64,000 bases of DNA from Piscirickettsiaceae bacterium CG07_land_8_20_14_0_80_44_28 (lineage in GTDB: Bacteria > Pseudomonadota > Gammaproteobacteria > Thiomicrospirales > Thiomicrospiraceae). Every line of letters begins with the position of its first letter. The stretch's first letter is position 1. Where the stretch lies: contig PEWX01000059.1 of assembly GCA_002779995.1 (NCBI GenBank), positions 31,169 through 95,168 of the forward strand, read 5' to 3'. Made by a program: the position numbers and the translations under genes. The notes beneath the pieces were generated by a model. The model was not told where the DNA came from. It worked only from the letters and a program-made list of their open reading frames with translations, and searched no databases. Shown in pieces: positions 1 through 64,000 of this stretch.

Positions 1-477
1 TCTGAAAGGCTCTATGATTTTTTTCAAGAGCACCACATCTGCACATCACTGACCCGCGATGAGGTCAATAGCTTAACCCATTTTGTTAACCAAAAATCCT
101 ACACCAAAGGCGAAACGATTGCCGACAAAGGCGATCCGGGGGATGCGATGTTTCTTATCTTAGACGGCAAGGTCAACTTTATCTCTTATGATGGTTCTGA
201 CGAGATGGTTGTCGGCACTCAAGGACCCGGCTATTTTATAGGGGAAATTTCTTTCTTTGATGGTAAAGACAGAATGCTTAAAATGGCGGCTGCAAGCAAT
301 GAACTAACGCTATTTGAAATTCGTCGCGATATGTATGACCGTTTGCGAGTAGAACACCCTTTCTTAGCATTAAACCTCGTAGAAAATGTGGTCAGCAATA
401 CCGACAAACTGGTACGCAAAATCTCAACCGACCTATCGCACCTTGAACACTACATGCGTGGCTACGGCCGTCACTAA
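1..477 (+). CDS. Cyclic nucleotide-binding domain (Crp/CAP-ED) protein, 5' end outside window
   Basis: Frame is open from base 1 (SERLYDFFQEHH...KGETIADKGDPGDAMFLILDGKVNFIS); cNMP-binding pattern GDPGDAMFLILDGKV. Confidence 0.8.
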   Translation, partial: SERLYDFFQEHHICTSLTRDEVNSLTHFVNQKSYTKGETIADKGDPGDAMFLILDGKVNFISYDGSDEMVVGTQGPGYFIGEISFFDGKDRMLKMAAASNELTLFEIRRDMYDRLRVEHPFLALNLVENVVSNTDKLVRKISTDLSHLEHYMRGYGRH

Positions 478-558
478 CCGCCAGGCTTTTCACTGCATCT
501 TTTTATCACCGTAAAAAGATGCAGGCTGCTCTGCCAATCCTACCCGCATTCCATAAGC

Positions 559-587
559 TGATATATAAATCTATTTAAATCATTTTA
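559..587 (+). promoter_or_regulatory. Shared 29-bp AT-rich motif upstream of cysG (copy 1)
   Basis: tgatatataaatctatttaaatcatttta; near-identical copy at 2055-2083, each 48 bp (start to start) from a -10-like hexamer. Confidence 0.6.
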
Positions 588-639
588 TTTGATTTTAAGT
601 TTTTTCTAAGATAGCGCCAATCATTAAGAGGCAGCTATC

Positions 640-2031
640 ATGGATTACTTACCGATTTTTATTAAACTACAACAGCAAATTTGCTGGGTCATCGGCGGTG
701 GCACAATTGCCGCTCGCAAAGCCAGTTTACTGCTCGAAGCAGGTGCAACCGTCACCGTTATTGCACCAGGCACCAAAAATGAAATGGCGCGATTAATCGA
801 ACAAGGCCGGTGCCATTGGCTCGAACACGCTTTTGCCGATGCCGACTTAGAATCACTTCCCAAACCCAAATTGATTATCGCAGCCACCGATGACCGTCAG
901 ACCAATCAAGCGGTATATCAATGGGGGGAATCACAGGGCATTTTAGTGAATGTAGCCGACCAGACCGATTTATGTCGCTTTATTTTACCGGCGATTATTG
1001 ACCGTGCGCCACTCACCATTGCACTATCAACCGGCGGACGCTCCCCGGTACTGGCGCGCATTCTCAAGGCGAAACTGGAAGCAATGATTCCGGCAGGATT
1101 TGGACGACTGACCGAATTACTGGGTCAATTCAGAGACCAAGTCAAATCCAAATTAACCACGGTCGAAAAACGTAAAGATTTTTGGGAGTCAACCCTAACC
1201 CCCAGCCTCATTGAACAAAGCGCACAAGGCGATATGCAGGCTGCCGCTCAATACATTCAACAACAGCTCAGTAACGCAACCAATACCGATCAAACCGAAA
1301 CACATCGCGGTGAAGTTTATTTAATTGGCGCCGGGCCGGGTGATCCGGAATTACTCACGTTAAAGGCACATCGTTTTTTACAACAGGCAGATGTCGTGGT
1401 TTACGACAAGTTAGTTGCCCCGGAAATCATCAACCTTGCCAGGCGCGAAGCAGAAAGGCTCTTTGTGGGTAAAAGCCGTGGCAACCACACCTTGCCACAA
1501 GATCAAATCAACCACAAACTGATCGAACTCGCCCGGCAAGGATTAAAAGTTGCCCGCCTAAAAGGCGGCGATCCGTATGTGTTTGGCCGTGGTGGCGAAG
1601 AAATGGCGGCATTGCAACAACAGGGGATTCGTGCCACTGTGATTCCCGGCATTACCGCTGCCGTAGGCTGTGCAGCCTCATCCGGAATTCCGCTGACCCA
1701 CCGTGATTATGCCAAATCGGTCTCATTCATTACCGGCCATAAAAAAGCAGGCGCTTTTGAAGAAGTCGATTATGGGCGCTTAGCCGATGCAGGGGACACC
1801 ATGGTATTTTATATGGGGCTGCACAATGCCCCTAAAATTAGTGCAGGGCTTTTGGCTAAAGGGATGGCCGCTGATACCCCTGTGGCACTGATTGAAAATG
1901 GCACCTGCCCACAACAAAAGGTTTGGATCAGCGACCTGCAAAATTTCCCCAACACGATTATGGAGCAATCGGTGCAATCACCCGCTTTAATACTAATCGG
2001 CGAGGTGATCAAAGCTCGGGTTAGCGCCTAA
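640..2031 (+). CDS. cysG: Siroheme synthase (uroporphyrin-III C-methyltransferase / precorrin-2 dehydrogenase / ferrochelatase)
   Basis: N-terminal NAD-binding domain (MDYLPIFIKLQQQICWVIGGGTIAARKA) plus SUMT domain (VYLIGAGPGDPELLTLKA, GGDPYVFGRGGEE). Confidence 0.95.
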   Translation: MDYLPIFIKLQQQICWVIGGGTIAARKASLLLEAGATVTVIAPGTKNEMARLIEQGRCHWLEHAFADADLESLPKPKLIIAATDDRQTNQAVYQWGESQGILVNVADQTDLCRFILPAIIDRAPLTIALSTGGRSPVLARILKAKLEAMIPAGFGRLTELLGQFRDQVKSKLTTVEKRKDFWESTLTPSLIEQSAQGDMQAAAQYIQQQLSNATNTDQTETHRGEVYLIGAGPGDPELLTLKAHRFLQQADVVVYDKLVAPEIINLARREAERLFVGKSRGNHTLPQDQINHKLIELARQGLKVARLKGGDPYVFGRGGEEMAALQQQGIRATVIPGITAAVGCAASSGIPLTHRDYAKSVSFITGHKKAGAFEEVDYGRLADAGDTMVFYMGLHNAPKISAGLLAKGMAADTPVALIENGTCPQQKVWISDLQNFPNTIMEQSVQSPALILIGEVIKARVSA

Positions 2032-2054
2032 ATACTTCTATAAATCTTCTTTAG

Positions 2055-2083
2055 TGATATATAAATCAAATTAAATCATTTTT
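2055..2083 (+). promoter_or_regulatory. Shared 29-bp AT-rich motif upstream of cysJ (copy 2)
   Basis: tgatatataaatcaaattaaatcattttt; pairs with 559-587; tatact at 2103-2108. Confidence 0.6.
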
Positions 2084-2127
2084 AATAATAAAACGTTTTT
2101 TTTATACTTTGACCCTATTCAACTGAT

Positions 2128-3906
2128 ATGACAGACGAGAATGACATGGACTTGTTTAACACAACACAAATCGAAACCCTGGAATCGCTTCGACAACAGA
2201 GCACACCCCAACAGCAACTGTGGTTAAGTGGCTATTTCTACGGGCTTTCTCAAGCCAATACTGACGCTTCCAAAGCGACACCGTCACTTAACGACCAAGC
2301 GACTTTACCCGGTGTAACGATTTTGGTTGCAACCCAAACCGGTAATGCGCAACAGGTTGCAGAACAGCTAAAAACCACTTTAGAAGCTGAGTCAATTGCG
2401 GTGACCCTTAGCAATGTCTCTGATATTAAAGTGAAAGCACTGGCCAAAATTAGCCACTTAATTTTGGTTAGCAGCACCTATGGTGAAGGCGAGCCACCGG
2501 ATACCGCCGCAGCCTTCCATAAGTCCTTGTTTGCAGCAAAAGCCCCACCATTAAGAGAACTAAAATATGCCGTATTCGGACTGGGTGACAGCAGTTATGA
2601 TCAGTTTTGCCAAACCGCCATTGACTTTGATACCCGATTAGCCGAATTGGGAGCAACCCGTTTATTACCCCGCGTAGAAGCCGATGTGGAATTCCAATCA
2701 AGTGCAGATAAATGGGTGCTCGAAGTTAGAGATACCTTGCTAAAAGAAGCCGGTGCAAGTACAAGCGCAAAAGCCTCCATTGCCCATCAAAACACCCAGG
2801 CCTGGTCAGAAAAGAACCCTTATCCAGCCGAAGTGCTTGCCATTACCCCCTTAACCGATATCACCTCTAATAAAACGGTATTTCATTTAGAGCTTGATAT
2901 TGCGGATTCCGGCATTCAATATCAACCCGGGGATATTGCCGTAATTGCAACCCAAAACGATTCGGAACTGGTTGCCAGTGTGATTCGTCAAGCCGGTCTT
3001 GATGCCACTGAAACCGTCAACCTCAAGGGTGAAGAGGTCACACTTGAACAAGCCTTAACGCACAAACGCCAATTACGCTGTATCACCCCCAAACAATTGG
3101 ATGCTTATGCCGATAAACTCAATCAACCCAGTCTTGTTGCGAATACGCCTTTAGATAAAACCTCTCTAAATCAGAGCGATGTTTTGGATATATTCAACCT
3201 TGCCTCGCCCGCAGGCGTGTTGACAGCACAAGACTTAGTGGAGTGGTTACTGCCATTACGCCCTCGGCAATACTCAATCGCCTCCAGCCAAAATCTGCTC
3301 GAAGACGAACTACACCTGTGCATTGGCCAAGTGGTTTATGAATTAAATGGCCGCACCCGCTATGGCAGCTGTTCTAATGCTTTAGCAAACTTACAGGAAG
3401 GCGATCAGGTGTCATTGAGTATTAAGCCCAACCCGAATTTCAAGTTACCTGAAAAAGCCGATGCGCCGATTATGATGGTCGGCCCAGGCACAGGCATTGC
3501 ACCTTTTAGAGCCTTTATGCAAGAAAGAGAAGCCAACCAAGTTAAAGGCAAAAGCTGGTTATTTTTCGGTGAACAACATTTTAGTCGTGACTTCCTCTAT
3601 CAAGTAGAATGGCAAAAATGGGTCAAGACCGGCACGCTAGAAAAAATCAGTTTAGCCTTCTCCCGCGATCAAGCTGAAAAAATCTATGTGCAGCACCGAC
3701 TTTATCAAGCTGCCGCCGAAGTCTTTGCCTGGTTAGAAGCGGGAGCTTACTTTTATGTCTGTGGGGATCAAGCGAAAATGGCCAAAGATGTCCATGCCAC
3801 CCTATTACAAATCGTCGCTGAACAAGGGCAAATGGATGCCGAAGCGGCTGAAGACTATTTACAAAATTTGATACAACAAAAGCGCTATCAGCGCGATGTG
3901 TACTAA
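2128..3906 (+). CDS. cysJ: Sulfite reductase (NADPH) flavoprotein alpha subunit
   Basis: Flavodoxin domain plus FAD/NADPH domains (RPRQYSIASS, MMVGPGTGIAPFRAF), C-terminal YQRDVY; start could also be 2146. Confidence 0.95.
   Translation: MTDENDMDLFNTTQIETLESLRQQSTPQQQLWLSGYFYGLSQANTDASKATPSLNDQATLPGVTILVATQTGNAQQVAEQLKTTLEAESIAVTLSNVSDIKVKALAKISHLILVSSTYGEGEPPDTAAAFHKSLFAAKAPPLRELKYAVFGLGDSSYDQFCQTAIDFDTRLAELGATRLLPRVEADVEFQSSADKWVLEVRDTLLKEAGASTSAKASIAHQNTQAWSEKNPYPAEVLAITPLTDITSNKTVFHLELDIADSGIQYQPGDIAVIATQNDSELVASVIRQAGLDATETVNLKGEEVTLEQALTHKRQLRCITPKQLDAYADKLNQPSLVANTPLDKTSLNQSDVLDIFNLASPAGVLTAQDLVEWLLPLRPRQYSIASSQNLLEDELHLCIGQVVYELNGRTRYGSCSNALANLQEGDQVSLSIKPNPNFKLPEKADAPIMMVGPGTGIAPFRAFMQEREANQVKGKSWLFFGEQHFSRDFLYQVEWQKWVKTGTLEKISLAFSRDQAEKIYVQHRLYQAAAEVFAWLEAGAYFYVCGDQAKMAKDVHATLLQIVAEQGQMDAEAAEDYLQNLIQQKRYQRDVY
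2796..2805. repeat. CCAGGCCTGG palindrome (in cysJ)
   Basis: acacCCAGGCCTGGtcagaaaag. Confidence 0.9.
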
Positions 3907-3930
3907 AAAACTCATGAGAAGGAAACCCAA

Positions 3931-4704
3931 ATGACCTCCCCCCTAGCCCAAGATTTAGCGGACTTCTCAACCCGCTTATTAAGCCAAGACCTCGACCAAC
4001 GCTTACAAAGCGTGGTCGCGGCCTATGCGGGTCAGCGCATTGTGTTTTCAACCAGTTTAGGGGCGGAAGACCAGTTAGTTACCGAAGTGATTGCGCGTTT
4101 AAAGCTGCCGATTGACATTTTTACCTTAGAAACAGGGCGCTTATTTGCAGAAACCCTCAGCTTGCTTGACGAGACAGAGCAACACTATAACATTCATATT
4201 CAACGGTTTCGCCCGGATCCGCAAGCGCTAAAAGCTTATGTTGATCACTATGGACTCAATGGCTTTTATGACAGCATTGAACTTCGAAAACAATGTTGTG
4301 GTATTCGCAAGGTTGAACCGTTAAATCGTGCCTTATCGGGTGCGGATATTTGGATCACCGGCCTGCGTCAGCAGCAATCGGCCTTTCGCCAAAACCTAGA
4401 TTTTTTACAACAAGACCGTGACCGCCAATTAATTAAATTTAATCCCTTATTAGATTGGACGCAGGAGCAGCTATGGCAAACCCTGAAAGCGCGCCAAGTG
4501 CCGGTTAACCCATTACACAACAAAGGCTACCCCAGTATCGGCTGCGAACCTTGCACCCGAGCCATCAAACCCGGTGAAGATGAACGCGCGGGACGTTGGT
4601 GGTGGGAAAATCCTCAACAAAGCCAACAAGAGTGCGGCCTGCATGTCGCTCAACCTTGCTCAAATAACGAAGGAAACCAAAATGACACAAAAGCCAACCC
4701 CTAA
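3931..4704 (+). CDS. cysH: Assimilatory adenylyl-sulfate (APS-type) reductase
   Basis: PAPS/APS reductase family; Fe-S cysteine motifs QCCGIRKVEPL and GCEPCTRAIKPGEDERAGRWWWE indicate the APS-using branch. Confidence 0.9.
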   Translation: MTSPLAQDLADFSTRLLSQDLDQRLQSVVAAYAGQRIVFSTSLGAEDQLVTEVIARLKLPIDIFTLETGRLFAETLSLLDETEQHYNIHIQRFRPDPQALKAYVDHYGLNGFYDSIELRKQCCGIRKVEPLNRALSGADIWITGLRQQQSAFRQNLDFLQQDRDRQLIKFNPLLDWTQEQLWQTLKARQVPVNPLHNKGYPSIGCEPCTRAIKPGEDERAGRWWWENPQQSQQECGLHVAQPCSNNEGNQNDTKANP

Positions 4705-6421
4705 AGTGTTGAATGAACTATCGCCCACCGATAGCGACATTGAAATTTTAAAAGACCAAAGCCATTATCTACGAGGGACACTGGAAGAGAGTCTTGCCGA
4801 CCCCCTCACTGGCGCGATTTCGGAAAACGATACCCAAATTATTAAATATCATGGCAGTTACCAACAAGACAACCGCGATATCCGCAATGAACGATTGGCA
4901 CGAAAACTGGAACCCGCTTATTCCTTTATGATTCGGGTGCGTTTACCGGGCGGCGTGATGAGCGCACAGCAATGGCGTAATTGCGATCAAATCAGCCGTA
5001 GCTATGGCAATAACACCATGAAATTGTCCTCTCGCCAAGCCTTACAATTTCACGGCATTATTAAAAGTGATTTAAAGCCGACCATTCAAGCGATGGACAG
5101 TGCATTACAAGACAGTATTGCCACTTGTGGTGACATCAACCGTAATGTCATGTGTACCCAAGACCCCAGCTTAAAAGCGATACAGCGCCAAGTTTATCCC
5201 TACGCAAAACAAATCAGTGAAGGCTTTTTACCACAAACACGCGCCTATCACGAAATTTGGCTGAATGACGACCAAGACAAAAAACTGATTGCGGGTGGGG
5301 GTCAAATCGAGGAACCCATTTACGGCAAGCACTATTTACCGCGTAAATTTAAAATTGCCATTGCCATTCCGCCCTACAACGATGCGGATGTGTTTACCAA
5401 TGATATCGGACTGATTACCATCGAAAAAGCGGGCAAACTGGCTGGATTCAATATCAGTGTCGGCGGCGGGTTAGCCATGACCTTTGGTCGCAAAGATACT
5501 TTTCCGCGTTTAGCCAATCTAGTCGGGTTCTGTGAGCCAAACCAAGTGATGGAAGTCATTGAGCAAATCATGTGCATTCAGCGAGACTTCGGTAATCGTG
5601 AAGAACGTAAATTGTCGCGTTTTAAATACACCATCGAGCAATATGGTGAAGACTGGTTTGCCGAAGAATTACAAAGTCGGCTAAGCTTTACATTACAAAA
5701 CACTAAACCCTTTGAATTCACCACCTCTGCCGACCGCTACGGCTGGCAGCAATGTGATGAAGGGTTATGGCATTGTGTTCTCCATATTGAAGGCGGGCGT
5801 ATTCAAAATACCGACACACTGGCGCAACAAGATTTATTGCTGGCCATTTCAGAGTTGGATGCGTGTGAGTTTCGGCTGACCCCGAACCAAAATTTGCAAC
5901 TGGTGGATATTCAACCCCAAGACAAACCCAAGATTGAAGCGCTCTTTGAGCAGTTTAATCAGCCGGTTTCCGCAGACAGCTTAAATGGACTACAACGCAA
6001 TGCAATCGCTTGTGTGGCATTGAACACCTGTTCACTGGCAATGGCGGAATCCGAACGGTATTTGCCAAAACTCATTGCCAAACTACAACCGATTCTCGAA
6101 GAACATGGCTTAGCAGATCGCGATATTAAAATTCGCATGACGGGCTGCCCCAATGGCTGTGGCCGATCGGTCATGGGCGAGATTGGACTGATTGGTAAGT
6201 CACTTGGCAAATACAACCTCTATTTGGGTGGCGATTTTCAAGGACAACGATTGTCAAAACTGTATCAGGAAAACTTGGATGAAGCAGGCATATTGGCGGC
6301 CTTAACCCCATTATTTGCCCGCTTTAGTCAAGAAGGGGACGCGGATGAACACTTCGGTGACTTTCTTATTCGCTCGCAAATCATCCAACCCGCTCAGGGC
6401 GGTTTGGCATTTCATTCATAG
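4682..6421 (+). CDS. cysI: Sulfite reductase hemoprotein beta subunit
   Basis: Siroheme/4Fe-4S motifs [15 protein letters not shown] and [18 protein letters not shown]; start taken at internal ATG 4682 ([19 protein letters not shown]). Confidence 0.95.
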
Positions 6422-6431
6422 GAGCGATACC

Positions 6432-7340
6432 ATGTCCGTTATTAACACTACCCACTTAAAGCGCCTAGAGTATGAATCCATTGAAATTCTGCGCGAAGTG
6501 GTTGCTGAGTTCGACAATCCGGCCATGTTATATAGCATCGGTAAAGACTCCTCAGTGATGCTACATTTGGCACAAAAAGCGTTTGCGCCGGGCACACCGC
6601 CTTTTCCACTGGTGCATGTTGATACCACCTGGAAGTTTAAAGAAATGATTGAATTCCGTGATCAACGCGCCAAAGAGGTGGGCATGGATTTGATTGTGCA
6701 TACCAATCCAGAAGGCCTTGCGATGAATATCAGTCCGTTTGAACATGGCAGTGCACTACACACTGACATGATGAAAACCCAAGGGCTAAAACAAATGTTG
6801 GATCACTATCAATTTGATGCCGTTTTCGGTGGTGCGCGACGGGATGAAGAGAAAAGCCGTGCCAAAGAGCGGGTTTTTTCCTTTCGAGACAAGCATCATC
6901 GTTGGGACCCTAAAAATCAACGCCCCGAGTTGTGGAATATCTATAACGCGGAACATCACAAAGGCGAAAGCTTCCGCATTTTTCCGCTTTCCAACTGGAC
7001 AGAACTCGATATTTGGCAATACATTTATCTAGAAAACATCCCCGTGCCGTCGTTATATTTGGCACAACCCCGATTGGTCGCGGAAGTGGATGGCATGAAA
7101 GTCTTAGTCGATGATGAGCGTTTTCCGGAAACGTTACGAAAAAATGCCAAAACCGAAATGGTTCGCTTTCGAACACTGGGTTGCTACCCCTTAACCGGCG
7201 CGATTGAATCGAATGCGACCACCTTACCGGAAGTCATTCAAGAAATGCTGCTCACCAAGACCTCGGAACGTCAAGGCCGTGCCATTGATAAAGACGCTTC
7301 AGCGTCTATGGAAAAGAAAAAACAAGAAGGATACTTCTAA
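6432..7340 (+). CDS. cysD: Sulfate adenylyltransferase subunit 2
   Basis: [57 protein letters not shown]; start refined to 6432. Confidence 0.96.
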
Positions 7341-7341
7341 A

Positions 7342-8784
7342 ATGGATGCAAACAACGCTCTCATTGAACAAGATATTGAAGCTTATCTGAAGCAGCACGA
7401 AAACAAAGAATTATTAAGATTCATTACCTGTGGCAGTGTCGATGATGGTAAAAGCACGCTCATTGGTCGCTTATTGTTTGATACCAAAATGATTTTTGAA
7501 GATCAACTCAACAGCGTCACTCAAGACAGCAAAGTGCATGGAACCCAAGGCGCTGAAATTGACTTAGCGTTACTTGTAGATGGCTTGCAAGCTGAACGTG
7601 AGCAAGGCATTACCATTGATGTGGCCTACCGTTTTTTTGCCACCGATAAACGCAAATTCATTGTTGCAGACACCCCGGGACACCAACAATACACCCGCAA
7701 TATGGCCACGGGGGCTTCCACCGCCAATGCCGCCGTTATTTTAGTCGATGCGCGTCACGGCGTATTAGAACAAACGCGTCGCCACAGCTTTGTCACCCAT
7801 TTATTAGGGATTCGTCACCTGATTATTGCGGTGAATAAAATGGATTTAGTGGACTATGATGCGCAACGCTTTGACGAAATTCAACAGCAATATTGGCAAT
7901 TTGCCGAGCCGTTAGGGATTGAACAGGCACAATTTATTCCCATCAGCGCCTTAACGGGCGACAATATCGCCACGGAAAGTAGCAAGATGCCTTGGTACTC
8001 CGGCTCCACGTTACTGGATGCGTTGGAACAACTGCCACTGGATGAGCTGGATGATGCCGAAGACTTTCGCTTTGCGGTGCAATGGGTCAATCGACCCAAT
8101 GCCCAGTTTCGGGGTTTCAGCGGCACCATCAGTGCAGGGCGAATCAGCGTAGGAGATGCCATTACTGTTTATCCTTCAGGGCAAACCACACACATAGCCG
8201 ACATTATTGAACCCAGTATCCCGCCCAAATCCACCTCTATCGACACAGCAACCGTGCCCATGGCCGTGACCCTTGTCACCACCGATGAAGTTGATATCAG
8301 CCGAGGTGACTGGATGGTTAAATCGGCAGACACGACGCCGAGTGTCAGTCATGATGTCGAAGTTGATTTGGTTTGGTTGCATGACACCCCTGCTCAGATT
8401 GGGCAGCGCTATTTACTGAAAAACGCCACCCGTAAAACCCATGGCCGACTACAATCGATTGAGGCACTTATCGATGTCAATACGCTAGCAAAAAGTTCAG
8501 CTGATCAATTACAAGTGAATGAAATTGCCCAAGCACACATTCATTTTGACCAGGCCTGGCCATTTGATGCCTATGCGGATAATCGAACCACCGGGAGCTT
8601 TATTCTCATTGATCCGATTTCTCAAGCAACCGTTGGCGCCGCCATGGTAACACAAGTCTTAAGCGACACGCCGACGGTCACGCCTCACCGCCAATATACG
8701 CCGTTTGAACAAGATTTAAATGCCCTCATCCGTCAGCACTTCCCAGAATGGGAAACTCGTGCCATTGACGACTTACTTAAGTAA
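7342..8784 (+). CDS. cysN: Sulfate adenylyltransferase subunit 1 (GTPase), no CysC fusion
   Basis: GTPase motifs GSVDDGKSTLIGRLL, DTPGHQQYTRNM, NKMDLV; start refined to 7342. Confidence 0.95.
   Translation: MDANNALIEQDIEAYLKQHENKELLRFITCGSVDDGKSTLIGRLLFDTKMIFEDQLNSVTQDSKVHGTQGAEIDLALLVDGLQAEREQGITIDVAYRFFATDKRKFIVADTPGHQQYTRNMATGASTANAAVILVDARHGVLEQTRRHSFVTHLLGIRHLIIAVNKMDLVDYDAQRFDEIQQQYWQFAEPLGIEQAQFIPISALTGDNIATESSKMPWYSGSTLLDALEQLPLDELDDAEDFRFAVQWVNRPNAQFRGFSGTISAGRISVGDAITVYPSGQTTHIADIIEPSIPPKSTSIDTATVPMAVTLVTTDEVDISRGDWMVKSADTTPSVSHDVEVDLVWLHDTPAQIGQRYLLKNATRKTHGRLQSIEALIDVNTLAKSSADQLQVNEIAQAHIHFDQAWPFDAYADNRTTGSFILIDPISQATVGAAMVTQVLSDTPTVTPHRQYTPFEQDLNALIRQHFPEWETRAIDDLLK
8550..8559. 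repeat. CCAGGCCTGG palindrome (in cysN)
   Basis: ttttgaCCAGGCCTGGccattt. Confidence 0.9.
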
Positions 8785-8799
8785 CGGGGTCGCTCAATA

Positions 8800-10569
8800 A
8801 TGGAATGGCAAGGTTGGTTTTCGCTGTCGCTGACACTGGGTGTTTTGTTATTGCTGATTTTTACCAAAGCAAAACCCCATTTTGTGATGATGACGGCATT
8901 AACATTGCTCAGCGTAACGGGCATTTTGTCTATTGATGAATCTCTTGCCGGTTTTAGCAACCCGGGATTGATCACCGTGGCAGCCATGTTTGTATTGGCG
9001 GCTGGGGTTTACGCCTCAGGCGGCATTGACCTAATCGTAAACACCTTTTTGGGAAAACCGCAATCAGAACGTGGGGCATTGCTACGCATCTTTTTGCCGG
9101 TATCCTTATTAAGTGGCTTTTTAAACAATACCCCTGTGGTGGCCACCATGATCCCTGCGATTCATCTATGGGCACGTAAAATCAATATCGCCCCATCTAA
9201 GCTACTGATTCCATTAAGTTATACCGCTATATTAGGCGGCACTTTAACCTTAATCGGAACCAGTACCAATCTGGTTGTTAATGGCCAATATCAAACCTTA
9301 ACAGGAGAGCCTGGATTTTCCCTGTTTGATATTACCTTGGTGGGATTACCGGTGGTGATGGCAGGATTAGCCTTTATGTGGTGGTTCTTTCCCAAGTGGT
9401 TACCCAATCGAAACGATCAAGAAGTCTTTTCCAATTTTAGAGAATTTACATTAGAGATGGTGGTTTCTCGGCAAGGCCCTTTGGTTAACAAGTCAATTCA
9501 GGAAGCTGGCTTGCGTGATTTAAACAGTTTATATCTGGTTGAAGTCGAACGCGATGGCAGTATCATCACCGCCGTTTCTTCTGAAGAAAGACTGAAAGGC
9601 GGTGACCGACTGGTATTTGCAGGCGATACTCAAGCCATAACCGACCTACTTCGAATCAATGGCTTGGAAGCCCCGCTATCTGAAGCGGACAAAGGCATTC
9701 TCAATAAAGAAAGCGCTGAACGAAGAATTGTCGAAGCCGTGGTCTCGCCCAGTTGTGAAGCGGTGGGGTATGCCATTCGCAATGCCCATTTTCGTAACCG
9801 TTACGGTGCGGTTATTTTAGCCGTGGCGCGCAATGGAGAACGCATAAAAGGCAACTTGGGCAATATCAAACTCGAAGCGGGGGATACGCTGTTACTCGAA
9901 GCCAGACCCGCTTTTGTCACCCGACAACGTTATAACCGGGACTTTCTGCTCATTAACGAACACGACCAAGCGAAAGTTCGCCATGACCGTGCCTATGTTG
10001 CCTTAGCTATTTTAGCGATGGTCGTTCTGTCTGCCAGCTTTGGACTGCTTAGCATGTTACATGCCGCGCTGTTAGGCGCCGGTTTGATGATTGTTTCCGG
10101 GGCTTGCACCCTATCAGAAGCGGAGAAAGGGCTGGATTTACCGGTTATTATCACCATTGCTGCCGCCTTTGCTTTAGGCGCAGCCTTGAATAAAACCGGC
10201 GCTGCAAACTTTATCGCTTTGGGCATGATTGAGCTTAGTTTTGGCCAGGCCTGGTTATTATTAGTGCTGACCTACTTTACCGTGTCCATTTTAACGGAAA
10301 TGATTACCAACAATGCCGCCGCCGTTTTGATGTTACCCATTGTCTTACAAATGACTGAACAGTTGAGCTTAAATAGTGAGCCTTTTATTTTCGCAATCAT
10401 GATGGCCGCGTCTGCCAGCTTTGCCACGCCGCTCGGTTATCAAACCAACCTAATGGTGTATGGCCCAGGCGGTTATAAAGTTAGCGACTTTCTCAAAGTC
10501 GGCTTACCCATGAATCTGTTTATTGGCTTGGTCACGCTCAGTGTGTTGCTGATAGGCTGGACGCTTTAG
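8800..10569 (+). CDS. SLC13-family permease with TrkA-C/RCK_C domains, likely sulfate transporter
   Basis: Multiple TM segments, LSGFLNNTPVVATMIP, two RCK_C-like domains; last gene of the cys cluster. Confidence 0.85.
   Translation: MEWQGWFSLSLTLGVLLLLIFTKAKPHFVMMTALTLLSVTGILSIDESLAGFSNPGLITVAAMFVLAAGVYASGGIDLIVNTFLGKPQSERGALLRIFLPVSLLSGFLNNTPVVATMIPAIHLWARKINIAPSKLLIPLSYTAILGGTLTLIGTSTNLVVNGQYQTLTGEPGFSLFDITLVGLPVVMAGLAFMWWFFPKWLPNRNDQEVFSNFREFTLEMVVSRQGPLVNKSIQEAGLRDLNSLYLVEVERDGSIITAVSSEERLKGGDRLVFAGDTQAITDLLRINGLEAPLSEADKGILNKESAERRIVEAVVSPSCEAVGYAIRNAHFRNRYGAVILAVARNGERIKGNLGNIKLEAGDTLLLEARPAFVTRQRYNRDFLLINEHDQAKVRHDRAYVALAILAMVVLSASFGLLSMLHAALLGAGLMIVSGACTLSEAEKGLDLPVIITIAAAFALGAALNKTGAANFIALGMIELSFGQAWLLLVLTYFTVSILTEMITNNAAAVLMLPIVLQMTEQLSLNSEPFIFAIMMAASASFATPLGYQTNLMVYGPGGYKVSDFLKVGLPMNLFIGLVTLSVLLIGWTL
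10245..10254. repeat. CCAGGCCTGG palindrome (in SLC13 permease gene)
   Basis: agttttggCCAGGCCTGGttattatt. Confidence 0.9.
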
Positions 10570-10603
10570 TTCGCAAGATGATACAAAAACCCTGAAGGCT
10601 AAC

Positions 10604-11371
10604 CTAAAACTCTATCTCAAAAGCTGCATTATATTTATAATTACGTTGCTCTAAATTTGGAACAGTGGGATGCGTATCATATTGGTAAGTGATATCAAAT
10701 AAAATATGAAGCGGACCAAAAATCTGGGCATCAACCCCAGTTGTCATCACCATCTGATAGTCATTACTGTTTGTTACTTTGGGTTGATAATAAACCAAGC
10801 CCACCCAGTTGGCTGTTGACGAAAACGGATATTTTAGGTTAGCAAATAAATTGAAACGATCATTTTCAAGCTGCCTGTTTTGCTGTGTGACGGTTATTGC
10901 ACTTTCAAACTCTTTCATTACCCCAAATCCAGCATGACCAACAAGGCCCTGCCAATGCATTGTTGAACGAAGCCCTCCGCCAAACAACGATCGTTTTCGA
11001 TTATACGTAAAGGGTTGAAACTCTTTCTGAGTAAACAGTTCCCAATCTAGCGTTGAAGTCCACTGATGGGTGTGTCGAAGGTGGGCAAAATATTCTTCAT
11101 CATCTTTAACGCCACTGGACTCACTATAATCTAAAGCACCAATTAATAAAGTACGTGAATGCGGTTCGACCCATTGAGAACCAATCGAAAAAGAAGCGCT
11201 ATCATTATCAACACTGCCCTTCTTTCCTGACAAGGAAAAAGCCAAGCTTGAAGACCAACCCTGCTTGGTTTCATCCATCCTCAAAGACTCAATATTAACG
11301 ATGGCACTTGCTGAACAAGGGAATAACAGTAACAAAATTAAATAAGATTTATGCATTAATAAATGGTTCAA
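10604..11371 (-). CDS. Predicted outer-membrane beta-barrel protein, possibly DUF481-like
   Basis: Signal peptide (YLILLLLFPCSASA), alternating beta pattern, C-terminal Phe (YNAAFEIEF). Confidence 0.55.
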   Translation of the reverse strand: MNHLLMHKSYLILLLLFPCSASAIVNIESLRMDETKQGWSSSLAFSLSGKKGSVDNDSASFSIGSQWVEPHSRTLLIGALDYSESSGVKDDEEYFAHLRHTHQWTSTLDWELFTQKEFQPFTYNRKRSLFGGGLRSTMHWQGLVGHAGFGVMKEFESAITVTQQNRQLENDRFNLFANLKYPFSSTANWVGLVYYQPKVTNSNDYQMVMTTGVDAQIFGPLHILFDITYQYDTHPTVPNLEQRNYKYNAAFEIEF

Positions 11372-11455
11372 AAAAATTGATTATCAACACAGTAGCAAAT
11401 AAAGCCACCAAATAGGCCAATGATTATAATTGAAGTCTAAAATAAGTCAAGTTTT

Positions 11456-12610
11456 TTATGTTCGTGTCATCAGTTTAAAACCAACCCAATTTCCGAGAAC
11501 TGCTGCAAAAATCCACACCCAGCCATGCAAGCTACCGGAAGCGATACCGCTAAAAAAGGCGCCGATATTACAGCCGTAAGACAAGGTAGCACCCAGTCCC
11601 ATTAAAATACCCCCAACAATTCCACCCAGTAAGGTTTTTGGGTTCATTGGCATGGTATTAACGGCTCGTCGATGCCATAAGGTCACCCACAGCGCACCGA
11701 GAATAACGCCGATTGAAGTGAGACTGACAGGATCGTTAAGAATAGGTCGATCCACTCGGGTTTCGTAAAGGGTCATGATTTCCCAAAAAGGCCAATCAAG
11801 CCCCAAGTTCGCCCAATCTGAAAATTTGATACTCCATATCGAAAAAATTGAGGCAATCGACCAAGGTTGTCCGGAAAAAACAAACACCGCAAAATTGAGT
11901 ACCGCTAATAAAATCGCCGCAATTAAAAACGGATGCCACGGCAAGGCTCGTGACGCATAAATTTTGCGACCAAATAAAGGCTCTACCTGCTGAAAACGAT
12001 TTTTTTCGAGTTGGCGAAACCCCCAATAACTGACGACTAACAATGCCAGCGAAATGAGAATACCCAACCCACCCGCGACATCATTAAATGAAAAAGGTGC
12101 CAGTGTTGGCCAATTCACCCAGTCTTCATAAAGATAGGCACCCATCAATCCACCGACAAACATAAATGCAAAGGTCAAAAGAGATAAAGGCAGTAATTGT
12201 CCAACGCGATTTAAGGTTCCTGAAGAACAGGAACCGGCCAACTGCATGCCCAATCCAAAAATAAAGGCACCAACCAATACCGAGCTACTCACCGGACGGA
12301 CTAACCCTTGAAAGGTTTGATCGCCAATTTGTCCGATTAAGATTAACGGCGTAAATAATAGACTGGCAATAAACAGCATGACAATCTGCGCTCGAATGCC
12401 TTCCGTACGACCCTCTGCAAAAAAACGCCGCCAACCGCTGGTAAACCCAAAGATGAAATAATTCAAGGTGGCTCCCAATGCGATACCGAGCACCAAGATC
12501 ACTTGCAAGACCCAGTCTGATAAAGACCAGACTAAGGCAAGCATCAAGACGCTGACAATCCAAAACCAGGGATATCCTAATTGACGTTGAGCAACAAAGA
12601 ACATGAGCAA
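11456..12610 (-). CDS. YeeE/YedE (TsuA-like) thiosulfate/sulfur transport family protein
   Basis: Repeated GxxxGxxxAGSCSSGTLNR and GATLSYGCNIGAFFSGIASGSLHGWVW motifs. Confidence 0.85.
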   Translation of the reverse strand: MLMFFVAQRQLGYPWFWIVSVLMLALVWSLSDWVLQVILVLGIALGATLNYFIFGFTSGWRRFFAEGRTEGIRAQIVMLFIASLLFTPLILIGQIGDQTFQGLVRPVSSSVLVGAFIFGLGMQLAGSCSSGTLNRVGQLLPLSLLTFAFMFVGGLMGAYLYEDWVNWPTLAPFSFNDVAGGLGILISLALLVVSYWGFRQLEKNRFQQVEPLFGRKIYASRALPWHPFLIAAILLAVLNFAVFVFSGQPWSIASIFSIWSIKFSDWANLGLDWPFWEIMTLYETRVDRPILNDPVSLTSIGVILGALWVTLWHRRAVNTMPMNPKTLLGGIVGGILMGLGATLSYGCNIGAFFSGIASGSLHGWVWIFAAVLGNWVGFKLMTRT

Positions 12611-12760
12611 CTCCGAATAAATACATGATTTTAATATTGCATTGTACGGGCTGTTATTTATTTTATATAATGATGTTTTATAATATTGTTATCTAAATAT
12701 TAGATTTAATACCCTGTGCTATTTATAAAAAATCCGGCTCAAATACGTTAAAGGCGCACT

Positions 12761-13654
12761 ATGAACTTAAGTCAAATCAAGCTGTTAATAGAACTGAATC
12801 GCCGCAACTTTAATTTATCCGCCGCCAGTGAAGCGATGCACATTGTGCAATCTGCCGGCACTCGACAATTAAAACTGTTAGAGGAAGAGTTAAATTTAGC
12901 CATTTTTGAGCGCAAAGGTAAGCGACTCACCGGCTTTACCGAAACGGGTTTAAAAATTTTACACCAGGCTGAACAAATACGCTTAGCACAGGACAATATT
13001 TACAATATCGCTTTAGATTATCATCAACCCAAATCAGCGCATTTAAAAATTGCCTGCACGCATACGCAAGCCAAATATTTTTTACCCCAAAAGCTGGTCG
13101 CCTTTAAGCGAAGTCACCCTCAAGTCAAAGTCCATATCGAACAAGGCACCCCCAAGCAACTGGTCAATTGGGTTCAACAAGGTCAGGTGGATCTTGCGAT
13201 TAGTACAGAAGCGCTAGATGACTGTGAAGAACTGACTAAACTAAATTGTTACAGTTGGCATCATGTATTGGTTGTCCCAAACGATCATCAACTGATACAC
13301 CAGCCGCTCAGTTTGCGTACCATTGCCGACTATCCGATATTAACCTATATGGCAGGCATGACAGGTCAAGGGAAAATACTGCAAGCCTTTAAGGATGCGG
13401 GGTTAACACTGGAAGTGGATTTATATGCAACAGACAGTGATGTCATTAAAGATTATGTTCGTTTGGGATTTGGGGTCGGCATCATTGCGGAAATGGCGAT
13501 GGATGCTAAACTGGATGCAGACTTGAGCGTGCTTGATTTAACACCTTGGATAAGCACTTGCGTCACCAAGGTGGGCTTTTTGTCAAATCGATACCTTCCC
13601 AGCTTTGTACATGATTTCATAAAATTGGTGAGTGCAGCCTCCCCAAACAAATAG
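12761..13654 (+). CDS. LysR-family regulator, CysB/Cbl-like
   Basis: N-terminal HTH (MNLSQIKLLIELNRRNFNLSAASEAMHIVQSAGTRQLKLLEEEL) typical of the CysB group; divergent from tsuA-like gene. Confidence 0.85.
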   Translation: MNLSQIKLLIELNRRNFNLSAASEAMHIVQSAGTRQLKLLEEELNLAIFERKGKRLTGFTETGLKILHQAEQIRLAQDNIYNIALDYHQPKSAHLKIACTHTQAKYFLPQKLVAFKRSHPQVKVHIEQGTPKQLVNWVQQGQVDLAISTEALDDCEELTKLNCYSWHHVLVVPNDHQLIHQPLSLRTIADYPILTYMAGMTGQGKILQAFKDAGLTLEVDLYATDSDVIKDYVRLGFGVGIIAEMAMDAKLDADLSVLDLTPWISTCVTKVGFLSNRYLPSFVHDFIKLVSAASPNK

Positions 13655-13659
13655 CGTCC

Positions 13660-16149
13660 TTAGAATTCGCCCCACTCTTCATCAGGCTGAGTTGGTTTAG
13701 CTGCTTGTGCAGGAGTTGGCTCAGATTTTTGAACTTTTTTGGGTGCTGACAGTGCAGGACTTGTCGCAGGGCTGATAATTTTGGGAGGCGGTGTTAATGA
13801 CACTGGTGCCTTGTGATCAATGGTAAAGAAGGCCATTTCAGTTTCCAAACCTCTTGCCTGATCAGACAAACTCTCTGCTGCGGCAGACGTTTCTTCAACT
13901 AAGGCCGCATTTTGCTGCGTTGCTGAATCAATATTATTAAACGCCTGTTGTAACTGCTGAACGCCTTGGGTCTGTTGTTGTGACGCTGTCGCAATTTGCT
14001 CACTCATTTCGGCAACCGTTTCGATACGCTGTGTAATCCCATTAATCGCTTCACCCGATTCTCCTGCTAGACTGGTGCCTTGATTAATACGTTCAACACT
14101 TTCATTAATTAAACGTGAAATATCTTTGGCTGCCTCAGCAGATTTACCGGCCAAGCTTCTGACTTCTCCGGCCACCACAGCAAAACCACGACCGTGATCA
14201 CCGGCACGCGCCGCCTCAACTGCTGCATTCAATGCTAATAAATTTGTTTGGAAGGCAATCCCATCAATAATCGTCACAATATCAGCGATTTTATGACTGG
14301 ACTCTTGAATGGCACTCATGGCTTCAATAGTCTGATCCATGACCGATGCTGCTTGCTTAGCTTGCTGTTGAACCTCTTGCTCCAATTGTGTTGCCTGCTT
14401 GGCACTTTCGGCATTATTTAGGACAGCGGCACTAAATTGTTCCATGGTCGCAGACCCTTCCTCAACCGAGGCCGCATTTTGCTGAACGCGATCACTTAAA
14501 TCCAGTGATCCTTGCGCGACCTCTTTTGCAGACTGATTCACATCTTGAGCAATATGCTGAACTTTGACAATAATGTCATTTAAATTGGCTGCATTTCGAT
14601 TGATTGAATCTTTTAAGCCCAGCAGTTGTCCCGAACACTCAATGGTAACCGCCTTGGTTAAATCCCCTTTACTCTGAGCTTCCATCACCTGGACAATATC
14701 CTCCACAACCGATTCCAATTGCCGCAGGGTTTCATTAATATTGTCTTTCATACTGCCCAATTGACCTCGCGCCGGCGCTTCGACCCTTTGTGCAAAATCC
14801 CCTTCGGCCACCTTCTTCATAACACCATCAATGTCTACAATAATTTCATTCAGATCTGCAAGGGTCACCGAAACCTTATCTAAAATGGCTTTATAATCTC
14901 CTTTTGCCGAGTGCGAAAGGGTTTCATTAAAACGACCTTCTGCCATCCAATCAAGTGCCTGATCGGTTTGGTGCATCACTTCAGAAATATTTTCAGCTGT
15001 TTGATTCACATTTTGTTTCAACTGGTCGAGATCGCCCACATATTGTTTTTGAATGCGATGGGTAAAATCGCCACTTGCCACACTATTTAAGACATCATTA
15101 ACATCGAAAATGCCTTGATCCAATTGCGTTAACAGTTGATTAACCGCTTCTCCCATCTGTTTGGTTTCATCTTTACTGCTTAACTGAATACGGGCTTTAA
15201 AATCGAAACGCTCACTCACCGAAGATAAAAATTCCGTGACCTGAGTAATGGGGTTAACAATATTATGAACCATCCAAAAAGACAGTGCCATCAATGCCAA
15301 AGCAACAAAAAATCCGAATATCACCATGTTTTTAATCATCTGTGTCTGAGCATCTTCAATAATGGTTAAATCACTGAGTAATACCACCTTGGCATCATGT
15401 TCATTGCCCCCTTGAAGGGTGACGTCATTACGGGTGTAGTGCAGGCCGTTTAGTGATAGATCACTTAAGCTGGCATCTGATAAGACTGAAATCGATTGGT
15501 TAAGGTCTGGTTGTGACACCCCCTCAATGGAATAACCCACCACTTTTTTGTCAGCGATGAATACCGCATCAGCACCTGATAAGGCTTTTAATTTCTTTGC
15601 AAACGCATCATTCAAATAAGAGCCCACTTTGATGGTTCCGACCACTTCTTCCTGGAACAAAATGGGGTAAACCGCATCCAAAGCTATTTTTTGACTCGTG
15701 GTTGAATAATTCAATCCTTGAGCCGGCTCTCCCGTTAAAGCTTTAGCCACGAAAATATTCTGAGCTTTATTATCGCCTTTTTTATCCGGATTATGCCCGC
15801 GCATCAATACCACGCCTTGGCTATCGGTCAACTCAACCGTTGTGATAGACGCATCATTTTTATGATATTGCTGAAAGAATTGGGTCATCATTTCGCGCTT
15901 ATCGCCGGTGTTAAATTTCAGGGCAACTTGTAACACTCGATTACTCGAAATGGTTTTGGCGATGGCGTTAACGGAGCCTTGTTGCTGACTGATCAGCTCG
16001 GTTACAAGGGCTTGACTGCGCTGAGAATTTTGTTCAATTTGATTTTTTGCAAAATCGGTAACGCCAATGAGCGCATTCGAAACCATTGCACCCCCCGATA
16101 CCACTAAGGCCAGTATCATCAACAGGGTGATTTTTAATTGTATTTTCAT
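13660..16149 (-). CDS. Methyl-accepting chemotaxis protein (sCache-like sensor, HAMP repeats)
   Basis: Signalling hairpin [45 protein letters not shown]-terminal EEWGEF. Confidence 0.95.
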   Translation of the reverse strand: MKIQLKITLLMILALVVSGGAMVSNALIGVTDFAKNQIEQNSQRSQALVTELISQQQGSVNAIAKTISSNRVLQVALKFNTGDKREMMTQFFQQYHKNDASITTVELTDSQGVVLMRGHNPDKKGDNKAQNIFVAKALTGEPAQGLNYSTTSQKIALDAVYPILFQEEVVGTIKVGSYLNDAFAKKLKALSGADAVFIADKKVVGYSIEGVSQPDLNQSISVLSDASLSDLSLNGLHYTRNDVTLQGGNEHDAKVVLLSDLTIIEDAQTQMIKNMVIFGFFVALALMALSFWMVHNIVNPITQVTEFLSSVSERFDFKARIQLSSKDETKQMGEAVNQLLTQLDQGIFDVNDVLNSVASGDFTHRIQKQYVGDLDQLKQNVNQTAENISEVMHQTDQALDWMAEGRFNETLSHSAKGDYKAILDKVSVTLADLNEIIVDIDGVMKKVAEGDFAQRVEAPARGQLGSMKDNINETLRQLESVVEDIVQVMEAQSKGDLTKAVTIECSGQLLGLKDSINRNAANLNDIIVKVQHIAQDVNQSAKEVAQGSLDLSDRVQQNAASVEEGSATMEQFSAAVLNNAESAKQATQLEQEVQQQAKQAASVMDQTIEAMSAIQESSHKIADIVTIIDGIAFQTNLLALNAAVEAARAGDHGRGFAVVAGEVRSLAGKSAEAAKDISRLINESVERINQGTSLAGESGEAINGITQRIETVAEMSEQIATASQQQTQGVQQLQQAFNNIDSATQQNAALVEETSAAAESLSDQARGLETEMAFFTIDHKAPVSLTPPPKIISPATSPALSAPKKVQKSEPTPAQAAKPTQPDEEWGEF

Positions 16150-16383
16150 ACATCCTCCATTTTATTATTATGGAACGCTCAAAAATGATCCCTAAACCAT
16201 TTTTACCCGTTTTAGAGCCTCAACATTGACATTGGCATGACAATATGCAACAACCATGCCACTTACCACTCGCCTTTCTATACAAACACCTTATAAAACC
16301 AATCTGCCAATATGAGTAATCCGTTCATTCTACTCAAAAATGGATTATGGTGAGAATAAATACTACCATAAATTTTAAACAGG

Positions 16384-19278
16384 CTATTTTAATGACGGTT
16401 TCAGATGGTTCTCAGTCCAAGCAAAAAATGCGGCTGCATCAATCGGTCGGCTATAACAATACCCCTGCCCTAAGCGACACCCTTTTTCTTGCAAGTAAGC
16501 CACTTGGGTCAGGTTTTCAACACCCTCTGCAATAACCTCAACGCCAACAGCATTTCCCACGGCAATAATCGCATCGACAATCGCAATATCTTCCTTGTCA
16601 TCGGGTAAAGAGCGAATAAAAGACTGATCTATTTTCAACTGATCTAATGGTAATTTTTTAAGATAGGACAATGAAGAAAACCCCGTACCAAAGTCATCCA
16701 TTGCCAACTTCACACCCAACTCCTTTAGTTGATGAAGCATGTCAATACCCGCTTGCTCATTTTGTAATAAAAAGCTTTCAGTGACCTCAAGCTCCAGCAC
16801 CTTGGCATCCAGTCCAGTTAATTGTAAAACCTCTGCAACCGTTTCCACAAACCCCGGATGCGTCAGTTGTACCGTTGAGACATTAACAGAAATACGCTGC
16901 AAACTTAACCCTTGATCATGCCACTTAAACCATTGTTGACAAGCTTGCAACAACATGGTTCTCCCCAAAGGAATAATAAGCCCGGTGGACTCAGCAATAT
17001 CAATAAATTTATTGGGCATCACCACTCCCAAGTCAGGGTGAATCCAACGCACAAGGGCCTCTGCACCAATTATGTCTCCACTCTCAAGCGCGACTTGCGG
17101 TTGGTAATAGGCAACAAGCTGTCCTTGGTCAACCGCTTTTCTGAGGGCGTTTTCAAAATAAAACACTTCGGTTGTCGATTCGGTAAGCGCCGACGTATGG
17201 TAAGCATATTGACTATGGGGGGCTTTTTTGGCTTCAAATAACGCTTCATCGGCTGATTTCATCAAATCTAACGCTTGGTCGCCATCTTGAGAGGAAATCG
17301 CAATTCCGACCTTCACATCCAAAACATGATGTTGACGGCCAATGTCAAAAGGCGCTTTAAATAAGGTTAATAACCTTTCAGCAAACTCGGACACTTCATT
17401 TTTATGAACAATCGATTCTAATAATATTAAGAAGTTATCTGCCCCTAACCGCGCAACAGAATCCTCAGAATCCAACATTTGATTGAGGCGTAGCGCCACA
17501 TTTTTAAGCAGTTGATCGCCATACTCATACCCAACTGCATCATTAATCGTTTTAAAGCGGGCAATATCCACGATCAGCAATGCCACCTGCTTGGTTTCAT
17601 TACGTGATTTATTGATCGCTTGTTGTAAACGATTCTTAAATAACGACACATTGGGCAGCCCAGTCAAAATATCATAAAAAGACAGTCGATTAATCTCTTG
17701 CTCCGTGGCTTTTTGCTGACTCAAATCATTCATTAACCCCACATAATGAATCAACCGCCCCGCCTTATCTCTCACTTCATTAATCGTTAGCCATTCGGGA
17801 TAAACCGTGCCATCTTTTTTACGATTCCAAATTTCACCTTGCCAAACGCCATCCTGCTTTAAGGTTTGCCACATGGTTTCATAAAATGCTCGGTTATGCT
17901 GACCCGAGCTAAGTAAGGCAGGATTTTTGCCAACCACTTCGGAAAAGACGTATCCTGTAATTTCCTCAAATTTTTTATTGACCAATACAAAACGATTTTC
18001 GACATCGGTCACCACGATGCCCTCACCGGCATTGTCAAAGACCGAACGGGTGAGCATCTGAAAGCGTTCATTTTCAGCTAAAAACGTCAGGTCGCTGACC
18101 ACAATCAGATGTGCGGGTTCAGCGTGATAGGTAATCGGTTTATGGGTCATTTGAACTTGACACAAACGCCCATCTTGGCATAACAACTCATGCATTGAGG
18201 TACTGGGATGATGGTGGTCATTATCATCCATACATGCCAAAATTTCTTGACGATTCTTATTGGGGATAATGGCTTCAAGCGTTAAAGACAACAAGGTTTT
18301 TTCATCATAGCCCAGCATTCGCATCATTTCTTGATTGGCAAAGGCGATCTTATGATTTTGATGGATTAATATTCCATCTGATGACATGGTTAATAAATCA
18401 CGATAAAGGGTTTCGGCTTCTAATATACGCTGTTCTTTTTCTTTAATGCTCTTGCTCGCGTGATAATGAAAGTTTTCTTCAATATGTTGCAACAACTCAG
18501 AAAAACTGATTAACCCCACCAGCTCGCCGGAAGCCTTTTCCACACCCAGATGGTGAATATTATTTTCAATCATCAAGCGCCGAACATTGGCAAGGCTCTG
18601 TAATTCAGAAACACTCTTTAACGGCCAAGAAGCCAATTCTCGAACCGGCAGTTGCCCCAACTCCCCTTCTTCAGCAAAATGCTTTAATAAATCCCTAACC
18701 GAAATTAAACCTTGGGCATTCTCATCTTTCACCACCAAGGCATCAACCGACTTACTTGCCATAATGGACATCACATCGGCCAGTTTTGCATCGGCCATGA
18801 CCCAATTTAAATGGCCACTGATTAATTCCTTCAGCAAAATTCCATCTAAAAAAGAATCACTTTGCTTGGCATTCACCAAGTCCAGCTCAGATAATACACC
18901 CACCCCTTCACCACTTTGATCAACCACCAATAAGTGTCGAATTTTCATTTTGTGAAACAGGAAGGTTGCCGATGAAATCAATTCATCTTGATGAATTCGG
19001 CAGACGGGTGAATTCATCACCATCTTTATAGGCTGGGATAATATGTCCGGTTGGGTAATATCCAATTTAACAAAATCGGTTCGGGTCCAAATACCAATAA
19101 TTTCTTGATTGTCTTCAACCAGAATAGAACCAATTTTCTGCTCATTAAAACGCTGAATAACATTTCTGATTAATGTATCTGACGGGCACGTCACCAACCC
19201 ATAGTGCATAAAGTGTGACACTAACAAAGAAGAGTGGGTGTTATTAATGGATTTTGAATCAATTGAAGTCGTCATCAT
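16384..19278 (-). CDS. CBS-CBS-PAS-PAS-GGDEF(degenerate)-EAL protein
   Basis: Paired CBS repeats in N-half, PAS motifs, RLGADNFLILLE in place of GGDEF, GAEALVRW and DDFGTGFSSLSYLKKLPLDQLKIDQSFI of EAL. Confidence 0.9.
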   Translation of the reverse strand: MMTTSIDSKSINNTHSSLLVSHFMHYGLVTCPSDTLIRNVIQRFNEQKIGSILVEDNQEIIGIWTRTDFVKLDITQPDILSQPIKMVMNSPVCRIHQDELISSATFLFHKMKIRHLLVVDQSGEGVGVLSELDLVNAKQSDSFLDGILLKELISGHLNWVMADAKLADVMSIMASKSVDALVVKDENAQGLISVRDLLKHFAEEGELGQLPVRELASWPLKSVSELQSLANVRRLMIENNIHHLGVEKASGELVGLISFSELLQHIEENFHYHASKSIKEKEQRILEAETLYRDLLTMSSDGILIHQNHKIAFANQEMMRMLGYDEKTLLSLTLEAIIPNKNRQEILACMDDNDHHHPSTSMHELLCQDGRLCQVQMTHKPITYHAEPAHLIVVSDLTFLAENERFQMLTRSVFDNAGEGIVVTDVENRFVLVNKKFEEITGYVFSEVVGKNPALLSSGQHNRAFYETMWQTLKQDGVWQGEIWNRKKDGTVYPEWLTINEVRDKAGRLIHYVGLMNDLSQQKATEQEINRLSFYDILTGLPNVSLFKNRLQQAINKSRNETKQVALLIVDIARFKTINDAVGYEYGDQLLKNVALRLNQMLDSEDSVARLGADNFLILLESIVHKNEVSEFAERLLTLFKAPFDIGRQHHVLDVKVGIAISSQDGDQALDLMKSADEALFEAKKAPHSQYAYHTSALTESTTEVFYFENALRKAVDQGQLVAYYQPQVALESGDIIGAEALVRWIHPDLGVVMPNKFIDIAESTGLIIPLGRTMLLQACQQWFKWHDQGLSLQRISVNVSTVQLTHPGFVETVAEVLQLTGLDAKVLELEVTESFLLQNEQAGIDMLHQLKELGVKLAMDDFGTGFSSLSYLKKLPLDQLKIDQSFIRSLPDDKEDIAIVDAIIAVGNAVGVEVIAEGVENLTQVAYLQEKGCRLGQGYCYSRPIDAAAFFAWTENHLKPSLK

Positions 19279-19383
19279 AGTCTCGCAATTCTACCGTAAG
19301 GCCGACACAAACGCAGAATATTATCTTCTTTTAGTCAATCTGCCGTGAATCAAACATGATTTGAATCAATCTTAGGAAAGCGG

Positions 19384-20232
19384 CTATTGCCTAACCAAAC
19401 GATCCAAACAAAACGCTGTTTCAAAATTAGAGCGGTAGGGATTGATATCTAACCCCCCCCGGCGCAAATAACGGGCATATACGGTCAACTTCTGTGGCGA
19501 GCAATGCGTCATAATATCGCAAAAAATGCGCTCTACACACTGCTCATGAAACTCATTATGCTCACGAAATGAAATGAGATAGCGTAACAAGCCTTCCGGA
19601 TCGATTTCTGACCCTTCATAGCGAATTAAAACTGAGCCCCAGTCCGGTTGCCCCGTCACCAAACAGTTTGATTTTAATAAATGACTGTGCCAGCAGGCAG
19701 CAACTTTCGTGGATGATTTCACCTTTAATAAAGACGGTGAAACCTGATACTGATCCACCTCAATATCTAAACCATCCAAACAGTCGCCCGGCATTGTACC
19801 GAGCAACACTTGGTGGTCTGAAAGATCATGCAATCGTATCTCGACCGGTGCCCCACTTGCGGCTGATAAGTCTCGTTGCCAGCAATCCATAACCGCCTGT
19901 TCACTCTCAAAGCGCGTACCATTAAATGAATTTAAATACAATTTAAAAGACTTAGATTCAATTAGGTTCGTCGAGTTAGTAGGAAACATAAATTCCGCCC
20001 AAGCCACTTGCGGCTTACCTTTGGCATTCAGCCACGACACTTCATAAGCCGTCCAAACATCTTGCCCGGAAAATGGCACGGCATCAGCGCTGATACCCAA
20101 TTCCGCCCGCTTTTCTTGGCGTGGAATCGCAAACAGTAAGCCGGGGTCATAAGCAGAGCAATAAGGCGTTTTTTTACCCAACAAGCTTTGATTCGCCCTG
20201 CTCGGTGGTGATGAGTTTTCGTCCAATGTCAT
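19384..20232 (-). CDS. queF: NADPH-dependent 7-cyano-7-deazaguanine reductase
   Basis: KSNCLVTGQPDWGSVLIRYEG, EHNEFHEQCVERIFCDI, ESKSFKLYLNSFN. Confidence 0.95.
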   Translation of the reverse strand: MTLDENSSPPSRANQSLLGKKTPYCSAYDPGLLFAIPRQEKRAELGISADAVPFSGQDVWTAYEVSWLNAKGKPQVAWAEFMFPTNSTNLIESKSFKLYLNSFNGTRFESEQAVMDCWQRDLSAASGAPVEIRLHDLSDHQVLLGTMPGDCLDGLDIEVDQYQVSPSLLKVKSSTKVAACWHSHLLKSNCLVTGQPDWGSVLIRYEGSEIDPEGLLRYLISFREHNEFHEQCVERIFCDIMTHCSPQKLTVYARYLRRGGLDINPYRSNFETAFCLDRLVRQ

Positions 20233-20289
20233 AAACTGTTCAAACTTTTAAATTACAATGACGTTCATTATAAAGAGAAAGGAAACGGC

Positions 20290-20484
20290 GTGTTACAAAC
20301 TTTAATCACCGGCATGTTACTGACCTTATTAGCGCTTGGCATCTTATGGGGTGGCTTTAAAATTTTACGAAAATTGCCGCGCTTTGATGCGTTAAACAGT
20401 CGAGAAGCCAATAAAAGAATGCTACAACTGACCTTGCTGATTTATTTTATCGGCATTAGCTTAACCCTCTACTGGATGGCTTGA
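20290..20484 (+). CDS. Small two-TM membrane protein
   Basis: 64-aa ORF with GTG start and AGAAAGGAAA-type RBS; two hydrophobic segments. Confidence 0.5.
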   Translation: MLQTLITGMLLTLLALGILWGGFKILRKLPRFDALNSREANKRMLQLTLLIYFIGISLTLYWMA

Positions 20485-20502
20485 TTAACTCGCCCAATTT
20501 AC

Positions 20503-20512
20503 CCAGGCCTGG
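20503..20512. repeat. CCAGGCCTGG palindrome (intergenic, convergent)
   Basis: aatttaccCAGGCCTGGtggttttt. Confidence 0.9.
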
Positions 20513-20525
20513 TGGTTTTTAGCCG

Positions 20526-21137
20526 CTAATCAGCGAGTTCGCTTTGTTGTTTTACGCCACACTGCATGGGTTGCAATTGTTCACAAAACAACGATTCACA
20601 AGCTTTTGGCAAAACCACGCTGAGTTGCACCTGCTGCTGATAATCAACCTGTTGCAACTGGCCATCATATTGGGCCAAAAGATGGCGAATTTGCTGTTCT
20701 TGTGAAAAACCACAGTGTATTTTTAATGCCACCATCGGCACATTTTCGGCAATGGGTAACACCTCCATCACCGCCTGCGCCGCCTGGCTATAGGCACGCG
20801 TTAAACCGCCTGCACCCAGTTTAATGCCGCCGAAGTACCGAACCACAATAATCATCACATCGCCCACTGATTTGTGTTGTAGGACGTTTAAAATGGGCTT
20901 GCCGGCGGTTCCTGATGGTTCGCCATCATCCCCCATTCCGGCACTGCTGGCACAATGGGGATTCCCCAATAAATAGGCCCAACAATGATGACGTGCATCA
21001 GGATATTGCTGCTGAACCTGTTGTAACCAATTCATGCCTTCGGCACGGCTTTGAATCGGTTGCGCCAACGCTATAAAACGACTTTTTTTAATGACAATTT
21101 CTGCCTGCGCGGGCGCAATGGCGGATTGATAGCCCAT
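20526..21137 (-). CDS. YigZ/IMPACT family protein
   Basis: KKSRFIALAQPI, ARHHCWAYLLG, GEPSGTAGKPIL, VVRYFGGIKLGAGGLTRAY. Confidence 0.92.
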   Translation of the reverse strand: MGYQSAIAPAQAEIVIKKSRFIALAQPIQSRAEGMNWLQQVQQQYPDARHHCWAYLLGNPHCASSAGMGDDGEPSGTAGKPILNVLQHKSVGDVMIIVVRYFGGIKLGAGGLTRAYSQAAQAVMEVLPIAENVPMVALKIHCGFSQEQQIRHLLAQYDGQLQQVDYQQQVQLSVVLPKACESLFCEQLQPMQCGVKQQSELAD

Positions 21138-22123
21138 TAATCCGACGCCTCACCATCACTGCGGGCAACCCAAATCGGCTGGGCGGTATAGATCACATCC
21201 AGCGATAAATAATCATTGGTTTGCTTGAGTTGCTGATAAAGTCGGTTTCGATAATCATCTTGCTGATTGAGATCAAATGCCGCTTGAGGTTGGAGTTGTA
21301 TATAAGCCTGCACATAAATCATTCTGCCTTCTTGCAACGCTCGCAGTTTGATATCGACGACCGGCACGTCTGCAAACACATCGGAGGTGCGTTGCTGAAG
21401 CTCGGCAAGATGTTCGGCGTTATCGCTACGGCCAATAATTTGCAAACCATTTTCCTTGAGAATTTTTAACGGCATCGGCAACATCATGATAATCAACGCT
21501 AACAGCACGAATGGATCCATATAAGGAACCCATTCATCATACCCTGCCGATTCCATCCAAATCACTGCCAAAAAAGACAACCCGACCGCAACACTTAAAA
21601 TACCCCCGACAATCCAACCCTGTAAGTCTACGGCGATCATCGACGACTGAGCAGTTTGATTCATGCGATACAAAACATAGGCTAATGCAAAATTGATGAC
21701 GGTCGCAAGCACGGAATAGAAAACAGCAATATCGGCTTCAATATGATGGCCCCCCAAAATAATGGCTTTAATAGAGGCATATAAACCCACCAAAATCACC
21801 AATAAAATTAAAATGCCTTTAATAAAGTTCATCACCGGTTCAAAAATGGCATAGCCAAATGGTTGGCTTTGATGCGCTTGTTTTGCCATTAGACTGACGA
21901 CCCGTAGCGTCAATAACCCTGCGACCATATCCACGAAAGGATAAACCGCATCCATTAAAATCGCCTGAGAGCGGGTTAAATAAAAGAACACCAACCCAAA
22001 CACCGCCATAATGAAATCGCCTAGCATAACCAGCTTGATGGCTTTCTTTTCCGTAGTGATCTTTTGTTCGAGTGGAATTTTTGAGTTTGCTGACACAATT
22101 CGCCTCTTATAGCTTAAAAACAC
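21137..22123 (-). CDS. Cation diffusion facilitator family transporter
   Basis: Six TM architecture, MDAVYPFVDMVAG.. pattern of the CDF family. Confidence 0.85.
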   Translation of the reverse strand: MFLSYKRRIVSANSKIPLEQKITTEKKAIKLVMLGDFIMAVFGLVFFYLTRSQAILMDAVYPFVDMVAGLLTLRVVSLMAKQAHQSQPFGYAIFEPVMNFIKGILILLVILVGLYASIKAIILGGHHIEADIAVFYSVLATVINFALAYVLYRMNQTAQSSMIAVDLQGWIVGGILSVAVGLSFLAVIWMESAGYDEWVPYMDPFVLLALIIMMLPMPLKILKENGLQIIGRSDNAEHLAELQQRTSDVFADVPVVDIKLRALQEGRMIYVQAYIQLQPQAAFDLNQQDDYRNRLYQQLKQTNDYLSLDVIYTAQPIWVARSDGEASD

Positions 22124-23342
22124 CGATTTTTCGCTTGCTAACGGGTTTGGCCGATTTGACCAATAACACCATGGCCTCGGTGTGAGCGGTGTTTGGAAAC
22201 ATATCCAATAAGGTTGCTTTTTTCAGCCGATAACCTTGTTGCGTTAATGCTTTTAAATCGCGAATGAGGGTCGCGGTATTACAAGACACATAGACAATGC
22301 GCTCCGGCTTCAATTGTCCTAACACTTTGCTCAATGCAAATGCACCTTGACGCCCCGGATCCAATAACACCCTATCGTACTTCTGTTTGCGGAACCACGT
22401 CAAATCCGTAATGGCTTGAAATAAATCGGCTTTGTAAAAGTGAGCATTATCCAACGAATTAGTGGTGGCGTTTTGCTGTGCCATTTCGACTAATTCCGCA
22501 TCGCCTTCAATGCCAATAACGTGACCTTGTTTTTGATCCAATTGTTGGGCTATGGCTAATGTAAAATTCCCCACCCCACAAAAGGCATCTAAAACCTGAT
22601 GATTCGGCGATAATGCCAACCACTCTAATGCCTGATCAACCATTTGCCGGTTAATTTCAGCATTAACCTGAACAAAGCCGGAAACGGGGAAATTTAAAGT
22701 CAAATCCCCTAAACGATAACAGGGAAGATTTTGTGATGGTTGATCCGACCAAAAAATGCCATTATCCGCTTCAACCACCGTCAGCTCTTTTAATGAACGA
22801 CTGGCTGTGTCTAAGCACTGTTGACGCTTATCGGCCAAACTCTGATTCAAAGACGTCGTTAACATGGGACATTGCTCAATATCCACAACCTCATTCGAGC
22901 CTTTTGCCCGAAAGCCAAGCTTTGCCACTTTATCCGATTTATTACGCCCTAACACCAATCGTGCTCGACGACGATAGCCGACTTCATTGCCATAGATAGG
23001 GGCATCCAACTGGCAATACTTCATATTAACCGCTTTCGCTAAGTCCGTTTGAAACTGTTGCCATTTCCAATAACGTTGCGCGTCAGGCTTTAACGGTAAC
23101 AATTGGCAGCCGCCACACTGCGAATCGTATTGACATAAGGCTTCCCGACGGTCTGAAGAAGCCTGTTCTAACTTGATTATTTCAGCTTCATCATAACGGT
23201 CGTGCTGAGTAACCACCTTAATTAACACCTTATCTCCAGGCACTGCCCCCGTCACAAATACGGTTTTGCCTTGGTCGCGACCAACGCCACGCCCCTCCTG
23301 TGATAGACCTTCAATCATGATTGAAATCGGCGTTTTTGTCAT
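22107..23342 (-). CDS. rlmD: 23S rRNA (uracil1939-C5)-methyltransferase
   Basis: TRAM domain, CQYDSQCGGCQLLPL Fe-S motif, VLDAFCGVGNFTLAIA, YVSCNTATLIRDL. Confidence 0.93.
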   Translation of the reverse strand: MTKTPISIMIEGLSQEGRGVGRDQGKTVFVTGAVPGDKVLIKVVTQHDRYDEAEIIKLEQASSDRREALCQYDSQCGGCQLLPLKPDAQRYWKWQQFQTDLAKAVNMKYCQLDAPIYGNEVGYRRRARLVLGRNKSDKVAKLGFRAKGSNEVVDIEQCPMLTTSLNQSLADKRQQCLDTASRSLKELTVVEADNGIFWSDQPSQNLPCYRLGDLTLNFPVSGFVQVNAEINRQMVDQALEWLALSPNHQVLDAFCGVGNFTLAIAQQLDQKQGHVIGIEGDAELVEMAQQNATTNSLDNAHFYKADLFQAITDLTWFRKQKYDRVLLDPGRQGAFALSKVLGQLKPERIVYVSCNTATLIRDLKALTQQGYRLKKATLLDMFPNTAHTEAMVLLVKSAKPVSKRKIGVFKL

Positions 23343-23344
23343 GG

Positions 23345-24700
23345 TTATTTTCCAATACAAAAAGAGGTAAAAATACGTCCAAGCAGGTCGTCCGAACTAA
23401 ATTGTCCGGTAATTTCTGAAAGGGCTTGTTGTGCTTGCCTTAAATCCTCTGCCAACAACTCACCAGCAGCAAACTGCTGAAGTTGCGTTTGCCCGGTTTC
23501 AACAAAATCCAGTGCGCGTTGGAGTGCATCCAAATGACGTTTTCGCGCCATAAAAACGCCTTCAGCGGTTTGCTGATACCCCATGTCTTTTTTCAAATGG
23601 TCTTTGAGTAAATCCAGGCCGAAATGGTGTTTGGCAGACAGCCAAATCTCGGTTTTGTCGTCCAATTCAACCAGGCCTGGTGATTTTTCGATCAAATCAA
23701 CCTTATTGTGGATCAGCGTAAGGGGCAAATGACTGGGCAATTTGGCTAAAATGGCTTCATCTTCCGGATGGATACTTTCATTGGCTTGTACCACCACCAA
23801 CACTCGATCCGCTTCCTCAAGTGCTGACCAAGCTCTTGCTACACCGATTTGTTCTACCGCATCGGTCGTTTCTCGCAAGCCGGCGGTATCGAGAATATGT
23901 AACGGCAACCCATCGACCTGAATTTCTTCTTTCACGATATCACGCGTGGTGCCGGCAATATCAGTCACAATAGCAGATTCACGACCCGATAAGGCATTCA
24001 ACAAACTGGATTTCCCGGCATTGGGGCGACCCAAAATCACCACCGACATGCCTTCTCGCAATAAGACGCCTTGTTGTGCTGAAGCCAACACCTGATGCAA
24101 CTGCGTTAAAATCGACTGTAATTCGCCCGCGACCTTACCATCAGAGAGGAAATCAATTTCTTCTTCCGGAAAGTCAATCGCCGCTTCAACATATATGCGT
24201 AATTGAATCAGCTGTTCGAGCAAGGTATTCACCTCATTTGAAAACGCGCCTTGCAAAGAGCGCAATGCCGACTTTGCCGCCTGCTGTGAACTGGCATCGA
24301 TTAAATCCGCAATCGCCTCGGCTTGCGCCAGGTCTAATTTATCATTCAGAAATGCTTGCTTGGAAAACTCGCCCGGTTCGGCCAAGCGCGCACCGAGTTG
24401 CACAACGCGCTCTAATAACCACTGCAAAATAACAGGCCCGCCATGGCCTTGTAACTCCAACACATCTTCACCGGTAAAGGAATGGGGATTCGGGAAATAC
24501 AATGCGATCCCTTGATCGAGAACCTGACCTTCGGCTCCTAAAAAATTGCCATAATGCGCATAACGGGGCGCGGGAAGGCATCCCAACACCTGCTTAGCTA
24601 TGTCAGGCACTTTTGCACCTGATACGCGAACAATGCCCACCCCTCCGCGACCGAGGGGCGTGGCGATAGCGGCAATGGTTTCGGTTGTGCTTTTCAACAT
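23345..24700 (-). CDS. mnmE: tRNA uridine-5-carboxymethylaminomethyl modification GTPase
   Basis: [54 protein letters not shown]-terminal FCIGK. Confidence 0.97.
23670..23681. repeat. ACCAGGCCTGGT palindrome (in mnmE)
   Basis: ttcaACCAGGCCTGGTgatttttcg. Confidence 0.9.
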
Positions 24701-24729
24701 AAAAATTCTCAATCAGGTTCTGTTAAAGC

Positions 24730-24755
24730 AAAAAACGCCCTGAAACGGGCGCTTT
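24730..24755 (-). terminator. Rho-independent terminator (minus strand)
   Basis: Minus strand GCGCCCGTTTCAGGGCGTTTTTT: CGCCC/GGGCG stem followed by T-run, downstream of the 126-aa ORF. Confidence 0.7.
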
Positions 24756-24789
24756 GAATATCACACAAGTCAATGGATTTCGACTAAAA

Positions 24790-25116
24790 CTAAGCGACAA
24801 CTTGGTAAGTTTGTAGCTTCATATCAGACACAAAGTTTTTTTCCATCAGCGCTTGCTGCGTTTTTTCCAATTTCTTTTTCGAGGTAAATGTCATTTCTTC
24901 GGCTTCATCATTTACCTTAAAAGACAAGACATACAAAGAGCGTGTCTCCACTTCCGGTTGGCTGTTAACTGTATTTTGTGCTTTATTTTCAGAAGCAATG
25001 GGCAAATAGCCCTCTGAGGTTTTATAACAGATTGGCGTCATGCCATCGGCAACTAAAAATTCAACCTTGCCGTACAGCGGATGATCTTTACCCAATTTTT
25101 GATAGGTTAATTGCAT
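24790..25116 (-). CDS. Hypothetical protein between yidC and mnmE
   Basis: ORF with internal start MQLTYQKLGKDHPLYGKVEF preceded by GGAAGGAAAAA-like RBS; no family recognised. Confidence 0.6.
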   Translation of the reverse strand: MQLTYQKLGKDHPLYGKVEFLVADGMTPICYKTSEGYLPIASENKAQNTVNSQPEVETRSLYVLSFKVNDEAEEMTFTSKKKLEKTQQALMEKNFVSDMKLQTYQVVA

Positions 25117-25180
25117 GAATTTTTCCTTCCCAAATAAACGATATGCCCCTGCCGGTTTTAGCACCGGCAAGAGATGCTAA

Positions 25181-26842
25181 TTATTTTTCTTCACCTGCTG
25201 CAATTTTTTGAGTGATATACCATTGTTGTGCAACAGACAAGATATTGTTGACCACCCAGTAAAGCACCAAACCGGCAGGGAAGAACATAAAGAAAACCGT
25301 GAAGATAAAAGGTAAGAACTTCATTACCTTCTGTTGCATTTCATCCATCATGGCCGATGGGTTTAACTTCTGTTGTACCCACATTGAAATCCCCATCAGT
25401 ACCGGCAAAATATAATAAGGGTCTTTAGCCGACAAATCTTGAATCCACAACATCCAAGGGGCTTGGCGCATTTCTGCCGAATAAAGCAATACCCAGTACA
25501 AAGCAATAAACACCGGCATTTGGACTAAAATCGGTAAACAGCCACCTAACGGATTGATTTTTTCCTCTTTATAGAGCTTCATCATTTTTTGTTGGAAAAT
25601 GACCTTATCATCGCCGTAATTTTCTTTAAGCTGCTTTAATTTCGGCTGGAATTTTTTCAACCTGGCCATTGACCGATAGGAGGTTTCAGACAATTTATAG
25701 AATAACAGTTTGATTAAAACCGTTAATAAGATAATCGACCAACCCCAGTTTCCAATAAATGAATGGATTTGTTCCAACACCCAAAAGATCGGTTTGGCAA
25801 TCAAGGTTAGGATGCCATAATCCACCGTTAATTCTAATCCCGGGGCGATGGCTTCGAGTTTATCTTGAATAATCGGCCCAATATACAAAGAAGTCGTTAA
25901 AACACCGGTTTGTCCTGCGGGGATGGTTTTGACAGGCTCAACGACGCCCGCAGTATAATTTCCTTCTCCCACGGGTTTGGCATAAAAACGATTCTGGGTT
26001 GACTGATCGGGAATCACCGCAGACATAAAATAATGCTGAATCATCGCAGCCCAACCACCCGTCGTTTGATAACCGGCTACGGGTTGCTTTTGTAGATCAT
26101 CAAATGCGTGCTTATTATATTTACTCTCTGCTAAGCCATCATAAAGAACAGGGCCCGTATAGGTATACATCATGGCATTGTGTTCCGGGTCATATGCATT
26201 ACGCACCAATTGCGAATAAAGACTACCCGCCCACTCCTTATCCGTTTGGTTTTCGACCTGATATTCCAAGCCAACAAGATAGTCGCCTTTTTTAAAGGTA
26301 TAGGTTTTAGTGACTTTAACACCGTCTTCCACCCAGGTTAACGGTACCGACAACTGGTTAGCCGTCATCACATATTCACGTTGCTTTGCCTGATATAACG
26401 ATTTATGGGTCGGTGCCGGCAAAACTGCTTTAGACTGTAAAGCCAAACCGTTTTGCGCAACATACAGCATCTGCCCCTCATCCCCCATTAAATGGAATGG
26501 CTGAGAACGGTCTGCACTGGCAGCATACTGCAACAACTTAACATCGCGAATATCGCCCCCCTGAGTATCGATGGTGACTTCCAACACATCCGTTTTAATG
26601 GTAATACGTTGGCCTTTAGCGATTTGCGATTTGGCAACCGGAACCTCTTGTGTCGTTAAATAAGCAGAAGGAACCTCTTCGTCCACCACGGCAGGAACAT
26701 CCTGTAAATTAGATGTCTGGCCTTCCACTTGTGGTTGCACAGCTGGTGGCTGAGTATTTTTATGCTGAAACTGTGTCCATTGTAACCATATCCACAGTAA
26801 CGTAAATGCCAGTGCTAACCACCAAAAAGATCTCATATTCAT
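25181..26842 (-). CDS. yidC: Membrane protein insertase
   Basis: NMRSFWWLALAFTLLWIWLQW, KKFQPKLKQLKENYGDDK, NPLGGCLPILVQMPVFIALYWVL. Confidence 0.97.
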   Translation of the reverse strand: MNMRSFWWLALAFTLLWIWLQWTQFQHKNTQPPAVQPQVEGQTSNLQDVPAVVDEEVPSAYLTTQEVPVAKSQIAKGQRITIKTDVLEVTIDTQGGDIRDVKLLQYAASADRSQPFHLMGDEGQMLYVAQNGLALQSKAVLPAPTHKSLYQAKQREYVMTANQLSVPLTWVEDGVKVTKTYTFKKGDYLVGLEYQVENQTDKEWAGSLYSQLVRNAYDPEHNAMMYTYTGPVLYDGLAESKYNKHAFDDLQKQPVAGYQTTGGWAAMIQHYFMSAVIPDQSTQNRFYAKPVGEGNYTAGVVEPVKTIPAGQTGVLTTSLYIGPIIQDKLEAIAPGLELTVDYGILTLIAKPIFWVLEQIHSFIGNWGWSIILLTVLIKLLFYKLSETSYRSMARLKKFQPKLKQLKENYGDDKVIFQQKMMKLYKEEKINPLGGCLPILVQMPVFIALYWVLLYSAEMRQAPWMLWIQDLSAKDPYYILPVLMGISMWVQQKLNPSAMMDEMQQKVMKFLPFIFTVFFMFFPAGLVLYWVVNNILSVAQQWYITQKIAAGEEK

Positions 26843-26920
26843 TTGTACAGCTTTCCTATACTTTTCAAAAATAATGACACAAAACGACTAAATTGAGCCC
26901 ACTCTTTCACTTAAAACGCT

Positions 26921-27364
26921 TCATTGCACCTTAATCTCACGCTTCTTCAGCTGTCGAATCAGGTGTTCAAAACTTTTACGCAGGGTTTCATTATCAACCT
27001 CTTGCATACCACGACGGCCTAAAACGACAATATCATACCCGCTTAACGCTTGTTTATGTTGACGAAATGTTTCTCTCGCCAGTCTTTTTACCCGATTACG
27101 CCAAACCGATTTGGCCAATTGCTTTTTTGCAATGGCTAATCCAAGTCTAGGGAAGGCTTGATGATTGGCTCGTACAATAAACGTCCAGTGACGATTAGAA
27201 AACTTTTGAGCTTTTTCAAACACAAACTGAAATTGTTTTGGAGAAAGAAGACGAAAAGATTTGGAGAATTGAGCATTTTCAAGAGATTGGGGCGCTAAAT
27301 GCCCCTTACTCAGGGTAAGGGAGTCATTTAGCCCATCAGAAAGTTGTTGTAAGTCGCGGCCCAT
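26921..27364 (-). CDS. rnpA: Ribonuclease P protein component
   Basis: RLLSPKQFQFVFEKAQKFSNRHW, LGLAIAKKQLAKSVWRNRVKRLARETFR. Confidence 0.95.
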   Translation of the reverse strand: MGRDLQQLSDGLNDSLTLSKGHLAPQSLENAQFSKSFRLLSPKQFQFVFEKAQKFSNRHWTFIVRANHQAFPRLGLAIAKKQLAKSVWRNRVKRLARETFRQHKQALSGYDIVVLGRRGMQEVDNETLRKSFEHLIRQLKKREIKVQ

Positions 27365-27377
27365 AAAAAGACACGAC

Positions 27378-27512
27378 TTAAACTGCTAAGCGCTTACGCC
27401 CTTTCGCACGACGAGCCGCAAGAATTTTACGACCGTTTTTAGTTGCCATACGAGCACGAAAGCCGTGAGTACGAGCACGCTTAATCACACTGGGTTGAAA
27501 TGTACGTTTCAT
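27378..27512 (-). CDS. rpmH: 50S ribosomal protein L34 (below the ORF-track size cutoff)
   Basis: Hand translation [44 protein letters not shown]. Confidence 0.97.
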
Positions 27513-27644
27513 GAGTTCAATCCTATTAAACTAAGACCCAAAATATGAAAAAAATTGAGGCCTATAAAAAAAATGACTTCTTTCAAAAGAATCGCGCATT
27601 CTAACGGAAACTCACTTAAATAACAACCACTGCCCTCAGAATCT

Positions 27645-28520
27645 TTAATAAAAACTTTGTCGCCCCTGTTCTTCCATACAACGCCTCACAATTGATTGTT
27701 TAAGGACAACAGCATCTAAGCCAATGCGGCCAATCCGAATCGCATCCAATAAAGCATGAGGTTCCAGATGAAGTTTCTCTGCCAGCTCAATCAAATCAAT
27801 ATATTCCAACTCCGCCTTCAAGTCGTCGGTATTGGTGGTCGATTCCAGTGCATTGATTAAATCACGGGTATCTTGTATGAGCGATGCCGGATTAAATTTG
27901 ACAGTATGGTCATCAATTTTGACCAATTTAAACTTGACGAATATTTCCAACAGTTTATGACAGCCACTGGAGGATATGCCCATAATATCGTGACTATATC
28001 GAACAATTTCCCGCATCCCAATTGTCACAGTTTGATTATCAACTTCGCTTAAGGCATCCAACGCTTCTGAGCCTTCTTTCTGTGACAGCGCCTGATACAG
28101 TAATTTCATCAGATTGGCCATTGACATCACAGGGGTTATTGTCGAAGACTTGTCCAACACAAACTGGTTCAGTTTCGTAACTCTTTTGATTAATGAATTG
28201 ATAATCACCCGAAACAACGGTGGCAAGTCAGCAATAATATTTTCAACTTGTTTTCGGTCAATTTCATAAACCTCAGTAGCGGTTTCTGCTGTCGCTGAAG
28301 CGACCCGAGGATTGGCAGAAATAACCGACATCTCACCAAAACAAGCCCCTTTGTTTAATACCGCTAAGGTCACAACTTTCTCACCACTTTGCGTGGTTAT
28401 TTTGATAGAACCTTCTTTAATAATATAAACCTTATCGCCCTGGGTTCCTTCTTTAAAAATAACTTGGCCAGGTAAATACGGCTTGATTAAAGGCGCTTGT
28501 TTTTTTGACTTCATGGGCAT
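27645..28520 (-). CDS. Crp/Fnr-type cyclic nucleotide-binding protein
   Basis: PGQVIFKEGTQGDKVYIIKEGSIKI..GACFGEMSVI; C-terminal half lacks an obvious canonical HTH signature. Confidence 0.8.
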   Translation of the reverse strand: MPMKSKKQAPLIKPYLPGQVIFKEGTQGDKVYIIKEGSIKITTQSGEKVVTLAVLNKGACFGEMSVISANPRVASATAETATEVYEIDRKQVENIIADLPPLFRVIINSLIKRVTKLNQFVLDKSSTITPVMSMANLMKLLYQALSQKEGSEALDALSEVDNQTVTIGMREIVRYSHDIMGISSSGCHKLLEIFVKFKLVKIDDHTVKFNPASLIQDTRDLINALESTTNTDDLKAELEYIDLIELAEKLHLEPHALLDAIRIGRIGLDAVVLKQSIVRRCMEEQGRQSFY

Positions 28521-28643
28521 CTATTCCATCAATACATTGGTTCGCGCAGTGGCTTGGGCACGAAAATTTACAAGGGTTAAATTGTGCCACAAATTAAAGA
28601 AATTGACGAATTAATTACCATCATGTACCTCGATTAACCCGGT

Positions 28644-28955
28644 TCACTCAAATATAACCAATTTATCCTTAAAATCCTGAATCTTACCGGATTGAATACA
28701 AATGCCCTCTTCTTCAAGTAATCTTTGCTTTTGCTGCTGACCCATTACATAACCCCCTAAACGACCATCGGCATTGACTACACGATGACACGGAACCTCT
28801 ATTGGATTCGGGTTTTGATTCATCGCGCGACCCACTGCTTGATAAGCCTTGGTTCCCAATGCCTCGGCAAGAGCTTTATAAGTCGTGACCCTACCTGCCG
28901 GAACCTGAGATAACAAACCATAACAATGACAATAAAAAGACGTTTTCTGGTACAT
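28644..28955 (-). CDS. MGMT-family (Ogt C-terminal domain) protein
   Basis: PAGRVTTYKALAEALG, VPCHRVVNADGRLGGY with Cys retained; no N-terminal Ada domain. Confidence 0.88.
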   Translation of the reverse strand: MYQKTSFYCHCYGLLSQVPAGRVTTYKALAEALGTKAYQAVGRAMNQNPNPIEVPCHRVVNADGRLGGYVMGQQQKQRLLEEEGICIQSGKIQDFKDKLVIFE

Positions 28956-29081
28956 TAAAATAACTTTCCTTAAAGCGGTATGCTTTTCATTCTAATCCAC
29001 TGTTTTTCAACCAACTTACATGCTTTCAGGGTAGTATATCAAGCAACTACTATACGAGTGCGTTAAACTTCTTTAAGGTCA

Positions 29082-29111
29082 TTGACAGACTTATCTAAAC
29101 TCGATTAGGAT
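29082..29111 (+). promoter_or_regulatory. Candidate sigma70 promoter of the EncFtn-like gene
   Basis: TTGACA (29082-29087) - 18 bp - TAGGAT (29106-29111). Confidence 0.45.
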
Positions 29112-29149
29112 GCTTGTATAGTGATTTAAATAGTTAAAGGAGAAATTGA

Positions 29150-29437
29150 ATGTCAAATGAAGGTTATCATGAGCCCATTAATGAACTCTCTGATGAAACC
29201 AGAGACATGCATAGAGCCATTACATCGCTTATGGAAGAACTTGAGGCTGTTGATTGGTACAATCAGAGAGTGGATGCCTGTAAAAATGAAGCATTAAAGG
29301 CCATTCTTGCACATAATCGAGATGAAGAAAAGGAACATGCGGCTATGTTGCTTGAATGGGTTCGCCGACAAGACCCTAGCTTCAATAAAGAGCTCAAAGA
29401 ATACCTGTTTACCGATAAAGAAATTTCTCACCCATAA
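29150..29437 (+). CDS. Encapsulated-ferritin (EncFtn)-like protein
   Basis: MEELEAVDWYNQRVDACKNEALKAILAHNRDEEKEHAAMLLEWVRR with the EE / WY / EExxH positions of EncFtn. Confidence 0.88.
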   Translation: MSNEGYHEPINELSDETRDMHRAITSLMEELEAVDWYNQRVDACKNEALKAILAHNRDEEKEHAAMLLEWVRRQDPSFNKELKEYLFTDKEISHP

Positions 29438-29510
29438 AGAAACTGACGGGTAAAACAACTTGATTTTTTCTTAAACCCTGTAAACAGTCCGCACAAACTA
29501 TTCGTTTTAA

Positions 29511-29535
29511 AAAAACCCGCAAATTGCGGGTTTTT
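29511..29535. terminator. Bidirectional Rho-independent terminator
   Basis: AAAAACCCGC-AAATT-GCGGGTTTTT between the convergent EncFtn-like and soxD genes. Confidence 0.85.
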
Positions 29536-29558
29536 ATTAAACATGATACCTTTTAGGA

Positions 29559-30644
29559 TTACATTCCTGCGTGACCGACCCCTGGAGGATCTTCATGTAA
29601 TCGTTGTGGTACATTGTACTGTAAGCTGCCATCAGGTAATTTACGCGCTTGCACATAATCATGCACATCCCCTTTACCATTCCCAACTTGAGAATCAGGA
29701 CAGTTATTCATACAACGTTCGTTGTGCACAACTGGACGATGGTCACAGAAGAAGTTGCCTTGATTCTTCATATAACGGTTTTGCTTCATCAACAATTCCG
29801 AGTTATAGAAGGTGTCATAGTCCAACTCAATGGGCTGACCATCTTCATCAAAACCAACTGGGATATAGTTTGATTGCATAATATAACCAGTAATCCCCAT
29901 ATACCCTTTATCGCCAATAAACGGTGCATTAGGCGTCCAATAAGGCATGGTACGACGAATATAATCGAAGAAGGTAACCGCATAAGGCCAGTAGTTTCCA
30001 ACCGTTTTCATCGGTGCTGGATCGCGGAAGTCCGACGCCACCAAGTTTTGATCAACGGCTAAAGGTAAATACCCTTTTGCGCCTTCACCAAACTCACCAT
30101 GACACATAGCACAAAATTGCACATAAACTTTAGACCCTTCATCCACGGTCATCCCAACAGATGGATCCGGCAAGCCTTTGCCATCACCATCAACGGTGAT
30201 ATTCCATTTTTCCAAAGCGGCTTCAGCGATAGGCGTACCAAACCCATTGGCAACAAAGTCCGCGTCATTGTAATAGTTTTTCGCAACACTATCGTGAACC
30301 TCTACAAAGGCTGCTGGAACCTTACATTGCGCATTACCATGGTTACCACCATCAATACTGTCATCGACTTCAAACGAATAAGGGTTTGCAGGATCTAACT
30401 TCCCTTTTAATCCCGCACGGCCATGCATTGCATCTTTACCTAAAATCGTTTCAATCACTTTTGCATCTAGGTATTTGCCATCCGCATTTTTGATAATTTC
30501 GACATAGTTAGAGGCATATAGGCCATCTTTTTTAGCAACCACTTCTTTATTAGAATCTGGGCTACCGCTCATTGCAATCGCCGTTGCCGAGGTTAAGGCA
30601 AGGGCTGTTGCTAGTATTGTTTGTTTAGTACTGAACATTTTCAA
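29559..30644 (-). CDS. soxD: SoxD-like c-type cytochrome subunit of sulfur dehydrogenase
   Basis: Signal peptide, heme motif CAMCH, directly downstream of soxC with 20-nt overlap. Confidence 0.82.
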   Translation of the reverse strand: MKMFSTKQTILATALALTSATAIAMSGSPDSNKEVVAKKDGLYASNYVEIIKNADGKYLDAKVIETILGKDAMHGRAGLKGKLDPANPYSFEVDDSIDGGNHGNAQCKVPAAFVEVHDSVAKNYYNDADFVANGFGTPIAEAALEKWNITVDGDGKGLPDPSVGMTVDEGSKVYVQFCAMCHGEFGEGAKGYLPLAVDQNLVASDFRDPAPMKTVGNYWPYAVTFFDYIRRTMPYWTPNAPFIGDKGYMGITGYIMQSNYIPVGFDEDGQPIELDYDTFYNSELLMKQNRYMKNQGNFFCDHRPVVHNERCMNNCPDSQVGNGKGDVHDYVQARKLPDGSLQYNVPQRLHEDPPGVGHAGM

Positions 30645-31986
30645 TCATTCCTCCGTTTTTGCCACCATCCCAATCATGGACACGCCAAGTAACCATCGCT
30701 GTACGGTGGTAAACGTTGTTCGTACCTTCCAATTTACGCATTTGCGGCATAGGTGGTTGCACATAACCTGTTTCGTCAGTGACACGACTCATTAAGAAAG
30801 CCTCTTTGCCATCCCAGTCCCATTCAAACTCAAAACGCGTCCAAGCTTTATCGAGTACCGGTGACGTGAAATGTGCTTCTTTCCAGTTTCTACCCCCATC
30901 AACAGAAACATCCACATGCGCCACTTTGCCACGACCTGACCAAGCCAAGCCACGAATGTAATATTTTCCAGGGCCTTGCATTTTAAAATCTGGTGACGGG
31001 TAAGTTATGACCGAGTTGGCTTCCATATACCAAGAGAAACGCTGTGCAGTTCCATCAGGCATGAGCTCACTGTACTTAGAGGTTTCTTCACGGTGCTGCA
31101 TCGGCACATCATGCACATAAAGACGACGTAGGTATTTCACCCACATATTGGCTTCACAACCAGGAACCACTAAACGAATTGGATAACCCTGTTCACGACG
31201 AAGTGCTTCACCATTTTGCGCGTAAGCCACAAAACAGTCATCCATCGCAATATCAATCGGTAATGAACGCGACATCCCGGAAGCATCTGCCCCTTCCGGT
31301 AAAATCCACTTACCTTCCGGCTTAATGCCGGCTTCTTTAAGCAAGTCAGACAAGCGAACACCGGTATATTCCGCACAAGACATCATACCGTGTGTCCACT
31401 GTACTGAGTTCAGCTGAACCCCTTTCCATTCCATGGCACCATTCGCAGGACACTCAACAAAGTGAATTCGGGAAACGGATGGGAATCGCTTTAGGTCATC
31501 CATGGTGAAAATCAAAGGACGTTCAACCAAACCATGAATCACCAAACGATGTTCTTCAGGGTTAATGGTTGGTACACCCCCGTGGAAACGCTCAAAGTGG
31601 AGGCCGTTCGGGGTAATAATGCCATACAGACTTTGCAAAGGCGACATGGTAATCGAAGCCATTGCATCCGGCGTCAACCACTCCAAAGTCCGGCGTTGTA
31701 CTTCTTTTTCATAAGGAGAAGGCATTCCGTAAGGATACTTACGAACCCCAAACCCTAAGCTTTTGCGCGCAGCGCCATCTTGTAATACATCCGTTACCTC
31801 TGCCTTACCTGCGTAAGGGGCAACCGCTTTAGTTGGATTATAGGTTTTGCCTTCAGCCGCTGAAGCCGCTTTGGTAAAAAGCACGCCCCCAGCTACAGCT
31901 GCACCGCCTTTTAAGAAGGCGCGACGTCCTTGGTTGCGACTCTCATCCGTTTGAGTGGCAACCTTTTCAACGATTCTATCTGTCAT
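30625..31986 (-). CDS. soxC: SoxC-like molybdopterin sulfur/sulfite dehydrogenase
   Basis: Tat signal RRAFLKGGAAVAGG, molybdopterin Cys region VECPANGAMEW, GCEANMWVKYLRRL, VDVSVDGGRNWKEA. Confidence 0.9.
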   Translation of the reverse strand: MTDRIVEKVATQTDESRNQGRRAFLKGGAAVAGGVLFTKAASAAEGKTYNPTKAVAPYAGKAEVTDVLQDGAARKSLGFGVRKYPYGMPSPYEKEVQRRTLEWLTPDAMASITMSPLQSLYGIITPNGLHFERFHGGVPTINPEEHRLVIHGLVERPLIFTMDDLKRFPSVSRIHFVECPANGAMEWKGVQLNSVQWTHGMMSCAEYTGVRLSDLLKEAGIKPEGKWILPEGADASGMSRSLPIDIAMDDCFVAYAQNGEALRREQGYPIRLVVPGCEANMWVKYLRRLYVHDVPMQHREETSKYSELMPDGTAQRFSWYMEANSVITYPSPDFKMQGPGKYYIRGLAWSGRGKVAHVDVSVDGGRNWKEAHFTSPVLDKAWTRFEFEWDWDGKEAFLMSRVTDETGYVQPPMPQMRKLEGTNNVYHRTAMVTWRVHDWDGGKNGGMIENVQY

Positions 31987-32278
31987 TTAATGCTCCTTGA
32001 TGGGTGCTCTTCACACCGAAAAGTCAAGAGGTTTACTAATTAGGAAACCTTTCATAAAAAAACCAAATAAAACTGACTTATATGCGTTATCGATTTAATG
32101 TTGAAAGATATCATAGTTAATGAATGTGTGACGCTTCCACGCAAAAGCAGAAGACGCACAGTTTTTCTAGTCGTCTATAATATGTTTTAAGCGTTTTCAC
32201 TTCAAGAATAAAATAAGAGTTTGCTTATATAATTTTTTTATGCAAGCCCGATTTAAATCTATGGTGTTACAAAATAAA

Positions 32279-32743
32279 CTATACCGAACGCTGACAAATT
32301 GGGCCTGTTTTCGGCGTTTCTATATCTTCAGCCACCTGGGTTAAAAAGGCTTGTAGCTCTTCGATCGTCAGTACCGACAAGATTTTATTCATAATCACAG
32401 GATCAATGGCAATGGTCGTATAGTCACCCGATGCCAACTGCACCTGCACACCACACACGTCCGCCAAAGCACCGACTTCATTGCCTTCTATTTGAGCCGC
32501 CTGCTCACCAAACAGCATATCGCTGTATAAAGTTTCAATTTGTTCTGCTATTTCATCCGTTAATTCACCTATCACCTTCACTTCAAAACAGGCATCACCA
32601 TTGGGCGACTCATCCATGCGAATACTGGATGAATACCCTAACCCATCGACTTGCTGACAAAACCGCTGCGCAATCGCGTCATCAAAAAACGTATATTCAA
32701 AATCTTCTAACATCATGCCTCCTAAACATTCAGTTTTATTCAT
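32279..32743 (-). CDS. Hypothetical protein
   Basis: Acidic 154-aa ORF with coding-like composition; family not recognised. Confidence 0.5.
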   Translation of the reverse strand: MNKTECLGGMMLEDFEYTFFDDAIAQRFCQQVDGLGYSSSIRMDESPNGDACFEVKVIGELTDEIAEQIETLYSDMLFGEQAAQIEGNEVGALADVCGVQVQLASGDYTTIAIDPVIMNKILSVLTIEELQAFLTQVAEDIETPKTGPICQRSV

Positions 32744-32833
32744 TACAACACAAGGCTCACAAACATTACCTTCACTCGATAGCCTTTATTTTTAACCCCA
32801 ATCAGCGTATCATTCTTTCAACTGACAGACTAG

Positions 32834-33862
<1,029 letters not shown>

Positions 33863-33866
33863 GGGG

Positions 33867-34706
33867 ATGACAGACTGTTATGCTGTGCTCGGCAACCCCA
33901 TTGCCCATTCTAAATCGCCGATGATCCATCGGCTATTTGCCGAACAAACGCATCAAGACCTCTGTTATGAAGCCATCTTGGTTGACCCGGAAGAAACCTC
34001 ATTTCAAGCAAAGGTCGCTCAGTTAAGAGCCCAAGGTTATAAAGGTCTGAATATTACCGTTCCCTTTAAATTGGATGCCTTTGAATTAGCCGATGAACTC
34101 AGTGAGCGGGCGCAACTGGCGCAAGCGGTCAATACCTTTCATTTTCAAGAAGGCAAAATTCTAGGTGACAATACCGATGGCATAGGTTTAATCAATGATA
34201 TTGAAATAAACGCCGGCTTTGCCATTCAAGGCAAAACCCTACTCATACTCGGTGCGGGCGGTGCGGTGCAAGGTATTCTTGACCCATTACTGCAAAAACA
34301 ACCAGGCCTGGTACATATTGCCAATCGAACCGCCAAAAGAGCGCAAGTGCTCAGTGAACGCTTTACTGCGGAGTGCAGCTTAACCAGCAGTGACTGGGCA
34401 TCCATCCCCCTGCGTGAACAGGGCTACGACCTGATTATCAATGGCACGGCTGCTAGTTTAGAAGGCAAGTTACTGCCCATTGACCCCCAATTGATTGGCG
34501 AAAATAGTTTGGTATATGACATGATGTATGGCGCTGAACCCACCTGTTTTTTAGACTGGGCCAAACAACACCAACCTCAGTGCCAAGTTCGAGACGGACT
34601 CGGCATGTTAGTGGGACAGGCCGCCGAAGCCTTTGGTATTTGGCGAGGCGTTGAACCCAAAATGCAACCCGTTATCGAAGCCATTCAAGCACAAATGCGC
34701 TCATAA
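33867..34706 (+). CDS. aroE: Shikimate dehydrogenase
   Basis: YAVLGNPIAHSKSPMIHRLFAEQT, GLNITVPFK, GDNTDGIGLINDIE, LILGAGGAVQGIL. Confidence 0.96.
   Translation: MTDCYAVLGNPIAHSKSPMIHRLFAEQTHQDLCYEAILVDPEETSFQAKVAQLRAQGYKGLNITVPFKLDAFELADELSERAQLAQAVNTFHFQEGKILGDNTDGIGLINDIEINAGFAIQGKTLLILGAGGAVQGILDPLLQKQPGLVHIANRTAKRAQVLSERFTAECSLTSSDWASIPLREQGYDLIINGTAASLEGKLLPIDPQLIGENSLVYDMMYGAEPTCFLDWAKQHQPQCQVRDGLGMLVGQAAEAFGIWRGVEPKMQPVIEAIQAQMRS
34301..34312. repeat. ACCAGGCCTGGT palindrome (in aroE)
   Basis: aaaacaACCAGGCCTGGTacatattg. Confidence 0.9.
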
Positions 34707-34721
34707 TCGTTATACAATCGG

Positions 34722-35273
34722 TTATAACTGGCTATTCGCTTCCGTTGATTGCTGCTGATAATCGTTTTTTAACGCAACATAATGCGCGGCAGAATATTTA
34801 AAAAACGCTTTTTCTTCATCCGTTAAGGCGCGCAGTTTTTTCACCGGTGACCCAACATATAAATAACCGGACTCTAACACCTTGCCCGCTGGCACCAAGC
34901 TGTTCGCGCCCACCAACACCTGGCTTTGCACCACCGCATTATCCAACACCACCGACCCCATACCAATCAGGCATTCATCTTCAATCACACAGCCATGCAA
35001 CACCACATTATGACCGACAGTCACATCCGCGCCGACAATACATTGGGAGCCTTTTCCAAACGCCGAAGCATGGGTGGTGTGACACACACAGCCATCTTGA
35101 ATATTGGATCGCGCGCCAATTTTAATCGCATTCACATCGCCTCTTAACGTTGCATTCGGCCAAACGCCAACCTCCTCAGCCAACTCACATTGGCCAATCA
35201 CCACCGCAGATGCATCCACCCAAGCGGTTGCCGCGATGTTCGGCGAAAAAGATTGATAGTTTCTAATCGACAT
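34722..35273 (-). CDS. Gamma-carbonic anhydrase-like hexapeptide-repeat protein
   Basis: Left-handed beta helix: WPNATLRGDVNAIKIGARSNIQDGCVCHT, GADVTVGHNVVLHGCVIEDECLIGMGSVV. Confidence 0.92.
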   Translation of the reverse strand: MSIRNYQSFSPNIAATAWVDASAVVIGQCELAEEVGVWPNATLRGDVNAIKIGARSNIQDGCVCHTTHASAFGKGSQCIVGADVTVGHNVVLHGCVIEDECLIGMGSVVLDNAVVQSQVLVGANSLVPAGKVLESGYLYVGSPVKKLRALTDEEKAFFKYSAAHYVALKNDYQQQSTEANSQL

Positions 35274-35303
35274 ACTGTCTCCAATTGGTTTTATTTGCTT
35301 AAA

Positions 35304-35320
35304 GAGACCTTTGCACAAAA
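35304..35320. mobile_element. Isolated IS/MITE-like end sequence
   Basis: gagacctttgcacaaaa shares GAGACCTTTGCA with the 44084 element end; no convincing partner end. Confidence 0.3.
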
Positions 35321-35350
35321 TGGATTCACCAATAAAAAAGGCTAAAATTT

Positions 35351-35364
35351 GACCAGGCCTGGTC
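35351..35364. repeat. GACCAGGCCTGGTC palindrome (intergenic)
   Basis: aaaatttGACCAGGCCTGGTCgaattt. Confidence 0.9.
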
Positions 35365-35477
35365 GAATTTACGTCCTAAAATGCAACGATCATTCACGAC
35401 ACCAACCATCATTAAGCCCTGCAAAATGAAACGCCCCCGATTATAGCAAAGTCGATGTTTTCAGCATAAAGGCACAC

Positions 35478-36827
35478 TCAACCCCCATGAATGGTTTGTC
35501 CTTTCACCTGATTACGACCATTTTCTTTAGCTAAATACAGTTGCTCATCTGCCATTTTAAAAATTTCATCCGGCGTTTTATCTAATAGCGGATGTAAGGC
35601 TACACTCCCCAAACTCACTGTTAATTGGGTGGGTGAATCGGTTGATTGACAAAATTCCGATTGTTCAATCTTCGTTCTAATACGTTCTGCTAAACTATGG
35701 ATATTTGTCGGGTCGAAATCCACCGCTAAAATGGTAAATTCTTCACCACCCCAACGACAAAGATCATCTTCCGTCCTCACGGCACTGACTAAAACCTGTG
35801 CAACTTCTTTCAGCACTTGATCCCCATACGCATGACCATAGTTATCATTAAGGGGTTTAAAATAATCAATGTCGATCATAATTAAGCCAAGCCAAAATTG
35901 ATGTCTTTTCGATAATGAGATTTTTTGTCTTATCTGTCCACTAAAAGCGCTGCGATTTGCGAGCTCTGTTAAATCGTCCATTGTCGAGACCCGAATAAAC
36001 GCTTCATTGATCAATTGCAGTAACACATTACACACACGGTCAGAGGCATTTTCCATCTCACCCAAAAATGCGGTAATTTTTTCCGGGTGATGCTCTTTGG
36101 CATCTTGTAATGCCAGATAGCCGAGCTCGTGAACTTTTTCATGCGCTTCAATAAAGTGCGCTCTTTGCTCTTCGGGAATGGTCTCCAACCCGCCGGAATT
36201 TAACCACTGACCCAACTGGCACTCTGAAGTCGAAAAGGGAAAATCCGCATCGACAATATCGTCCAAGGCCGCTTGATAAGCTCTAATTTTCCAACTTTGG
36301 TGGTCAATAAACGCTTGCAACAGCATTTTGGGCGCGTTTGAAGAAATGAGCTGAAAAGTGCGCTGCATTCTATCGACTTCCAATTCAGAACGTTTTTTCA
36401 AGTTGTTCAAGGTTTCATGCAATTGAAAGACGGAATTCACGATTGACTGAACCATATCGACCGTATGGCACAAACCCTTGGCCAAGCACGGATTAGCTTT
36501 TCCCTCAACAATAGAAATAAATGTTTTTCTGACTTTACTTAATATGACCATGATGTGATTGTGCGAAAGCCCAGCTCGATGCGATTTCAGCGCTTGGTCA
36601 TACATTACGCTATAAAACTGATCATTAAATTCACCCGAAATAAAAACCGTATAAAAATCGGCTCTGAAAATCGGCTCTTTATGAGGGGTTTCTAAATCGA
36701 ATTTTTGTAGCCATCGTGTTAACCGTGATTCAAAATTCGGCTTTTGAGCCATTAGGAATTCATGATTATTCTGTACCGCCAAGGTTTCAGAAACCGAAAG
36801 ACCAATCATTTCTTTTATTAAGTGCAT
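35478..36827 (-). CDS. Diguanylate cyclase with CZB zinc-binding domain and globin-like N-terminal domain
   Basis: CZB pattern (HQSWKIRAYQAALDD..SECQLGQWLN..FIEAHEKVHELG) and active-type CRWGGEEFTIL; N-term FISGEFNDQFYSVMYDQALKSHRAGLSHNHI resembles globin-coupled sensors. Confidence 0.85.
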   Translation of the reverse strand: MHLIKEMIGLSVSETLAVQNNHEFLMAQKPNFESRLTRWLQKFDLETPHKEPIFRADFYTVFISGEFNDQFYSVMYDQALKSHRAGLSHNHIMVILSKVRKTFISIVEGKANPCLAKGLCHTVDMVQSIVNSVFQLHETLNNLKKRSELEVDRMQRTFQLISSNAPKMLLQAFIDHQSWKIRAYQAALDDIVDADFPFSTSECQLGQWLNSGGLETIPEEQRAHFIEAHEKVHELGYLALQDAKEHHPEKITAFLGEMENASDRVCNVLLQLINEAFIRVSTMDDLTELANRSAFSGQIRQKISLSKRHQFWLGLIMIDIDYFKPLNDNYGHAYGDQVLKEVAQVLVSAVRTEDDLCRWGGEEFTILAVDFDPTNIHSLAERIRTKIEQSEFCQSTDSPTQLTVSLGSVALHPLLDKTPDEIFKMADEQLYLAKENGRNQVKGQTIHGG

Positions 36828-36886
36828 ATTTTGTTATCTCATTACCTTTTCCTAACGAACCTCATGCAAAGCCCATAAAATAAAGG

Positions 36887-38821
36887 TTAGTCATTGGTTT
36901 CACTATATAAGGCGTATTGATTCTTGCCGGCATTTTTAGCCTTATACATCGCTTGATCGGCTTGTGCTAAAAACTGCTTAGGGTTGATATCCGCTTGCTC
37001 AGTTGAATAAATATTAATCCCGATACTGACACCAAATGACCCCTTACAGTTTTGTGGACACCAATAGCTTTTCTTAACGCCTTCTATCAACTTGACTGCC
37101 AAGGCTTCAGCATCTGATGGCTGATGAAAGCCGGTCATTAAAATGGCAAATTCATCGCCACTCAGTCGAGAAATCGTATCACTTTTACGAACCAGTGACA
37201 GACAGAGCTCTGAAAAATCAACCAAAATTTCATCCCCTGCCTGATGCCCCAGCGTATCATTCACTTGTTTAAAGCCATCCAAGTCTAAATATAACAGCGC
37301 TAAATGCGTTCCCAAACGCTGACTCTGCTCCATTTCATGCGCCAACCTATCCTCGAATAAACTCCGATTCACCAACCCGGTCAAAGGATCCCGAAATGCA
37401 TTTTTAGTGATTTCACTATTGGTAATGTCTTTACCAATAGAAACAAACCCTTCCAGCTCATCCCCATCACTCATTAAAGGCGTAATGGTTTTTTCTTCAT
37501 AATAAAGGCTGGCGTCCTTACGTCGGTTAATCATCATACCGCGAAAGGCCTCGCCTGATTTTATGGTTTTCCAGAGTTTGGCATAATAGGTGCGCGGATG
37601 ATGACCCGACTTGAATAAAGATGGCGTCTTGAACAATAACTGATCTTTTTCATAGCCGGTAAAATCACAAAGTGCCGGATTGACATATTCAATTTTGCCA
37701 TCAGGATCGGTGATAAAAATAAAATCGGATGTTTGCTCAACAATTTGTGCCATGCGTTTTGCGTGAACTTGAGCTTGGTGTTTTGTAGTTTTTAATTTAC
37801 GCTGATAATACATCGAAAAAGACCAAACTAAAATCAATATCAACACTAGGATTCCACCGATTAGTAATCTTTGATAAGCACCGGCAAACATTTCTTGCGG
37901 CGCAATGTCACTCACCACTGCAAACCAAGGGTCGCCGGTAATCAGTCTATTTTGGCTGCCATTGCTAACAAGCGGTTTGAGCAAATCACCTTCTCGATAA
38001 ATCGTCGCTGCATAAATATGACCATCGGCTTCCCAAGCAAATTGCGGTTGATCCAGCAGAGCTCGGATATAGCCCCAACTGCTGGGTCTTTCTTTCGCAA
38101 AACTGTGTCGATGGTCGAACATATTGCCCCAACGTTTGTCCGCATCCCCGCCGGCAAGCCAATGCCCTTGAGAATTGAGCAGTAATAAGTGGTCACTATC
38201 GGTTGTCGGATGAGCCATCTCAAATAATTTCAGAACATTGCCAATACGAACATTAATAATGATAATGCCAAGATGCTGTCCCTGTTCATCGACGACAGGA
38301 GAAGCAAAACGAACCATCGGTTGTATCGGGCGCTCAATTTCTCCGCGCTCCACATTTAAACCCAGTGACGAAACATATAAACCACCAACAGGTAACTTGT
38401 AGCTGTTTTGAAAATAATAACGACCGCTTTTATCTTGAAGTTGGTCCGCTTCAATCACCACAGGCAAGCCATTTCGATTATCAACACGAACCCTTTCTTG
38501 ACCGGTTTCATCAAGATACCGAATTTGGGCATAATGGTTTTTATACTGAGACAACACCATAAAACGGGATTGCAAACTGTGCAAATCGCCTTCAGCAATC
38601 AATTTAATTTGTGCTGCATCACTGGCTATCGTCAGTACATCAGCAGCCACACCCTTCATTTTCTCTGCAAGCTTATCCTTCATCTGCATCGTCGAAAACT
38701 GCATGGCTTGTTGCCAGTGATTGCGAACCACTTCTTTATCAAAAAGATGAAATACCGCTAAAGCAAGCATTAAAGGAATGGCGAACGCCAAAATGCGCCA
38801 ATAAAGTCGTTGAATTGTCAT
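36887..38821 (-). CDS. Cache-PAS-GGDEF diguanylate cyclase
   Basis: Periplasmic sensor between two TM segments, PAS (VEQTSDFIFITDPDGKIEYVNPALCDFTGY), RLSGDEFAILM. Confidence 0.9.
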   Translation of the reverse strand: MTIQRLYWRILAFAIPLMLALAVFHLFDKEVVRNHWQQAMQFSTMQMKDKLAEKMKGVAADVLTIASDAAQIKLIAEGDLHSLQSRFMVLSQYKNHYAQIRYLDETGQERVRVDNRNGLPVVIEADQLQDKSGRYYFQNSYKLPVGGLYVSSLGLNVERGEIERPIQPMVRFASPVVDEQGQHLGIIIINVRIGNVLKLFEMAHPTTDSDHLLLLNSQGHWLAGGDADKRWGNMFDHRHSFAKERPSSWGYIRALLDQPQFAWEADGHIYAATIYREGDLLKPLVSNGSQNRLITGDPWFAVVSDIAPQEMFAGAYQRLLIGGILVLILILVWSFSMYYQRKLKTTKHQAQVHAKRMAQIVEQTSDFIFITDPDGKIEYVNPALCDFTGYEKDQLLFKTPSLFKSGHHPRTYYAKLWKTIKSGEAFRGMMINRRKDASLYYEEKTITPLMSDGDELEGFVSIGKDITNSEITKNAFRDPLTGLVNRSLFEDRLAHEMEQSQRLGTHLALLYLDLDGFKQVNDTLGHQAGDEILVDFSELCLSLVRKSDTISRLSGDEFAILMTGFHQPSDAEALAVKLIEGVKKSYWCPQNCKGSFGVSIGINIYSTEQADINPKQFLAQADQAMYKAKNAGKNQYALYSETND

Positions 38822-38865
38822 AATAGAGTGCTCTTTTTTTGTCGTTTTTTATTTGTTATTTTTGG

Positions 38866-40863
38866 TCAGAAAACAGCAGGCTTGTGCTTCTGATAATACC
38901 GCTCAAATTCAGCCAACGGCAAGGGTTTTGAAAACAAAAACCCCTGTACATTGATACAACCAACCGATTGCAGATATTCTGCTTGAGAAGCAGTTTCAAC
39001 CCCCTCTGCAATAATTTGTTTTTTTAGACTCTCACTCATTTTCACGATGGTTTCAATAAAAATAGCGCCGCTTTCTGAATCAAAGTCATCAATAAAACTT
39101 TTATCAATTTTGATTTGATCAACATGAAATTTTTTGAGATAAGACAAAGATGAAAATCCGGTGCCGAAATCATCCAACGAGATAGAAAAACCCATTGATT
39201 TTATAGCATTAACTGTTTTCAAATTATCTACCGAGTGATCAAAAAATAAATATTCCGTCACCTCTAAATCAATTTTTTTGGGATCAAGTTGATACTTAGC
39301 CAATAAAGATTTTAAATAATCACAAAACCCGGGTTCCGCAAGCTGTCGCGCCGACACATTAATCGATAACACACAGTCCGGCAAACGTTTTGACCAAAGC
39401 TGGAGTTGTGTAAATGCGGCTTCCAAAACCCATTCGCCCAATTGCACGATAAACCCATTTAATTCTGCAATCGGAATAAAGTCTGCCGGTGAAATCACCT
39501 CTCCATTCGGCTTTATCCAACGGATTAACGCTTCAGCCCCAACAACCGTTTTGGTCTTTAAATCAATCTTTGGTTGGTAATACAAAACAAATTCTTGATT
39601 TTGTAAGGCTTGCCGCATCGAATGATCCAATTCGATATTTTTCTGAACGCGTTCATTCAACTGAGGTGAATAAAAATAATAGCGACCTTTACCCAGTCGC
39701 TTAGCTTCATACATGGCAATATCGGCTTTTTGCATTAGCTCTACATAATTTTTGCCATTTTCAGGATAGCAACAAACACCAATACTACAACTCACAGCAA
39801 AACTATTATGACAACAATTACCGAGGTTCAACAAAGCATTTATTAAGGCTTGCATCAGCTTTTCCAAACGCATCTTGGATTCACAATCAGCAACCAACAT
39901 AACAAATTCATCACCGCCGACACGTGCTAAAAAACTATTCGAGGGCGAATGTGATTGCAGCGCCTTAGCCGCACAGCAAAGGATATGATCGCCTTTATCA
40001 TGCCCTAAGGAATCATTAATATATTTAAAGTCATCAAAATCCAAAAACAGCAAAGAAAAACCACGTTTTTTTGGGTCAGAAACATTAACGAGTTCTGTAA
40101 TATGCTCTTTCAATGCCAAACGATTGCATAGTCCGGTTAAACTATCTGTTCTGACTTTCTGATATAACAGTCGTTTATCATCTTCCAATCCGGCAAAAGC
40201 CTTCTTCATTGCCAAATAAATGGAATTCAACTCAGTAATGGGAGAAGCTGGCAACACCTGACAAGGGTTAAAAGCATAGTCCACCAGTTGATTTAAAGGC
40301 TTAATAATGTAACGCCTCAATATCTCAATAAAAATAAGCACGCCAATGAAGGGCAATATAATTAAATAAATAAAGAAGGTTTTGATACGCTGCGCCAGAA
40401 GATATTCGTAGGCTTGATAATTTGGCGTAAAACCCACGGACAAGGTTTGAACTTCACGGCCTTGTAAAATCTCAATTTTATTGACAAGTATCCGCTTTTG
40501 TTCAAAAAGTTTTTGTGGCTGAAAATTCGCTTCAGAAATATCCAAATGTTGTATGGAATCCGTCACTGCTGAATTAATATTGGAGGAATATAAGATTTTA
40601 TTTTGCGAAGCAATCACAATGTCATCTACAAACCGGTTGGTAAAAGTAACCCAATCCATTTGCTGATAAATTTCCGGCGCATTACGATCATCAGCAATGA
40701 GAGGCGCAACCGCCTCAGAAAGTTCTAGTAAGTCTTTTTCAATGTGTTCATAAGCCAATTCGGAAAATTGCACTTTCAACTTGGCATAATAAAATATTTC
40801 AATGACGATGCCGTAACTAGCCAATAGCAACAAAATTAATACGGAAAAACGAAACAGACTCAT
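38866..40863 (-). CDS. Membrane GGDEF-EAL protein
   Basis: RVGGDEFVMLV, GAEALIRW, DDFGTGFSSLSYLKKFHVDQIKIDKSFI; start refined to 40863 (ATGA overlap). Confidence 0.9.
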   Translation of the reverse strand: MSLFRFSVLILLLLASYGIVIEIFYYAKLKVQFSELAYEHIEKDLLELSEAVAPLIADDRNAPEIYQQMDWVTFTNRFVDDIVIASQNKILYSSNINSAVTDSIQHLDISEANFQPQKLFEQKRILVNKIEILQGREVQTLSVGFTPNYQAYEYLLAQRIKTFFIYLIILPFIGVLIFIEILRRYIIKPLNQLVDYAFNPCQVLPASPITELNSIYLAMKKAFAGLEDDKRLLYQKVRTDSLTGLCNRLALKEHITELVNVSDPKKRGFSLLFLDFDDFKYINDSLGHDKGDHILCCAAKALQSHSPSNSFLARVGGDEFVMLVADCESKMRLEKLMQALINALLNLGNCCHNSFAVSCSIGVCCYPENGKNYVELMQKADIAMYEAKRLGKGRYYFYSPQLNERVQKNIELDHSMRQALQNQEFVLYYQPKIDLKTKTVVGAEALIRWIKPNGEVISPADFIPIAELNGFIVQLGEWVLEAAFTQLQLWSKRLPDCVLSINVSARQLAEPGFCDYLKSLLAKYQLDPKKIDLEVTEYLFFDHSVDNLKTVNAIKSMGFSISLDDFGTGFSSLSYLKKFHVDQIKIDKSFIDDFDSESGAIFIETIVKMSESLKKQIIAEGVETASQAEYLQSVGCINVQGFLFSKPLPLAEFERYYQKHKPAVF

Positions 40864-41213
40864 GATAGCACCTTTGCCAACATTAAATTCACCTGAGCCG
40901 TTTGCATAGGCTTGGTTAAAAAGCCATTCATTCCTGCTTGGAGACAAGCCTGCTTTGACGCATCATCATCATTACCTGTTAAGGCAATAATTGGTGTGAA
41001 ATTACCACTTTTCCGAATCCGTCTAGTGGTTTCTAAACCGTCCATTTCCGGCATTTGCATATCCATGACAATGCAATCAAATGCTTGACTGGAAAGCACT
41101 GCAAGCGCTTGTTGGCCACTAGACACGACCGAAGTTTGATGACCCAGTTTCTGTAAAATGGTGCTTTGAATCTTTTGCATCATGGCATTGTCATCAACTA
41201 ACAGCAGTTTCAT
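40860..41213 (-). CDS. Stand-alone response regulator receiver (CheY-like)
   Basis: MKLLLVDDNAMMQKIQ..IVMDMQMPEMDGLETTRRIR..IIALTGNDDD..GFLTKPM; start refined to 41213. Confidence 0.9.
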   Translation of the reverse strand: MKLLLVDDNAMMQKIQSTILQKLGHQTSVVSSGQQALAVLSSQAFDCIVMDMQMPEMDGLETTRRIRKSGNFTPIIALTGNDDDASKQACLQAGMNGFLTKPMQTAQVNLMLAKVLS

Positions 41214-41238
41214 AGCCGGAAAAGGTGTTCGAAACACC

Positions 41239-43716
41239 CTAGAAATCTTCCCACTCTGTTGCAGTTGCCGCAATCTCTTGGTTGGACTGCTTAGCAAGCG
41301 ATTTGGATTGATCGGAAGTTTTTGCCGGGGTCTCTGTCATTGTTACTGACACAGAAGCTTTTCGAGAGGCCTGTATTGGCATTGAAGCACTCGAAGCCGT
41401 TTTAAAGAAATCCATTTCCTGTTTTAGTTTGGCGGCTTGGCCATTTAAGTTCTCAGAAGAGGCCGAAGTTTCTTCGACCAGAGCGGCATTTTGTTGGGTC
41501 ACATTGTCAATTTGCACAATGGCATGATTCACCTGACCAATACCATCAGCCTGCTCTCGTGACACTTGGGCAATTTGTTGAACCATTTGATTCATATCCG
41601 CAATTGAGGCATGAATTTCTTTTAACACACCTCCTGAACGATTGGCTAATTCCGCTCCCTGACCGACCTTCTCACTACTCTGTTCAATAAGCCCTTTAAT
41701 ATCTTTGGCAGCTTCTGCCGACTTTTGAGCCAAATTACGCACTTCTCCGGCCACAACGGCAAATCCACGACCGTGATCACCTGCTCTTGCCGCCTCTACC
41801 GCAGCATTCAGCGCTAATAAATTGGTTTGAAAAGCGATGCCGTCAATTAAATTCACAATGTCTGAAATACGCTCGCTTGAAGCTTGAATTTCCTGCATTG
41901 CCACAATGGTTTCTTGCATTACCCGCTCGCCATTTTGCGCTTTGTTTTGTACTTCTTCCGCTAAATTTGCTGCTTGCTGAGCATTTTCAGTGGAATGAGT
42001 TAATTGGCTGGTCATTTCATCCATAGTTGAAGCAGTTTGTTCCAAAGCGGCAGCTTGCTCTTGTACTCGCTGACTTAAACTATTTGAGCCTTGAGCGACT
42101 TCTTGAGCTGCCAGACTGACTTCCTTAGAAACTTGCGACGCCACTTCAACCACTTCCGACATTTTGTTCAATGAATAATTGATGGCATTTTTTAAATCGT
42201 GCAACTGGCCTTTAAAGTGACCATCCGGTAACTTAACGGTTAAGTCGCCCGCAGCCTGGGCGGCCACCACATCACTGATTGCGACTATTGCATCGGCAAT
42301 ATGTTCTAAGGAGGTATTAATACCTTGCTTCATCACGCCTAAATCGCCCGGCGCCGTGGTTTCAATTCGACCATTGAAATCGCCTTCATTTACCCGTGCC
42401 ATCACCGAATTAATATCGGAAACAATGCCATTTAGTTGTGTCATGACATCAGCTGTTTTTTCAAGCATTTGTCGATAATGCCCCTCGGCAGAAATTTCAA
42501 CTTGCTCATCAAATCGACCTTCAGAAAGGGTATCTAAGGTATTGTTTAGTTGAAACATGACTTGCTTGACATTATCAATGGAGCCATTAATACCGGATTT
42601 TAACGTAGCCAAATCACCCTGATAATTGGCTTCGACTTTTTGATCAAACACCCCTCTTTCCAAGGCTTTGGTCGCTGAATTAATCTCAGCAAAGGCTTGT
42701 TGCAAGTTTTGTAAAAGCCCATTGAGCACTTTACCCACTTTGCCGATTTCATCCTTATCATCCAAGTCACTGCGGATTGAGAAATCATAATTCTGCTGTA
42801 AGTTTTCAAAAACATTGGTGAGTGTCTGTGCGCTGCGTGATATTTTTTGAACCACAAAAACCAACGCGATAACAACCAGGCCTGCTAGCAATAAATATAA
42901 AATCATCAATTGTTGATAAAAGGCCTCGTTTTTAGCGGCAATTGCCTCATTGAATGTCTGGCGAAACTTCTCCAATGCACCATCAACTTGATGAATTGAT
43001 TGACGCATCTCACCTCTAAATCCCTTTTCTTCGGTAAAGCCAATCACTTCATAGCCCTCAGCCATACCCTTAAAAGCCTTGCGATAAGCGTCCAATTCGG
43101 TTTGTAGTTGCATAGTCAGTTTAGCGGGCAATTCAGAGGTATACAGATGTTCACTAAAAATCGCATAATCATGGTTAAACTTTGTAAGATATTTCGGATC
43201 CATTCGCAACAAAAAGTCTTTTTCACGACGGCGTAACATCAGCGTATCGGCAAGCAATTGCGGCTTATTTAAGTTCTTTATGGTTTTCTCTATTTCATGT
43301 ACCCGTTTTCTGAGCTCACCCTGAAGACCGGATTTCTCATTTAAACCGACGGTTTCATAAGCAGCAACCAGTTTATTAAAACCGTCTTCATAGGCAGAAA
43401 AATAGCTATGAAGCTGACGAGAATCCATCAGGTCAAGCCCTAAGGCATCCATCTCTTTTTCTAGGGCTTTTATGGTGGTTTGGTAGGATTGATAGGTCTG
43501 TTCAAACTTAGCGCGATATTTTATGTCTTTACGTGCAAGAAAGTCTTTTTCATGCTTTCTTAATTCGAGCTCATAAAGCTTAACATCTTCTAAGATCGTT
43601 TTGGTATGCTCCAGCTCTTGTGCATGCTTGATTGAATAGTCGATTACGATGAGATTAGCGATCATTGAACACACGATCGCCACTGACAAAATATTTAATT
43701 TTGTTTTGATTAACAT
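41239..43716 (-). CDS. Methyl-accepting chemotaxis protein with helical-bundle sensor
   Basis: [46 protein letters not shown]-terminal TEWEDF. Confidence 0.95.
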
Positions 43717-44083
43717 GGGCGTGCAACCTTTTTATTTAAACAGCGTTATATTTATTATTTTTTTTAAAGCCTTTAGGCAAGCCGCCGCTGGCTTCAAGCG
43801 GCATTGACGATACCACGACTATATGTACAGATTAGTCACTTTTTATTACATTTAACCTTACTATTAATTTGGTTAATGGTTTTTAGCTTAAATTGAATGA
43901 CTCAACAGTTTATTTTTATCTTTTATTAGTAAATTTAACATTTGAACCACACAGCGGTTTTTAATGTTTACATAGGAGCTAACAGCCTGTCAATGTTTAT
44001 TAGTATTTTCTAATAAACACTCTACCGCCAAACATATCATAACCATTTGAAAAATATAATTTTATTAAAAACATAATGCCATA

Positions 44084-44171
44084 GAGACCTTTGCATGAGT
44101 GGGATGCGAAAGAAAAATAGGGGAAATTTTAACCCTTTTTATTCGTGACACCAATCTCGTGCAAAGGGCTC
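44084..44171. mobile_element. 88-bp MITE-like element with 16-bp imperfect terminal inverted repeats
   Basis: Left GAGACCTTTGCATGAG (44084-44099); reverse complement of right end (44156-44171) GAGCCCTTTGCACGAG; 14/16 match; no ORF. Confidence 0.55.
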
Positions 44172-44173
44172 AT

Positions 44174-45535
44174 TTAAATGAAAAACTCGGCATTCTCTTG
44201 CCTTCGCCGGATCAATGTTTTTTCAATCGCCGACACGGTGGTTTTGCTGATACCTTGTTGTTTTGCAATACTAGCAAATTGGCTCAGTGCTTCGGAAACT
44301 TCATAGATGCACTGCTGCGCGTCGCGCCACTTTGCAAAACCGGCACTGGCGGCGAGTTTTTGCATTACTTTAAGCGGTGGCGCTTTTCCGTAGCCACCAA
44401 ATGCGGTGGCATGTTCATTAAATGGATGCGGACTATAGGTAACATCATAGAAAGGTGCGACCTGCCATTGGCCATTATCCAACTGCAAAAAAGCCCAGTT
44501 TTTACTATGATCGTCTTGGTTGGCTGCCAATAAATTGAATACCGCACGCCGGAACTGTAATTGTCCTACCGCCGGTGATTTACAAAGTTGGCGGCTGGCT
44601 TTGATCAGGTCAAAATAATCAAGACTTGGCGTTCGAAAATCCGCATCCAATAAACCGCAAACGCTGTGCATATGTAAACGGCCGGCGTTTTGATTGTTTG
44701 CCATATCCGGTTTTTGTGGGGCACCTTGATGGGGTGGCAAATAATCAAAACGCTTAAGCGCCAGCCAAGCTTCTGCACCGCTGTTTTCCGGTGCTTCAAT
44801 TAACTGCCAAATAGGCGGTTGGCAATTTGCTTGCTCGGCCATCTGTAAATAGACCGCCTCACACAAACCTTCTTCGTGACCCAACGGCAAGTTTTTCGAA
44901 GTGAATTTGACCAGCCAAGCTTCATCGCCTGGTTGTGCAAAGGTTCGACAATGCTTCATATCAGAAGATTGCATGTAGACTTGCGCTTTTGGCCGTCCAC
45001 CCCCTGAACTTCCGCCAGCAACTAAAGCCGCTAGCACCTGTTGGGTATGACCATCCATGTTATCCTGCTCTTTATGAGCATATAAAGACTCATCAAATAA
45101 GGTTTCTGCCTCTAGCCCCAAAGTCGCTAAATCAAACTCTGAACAAACCTTAGATGAGAATTCGGAAACAGGCAAAAAAGATAACGCCCCCATTCCCCTG
45201 TCACCGACCATCGCCAGCCTATCCATTGCCGTCACTTGAGCCGGTAAAATGCCATTTTGCCGGAAAATGCGATCCTGTAGCAGCCTTCCCCAGCCATCGG
45301 GAAGGCTGTCATCAAACACGCCATGTATCCCATGATGCGGTTGCTCTGGCGCAATTTGAATTTGAGTATTCGCTTGCAAAGTGAAAGGGGATAAATTTCC
45401 AAACCGGCTAATGTAACTTTCTTCGTATTGAAAGAAAACGCCCTGTCGGTTCTGCGCTAAAACCCCTACCGAAATACCTTCTCCGGTGCTAAGAGTGCGA
45501 GTAATATTCAGTTTCTGTATCGGTTTAAAAGGCAT
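44174..45535 (-). CDS. hipA: HipA-family serine/threonine kinase toxin
   Basis: Couple_hipA N-term (FGNLSPFTLQ...GIHGVFDDSLPDGWGRLL), GGSSGGGRPKAQV, FNLLAANQDDHSKNWAFL, APFYDVTYS; start refined to 45535. Confidence 0.9.
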   Translation of the reverse strand: MPFKPIQKLNITRTLSTGEGISVGVLAQNRQGVFFQYEESYISRFGNLSPFTLQANTQIQIAPEQPHHGIHGVFDDSLPDGWGRLLQDRIFRQNGILPAQVTAMDRLAMVGDRGMGALSFLPVSEFSSKVCSEFDLATLGLEAETLFDESLYAHKEQDNMDGHTQQVLAALVAGGSSGGGRPKAQVYMQSSDMKHCRTFAQPGDEAWLVKFTSKNLPLGHEEGLCEAVYLQMAEQANCQPPIWQLIEAPENSGAEAWLALKRFDYLPPHQGAPQKPDMANNQNAGRLHMHSVCGLLDADFRTPSLDYFDLIKASRQLCKSPAVGQLQFRRAVFNLLAANQDDHSKNWAFLQLDNGQWQVAPFYDVTYSPHPFNEHATAFGGYGKAPPLKVMQKLAASAGFAKWRDAQQCIYEVSEALSQFASIAKQQGISKTTVSAIEKTLIRRRQENAEFFI

Positions 45536-45815
45536 CTTTGAGTACCTCATCAATGCTGGTCGGCAAGGCGGCATGATCCATATTAGCTTGAGTCAGTTGA
45601 TAAAGCCGATCAAGAGAATCTAGCGATTGCCACAATAACAATAGCTGTCGAAATGAAATCTGCCCGGTAAGTTCAAACTTCTTAATGGTCGAAGCAGGCA
45701 CACAACTCCGTTGAGCAAGTGCTTCACGAGACAGCTTGGCTTGTTTGCGTAAGCTCCGTAAATATCGGGCATAGGCTTGACTAACATCAGTGTCATCTAA
45801 CAGTGGAAAACGCAT
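45525..45815 (-). CDS. hipB: HipB-like HTH antitoxin
   Basis: HTH region LRSLRKQAKLSREALAQRSCVPASTIKKFELTGQISFRQLLLLW directly upstream of hipA. Confidence 0.82.
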   Translation of the reverse strand: MRFPLLDDTDVSQAYARYLRSLRKQAKLSREALAQRSCVPASTIKKFELTGQISFRQLLLLWQSLDSLDRLYQLTQANMDHAALPTSIDEVLKDAF

Positions 45816-45952
45816 CTCATAACTCTAAAAGGATACAGTGAAGATTATTATATAGAAATATTTAAAGAAATGGACACGACTGTATCCAAAACCAATCATA
45901 AAGAATCCATTAAAATCTTGAAATAGCAGCCTGTCAGACTTAAGCCAGTCCA

Positions 45953-46861
45953 CTAGAATTTGTATACGTCAGCCGTTCCTTTGGGCGGGTGTTTATAGCG
46001 TTTGTAATTCCATTGATATTGTGTGGAAAACCGCTTAGCACATTTTTCAACGCTTCGATTCAAGGCAGTGGTGGCGATGGCTTCATCGGTATTGGCCACA
46101 TCGGCTTCAGCGGGGGTGATATGCAAATAATACCCTTGCCCGTCCGGCAAGCGCTCTGCGACAATGGTCAGCACTCGACAATTGGATTTTGCCGCCAGCT
46201 TGGAAACCAACACCATGGTTCTCGCCGGGTGATTAAAGAAAGGCGCATAAACGCCACCGCTGGCGCCGGGATCTTGATCGGGCAAAATGCCAATCAATTC
46301 ATTTTTGCGTAAGGCTTGACGCAGACGCTTCACGCCCGTTAAATCGGTCGGCACCAGTGTCGCCCCTGCTCTTTGGCGAACCTTAGTCATAAAAGATTCC
46401 ATGTAAGGAATATTGGGGGGTCGATAGAGAATGGTCATGGGATAATTTTGCGCCAGATAAAGCCCAACCACTTCCCAGCAGCCGATATGAGGCGATAACA
46501 CCATCACCCCTTGTCCCTGCGCAAAGGCTTCTTTAATATAAGACTCACCGCTGACACCTTGAATTTTTTTCAATATTTTATCAGTCGGCCAGCACCATAA
46601 AGCCCCTAGTTCAGTGGTGGTTTTCCCCAATTCCATCAAACTTTTCTTTAACAATTGCTGTTGCTGATTTTCAGAAAGATAAGGGAAAGCCAACTCGATA
46701 TTAATCTTCGATATGCGTTTGGGCTGGGAGGGGAGTTTCCATAATAACCAACCCATCACTGCGCCAAAACGATGATTAACCGGTAAAGACCACCAAGAAA
46801 AAAATCGCAATAAACCAATAATCAGCTTGCCTTGAACGGCTTTTTGAGAGGATTTCGCCAT
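45953..46861 (-). CDS. Lysophospholipid (lipid A lauroyl-type) acyltransferase, LpxL/HtrB family
   Basis: GQGVMVLSPHIGCWEVVG, YRPPNIPYMESFM, GILPDQDPGASGGVYAPFF. Confidence 0.92.
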   Translation of the reverse strand: MAKSSQKAVQGKLIIGLLRFFSWWSLPVNHRFGAVMGWLLWKLPSQPKRISKINIELAFPYLSENQQQQLLKKSLMELGKTTTELGALWCWPTDKILKKIQGVSGESYIKEAFAQGQGVMVLSPHIGCWEVVGLYLAQNYPMTILYRPPNIPYMESFMTKVRQRAGATLVPTDLTGVKRLRQALRKNELIGILPDQDPGASGGVYAPFFNHPARTMVLVSKLAAKSNCRVLTIVAERLPDGQGYYLHITPAEADVANTDEAIATTALNRSVEKCAKRFSTQYQWNYKRYKHPPKGTADVYKF

Positions 46862-46863
46862 TG

Positions 46864-47103
46864 TTAGATTCTACTTCTTACACTTGGGGACAGACCCCAA
46901 CATTGTTGGGGTCTGTCCCCAAAATTACGATCTTTCCATGACAGGGTTTGAACTAAACTCGAAGCAACCACGGAGGGCTTATCGAGATTGGTTAAAGACA
47001 CTTCTGTAATTGCAGGTCGGTACTTGCCAATTTCTTTCCCTTTAGTGGGTTGAAAATCTAACCAAATAATATCTTCACGTTCAGGGATATACTTTTGGTT
47101 CAT
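46864..47103 (-). pseudogene. Degraded MazF/PemK-like toxin: internal deletion and 3' end replaced by palindromic repeat
   Basis: Typical start YIPEREDIIWLDFQPTKGKEIGKYRPA, core missing, then SLVQTLSWKDRNF running into the repeat-encoded GDRPQQCWGLSP tail. Confidence 0.7.
46884..46922. repeat. 39-bp perfect palindrome (19-bp arms, 1-bp centre)
   Basis: ttggggacagaccccaaca-t-tgttggggtctgtccccaa. Confidence 0.95.
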
Positions 47104-47369
47104 TCAATTATCTCGCTTTCCAAAGGCGACGCCGGTAATTCGCCATGCGATGTAAAAGCATCCGGTTCTTCAAGCAACTGAGCTTCAGAGAAGGGTAAAA
47201 AATCAGACGGTTGAAGCGTTTTTTTAACGATGAATCCATCCTCAAAGATTGCGACCTTTACAGGGGTATTTTCGGTGAAATGGGGGATATCTTTGATTGC
47301 ACCGGAAACGCTTAGACCAAGACTATTCCCCCATTTTTGGATTTTTGTATCAATCGCAAGCTTGGCCAT
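47100..47369 (-). CDS. MazE/AbrB-like antitoxin
   Basis: MAKLAIDTKIQKWGNSLGLSVSGAIKDIPHFTENTPVKVAIFEDGFIVKK; ATGA overlap with mazF remnant. Confidence 0.8.
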   Translation of the reverse strand: MAKLAIDTKIQKWGNSLGLSVSGAIKDIPHFTENTPVKVAIFEDGFIVKKTLQPSDFLPFSEAQLLEEPDAFTSHGELPASPLESEIIE

Positions 47370-47410
47370 AAAATTACCTCCTTTCTTTGTTTACACAAAG
47401 TAAATAATAT

Positions 47411-47429
47411 TTGGGGACAGACCCCAACA
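47411..47429. repeat. Single 19-bp arm of the 46884 palindrome
   Basis: ttggggacagaccccaaca identical to the left arm at 46884-46902. Confidence 0.9.
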
Positions 47430-47434
47430 TTATT

Positions 47435-48244
47435 TTAATTTAATGCGGCTGCGCCTTGATGGTTATCATCGGCCACCAGTGGTTGCATGGCGTGCCAAAG
47501 ATTGGCATACAGGTGCGAATTTTGTTGCTCCTGTGCCAACAGCAACTCTTTCATCTTTTGACGTTGTTGCGGTTTGCTGTAACAGGCCGGGCAGTTATCC
47601 TGAATTACCGGTAACCCTGCGGCTTGGGCAAAGGCACGCGTTTGTGATTCCCGCACGCGTACCAGCGGACGAATAATGCGAATATCTTTTTCATTGTTCA
47701 AATAATGCGCTTTCATGGTGCGTAACTCACCGGCATTAAACGCCGACATCAAAAAACTTTCAGCCAAATCATCCAAGTGCTGAGCCAACGCCAAGACATT
47801 GTAGCCTTCACGACGACACACGGTATAAAGCGTGCCGCGTTTATGACGAGAACAAAAGCTGCAAAACGAATCGCCTTTCATGTGTGCATCCGCCAGCGCA
47901 ACCATATCTTCGGACGCAAAAAAATAAGGCACCCCCAGGGCGGCAACCCATTCTTTAAGCGGCGAGGGATCAAACCCCGGAATTTCAGGATCAATCGTAC
48001 AAGCCGCCAATTCAAACTTAACCGGAGAATGACGCTGTAAATGCTTTAACACCAATAATAATGACAGTGAATCTTTTCCGCCCGACAGCCCTAATAAAAT
48101 CCGGTCACCTTCACGAATCATTTGAAATTGTGCAATGGCTCGACCCACCAATTTTAAGATGGATTTTGGCGGGCGTAACAGGTCGGCAGGCGCGTCTTGC
48201 AGGGATTCAGATGGGGTCGTCATAGCGTGGGATTCAGTCATCAT
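47435..48244 (-). CDS. ttcA: TtcA-family tRNA 2-thiocytidine biosynthesis protein
   Basis: PP-loop LLGLSGGKDSLSLLL, CSFCSRHKRGTLY, LAQHLDDLAESFLM, CPACYSKP. Confidence 0.8.
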   Translation of the reverse strand: MMTESHAMTTPSESLQDAPADLLRPPKSILKLVGRAIAQFQMIREGDRILLGLSGGKDSLSLLLVLKHLQRHSPVKFELAACTIDPEIPGFDPSPLKEWVAALGVPYFFASEDMVALADAHMKGDSFCSFCSRHKRGTLYTVCRREGYNVLALAQHLDDLAESFLMSAFNAGELRTMKAHYLNNEKDIRIIRPLVRVRESQTRAFAQAAGLPVIQDNCPACYSKPQQRQKMKELLLAQEQQNSHLYANLWHAMQPLVADDNHQGAAALN

Positions 48245-48327
48245 AGAACTTCTTTATTAAACAGGTTTGATTAAACGCGTTATTTTACACGGCTTAGGCT
48301 TAAACAGGAATGGAATCCGTAGTTGGA

Positions 48328-48963
48328 TTAAGGTAATTGGTTGGCTAGCAAGCGGCTGATTTCCTCACGCCAGCTTTGCGAGAGCGCTTTAAGCGTAACG
48401 GCTTCGGCTAATAGCTGCCAATCATCCAAGCTTTGATGGTGAAACTTGGCTAAAAACAACCGTTGAATATCAGCACCGGATCCCGTTTTATGCACAGAAA
48501 CGCCCAGGCCTGGTGAAATTTCACCGCCTTTTAACACCCGACAATAAAAGCCCACCCGACCTGACAAACTGTAATGTTTCACAAAACGCTGATCGCCATT
48601 GATTTGTCCCAGCTTCCAACAAGGAGAGCGTGGTTGACTGACTTCTAATAACACACTGTCGATTTGCAACTGGTCACCGACCTGAACATCAGACTCGTCA
48701 AGCCCGGCCAGGGTTAAATTTTCACCCAAAAATCCAAATGGCTGTTCGGCAACGCCATGCAAAGCATAATTCGATTCAGGAATCACCATTACCGCTTTAT
48801 CCTCACCACCATGATTGATTTTATCGGCTTGTTGATCACCGACAAGACCTTGCTTGGCAACCTCGACAGGCAATTGACACGGCTGCTTGGCAATTGCCGA
48901 TGCCGTTTCCCCCCGCCAAGGATAAGCTTGAATGTTTCCCACATTCACTGAAACCACCCGCAT
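48328..48963 (-). CDS. MOSC domain protein (YiiM-like)
   Basis: GLVGDQQADKINHGGEDKAVMVIP..LGENLTLAGLDESDVQVGDQLQI..SQPRSPCWKL. Confidence 0.9.
   Translation of the reverse strand: MRVVSVNVGNIQAYPWRGETASAIAKQPCQLPVEVAKQGLVGDQQADKINHGGEDKAVMVIPESNYALHGVAEQPFGFLGENLTLAGLDESDVQVGDQLQIDSVLLEVSQPRSPCWKLGQINGDQRFVKHYSLSGRVGFYCRVLKGGEISPGLGVSVHKTGSGADIQRLFLAKFHHQSLDDWQLLAEAVTLKALSQSWREEISRLLANQLP
48504..48513. repeat. CCAGGCCTGG palindrome (in MOSC gene)
   Basis: aaacgcCCAGGCCTGGtgaaattt. Confidence 0.9.
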
Positions 48964-49074
48964 TATTCCTCCTAAAATCAATACCCTAAAAAAAGATATT
49001 ATCAGATAAAATTCCCATAGTTATCATCATTCAGGTAAAATCGCAAATTATTTCAAAATAGAAAAAGATAATTC

Positions 49075-49986
49075 ATGAAGCCTATTACCCCTCTATTGTT
49101 GTTTGTGTTGCTTTTGCCCGGCTTGTCTATCGCTGCCAGCCAAAAAACCATCGCCTTTGCGCAAGATGATATGGCAAACGATTTTAGAAAGGCTCAAGTG
49201 AATGAAGTGCAAGAAGCGGTTGCCGCTCACCCTGATTTACGGTTTATTGCCTCAAATGCGAAGGGCAAAACGTCTTTACTGATTTATCAAATCGATCACT
49301 TTATTCAACAAAAAGTCGATTTAATCATCGTCGGCACCAATGACGCCAAAGCGGTGGTGCCGGTGATCACCAAAGCCTATCAAAGTGGCATTCCTGTGAT
49401 TATTTTAGACAGAGGTATTGATTCCAAAAGCTACACGACATTTATCAATTCTGACAATGTTAAAATCGGCCAGTTAGGTGCAAGCTATATTGCTGACAAA
49501 CTCAACGGTCAAGGCCGGGTTTTATTAATGGAAGGCATTCAAACTGCCGATGTGACTCACTTACGCAGCCAGGGATTTTTACGGGAAATGGCAAAATATC
49601 CCAAAATAGAAATCATCAAACGCACCGGCAACTATTTACGCAGAGACGCCATTATTGAAATGGAAAAGTTGCTGAAAGAAGGGATTGAAGTCGATGCCAT
49701 CTTTTCTGAAAGCGACAGTATGCTGAGCGGCGCTCGCAGTGCTTTACAACGATTTAATATGGATCCATCTAAGTTAATTACCGTCGGCTGTGATTACACC
49801 AGTGAAGCCCAAGAAGCAATCCGTAAAGGCACACAAACTGCATCTGTACTCTTTCCGTTAGGGGGCAAAAAATCGGTTGAGTTTGCCGTGAAAATCTTAA
49901 ATGGAGACACGGTTCCCAAGCACTACTTTATCCCTGTTAAAATTGTTGATCAAACCAATGTCAATGCTGTTAAACCGATTTTCTAG
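49075..49986 (+). CDS. Periplasmic sugar-binding-like protein (Peripla_BP_4 / RbsB-like)
   Basis: Signal peptide, VDLIIVGTNDAKAVVPVITKAYQSGIPVIILDRGID, VDAIFSESDSMLSGARSAL. Confidence 0.88.
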   Translation: MKPITPLLLFVLLLPGLSIAASQKTIAFAQDDMANDFRKAQVNEVQEAVAAHPDLRFIASNAKGKTSLLIYQIDHFIQQKVDLIIVGTNDAKAVVPVITKAYQSGIPVIILDRGIDSKSYTTFINSDNVKIGQLGASYIADKLNGQGRVLLMEGIQTADVTHLRSQGFLREMAKYPKIEIIKRTGNYLRRDAIIEMEKLLKEGIEVDAIFSESDSMLSGARSALQRFNMDPSKLITVGCDYTSEAQEAIRKGTQTASVLFPLGGKKSVEFAVKILNGDTVPKHYFIPVKIVDQTNVNAVKPIF

Positions 49987-50010
49987 TCAGGGTCAATCAA
50001 CAACACCTTC

Positions 50011-52488
50011 ATGAACAAAACAACTCTAAATACCAAAATTTCTTTTATCCTCATAGTGACGATTGTTATCACTGTAACCATTATGGGGGTATATTTTGAT
50101 TTCTTTTTGAAACAAAACGATGAAAACCAAACGCGTTTAAAATTCAGTTATGCTGAAAATCGCGTTGTGACGGATATTGAAAAGACCAAACTCAAACTGG
50201 AGGAAGGCGTAAACCAAATCGCACAAGACAAAACCCTTCATGCCTCCATTGCACTGGTTAATAATTATCAAGACAAGCAAAACTATAATGCGATTTTATT
50301 GGATGAAGAAAAAAAGATTATTGCAAATATCTTATTAGAAAAGGTCAAAAATGCGTTTAATCATTTCATTTCGCTTTATGATCAAAATGAAGAATTAATT
50401 GCGTTTGTTTATGAAAATGAAAAAGGCTATTCACTCAATTTTATTTCTTACGAAAACGGCGAAAAAGTCTTATTTAGCAAACAGGAATCTGAAGACGACT
50501 ATAAAAAATTAGCCTATCATGCCCCGCATTCGATCAAATTTAAACACTTATTATATTACACCCAACCGCAATTAAAACATGGCAGCCTTGTCACCTATCA
50601 CTATTTAGATAACAGCCTATACATTATTGCCCACGAGAGTACCTTTAAAGAAAATTCTGACAAAACGTTTGCCCATTTTGAAATGGCGGATAGATTAAAT
50701 TCGGGCTATTTTAAATCGGTTTCGGATGAACTGAATGTCAATTTATCCATGACCAGCTCACCTCAATATAAAGACCTTGCTCAACCCCTATTCACCGCCA
50801 AACAGCGACAAACCCACTTTATTGAATCTGCCCAAGACTATCAAAGTATTTACAGTTTCAGCACCGAAGACTCCCCCCTTTACTTATTGCTTGAATGGGA
50901 CAAAACCCATTTGAATAAAGCGCTTACTGCTAACCGCAAACAATTGCTTTTATTTTTATTATTGATGATTTCAGTCGCTTTATTTATTGCCTATCAGTTT
51001 TTAAAAATACGATTATCAATCCCCATCAACCATTTGATGCAGCAAATTGCCAAAATCAAACAAGGGGACTACAGCCCGACGCCTCTAGTCAAAACAGGGG
51101 ATGAACTCGAAGATATTTCTAGCCAAATCAATGAACTGGCACAAACAATTGATCATCGAGAATCTGAACTCAAAATCTCCCATGAACACCTCGAATACGT
51201 CTCCACCCATGATTCGCTGACAGAATTAGGGAATCGTAGTTTATTCAACCTTGAACTGGAGTATGCGCTAAACCTCGCCAAGCATCATTCACGCCCCTTA
51301 GCGGTCATGTTTTTGGATTTAGATCAATTCAAACAAATCAACGATACATTAGGGCACGATGTGGGTGATACATTACTGCAAAAAGTCGCTGAACGACTCA
51401 AAGAGTCGCTACACCAAGATGACGGCTTGGCAAGAATTGGTGGTGATGAATTTAATATCTTCACCAACCGATTTCATTCGCGGCAAGACTTAGAGAGAAT
51501 TTCGCTCAACATTATTCGTTCTTTTGAACCCACTTTCAAATGTTTTGAACATGAAATTAACATCTCAACCAGTATTGGTATCGCCGTTTACCCGGATCAT
51601 GGGCAAGACGCGATCACGCTGACCAAAAATGCTGATTTAGCCATGTATATGGCCAAAGACAATGGCCGAAACAATTACTGCTTCTATTCCAAAAACCTCT
51701 CAGATTCTATTGAAAGGCGCACAGAAATTATTCAAGCATTGAAAGTGGCGCTCAAAATAGGCAATGAATTTCGCCTTCATTACCAACCGAAAATTGATAT
51801 TCACACCAAAAAAGTGGTTGGTGCAGAAGCGCTGTTACGCTGGAACAGCGCCAGTTTAGGCCAAATATACCCGGATGAATTTATTTCAATTGCCGAAGAA
51901 ACACACCTCATTATTGAAATCGGTCAATGGGTTCTCAATCAAGCTTGCTCAGATTGGTCTAGACTAAAGGATGCGGGAATCAACCTTGATCAAATCAGCG
52001 TCAATGTTTCTAATATCCAACTGCAATACAGCGATATGCTCAGCACAGTAAAAGCCGCCTTAAAAGCCACAAACATGCCGGCCAAGGCGCTCGAACTGGA
52101 AGTGACCGAAAGCTATATCGCCACCAATGAACAATCGGCCATTCAAACACTCGGGGAGTTCCGGAAAATGGGCATTGATTTAGCCATTGACGACTTTGGT
52201 ACCGGCTATTCCTCAATGAACTACTTACAACAATTACCGATTACCCGACTCAAGATAGATAAGTCGTTTGTTGACGAAGTGCCCGACTCCAACGAAAGTG
52301 TGGCCGTTGTCAATGCCATTATGGCCTTGGCGCAAACATTCAACTTAAAAGTGACTGTGGAAGGTCTAGAAACACAAACCCAATTGGCTTTTTTTGAAAA
52401 ACGCCGTTGCCATGACATCCAAGGCTACTACTTCTCTAAGCCCTTACCCTTTTTAATGTTTCAAGACTTCATTAAAACCCACAGTTAA
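50011..52488 (+). CDS. Membrane sensor-HAMP-GGDEF-EAL protein
   Basis: Two TM segments with periplasmic region, HAMP, RIGGDEFNIF, GAEALLRW, DDFGTGYSSMNYLQQLPITRLKIDKSFV. Confidence 0.93.
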   Translation: MNKTTLNTKISFILIVTIVITVTIMGVYFDFFLKQNDENQTRLKFSYAENRVVTDIEKTKLKLEEGVNQIAQDKTLHASIALVNNYQDKQNYNAILLDEEKKIIANILLEKVKNAFNHFISLYDQNEELIAFVYENEKGYSLNFISYENGEKVLFSKQESEDDYKKLAYHAPHSIKFKHLLYYTQPQLKHGSLVTYHYLDNSLYIIAHESTFKENSDKTFAHFEMADRLNSGYFKSVSDELNVNLSMTSSPQYKDLAQPLFTAKQRQTHFIESAQDYQSIYSFSTEDSPLYLLLEWDKTHLNKALTANRKQLLLFLLLMISVALFIAYQFLKIRLSIPINHLMQQIAKIKQGDYSPTPLVKTGDELEDISSQINELAQTIDHRESELKISHEHLEYVSTHDSLTELGNRSLFNLELEYALNLAKHHSRPLAVMFLDLDQFKQINDTLGHDVGDTLLQKVAERLKESLHQDDGLARIGGDEFNIFTNRFHSRQDLERISLNIIRSFEPTFKCFEHEINISTSIGIAVYPDHGQDAITLTKNADLAMYMAKDNGRNNYCFYSKNLSDSIERRTEIIQALKVALKIGNEFRLHYQPKIDIHTKKVVGAEALLRWNSASLGQIYPDEFISIAEETHLIIEIGQWVLNQACSDWSRLKDAGINLDQISVNVSNIQLQYSDMLSTVKAALKATNMPAKALELEVTESYIATNEQSAIQTLGEFRKMGIDLAIDDFGTGYSSMNYLQQLPITRLKIDKSFVDEVPDSNESVAVVNAIMALAQTFNLKVTVEGLETQTQLAFFEKRRCHDIQGYYFSKPLPFLMFQDFIKTHS

Positions 52489-53255
52489 TTGGGCACAACC
52501 ATTGGCCACGCATTCACATGACGATGAATCGTGACATCGATACCATAAACTTGTGCAATACGCTGTTCGGTTAACACCTGCTGTACACTGCCTTGACAAA
52601 CCAATTTTCCTTGGTGCATTAACACCAGTTCATCGGCATATTGTGATGCTAAATTTAAATCATGTAATACCATGATTGCGCTGATTCTGCGTTCTTTCAC
52701 CCAATTTTTAAGCAATTTAAACACTTGGTGCTGATGCGCTAAATCTAAATGAGCGGTACATTCATCCAGCAGCAAATAGCGACTGTCGAGTTCGGTTTGA
52801 AAGCCGATTTGCGCAAACACTCTGGCCAATTGCACTCGCTGCTGTTCCCCACCGGAAAGCGTTAAATAATTCCGCTGCGCGAGCGCTGTCATATCAAACC
52901 ACGACAAAGCTTCCATCACTTTGCTTGGCCGATTCAATGCAGAAAACTGATGAATCAATCCCATTTCGACCACTTCGGCAACCCGAAAAGGAAAATCCAA
53001 TTGAATCGATTGCGGCATCACGGCGCGATGTTTTGCCAAATCTTCCGATGAAAATGTCTCTAGCAAGTTTTCGGCTAGCGAGACTTGGGAGTCTGCCTCG
53101 GGAAGGTCTCCGCTCAAACTTTTTAACAAGGTGGTTTTCCCGGCACCATTGGGTCCTAATAAAATCGTCAGCTTTCCAGGCGAAAAGGTGAGATTCAGAT
53201 CGGTCAAAATGGGCTGGTGATTCAGCTTAATGGATAAGTGATGGGTACGTAACAT
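52485..53255 (-). CDS. hmuV: Heme/hemin ABC transporter ATP-binding protein (HmuV-like)
   Basis: Walker A LLGPNGAGKTTLLK, LSGGEQQRVQLARVFAQI, YLLLDECTAHLD. Confidence 0.85.
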   Translation of the reverse strand: MLRTHHLSIKLNHQPILTDLNLTFSPGKLTILLGPNGAGKTTLLKSLSGDLPEADSQVSLAENLLETFSSEDLAKHRAVMPQSIQLDFPFRVAEVVEMGLIHQFSALNRPSKVMEALSWFDMTALAQRNYLTLSGGEQQRVQLARVFAQIGFQTELDSRYLLLDECTAHLDLAHQHQVFKLLKNWVKERRISAIMVLHDLNLASQYADELVLMHQGKLVCQGSVQQVLTEQRIAQVYGIDVTIHRHVNAWPMVVPN

Positions 53256-54320
53256 TTAAAACCCCACTCTCGGTCGGCGCTGCATCAGCAACCATAAAAA
53301 GAAGGGGCCGCCGATTGCCGACATCATAATACCGATGGGAATTTCTGACGGTGCCAGCAAACTACGCGCAACCATATCCGATCCAAGCACCAAAATCGCA
53401 CCAACCAAGGCACTTCCCGGCATCACCCACCGATGATCGGGACCGGTCAAAGATCTGACAATATGCGGTGCGACCAACCCCACAAACCCAATCACACCAC
53501 TGACTGAAACCGCTGCCCCCACTGCTAACGCGGTTAAGCCGATAACCGACCATTTAAGGTGTTTAACTCCATAGCCCATGTGTGCCGAGACGGCTTCACC
53601 CATTAAAAAGGCATTCAGCCCTCTTGCCGCAAATGGCAATCCGAACACGGCTAATAAAATGGGAAACGAAACCATTGAGATGGATGTCCAGTTCGCACCG
53701 GCCAAAGACCCTAAACTCCAAAAAGTGAGTGAGCGCAATTGCTCTGCCGTAGCAAAATAGCTTAATAAACCAATCGCGGCCCCGGTGATGGCATTCAATG
53801 CCACGCCGGCCAGTAACATCAGCCCAACATCGGTTTGACCGTTTCGGGTTGATAGTCGGTAAATAACACTGGTCACCGCCAGTCCGCCTAAAAAAGCCGC
53901 CAAGGGTAAGGCGGCAACCCCCAAATAACTCAGCCAACTGTGGAACCAGGTCGCCCCCAATACAATTATCGTCACCGCGCCCAAAGCGGCACCACTGGAA
54001 ACCCCCACCAATCCCGGATCTGCTAAGGGATTACGGAATAAACCTTGCATAGCGGCGCCGGAAATACCCAGGCCTGCCCCCACTAAAATGGCCAACACCA
54101 CACGAGGCAATCGAATTTCAGTCACAATCATCGCCGTTTGTGGAGGGTTAGATTGACCCACTAAACTGAAAAAAAGTTCGTTTAAGGCGATCGGAATCGC
54201 GCCCAAGGATAAAGAAAAACTCGCCAGTGCCAAAACGAGCAACCCCAGCCAAAACAGCAATATCGGTGGTTTGCCAAACGGGGTTAACCTGAATCGTTTC
54301 GATGATATAGACAATGACAT
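53256..54320 (-). CDS. hmuU: FecCD-family heme/iron ABC permease (HmuU-like)
   Basis: RLPRVVLAILVGAGLGISGAAMQGLFRNPLADPGLVGVSSGAALGAV, VSGVIGFVGLVAPHIVRSLTGPDHR. Confidence 0.88.
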   Translation of the reverse strand: MSLSISSKRFRLTPFGKPPILLFWLGLLVLALASFSLSLGAIPIALNELFFSLVGQSNPPQTAMIVTEIRLPRVVLAILVGAGLGISGAAMQGLFRNPLADPGLVGVSSGAALGAVTIIVLGATWFHSWLSYLGVAALPLAAFLGGLAVTSVIYRLSTRNGQTDVGLMLLAGVALNAITGAAIGLLSYFATAEQLRSLTFWSLGSLAGANWTSISMVSFPILLAVFGLPFAARGLNAFLMGEAVSAHMGYGVKHLKWSVIGLTALAVGAAVSVSGVIGFVGLVAPHIVRSLTGPDHRWVMPGSALVGAILVLGSDMVARSLLAPSEIPIGIMMSAIGGPFFLWLLMQRRPRVGF

Positions 54321-54369
54321 TCCTTCCAAGCTGCTATTGCGTTAAAATTGGGATTATTTTAGGAATGCC

Positions 54370-54888
54370 TTGATGAAACCTGCTGTCGATCAAATTGCCG
54401 ATGATTTCCATACGTATATCGCTTCATTCCAGTCTGCTATTTTAGCAACTGTTAATCAATCTGCCACGCCCGATGCCAGTTATGCGCCAATTTTGCAACA
54501 AAATGGCCATTTTTATATTTTTATTTCTGAATTGGCTCAGCACACTGAAAACCTGATGACCACACCAACAGCGAGCCTCTTATTTATTGAGCCGGAAGAA
54601 GATGCCGGTAACTTATTCGCTCGCAAACGTGCAACGATACAAGTTGTGGCGCGGCCGATTGCACGAACCGATGCCGATTGGCCAGGACTATTAGATGCCA
54701 TGCAAGCGCAATTAGGCGAGATGATTTCGATCCTTCGCAACCTGGCAGATTTTCACCTGTTTGAACTCACCCCCATTAAAGCCAATTTTGTGAAAGGGTT
54801 TGCTCAAGCCTATGAATTGGAAGGCGATAGGCTAACAGCCGTTCAACACCGTCAGGGCGCCGGCCATCGCCGGGTGGAAGATGATTAG
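54370..54888 (+). CDS. HugZ/HutZ-like heme utilisation protein (pyridoxamine-oxidase fold)
   Basis: SAILATVNQSATPDASYAPIL.., ARKRATIQVVARPI.., FVKGFAQAYEL, C-terminal HRQGAGHR; divergent from hmuUV. Confidence 0.82.
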   Translation: MMKPAVDQIADDFHTYIASFQSAILATVNQSATPDASYAPILQQNGHFYIFISELAQHTENLMTTPTASLLFIEPEEDAGNLFARKRATIQVVARPIARTDADWPGLLDAMQAQLGEMISILRNLADFHLFELTPIKANFVKGFAQAYELEGDRLTAVQHRQGAGHRRVEDD

Positions 54889-54903
54889 AGGCTTGTTTGG
54901 TTG

Positions 54904-55674
54904 TTAAGCCATTAAGCCGCCAATATTTTTCCACAAAATAAAAGCCCCCATCAACACTAAAAACACCGCAAAGACTTGTTTTAAAAGGGCTTGATTAACC
55001 ATGCTACTGGCTTTATGCCCAAGCCAGCCGCCGATCACACCAATAATTGAAAATAACAAGATAATATGCCAATCAATACTAAGTGACTGGGCTTCCAATA
55101 CTTTTAAGTAAGCCGCAAACCCCACAAATGATTTTGCGGCAATAATCACCAAACTGGTTCCCACTGCCAATCGCATGGGTAAACCGCCCAGTAACACCAA
55201 GGCCGGAATAATTAAAAAACCGCCACCAACCCCCACCAGACCGGTGATGGCACCCACCACCAATCCGTCTAACGCAATTTTATAAAAGGCACGTTCAGAC
55301 GTTGGACAATCCGTTTCATCCAACTTAACGGGTCTAAACATTAAATAGGCTGCTGATAATAGCAAAGCGGCAAATACCAACATTTGCAGCGTACTGCTCA
55401 CATAATGCGCACCCCACGCACCTAAAGCGGCTCCCAACATACCCGGCCCACCAAACAACACTGCCGTGCGCCAACGAATTTGCTTTTGCATCGCATAGGG
55501 CAATGCCGAAGACAGACTAATAATGCCCACAATTAACAAAGAACCGGCAATGGCCACCTTTGGGTCTTGTCCCACCAGGTAAATCAAAACCGGGACGGTT
55601 AAAATAGAACCACCAGACCCCAATAGCCCTAAGCTCAAGCCGATACTGAGTGCCCCTAACCAAGCCAGTATCAT
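54904..55674 (-). CDS. TauE/SafE sulfite exporter family protein
   Basis: [68 protein letters not shown]. Confidence 0.92.
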
Positions 55675-56795
55675 GGTTTCTTCCTTTGTAAAAAGGCACC
55701 GCTTTCAATATGGTGCGTGTAAGGGAATTGATCAAACAACGCGGTTGCCACCAATTGATGCGTTTGTGAAATAATCGCTAAATCTCTTGCTAAGGTTTCA
55801 GGGTCGCATGAAATATAAATGATCGTGTCAAATTGAGTCACCATTGACCGAGTTAAATCATCCAAGCCTGACCTAGGCGGATCGACAAAAATTGTCCGAA
55901 AATCATAAGCCGTTAAATCAATATTTCTTAACCGCTGAAACGATTGACCTTGCAAGGCTGCCGAAATCTCTTCTGCCGCCATTTTTACAACGGTGACATT
56001 CTCGACTTGATTGGCTTTCAAATTGACTTGAGCGGACGCCACCGAAGTTTTGGAAATCTCAGTGGCTAAAACTTGACGATAGTGTTCAGCCAAGGCAATT
56101 GAAAAATGACCATTGCCGCAATACAACTCAATCAAATCCCCTTGCTGATTCGGATTGGCTTCAACGGCCATTTTTCGTGCCCAATGCAACATCTTCTGCG
56201 CCATTTCCGCATTGGGCTGGGTAAAGCTGTTTTCAACCTGCTGATACTGAAAACGTCTGCCATCCACCATTAATTGCTCAGTGACAAAATCTGCGTCCAA
56301 GCAAATTTTTTGTTTCCGTGCCCGACCCATCAAATGGGTAATGGGCAAACCGGCCTTTAAACGATCTGCGGCTTCTAACCACTCCGGATCGGTGATAACG
56401 CCTTGATCTGTTTTCTGTTGCAGAGAACGGCGATAGATTAAGGTCACCAACATCTCGCCACTCAAGGTGGCTAAAAAATCGATCTCAAATAGTTTGTGTT
56501 TCAACGCTACACTGGCCGCAATTTTTTTAATCAGTTTGGGCATCAGCTCATCAATCGACTTCAACACCATTGGACAACTCAAAATAATTTTTTTATGCTT
56601 TGTGTCCGGGTCAAACATCACATAATCAAGCCGATCACCCTCATGCCAAACCCGAAATTCGGCACGCGCACGATAATGTGACGGCGAAGACGCAAAGCAT
56701 GAAAACTGTGGCAAATCGCCAAGCAAATTAGCCAGGCGTTGCTGCTTCTCAACGAGTTGATCGGCATAGTGTTCAGGATAGGTTTGACATAACAT
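55671..56795 (-). CDS. trmA: tRNA (uracil54-C5)-methyltransferase
   Basis: [65 protein letters not shown]. Confidence 0.96.
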
Positions 56796-56968
56796 GGTTG
56801 AATAAAGGATCTCTTTTCATTGGCATCAGCTTTGTCGATGCTTTTATCAGGCGCTGAATTATAACAAAGTTCCCCCGACGATAGCGTCAGCGCAAACGCT
56901 AAATATAACAATAGCCCAATAATCACTTTTTATTAGTAATTTTTTTATGCCTATTATGTGTAAAAATC

Positions 56969-56980
56969 ACCAGGCCTGGT
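56969..56980. repeat. ACCAGGCCTGGT palindrome (intergenic)
   Basis: taaaaatcACCAGGCCTGGTcaaaattc. Confidence 0.9.
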
Positions 56981-57081
56981 CAAAATTCACCCCAAAATTG
57001 GCTTGTTACGCCTCTTTAAAAAATGTATAGTGAGTAACTAATTTCTTAATAAGAATATCCATCATTCACGAGAACTCCGCT

Positions 57082-58326
57082 ATGTCATCTGATTGCTTTT
57101 TAATTATTGAAGATCAAAAATCCATTGCCAGTTTGCTAAAAAGTGAACTTGAAAAGCTGACCTCGCGCCCCATTTATCTAGCCGATACCATGGCCAAAGC
57201 CAAACAAATTATAAGCTCAGGAAAAAACATTGCTGTCTGCCTCAGCGACCTCCATCTAGCCGATTCAGCAAATGGTGAAATCGTGCACTACCTTAAAAGC
57301 CAACATATTACCACCGTGGTGTTAACCGGCTCTTTTAAAGAAGAAACCCGCGAAGAAATGTTCCGCTTAAAAGTCGCCGATTATGTGATTAAAGACACCC
57401 TCTCCTCAATCCGTTATGCGGTTGGCATTACGCATCGACTTTATAAAAATGCCCAGCGTGAAGTCTGGATGCTCAGTTCCACAAATCACAACAGCTCCAT
57501 GATTCTAGGCATGTTGCGCAACCACCGATTTAAAGTCAGCCTCTATGAGCACTCATCCGAATTGCTTTCCGATCTCGAAAACACCGTTCCAAGTCTAGTT
57601 GTCATAGACGGCGTGCAAACAGATGCCACCAATAATGCTTTTGAACTTACAAAAAAAGTGCGGGATACCTTTAGTCAAAATCATTTGCCGATTATTGTCT
57701 GTGAAGACAGCAAAAACATTACCGAAGCCATTAAACTGATGAAATATGGTGTCAACGACTTCTTTAATACCAATTTCACCCCCGAAGAGTTTTATGCCCG
57801 AGTGAATCAAAACATCGAACAAGCTGAAACCTATCAAGCCATTGAACGACTCTCACAAACCGATGCCCTGACAGGACTTTATAACCGTGGCTACTTCTTT
57901 GAAGCAGGAAACACCCAATTCAAAAAAATTCAACAACAAGAAGGGTACTTTTTTACCCTGATGGCGGATATAGACCATTTCAAAGCGGTCAACGACACCC
58001 ATGGACACCAAAAAGGCGATGAGGCCATTGTGTTTACGGCGCACAGTTTACAAACCATCTTTGCCAACTATTTGGTGGCTCGCTTTGGCGGCGAAGAATT
58101 CTGTGTATTTGGTGCCATTGAAGACACCAGTGAAGTGGAAGATCTCTGCGAAAAATTACGCCACACCATCGAAACCGAATCAGAAAAACAAACCGGCGTT
58201 AAATTTACCATCAGTCAAGGCATTACCTTTTCCGGCAATGATCTGGATGATGCCGTCTCCAAAGCCGATAAAGCACTCTACGAATCCAAAGAATCCGGTC
58301 GAAACAAAGTCACCACCGAGTTCTAA
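57082..58326 (+). CDS. Dual receiver (REC-REC)-GGDEF response regulator
   Basis: Two N-terminal REC-like domains, RFGGEEFCVFG, SGRNKV C-terminus. Confidence 0.9.
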   Translation: MSSDCFLIIEDQKSIASLLKSELEKLTSRPIYLADTMAKAKQIISSGKNIAVCLSDLHLADSANGEIVHYLKSQHITTVVLTGSFKEETREEMFRLKVADYVIKDTLSSIRYAVGITHRLYKNAQREVWMLSSTNHNSSMILGMLRNHRFKVSLYEHSSELLSDLENTVPSLVVIDGVQTDATNNAFELTKKVRDTFSQNHLPIIVCEDSKNITEAIKLMKYGVNDFFNTNFTPEEFYARVNQNIEQAETYQAIERLSQTDALTGLYNRGYFFEAGNTQFKKIQQQEGYFFTLMADIDHFKAVNDTHGHQKGDEAIVFTAHSLQTIFANYLVARFGGEEFCVFGAIEDTSEVEDLCEKLRHTIETESEKQTGVKFTISQGITFSGNDLDDAVSKADKALYESKESGRNKVTTEF

Positions 58327-58426
58327 ATCGCCAGATTAATCCTGTTAGGGTATTAAAATTCATTTGCTATCAATAAGGCTTTTGTATAAAGTGGACTTTA
58401 TAGCAAACCCCATTTTGGACTAAACC

Positions 58427-59617
58427 ATGATTAATGACATCCTACGGCAAACCTCAAACTTTATCTTGGCTCGTTCTGTGCCAAGCTATCGACGCTTTTT
58501 ACTCGACAAAATGGATTTTTCTGATCGTCTAATCGGCATTCGCGGTGCAAGAGGCAGCGGCAAAACGACGATAATGTTGCAATACGCTCATTCCTCTCAA
58601 CTCTCGCCAACCAAAATACTCTATTTATCCTGTGACCACCCTGCGATGGCAGGAGAAGATTTATTGACATTGGCACAAACCTTTTACCAAGAAGGCGGCA
58701 AGTTACTCCTACTGGATGAGATTCACAAATCCAAAGATTTTGGCAGTGCGCTAAAAGCGATTTACGACGCCTTTGATTTACAAGTGATCTTTTCAGGCTC
58801 TTCCGCGCTACAACTCACTAAAATGAGTGCCGACCTTTCGCGACGTGCGGTCATGTTTCATTTACCCATTTTATCTTTACGAGAATATATCGAAATTGAA
58901 ACCGGCTTAAATTTACCTGTGATCCCTTTGCAATCCCTACTGCAATCTCACCAAGAAGTGGCTTTTGAAATCACTCAAAAAATTCGACCGATTGAATATT
59001 TTCGTCGCTACTGTGAAACAGGCGCTTACCCCTTTTACCAAGAATCATTGGAAAATTATCCGCTCAAATTATTAGAGGTTATTAATCACACCATTGATGT
59101 TGATTTAACCTCACTCTTTCATATTGATTCCAACAAACTCGATAAACTGAAAAAAATTTTATACATGGTCTGTTCTACACCGCCCGTTGAACTAAACAAG
59201 GCCAAAATCAGTAGCGCGGTTGGCACCTCTTGGCCAACCTTAGCCAAATATATTGAACTGATGCAATCTGCTGATTTACTGTACAGTTTAAGAGGCGGTT
59301 CAGGAATGCGTGCGGTCAATAAGCCCGATAAATTACTGCTCAATAACCCGAACCTATTTCAAGTATTGTGTGCCAACCCGAATACCGGCAGCCTGAGAGA
59401 AAGCTTTTTCGTCTCTCAACTCAGTTATCAACATCAGGTGCATTATCATGATCAAGGTGATTTTTTGGTGAATGATCAATACATTTTTGAAGTGAGTGGC
59501 GCCCAGAAAAAAACAACGCAAATCCAGCATCAAGACCAGGCCTTTTTAGCCTTAGACGACCTGGAAGTCGGTCATAAAAAGCGCATTCCACTGTGGCTTT
59601 TTGGGTTGCTCTACTAA
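58427..59617 (+). CDS. AAA family ATPase (AAA_14/DUF4143-like)
   Basis: Walker A GARGSGKTTIMLQ, Walker B LLLLDEIHKSKDF, sensor VIFSGSSAL. Confidence 0.85.
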   Translation: MINDILRQTSNFILARSVPSYRRFLLDKMDFSDRLIGIRGARGSGKTTIMLQYAHSSQLSPTKILYLSCDHPAMAGEDLLTLAQTFYQEGGKLLLLDEIHKSKDFGSALKAIYDAFDLQVIFSGSSALQLTKMSADLSRRAVMFHLPILSLREYIEIETGLNLPVIPLQSLLQSHQEVAFEITQKIRPIEYFRRYCETGAYPFYQESLENYPLKLLEVINHTIDVDLTSLFHIDSNKLDKLKKILYMVCSTPPVELNKAKISSAVGTSWPTLAKYIELMQSADLLYSLRGGSGMRAVNKPDKLLLNNPNLFQVLCANPNTGSLRESFFVSQLSYQHQVHYHDQGDFLVNDQYIFEVSGAQKKTTQIQHQDQAFLALDDLEVGHKKRIPLWLFGLLY

Positions 59618-59630
59618 TCGACTGCTAAGT

Positions 59631-60014
59631 CTACTTGAGTTGATCCATCATCGCTTTAAAGCTTGACTCAACCGCCAACGCAATCACTTCTAATTCAGGA
59701 TCAGGATTCAGTGCTTTTAGCATAGCGGCCGGTGCCATCATACTGATTTTGGTTTGTCCATTATCTTCATACACCGCAATACGACAGGGTAAGGCAATTG
59801 CCAAATCCATGTCTTTTTCCAAAACCGCTTTCGCTTTTTTAGGATTGCAAATCTCAAAAACCTTTACGGCCTTATCAAACTCAACACCTTTTTTCTGCAT
59901 AGTTTCTTGCAAATCATGCACGGCAACAATGCCAAACTGATGTGCAGGAACCACCGTTTCCATTTCACTGCAAACGGTATCCACATCCTTATCCGTAGTA
60001 ACAACGTACTTCAT
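59631..60014 (-). CDS. DUF302 family protein
   Basis: FGIVAVHDLQETMQKKGVEFDKAVKVFEICNPKKAKAVLEKDMDLAIALPCRIAVYEDNGQTKIS. Confidence 0.9.
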   Translation of the reverse strand: MKYVVTTDKDVDTVCSEMETVVPAHQFGIVAVHDLQETMQKKGVEFDKAVKVFEICNPKKAKAVLEKDMDLAIALPCRIAVYEDNGQTKISMMAPAAMLKALNPDPELEVIALAVESSFKAMMDQLK

Positions 60015-60171
60015 ACAAACTCCTTATAACGATTAATCGTTTTCTGAAAAAAGTCGACATTAACTTTATTTCAATTGAGTCGCCATCATAGTGGCAGCGG
60101 CCACTGTGTCAAGTTTAACGCTAATATAAAGCCACTAAAATCCCATAGAACAGGATAAAACTCCGCACATT

Positions 60172-62217
60172 TCAAATCGTTAACTCAGTCATGTTTTTTT
60201 CTTTAACAATATAAATATAAGCTTGTTTAGGTGAGCTGATTTCAGTTGGAAAGGCCAGTTCTAATTTTTTTGTTTTGACCATGTTCGATAGGTAACTTTT
60301 ACGAAGCAAGTCTGGGGTACGCTCTACTAATTCAGATAATACTGAAATTGAAACATATTGGTTTTTGCATAAGTTCAATAAAACGGCTTCCATCACATCA
60401 CTTGAGACCCGTTTTTTGGTTCTAGGTTCTTTTGCTATTTCATGGAGTTTTATAAGCGTCGGTTCTGTTAAAAGTGTTAGTTCATCAATAAACGGAAAAC
60501 GATGATATTCAGAGGGTGAAATCAATCGACCAAATTCATCTCTATTTTCTGAGCCTAGGGTATTAGAGTTTGAACCTAGGGTATTTGAACTTAAGCCTAG
60601 GGTATTAGAGTTTGAACCTAGGGTATTTGAACTTAAGCCTAGGGTATTAGAGTTTGAACCTAGGGTATTTGATTCATTAAAAACATCGTCAGCTTTGGGA
60701 ATCATACTATCTAAAGTTGTTAGGTGATAAACGCTTCCACGGCTATGACCCGTTTGTTTTAACCAACCTTTTTCGACCAGCATATTTAATGTTTTACTCA
60801 CATCTGCCGAGTGTTCCGTTGATAGTGAGCATAAGCGTTCATGGGTGACGGTTTTTTCATTAAAAGCGATACCTAAAGCTAATTGTGCCAAGTTACTAAC
60901 TTGGCCAAACTCTGTTCCAAAATGTCTTGCTAATAAGCTCATGCTTCCTTGCGGTAAAAGGTCTGTCATCCAAAGTTTTAACAAGGTCTGTTCATTAGGT
61001 TTGATAACCTCCTCAAGCATCGGCTTTTTCCAATGGTAAGCTTTCCAGCTATCAAATATTTTTGGTAATCCAGAGCCAGACTGCTCACCAATTCCAACAA
61101 AACGAAACATTTTATGAATTAAACGATTACGGCAGTCTGCTTCGCCACCATGAATTGCAACACTGACAGGAACTCTCATTAACCCTGGGTTTCTAAAACC
61201 AAACATATCAGGTCTCTTAACCACTAAAACAGAAGCACGGCCAGTATAGTCGGCATGCACTAAAACATTACACAATGCTTCACGCACAGCAATATGTAGA
61301 GGCGTATCCTCTTTTCGGATACCACCCTCTAATTGAAAAGGAACTTTAATCTCCGTTGTGAGTTTGCGATAAACAATATGAAAAAAATCAAACAAATTCC
61401 CAGACCAAGTGCCATCTAAAGTAACTCGATCAGACCAACGGTTTTCAGTTTTGGCTTGTGGGCGTTCCTGATAGTCCAATTGATAATTAGGAAGAATATC
61501 TTGAATCGTATGGTCTTCTGCAAACATCAACAAGCCTGCAATCGTTAAGCCTGCGATATCTTTTTCGCGATCTCGTCGCCAAGCGCCAATGCGCTCAAGA
61601 AAGGCCAAATCATCTAATTTATTAAAAGGGTGCGTTGGTTGGCGCACGGCAAATGTCTGGCGATAATCTTGCAAAGTTTTTTCATGCAAATCGGTTAAAC
61701 CATAGCCAATTAAGATTTCATTATCACGACTGTCATTCATCTGCTCCGCTAAAGCGCGCTTTACCTCTTCATCTGACATTTTTTGGTCAGACTCATTTAA
61801 GCGACGATAACTATTTTTAATAGGCGTTTGTTTTAAATAAACAGGCCTATCTTTTCGAGTTGCCTCAGGAATAATGACTTTTAAAAATTGAATGCATTCA
61901 ATAGAGATTGTTTCAATGTGTTCATCTTTTAATAAGTTGGCACTCACAATTTGTGGGTTATTTGCACCATTCACTAATTGAGCCTTAACGGTATCAATGT
62001 TCTCAAGACCAACCAAGCTGAACTGACCTTTTTTCTCTTGAATACCCAGTAAAACAATACCGCCATAAGTATTGGCCATGGCAGAGTAGGTTTCCCAAAA
62101 ATCATTGGGCAGGTTGCCTTTACCATCCTTGCCTGTGGCTAATTTGCACTCTAAACTGCAGCTCTCTTTTAAAAGTTTGATATCTTCCAGCGTATTTAAT
62201 TCAATCTCATTCGCCAT
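60172..62217 (-). CDS. AlbA_2-type ATP-binding protein (COG2865-like) with C-terminal winged-helix region and 7-aa tandem repeats
   Basis: ESCSLECKLATGKDGKGNLPNDFWETYSAMANTYGGIVLLGI, AVREALCNVLVHADYTG, GIGEQSGSGLPKIFDSW; start refined to 62217. Confidence 0.88.
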   Translation of the reverse strand: MANEIELNTLEDIKLLKESCSLECKLATGKDGKGNLPNDFWETYSAMANTYGGIVLLGIQEKKGQFSLVGLENIDTVKAQLVNGANNPQIVSANLLKDEHIETISIECIQFLKVIIPEATRKDRPVYLKQTPIKNSYRRLNESDQKMSDEEVKRALAEQMNDSRDNEILIGYGLTDLHEKTLQDYRQTFAVRQPTHPFNKLDDLAFLERIGAWRRDREKDIAGLTIAGLLMFAEDHTIQDILPNYQLDYQERPQAKTENRWSDRVTLDGTWSGNLFDFFHIVYRKLTTEIKVPFQLEGGIRKEDTPLHIAVREALCNVLVHADYTGRASVLVVKRPDMFGFRNPGLMRVPVSVAIHGGEADCRNRLIHKMFRFVGIGEQSGSGLPKIFDSWKAYHWKKPMLEEVIKPNEQTLLKLWMTDLLPQGSMSLLARHFGTEFGQVSNLAQLALGIAFNEKTVTHERLCSLSTEHSADVSKTLNMLVEKGWLKQTGHSRGSVYHLTTLDSMIPKADDVFNESNTLGSNSNTLGLSSNTLGSNSNTLGLSSNTLGSNSNTLGSENRDEFGRLISPSEYHRFPFIDELTLLTEPTLIKLHEIAKEPRTKKRVSSDVMEAVLLNLCKNQYVSISVLSELVERTPDLLRKSYLSNMVKTKKLELAFPTEISSPKQAYIYIVKEKNMTELTI
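60554..60672. repeat. In-frame minisatellite: alternating 21-bp units, about 5.9 copies
   Basis: cctagggtattagagtttgaa / cctagggtatttgaacttaag, encoding SNTLGSN/SNTLGLS. Confidence 0.97.
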
Positions 62218-64000
62218 AGTTATTACCTGAAATTTGCCAAATTGCATCTATTTCCTTCATGAATCTATCGGTTTCTACTAGGGCGACGATGATTTTTTGG
62301 TAGTGCATAATGTCGTCAAAACTGAGTTCACGGTCTTGGCGGTCTTTTAGCCATTTTTGCGCGGGTTGGTAGCCGCCTATGTAGAACTCCCAGGCTAACA
62401 ACGGTACTTGGTCAAAATATTGGTTATCGTTAATCCACACCTTACCGTGCGTGTCATCAATCGCTTCATACCCTGGGCTGGTTTTGCTGATTTTACGGCT
62501 CACCACATTACTGCCTGCAACGGGATAAGGGGTAATGGCTTGGTCTAAGGCGGGCGATTCCATTAAATGCAATTGGCGAATTTGCCCGCCCAAGCTCACC
62601 AATGGCCAAAAGGTCTCGGGCGTTGGATAAGGCACGCGCGGAAAGTCGGTTTTTAAAAATTCTTTGTAGGTTTCACGATAGCTTGGGCTGTGCAACACCG
62701 CATAAATATAATCCAAAATGTCAATTGGGCAAAACTCGGTTTGTGGCACAAAAGTCACCGAAAAATCACCAGGCCTGGTGGTTTTTTCGGCCGAAAAAGG
62801 CAAATTTAAGGCTTTTTCAAAAGCTTGGATTTCTTCAGGATTGAGATTAGGCGTGCGTTCGCTTCCGTCTTCTGGGTAGAGGTAGAGTGGGAACACAGAA
62901 CCAATTTCGCTTGTTTTATTTGAAACTAAACAAGATTCAGAAATAGTTTCACTTACAAATACATGTTGGTTTTGTTCAAAAGCCTTTACTTGTCTGCAAA
63001 TATTAAGACCTAAATTAGAACCTTTTAATATATGTTGCATAACATCTAACCTACTACGTTCAATAAAGGCGCTATCAAAATAAATATGGCGTTTATCGAA
63101 TGGACGATAATTAATTTCTTTAATGTACATCTTGTCAAAAGCGGTTTTATTTTGGACTTCAGCAATTCTCCAAGATTTGTTTTCTCGAATATTGAGTTTA
63201 TTTTTTGCTGCTTCAGGTGATAATTCAAAAAAGGTTTTAATTCGTTCTACTAATCTAAATTTATCATCATCAATGACTAAGGAATCGCGAGAAGTGACAA
63301 TGCCAACATTATTGACTTTAAACAAAGATTGAATTGCAAGGCCTTTGTCATAATCAGTTTGCAGTTCAAAATCTTTAGGCACCATAAAGTACATAGGTGC
63401 AATATTTGGAATCGCTTGATAGGGCACATTCTTAAAAGCGGTGTTTTCTAAAAAAGCGTATTTGTCTTTGCGTTTGCCATATAAATCTAAGTGATAAACC
63501 TGCCCTAAATCACCAGGCCTGGTTATTTTTGAGCCGTTTTTCACCAAAATATTAATCGAAACGCCTTGTTCTATATCAAAGATGTTTTCGTCTTTTGAAC
63601 CATCTGGGCAGGTTTCTTTCTTTTTGGCATTGCCATGTAAGTCAATGGTGTAAATTTCGTCATAGGTTTTGAGCAAATTCCAACGCATTCCGCGAAAAGT
63701 GGGGTTGTCTAAAAAACCATGTGGATTAATAAACGCTAAAACCCCTTCGCCATTTTGTTCAATAAAATGCTGACCAAAACGCATAAACTTAACGTAATCA
63801 TCATTAATCCATTTGGGGTTTCTTTCTTGTAATTTTTGTTTGCCACCCGGTTCTTTTTTGTAGTCGTCCATTAACGACATAATCCAGTCGCCTTTATTGG
63901 CACTTTCGCCAGAATAAGGCGGATTGCCCATTACCACCATGACGGGCGTGTCTTTTTTAACGGTATTGGCTTCTTTGGCCTCGTTACTGAGCCATTGCGA
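62207..64000 (-). CDS. Type ISP-like restriction-modification enzyme (N6 adenine MTase + C-terminal specificity region), 5' end outside window
   Basis: MTase motif IV VMGNPPYSG; C-terminal ILDYIYAVLHSPSYRETYKEFLKTDFPRVPYP; frame open to window edge (SQWLSNEAKEANTVKKDTPVMVV). Confidence 0.85.
   Translation of the reverse strand, partial: SQWLSNEAKEANTVKKDTPVMVVMGNPPYSGESANKGDWIMSLMDDYKKEPGGKQKLQERNPKWINDDYVKFMRFGQHFIEQNGEGVLAFINPHGFLDNPTFRGMRWNLLKTYDEIYTIDLHGNAKKKETCPDGSKDENIFDIEQGVSINILVKNGSKITRPGDLGQVYHLDLYGKRKDKYAFLENTAFKNVPYQAIPNIAPMYFMVPKDFELQTDYDKGLAIQSLFKVNNVGIVTSRDSLVIDDDKFRLVERIKTFFELSPEAAKNKLNIRENKSWRIAEVQNKTAFDKMYIKEINYRPFDKRHIYFDSAFIERSRLDVMQHILKGSNLGLNICRQVKAFEQNQHVFVSETISESCLVSNKTSEIGSVFPLYLYPEDGSERTPNLNPEEIQAFEKALNLPFSAEKTTRPGDFSVTFVPQTEFCPIDILDYIYAVLHSPSYRETYKEFLKTDFPRVPYPTPETFWPLVSLGGQIRQLHLMESPALDQAITPYPVAGSNVVSRKISKTSPGYEAIDDTHGKVWINDNQYFDQVPLLAWEFYIGGYQPAQKWLKDRQDRELSFDDIMHYQKIIVALVETDRFMKEIDAIWQISGNNYGE
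62768..62779. repeat. ACCAGGCCTGGT palindrome (in type ISP RM gene)
   Basis: gaaaaatcACCAGGCCTGGTggtttttt. Confidence 0.9.
63512..63523. repeat. ACCAGGCCTGGT palindrome (in type ISP RM gene)
   Basis: ctaaatcACCAGGCCTGGTtatttttg. Confidence 0.9.

Follow-up and report, generated by a model that had tools for sequence, protein, structure and literature searches.

A palindromic word in Thiomicrospiraceae genomes as a candidate DNA-uptake-sequence-like tag

Two copies of a genome-wide word in a type ISP gene

The window analysed here is the whole stretch of 64,000 nucleotides taken from the genome (G000, the host) of a sulfur-oxidising bacterium that appears to belong to Thiomicrospiraceae in GTDB terms, genus Hydrogenovibrio. 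At its far end lies a type ISP restriction-modification gene (Table 1), the reading frame of which is still open where the window stops; contig C12 ends at this same position, so that the gene is truncated. The adjoining gene encodes Schlafen/AlbA_2 and HATPase_c_4 domains and holds an in-frame array of 21-bp/42-bp units (2.9 exact copies of 42 bp) encoding SNTLG-containing heptads, which is likely to be length-variable. An ATPase-like protein matching the PADLOC candidate system PDC-S01 is encoded near the Schlafen-like and type ISP genes, and it is possible that the three form a defence cluster.

Table 1. Features of the window, with positions counted from its first nucleotide
Feature	Position	Strand	Remarks
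Word copy	2788..2813 (core CCAGGCCTGG 2796-2805)	.	G006 orthologue has one substitution, CCAGGTCTGG
Word copy	8542..8567 (core 8550-8559)	.	Kept in G006
Word copy	10237..10262 (core 10245-10254)	.	Kept in G006
Word copy	20495..20520 (core 20503-20512)	.	
Word copy	23663..23688 (core 23671-23680)	.	Kept in G006
Word copy	34294..34319 (core 34302-34311)	.	Kept in G006
Word copy	35345..35370 (core 35353-35362)	.	
Near-miss copy ACCAGGCCTGCT	42875..42886	.	
Word copy	48496..48521 (core 48504-48513)	.	Kept in G006
Near-miss copy around CAGGCCTG (CCCAGGCCTGCC)	54067..54078	.	
Intergenic word copy	56962..56987 (core 56970-56979)	.	Kept in G006
ATPase-like protein, match to PDC-S01	58427-59617		
Schlafen/AlbA_2 + HATPase_c_4 gene	60172-62247		Adjoins type ISP gene
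21-bp/42-bp unit array	60550-60672		Within the Schlafen/AlbA_2 gene
Type ISP restriction-modification gene, C-terminal 597 aa	62207..64000	-	Type_ISP_C PF18135, Eco57I PF07669 (Pfam)
Type ISP site 2, 26-bp footprint	62761..62786 (core CCAGGCCTGG 62769-62778)	.	Encodes TRPGD
Type ISP site 1, 26-bp footprint	63505..63530 (core CCAGGCCTGG 63513-63522)	.	Encodes TRPGD

The type ISP frame carries the palindrome CCAGGCCTGG twice. The original prediction is confirmed on this point: both copies are exact, lie 248 codons apart with their A/T flanks oriented alike, and are each read ACC AGG CCT GGT GAT, giving T-R-P-G-D. The nearest named homologues of the gene include records from Thiotrichales and from Thiomicrorhabdus/Thiomicrospira, in agreement with the genus assigned to the host; homologues also occur in taxa that do not have the word. 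Both words are present in L005 (96% DNA identity), only the first in a Thiomicrospira MAG (L025), and neither in Thiomicrorhabdus marina (L006) or Marinospirillum (L007). When these homologues are aligned, TRPGD is missing at both places where the word is missing, and no word-free homologue was found with the same residues at both sites. TRPGD is thus a by-product of the DNA word.

The pair is not special in itself, because at a density of one copy per 5.6 kb the occurrence of two CCAGGCCTGG in one 1.8-kb gene has a Poisson p of 0.041. The meaningful unit is the genome-wide word rather than the type ISP pair, and both copies are ordinary members of a genome-wide tag population. Exact CCAGGCCTGG occurs 404 times in the 2.28-Mb host genome, where about one copy is expected and the reversed control gives 0, and 11 times in the window. 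Allowing up to one mismatch, the window contains 12 matches to ACCAGGCCTGGT, where shuffles predict 0.10. Beyond such whole-genome word counts, the host statistics were taken from about 308 kb of its own sampled sequence, window included, which holds 54 copies of CCAGGCCTGG against a Markov expectation of 0.13. The suggestion that the two palindromes might be linked to recognition by the restriction-modification enzyme found no support, the word being spread over the whole genome and the family and not evidently tied to the type ISP gene.

Footprint, dialects and placement of the word

Copies of the word have just about 26 bp in common and are not part of a larger element. The unit in the host is a footprint of the form A-tract–Y–NN–CCAGGCCTGG–NN–R–T-tract, with the logo AAAAaYnnCCAGGCCTGGnnRtTTTT when the 54 copies from 308 kb are aligned. 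Positions -8 to -4 are A-rich, -3 is a pyrimidine (1% purine) and -2 and -1 are loose, while the right side mirrors this arrangement and ends in a T-tract. No significant complementary covariation of the flanks was detected at any of ten positions in G000, so that the symmetry of the footprint looks like protein-DNA recognition rather than a hairpin.

Conservation can be followed in the relative G006, which has the word at full density and a contig syntenic with that of the host at 79.5% identity; the alignment to the window contig stops short of both type ISP sites. The core is exact at 9 of 12 fully aligned sites, compared with 6.5% of GC-matched 10-mers (p=4e-9), and homologous sites are gap-free in the 10-bp core, differing by 0-2 substitutions. 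Core, A-tract and T-tract are kept in the conservation profile and the three-base spacers change freely. The base pair next to the core differs by lineage, homologous sites included, being mixed in G000 and A/T in G006 and G034, as though all tags of a genome drifted together.

Of 63 genomes of the family, about half have the core CAGGCCTG in hundreds of copies, up to 1,173, and the others have it at background level. Its abundance is patchy, with word-rich and word-poor genomes mixed inside genera g1 and g3. The bases flanking the core vary among other genera: G034 and G006 have A/T at ±1, G022 has CAGGCCTGTT, and G016 has G/C at ±1 and A/T at ±2 of the octamer. The largest departure is seen in H. 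marinus and two relatives (G001, G003 and G011), which group as a single clade (100/100) when ComEC is used for the tree. These genomes lack the palindrome and are the only ones with an asymmetric dialect, CCAGGYKGGG (AAAATCTGCCAGGYTGGGK), present in 332-405 copies. The logos (AAAATCTRCCAGGTTGGGG in G001, AAAATCTGCCAGGCTGGGK in G003) describe a non-palindromic motif of about 19 bp, in which the left half is that of the palindrome, a new right half (TTGGGG/CTGGGK) has replaced the old one and the T-tract has gone. The switch can be seen without a gap at one homologous site, with CCAGGCCTGG in G000 (...CAGCCAGGCCTGGCCGTTTTT) and CCAGGCTGGG in G003 (...CTGCCAGGCTGGGTCTTTTTT). The comEC region of G003 retains the TT form seen in G001 and G011. 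The word has lineage dialects that follow phylogeny around a common inner core, a pattern also described for uptake sequences in Neisseriaceae (DUS) and Pasteurellaceae (USS). No alternative dialect was found in samples of G007, G008, G017, G018, G013 and G019, which are small (14-80 kb) and make this weak evidence. At the start of the G003 chromosome record (L114:117-8400), a 318-bp unit is repeated in tandem about 27 times and probably belongs to a gene for a giant repeat protein.

A crude gene call places 33 of 51 host copies (~65%) within genes and 18 outside. Relative to its extent, non-coding DNA is enriched for the word 3.7-fold in G000 and 2.3- to 8.6-fold over nine genomes, and most copies in G003, G011 and G034 are outside genes. 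Only one of 15 classified intergenic copies in G000 sits between divergent genes, the others being between convergent or tandem genes.

The uptake-tag reading, its machinery and its rivals

What reads the word? We lean towards a new family of DNA-uptake-sequence-like self tags, because the copy number, the AT-tract footprint, the dialects, the placement and the lack of strand skew together make up the pattern described for Neisseriaceae and Pasteurellaceae. The competence/type IV filament machinery would include a DNA receptor at the cell surface that recognises some 19-26 bp, reading the A-tract, the pyrimidine at -3, the CCAGG half and then the second half. Tagged DNA would be preferentially taken up and then recombined. 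Over time, biased import would fix tags at permissive places, such as intergenic 3' regions and variable protein loops, and keep them at homologous sites, and a change of receptor specificity would shift all copies in concert. The reader would accordingly be an uptake receptor, with transformation presumably driving the enrichment.

The Neisseriaceae DUS, whose dialects track phylogeny, are similar in kind: they too occur in hundreds of copies, genic as well as intergenic and with no strand bias, and all dialects have a core in common (CAGG in the present word) (PMC3630211). Unlike DUS, the present word is palindromic in most members, has a lower density and comes with no detected ComP homologue. 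With the Pasteurellaceae USS it has in common a core with conserved flanking AT tracts, which contribute to USS uptake (PMC7811141), and a share of about 65% in ORFs, the value in H. influenzae being 65% (PMC1939737). The USS is asymmetric and unrelated in sequence, whereas the AT tracts of the present word are symmetric on both sides of the core. Some observations count against an uptake tag: no published USS or DUS is palindromic (PMC1939737), some genera (G016) have weak A-tracts or none beside the core, and sites with one mismatch are just mildly enriched (12 against 4.6 expected).

Regarding the machinery, ComEC was found in every family genome searched. All 30 word-rich genomes with a completeness of at least 90% have ComEA; 4 of 21 word-poor genomes are without it, three of these belonging to a single genus (Fisher p=0.024, not corrected for phylogeny). 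ComEC and ComEA do not predict the word, because many word-poor genomes have them too. The g6 genomes and G056 have a further helix-hairpin-helix match of the ComEA type, within an ORF of ~700-790 aa. Two receptor candidates were rejected: ComP, the known DUS receptor family (PF16732), had no match over the cut-off in the genomes searched, and FimT/GspH (PF12019) was confined to three word-poor genomes, with none in word-rich ones. The predicted Pasteurellaceae USS receptor family is the FimT-like PpdA/ComN (PMC12616744). Since receptors differ between DUS and USS, the missing ComP- or FimT-like receptor is not decisive.

A secretin and a pilus-type ATPase are present. The PilQ model TIGR02515 gave nothing over its cut-off in any genome searched and did not discriminate. 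From ORF length and neighbouring ATPases, the secretin matches of ~700 aa look like T2SS GspD and those of ~570 aa like MshL; in relatives the ~700-aa form stands beside a ~487-aa GspE-like ATPase, probably a T2SS. Several word-rich genomes (G001, G003, G011, G004, G023, G027 and G083) are without the ~700-aa secretin that most of their relatives have. True PilT is missing in the word-rich G002, G010, G016, G023 and G083; in Haemophilus, DNA is taken up by a pilus without PilT (PMC6668835). No report of transformation or uptake for any family member was found in the literature searched. Because ComP was not found, PilT has gaps and many word-poor genomes have the same competence genes, an uptake tag is preferred with reserve, and a chromosomal binding site is kept as a less likely reading.

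It is conceivable, if rather unlikely, that the word is instead bound by a cytoplasmic, probably dimeric, chromosome protein involved in nucleoid organisation, segregation, repair or recombination, its sites being kept by selection for a function inside the cell. Dimeric proteins classically bind palindromes flanked by symmetric A/T tracts, the word is retained at homologous loci and occurs in genomes without PilT, and the spacing of sites in G009 is non-random, the gaps between them being non-exponential (KS p=0.009), a feature that agrees with an uptake tag as well. The asymmetric dialect is hard to reconcile with a homodimer, however, as its right half is replaced and its T-tract gone while the left half is kept. 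The presence of the word is also patchy within genera, and its 400-1,173 copies are far above the numbers of parS/matS-type sites. Nor is there a replication-strand skew of the Chi/KOPS kind. Asymmetric sites are balanced over both strands (144/188, 170/203 and 196/209 in the three genomes), and the first part of the chromosome has no excess of + sites in G003 (p=0.27) or G011 (p=0.28; binomial, with the complete chromosome records assumed to start near the origin). A polar motif of this type was rejected, the word being palindromic in most genomes and its asymmetric dialect, with the same assumption on origin position, being free of skew.

An uptake receptor and a chromosomal binding protein meet in a more specific scheme, which is put forward as tentative. 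The word would be a palindromic family-wide tag that one clade switched to an asymmetric form by a half-site swap, and its reader would be either a new two-sided uptake receptor, working in both directions, or a new chromosome-wide binding system that does not serve uptake.

Much less probable is a word of the HIP type. For cyanobacterial HIP1 and alternate HIPs, generation by a cognate DNA methyltransferase together with biased mismatch repair has been proposed (PMC4390886). The likeness lies in a GC-rich palindromic octamer/decamer of very high copy that switches between lineages, other words being used in some of them (PMC4390886). Unlike HIPs, the present word has a 26-bp footprint reaching A/T tracts at -8 to -4 and +4 to +8, and the dialect of G001, G003 and G011 is non-palindromic over ~19 bp. 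Many carriers are moreover without a C5 methyltransferase: none of the nine g6 genomes, which have 840-1,128 copies, contains PF00145, and neither do G004, G005, G006, G010, G014, G022 and G079. The C5 version of the model fails because of these word-rich genomes without PF00145 and the motif of 19-26 bp with its asymmetric dialect; the methyltransferase test covered the C5 class.

Bidirectional intrinsic terminators, with a GC palindrome followed by a T-run, resemble the word in shape, and the word is enriched in non-coding DNA, where most copies are flanked by convergent or tandem genes. As a general explanation this is very improbable, given that ~65% of the host copies are intragenic, that the flanks have no significant compensatory covariation at the ten positions tested in G000, and that the asymmetric dialect lacks any inverted repeat. 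A secondary use of the word at gene ends, as noted for DUS, is possible.

The weakest reading, which we consider scarcely credible, is that of the original prediction, in which a short mobile palindromic element of the Rickettsia type had inserted in frame. Like Rickettsia palindromic elements, the word occurs in-frame within ORFs, and the loops that hold it in the type ISP protein are shorter in several homologues; unlike those elements, which are ~100 bp or more, its copies are alike over ~26 bp only, change by substitution and leave no insertion footprint, with near-words at the same loci differing by 1-2 substitutions and cores free of indels where homologous sites were compared (G000-G006 and G000-G003). 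Word-free homologues are not shorter by exactly the element. Type ISP site 1 is two residues longer than in most homologues and as long as in L007, which is without the word, so substitutions suffice there; at site 2 the length of the loop differs greatly among homologues. Loop-length variation at site 2, and at site 1 in most homologues, is neutral on insertion versus substitution. As far as the alignments indicate, the two sites would fit a build-up of tags by substitution in permissive loops and do not demand an inserted element.

Implications for the family

No paper describing the word in these genera was found in the open full-text literature searched, and matches to its sequence were to unrelated primer or probe sequences only. 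To our knowledge, Neisseriaceae and Pasteurellaceae are the only families with established uptake sequences, and we know of no earlier palindromic tag resembling an uptake sequence. The reason such sequences exist is debated, with molecular drive, mate recognition and a cellular function as proposals.

Should the word not serve uptake, it would represent a so far undescribed binding system that spans the chromosome, with as many as 1,173 sites in one genome. If its role as an uptake tag is confirmed, Thiomicrospiraceae would become the third family with uptake sequences and the first with a palindromic one. This would provide an independent natural experiment in a free-living, chemolithoautotrophic family of sulfidic and hydrothermal habitats, in which dialects are many, a single genus includes the switch from a palindromic to an asymmetric form, and word-rich species have close word-poor relatives. 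The receptor could then be found by comparing word-rich with word-poor genomes, and the drive model would become testable.
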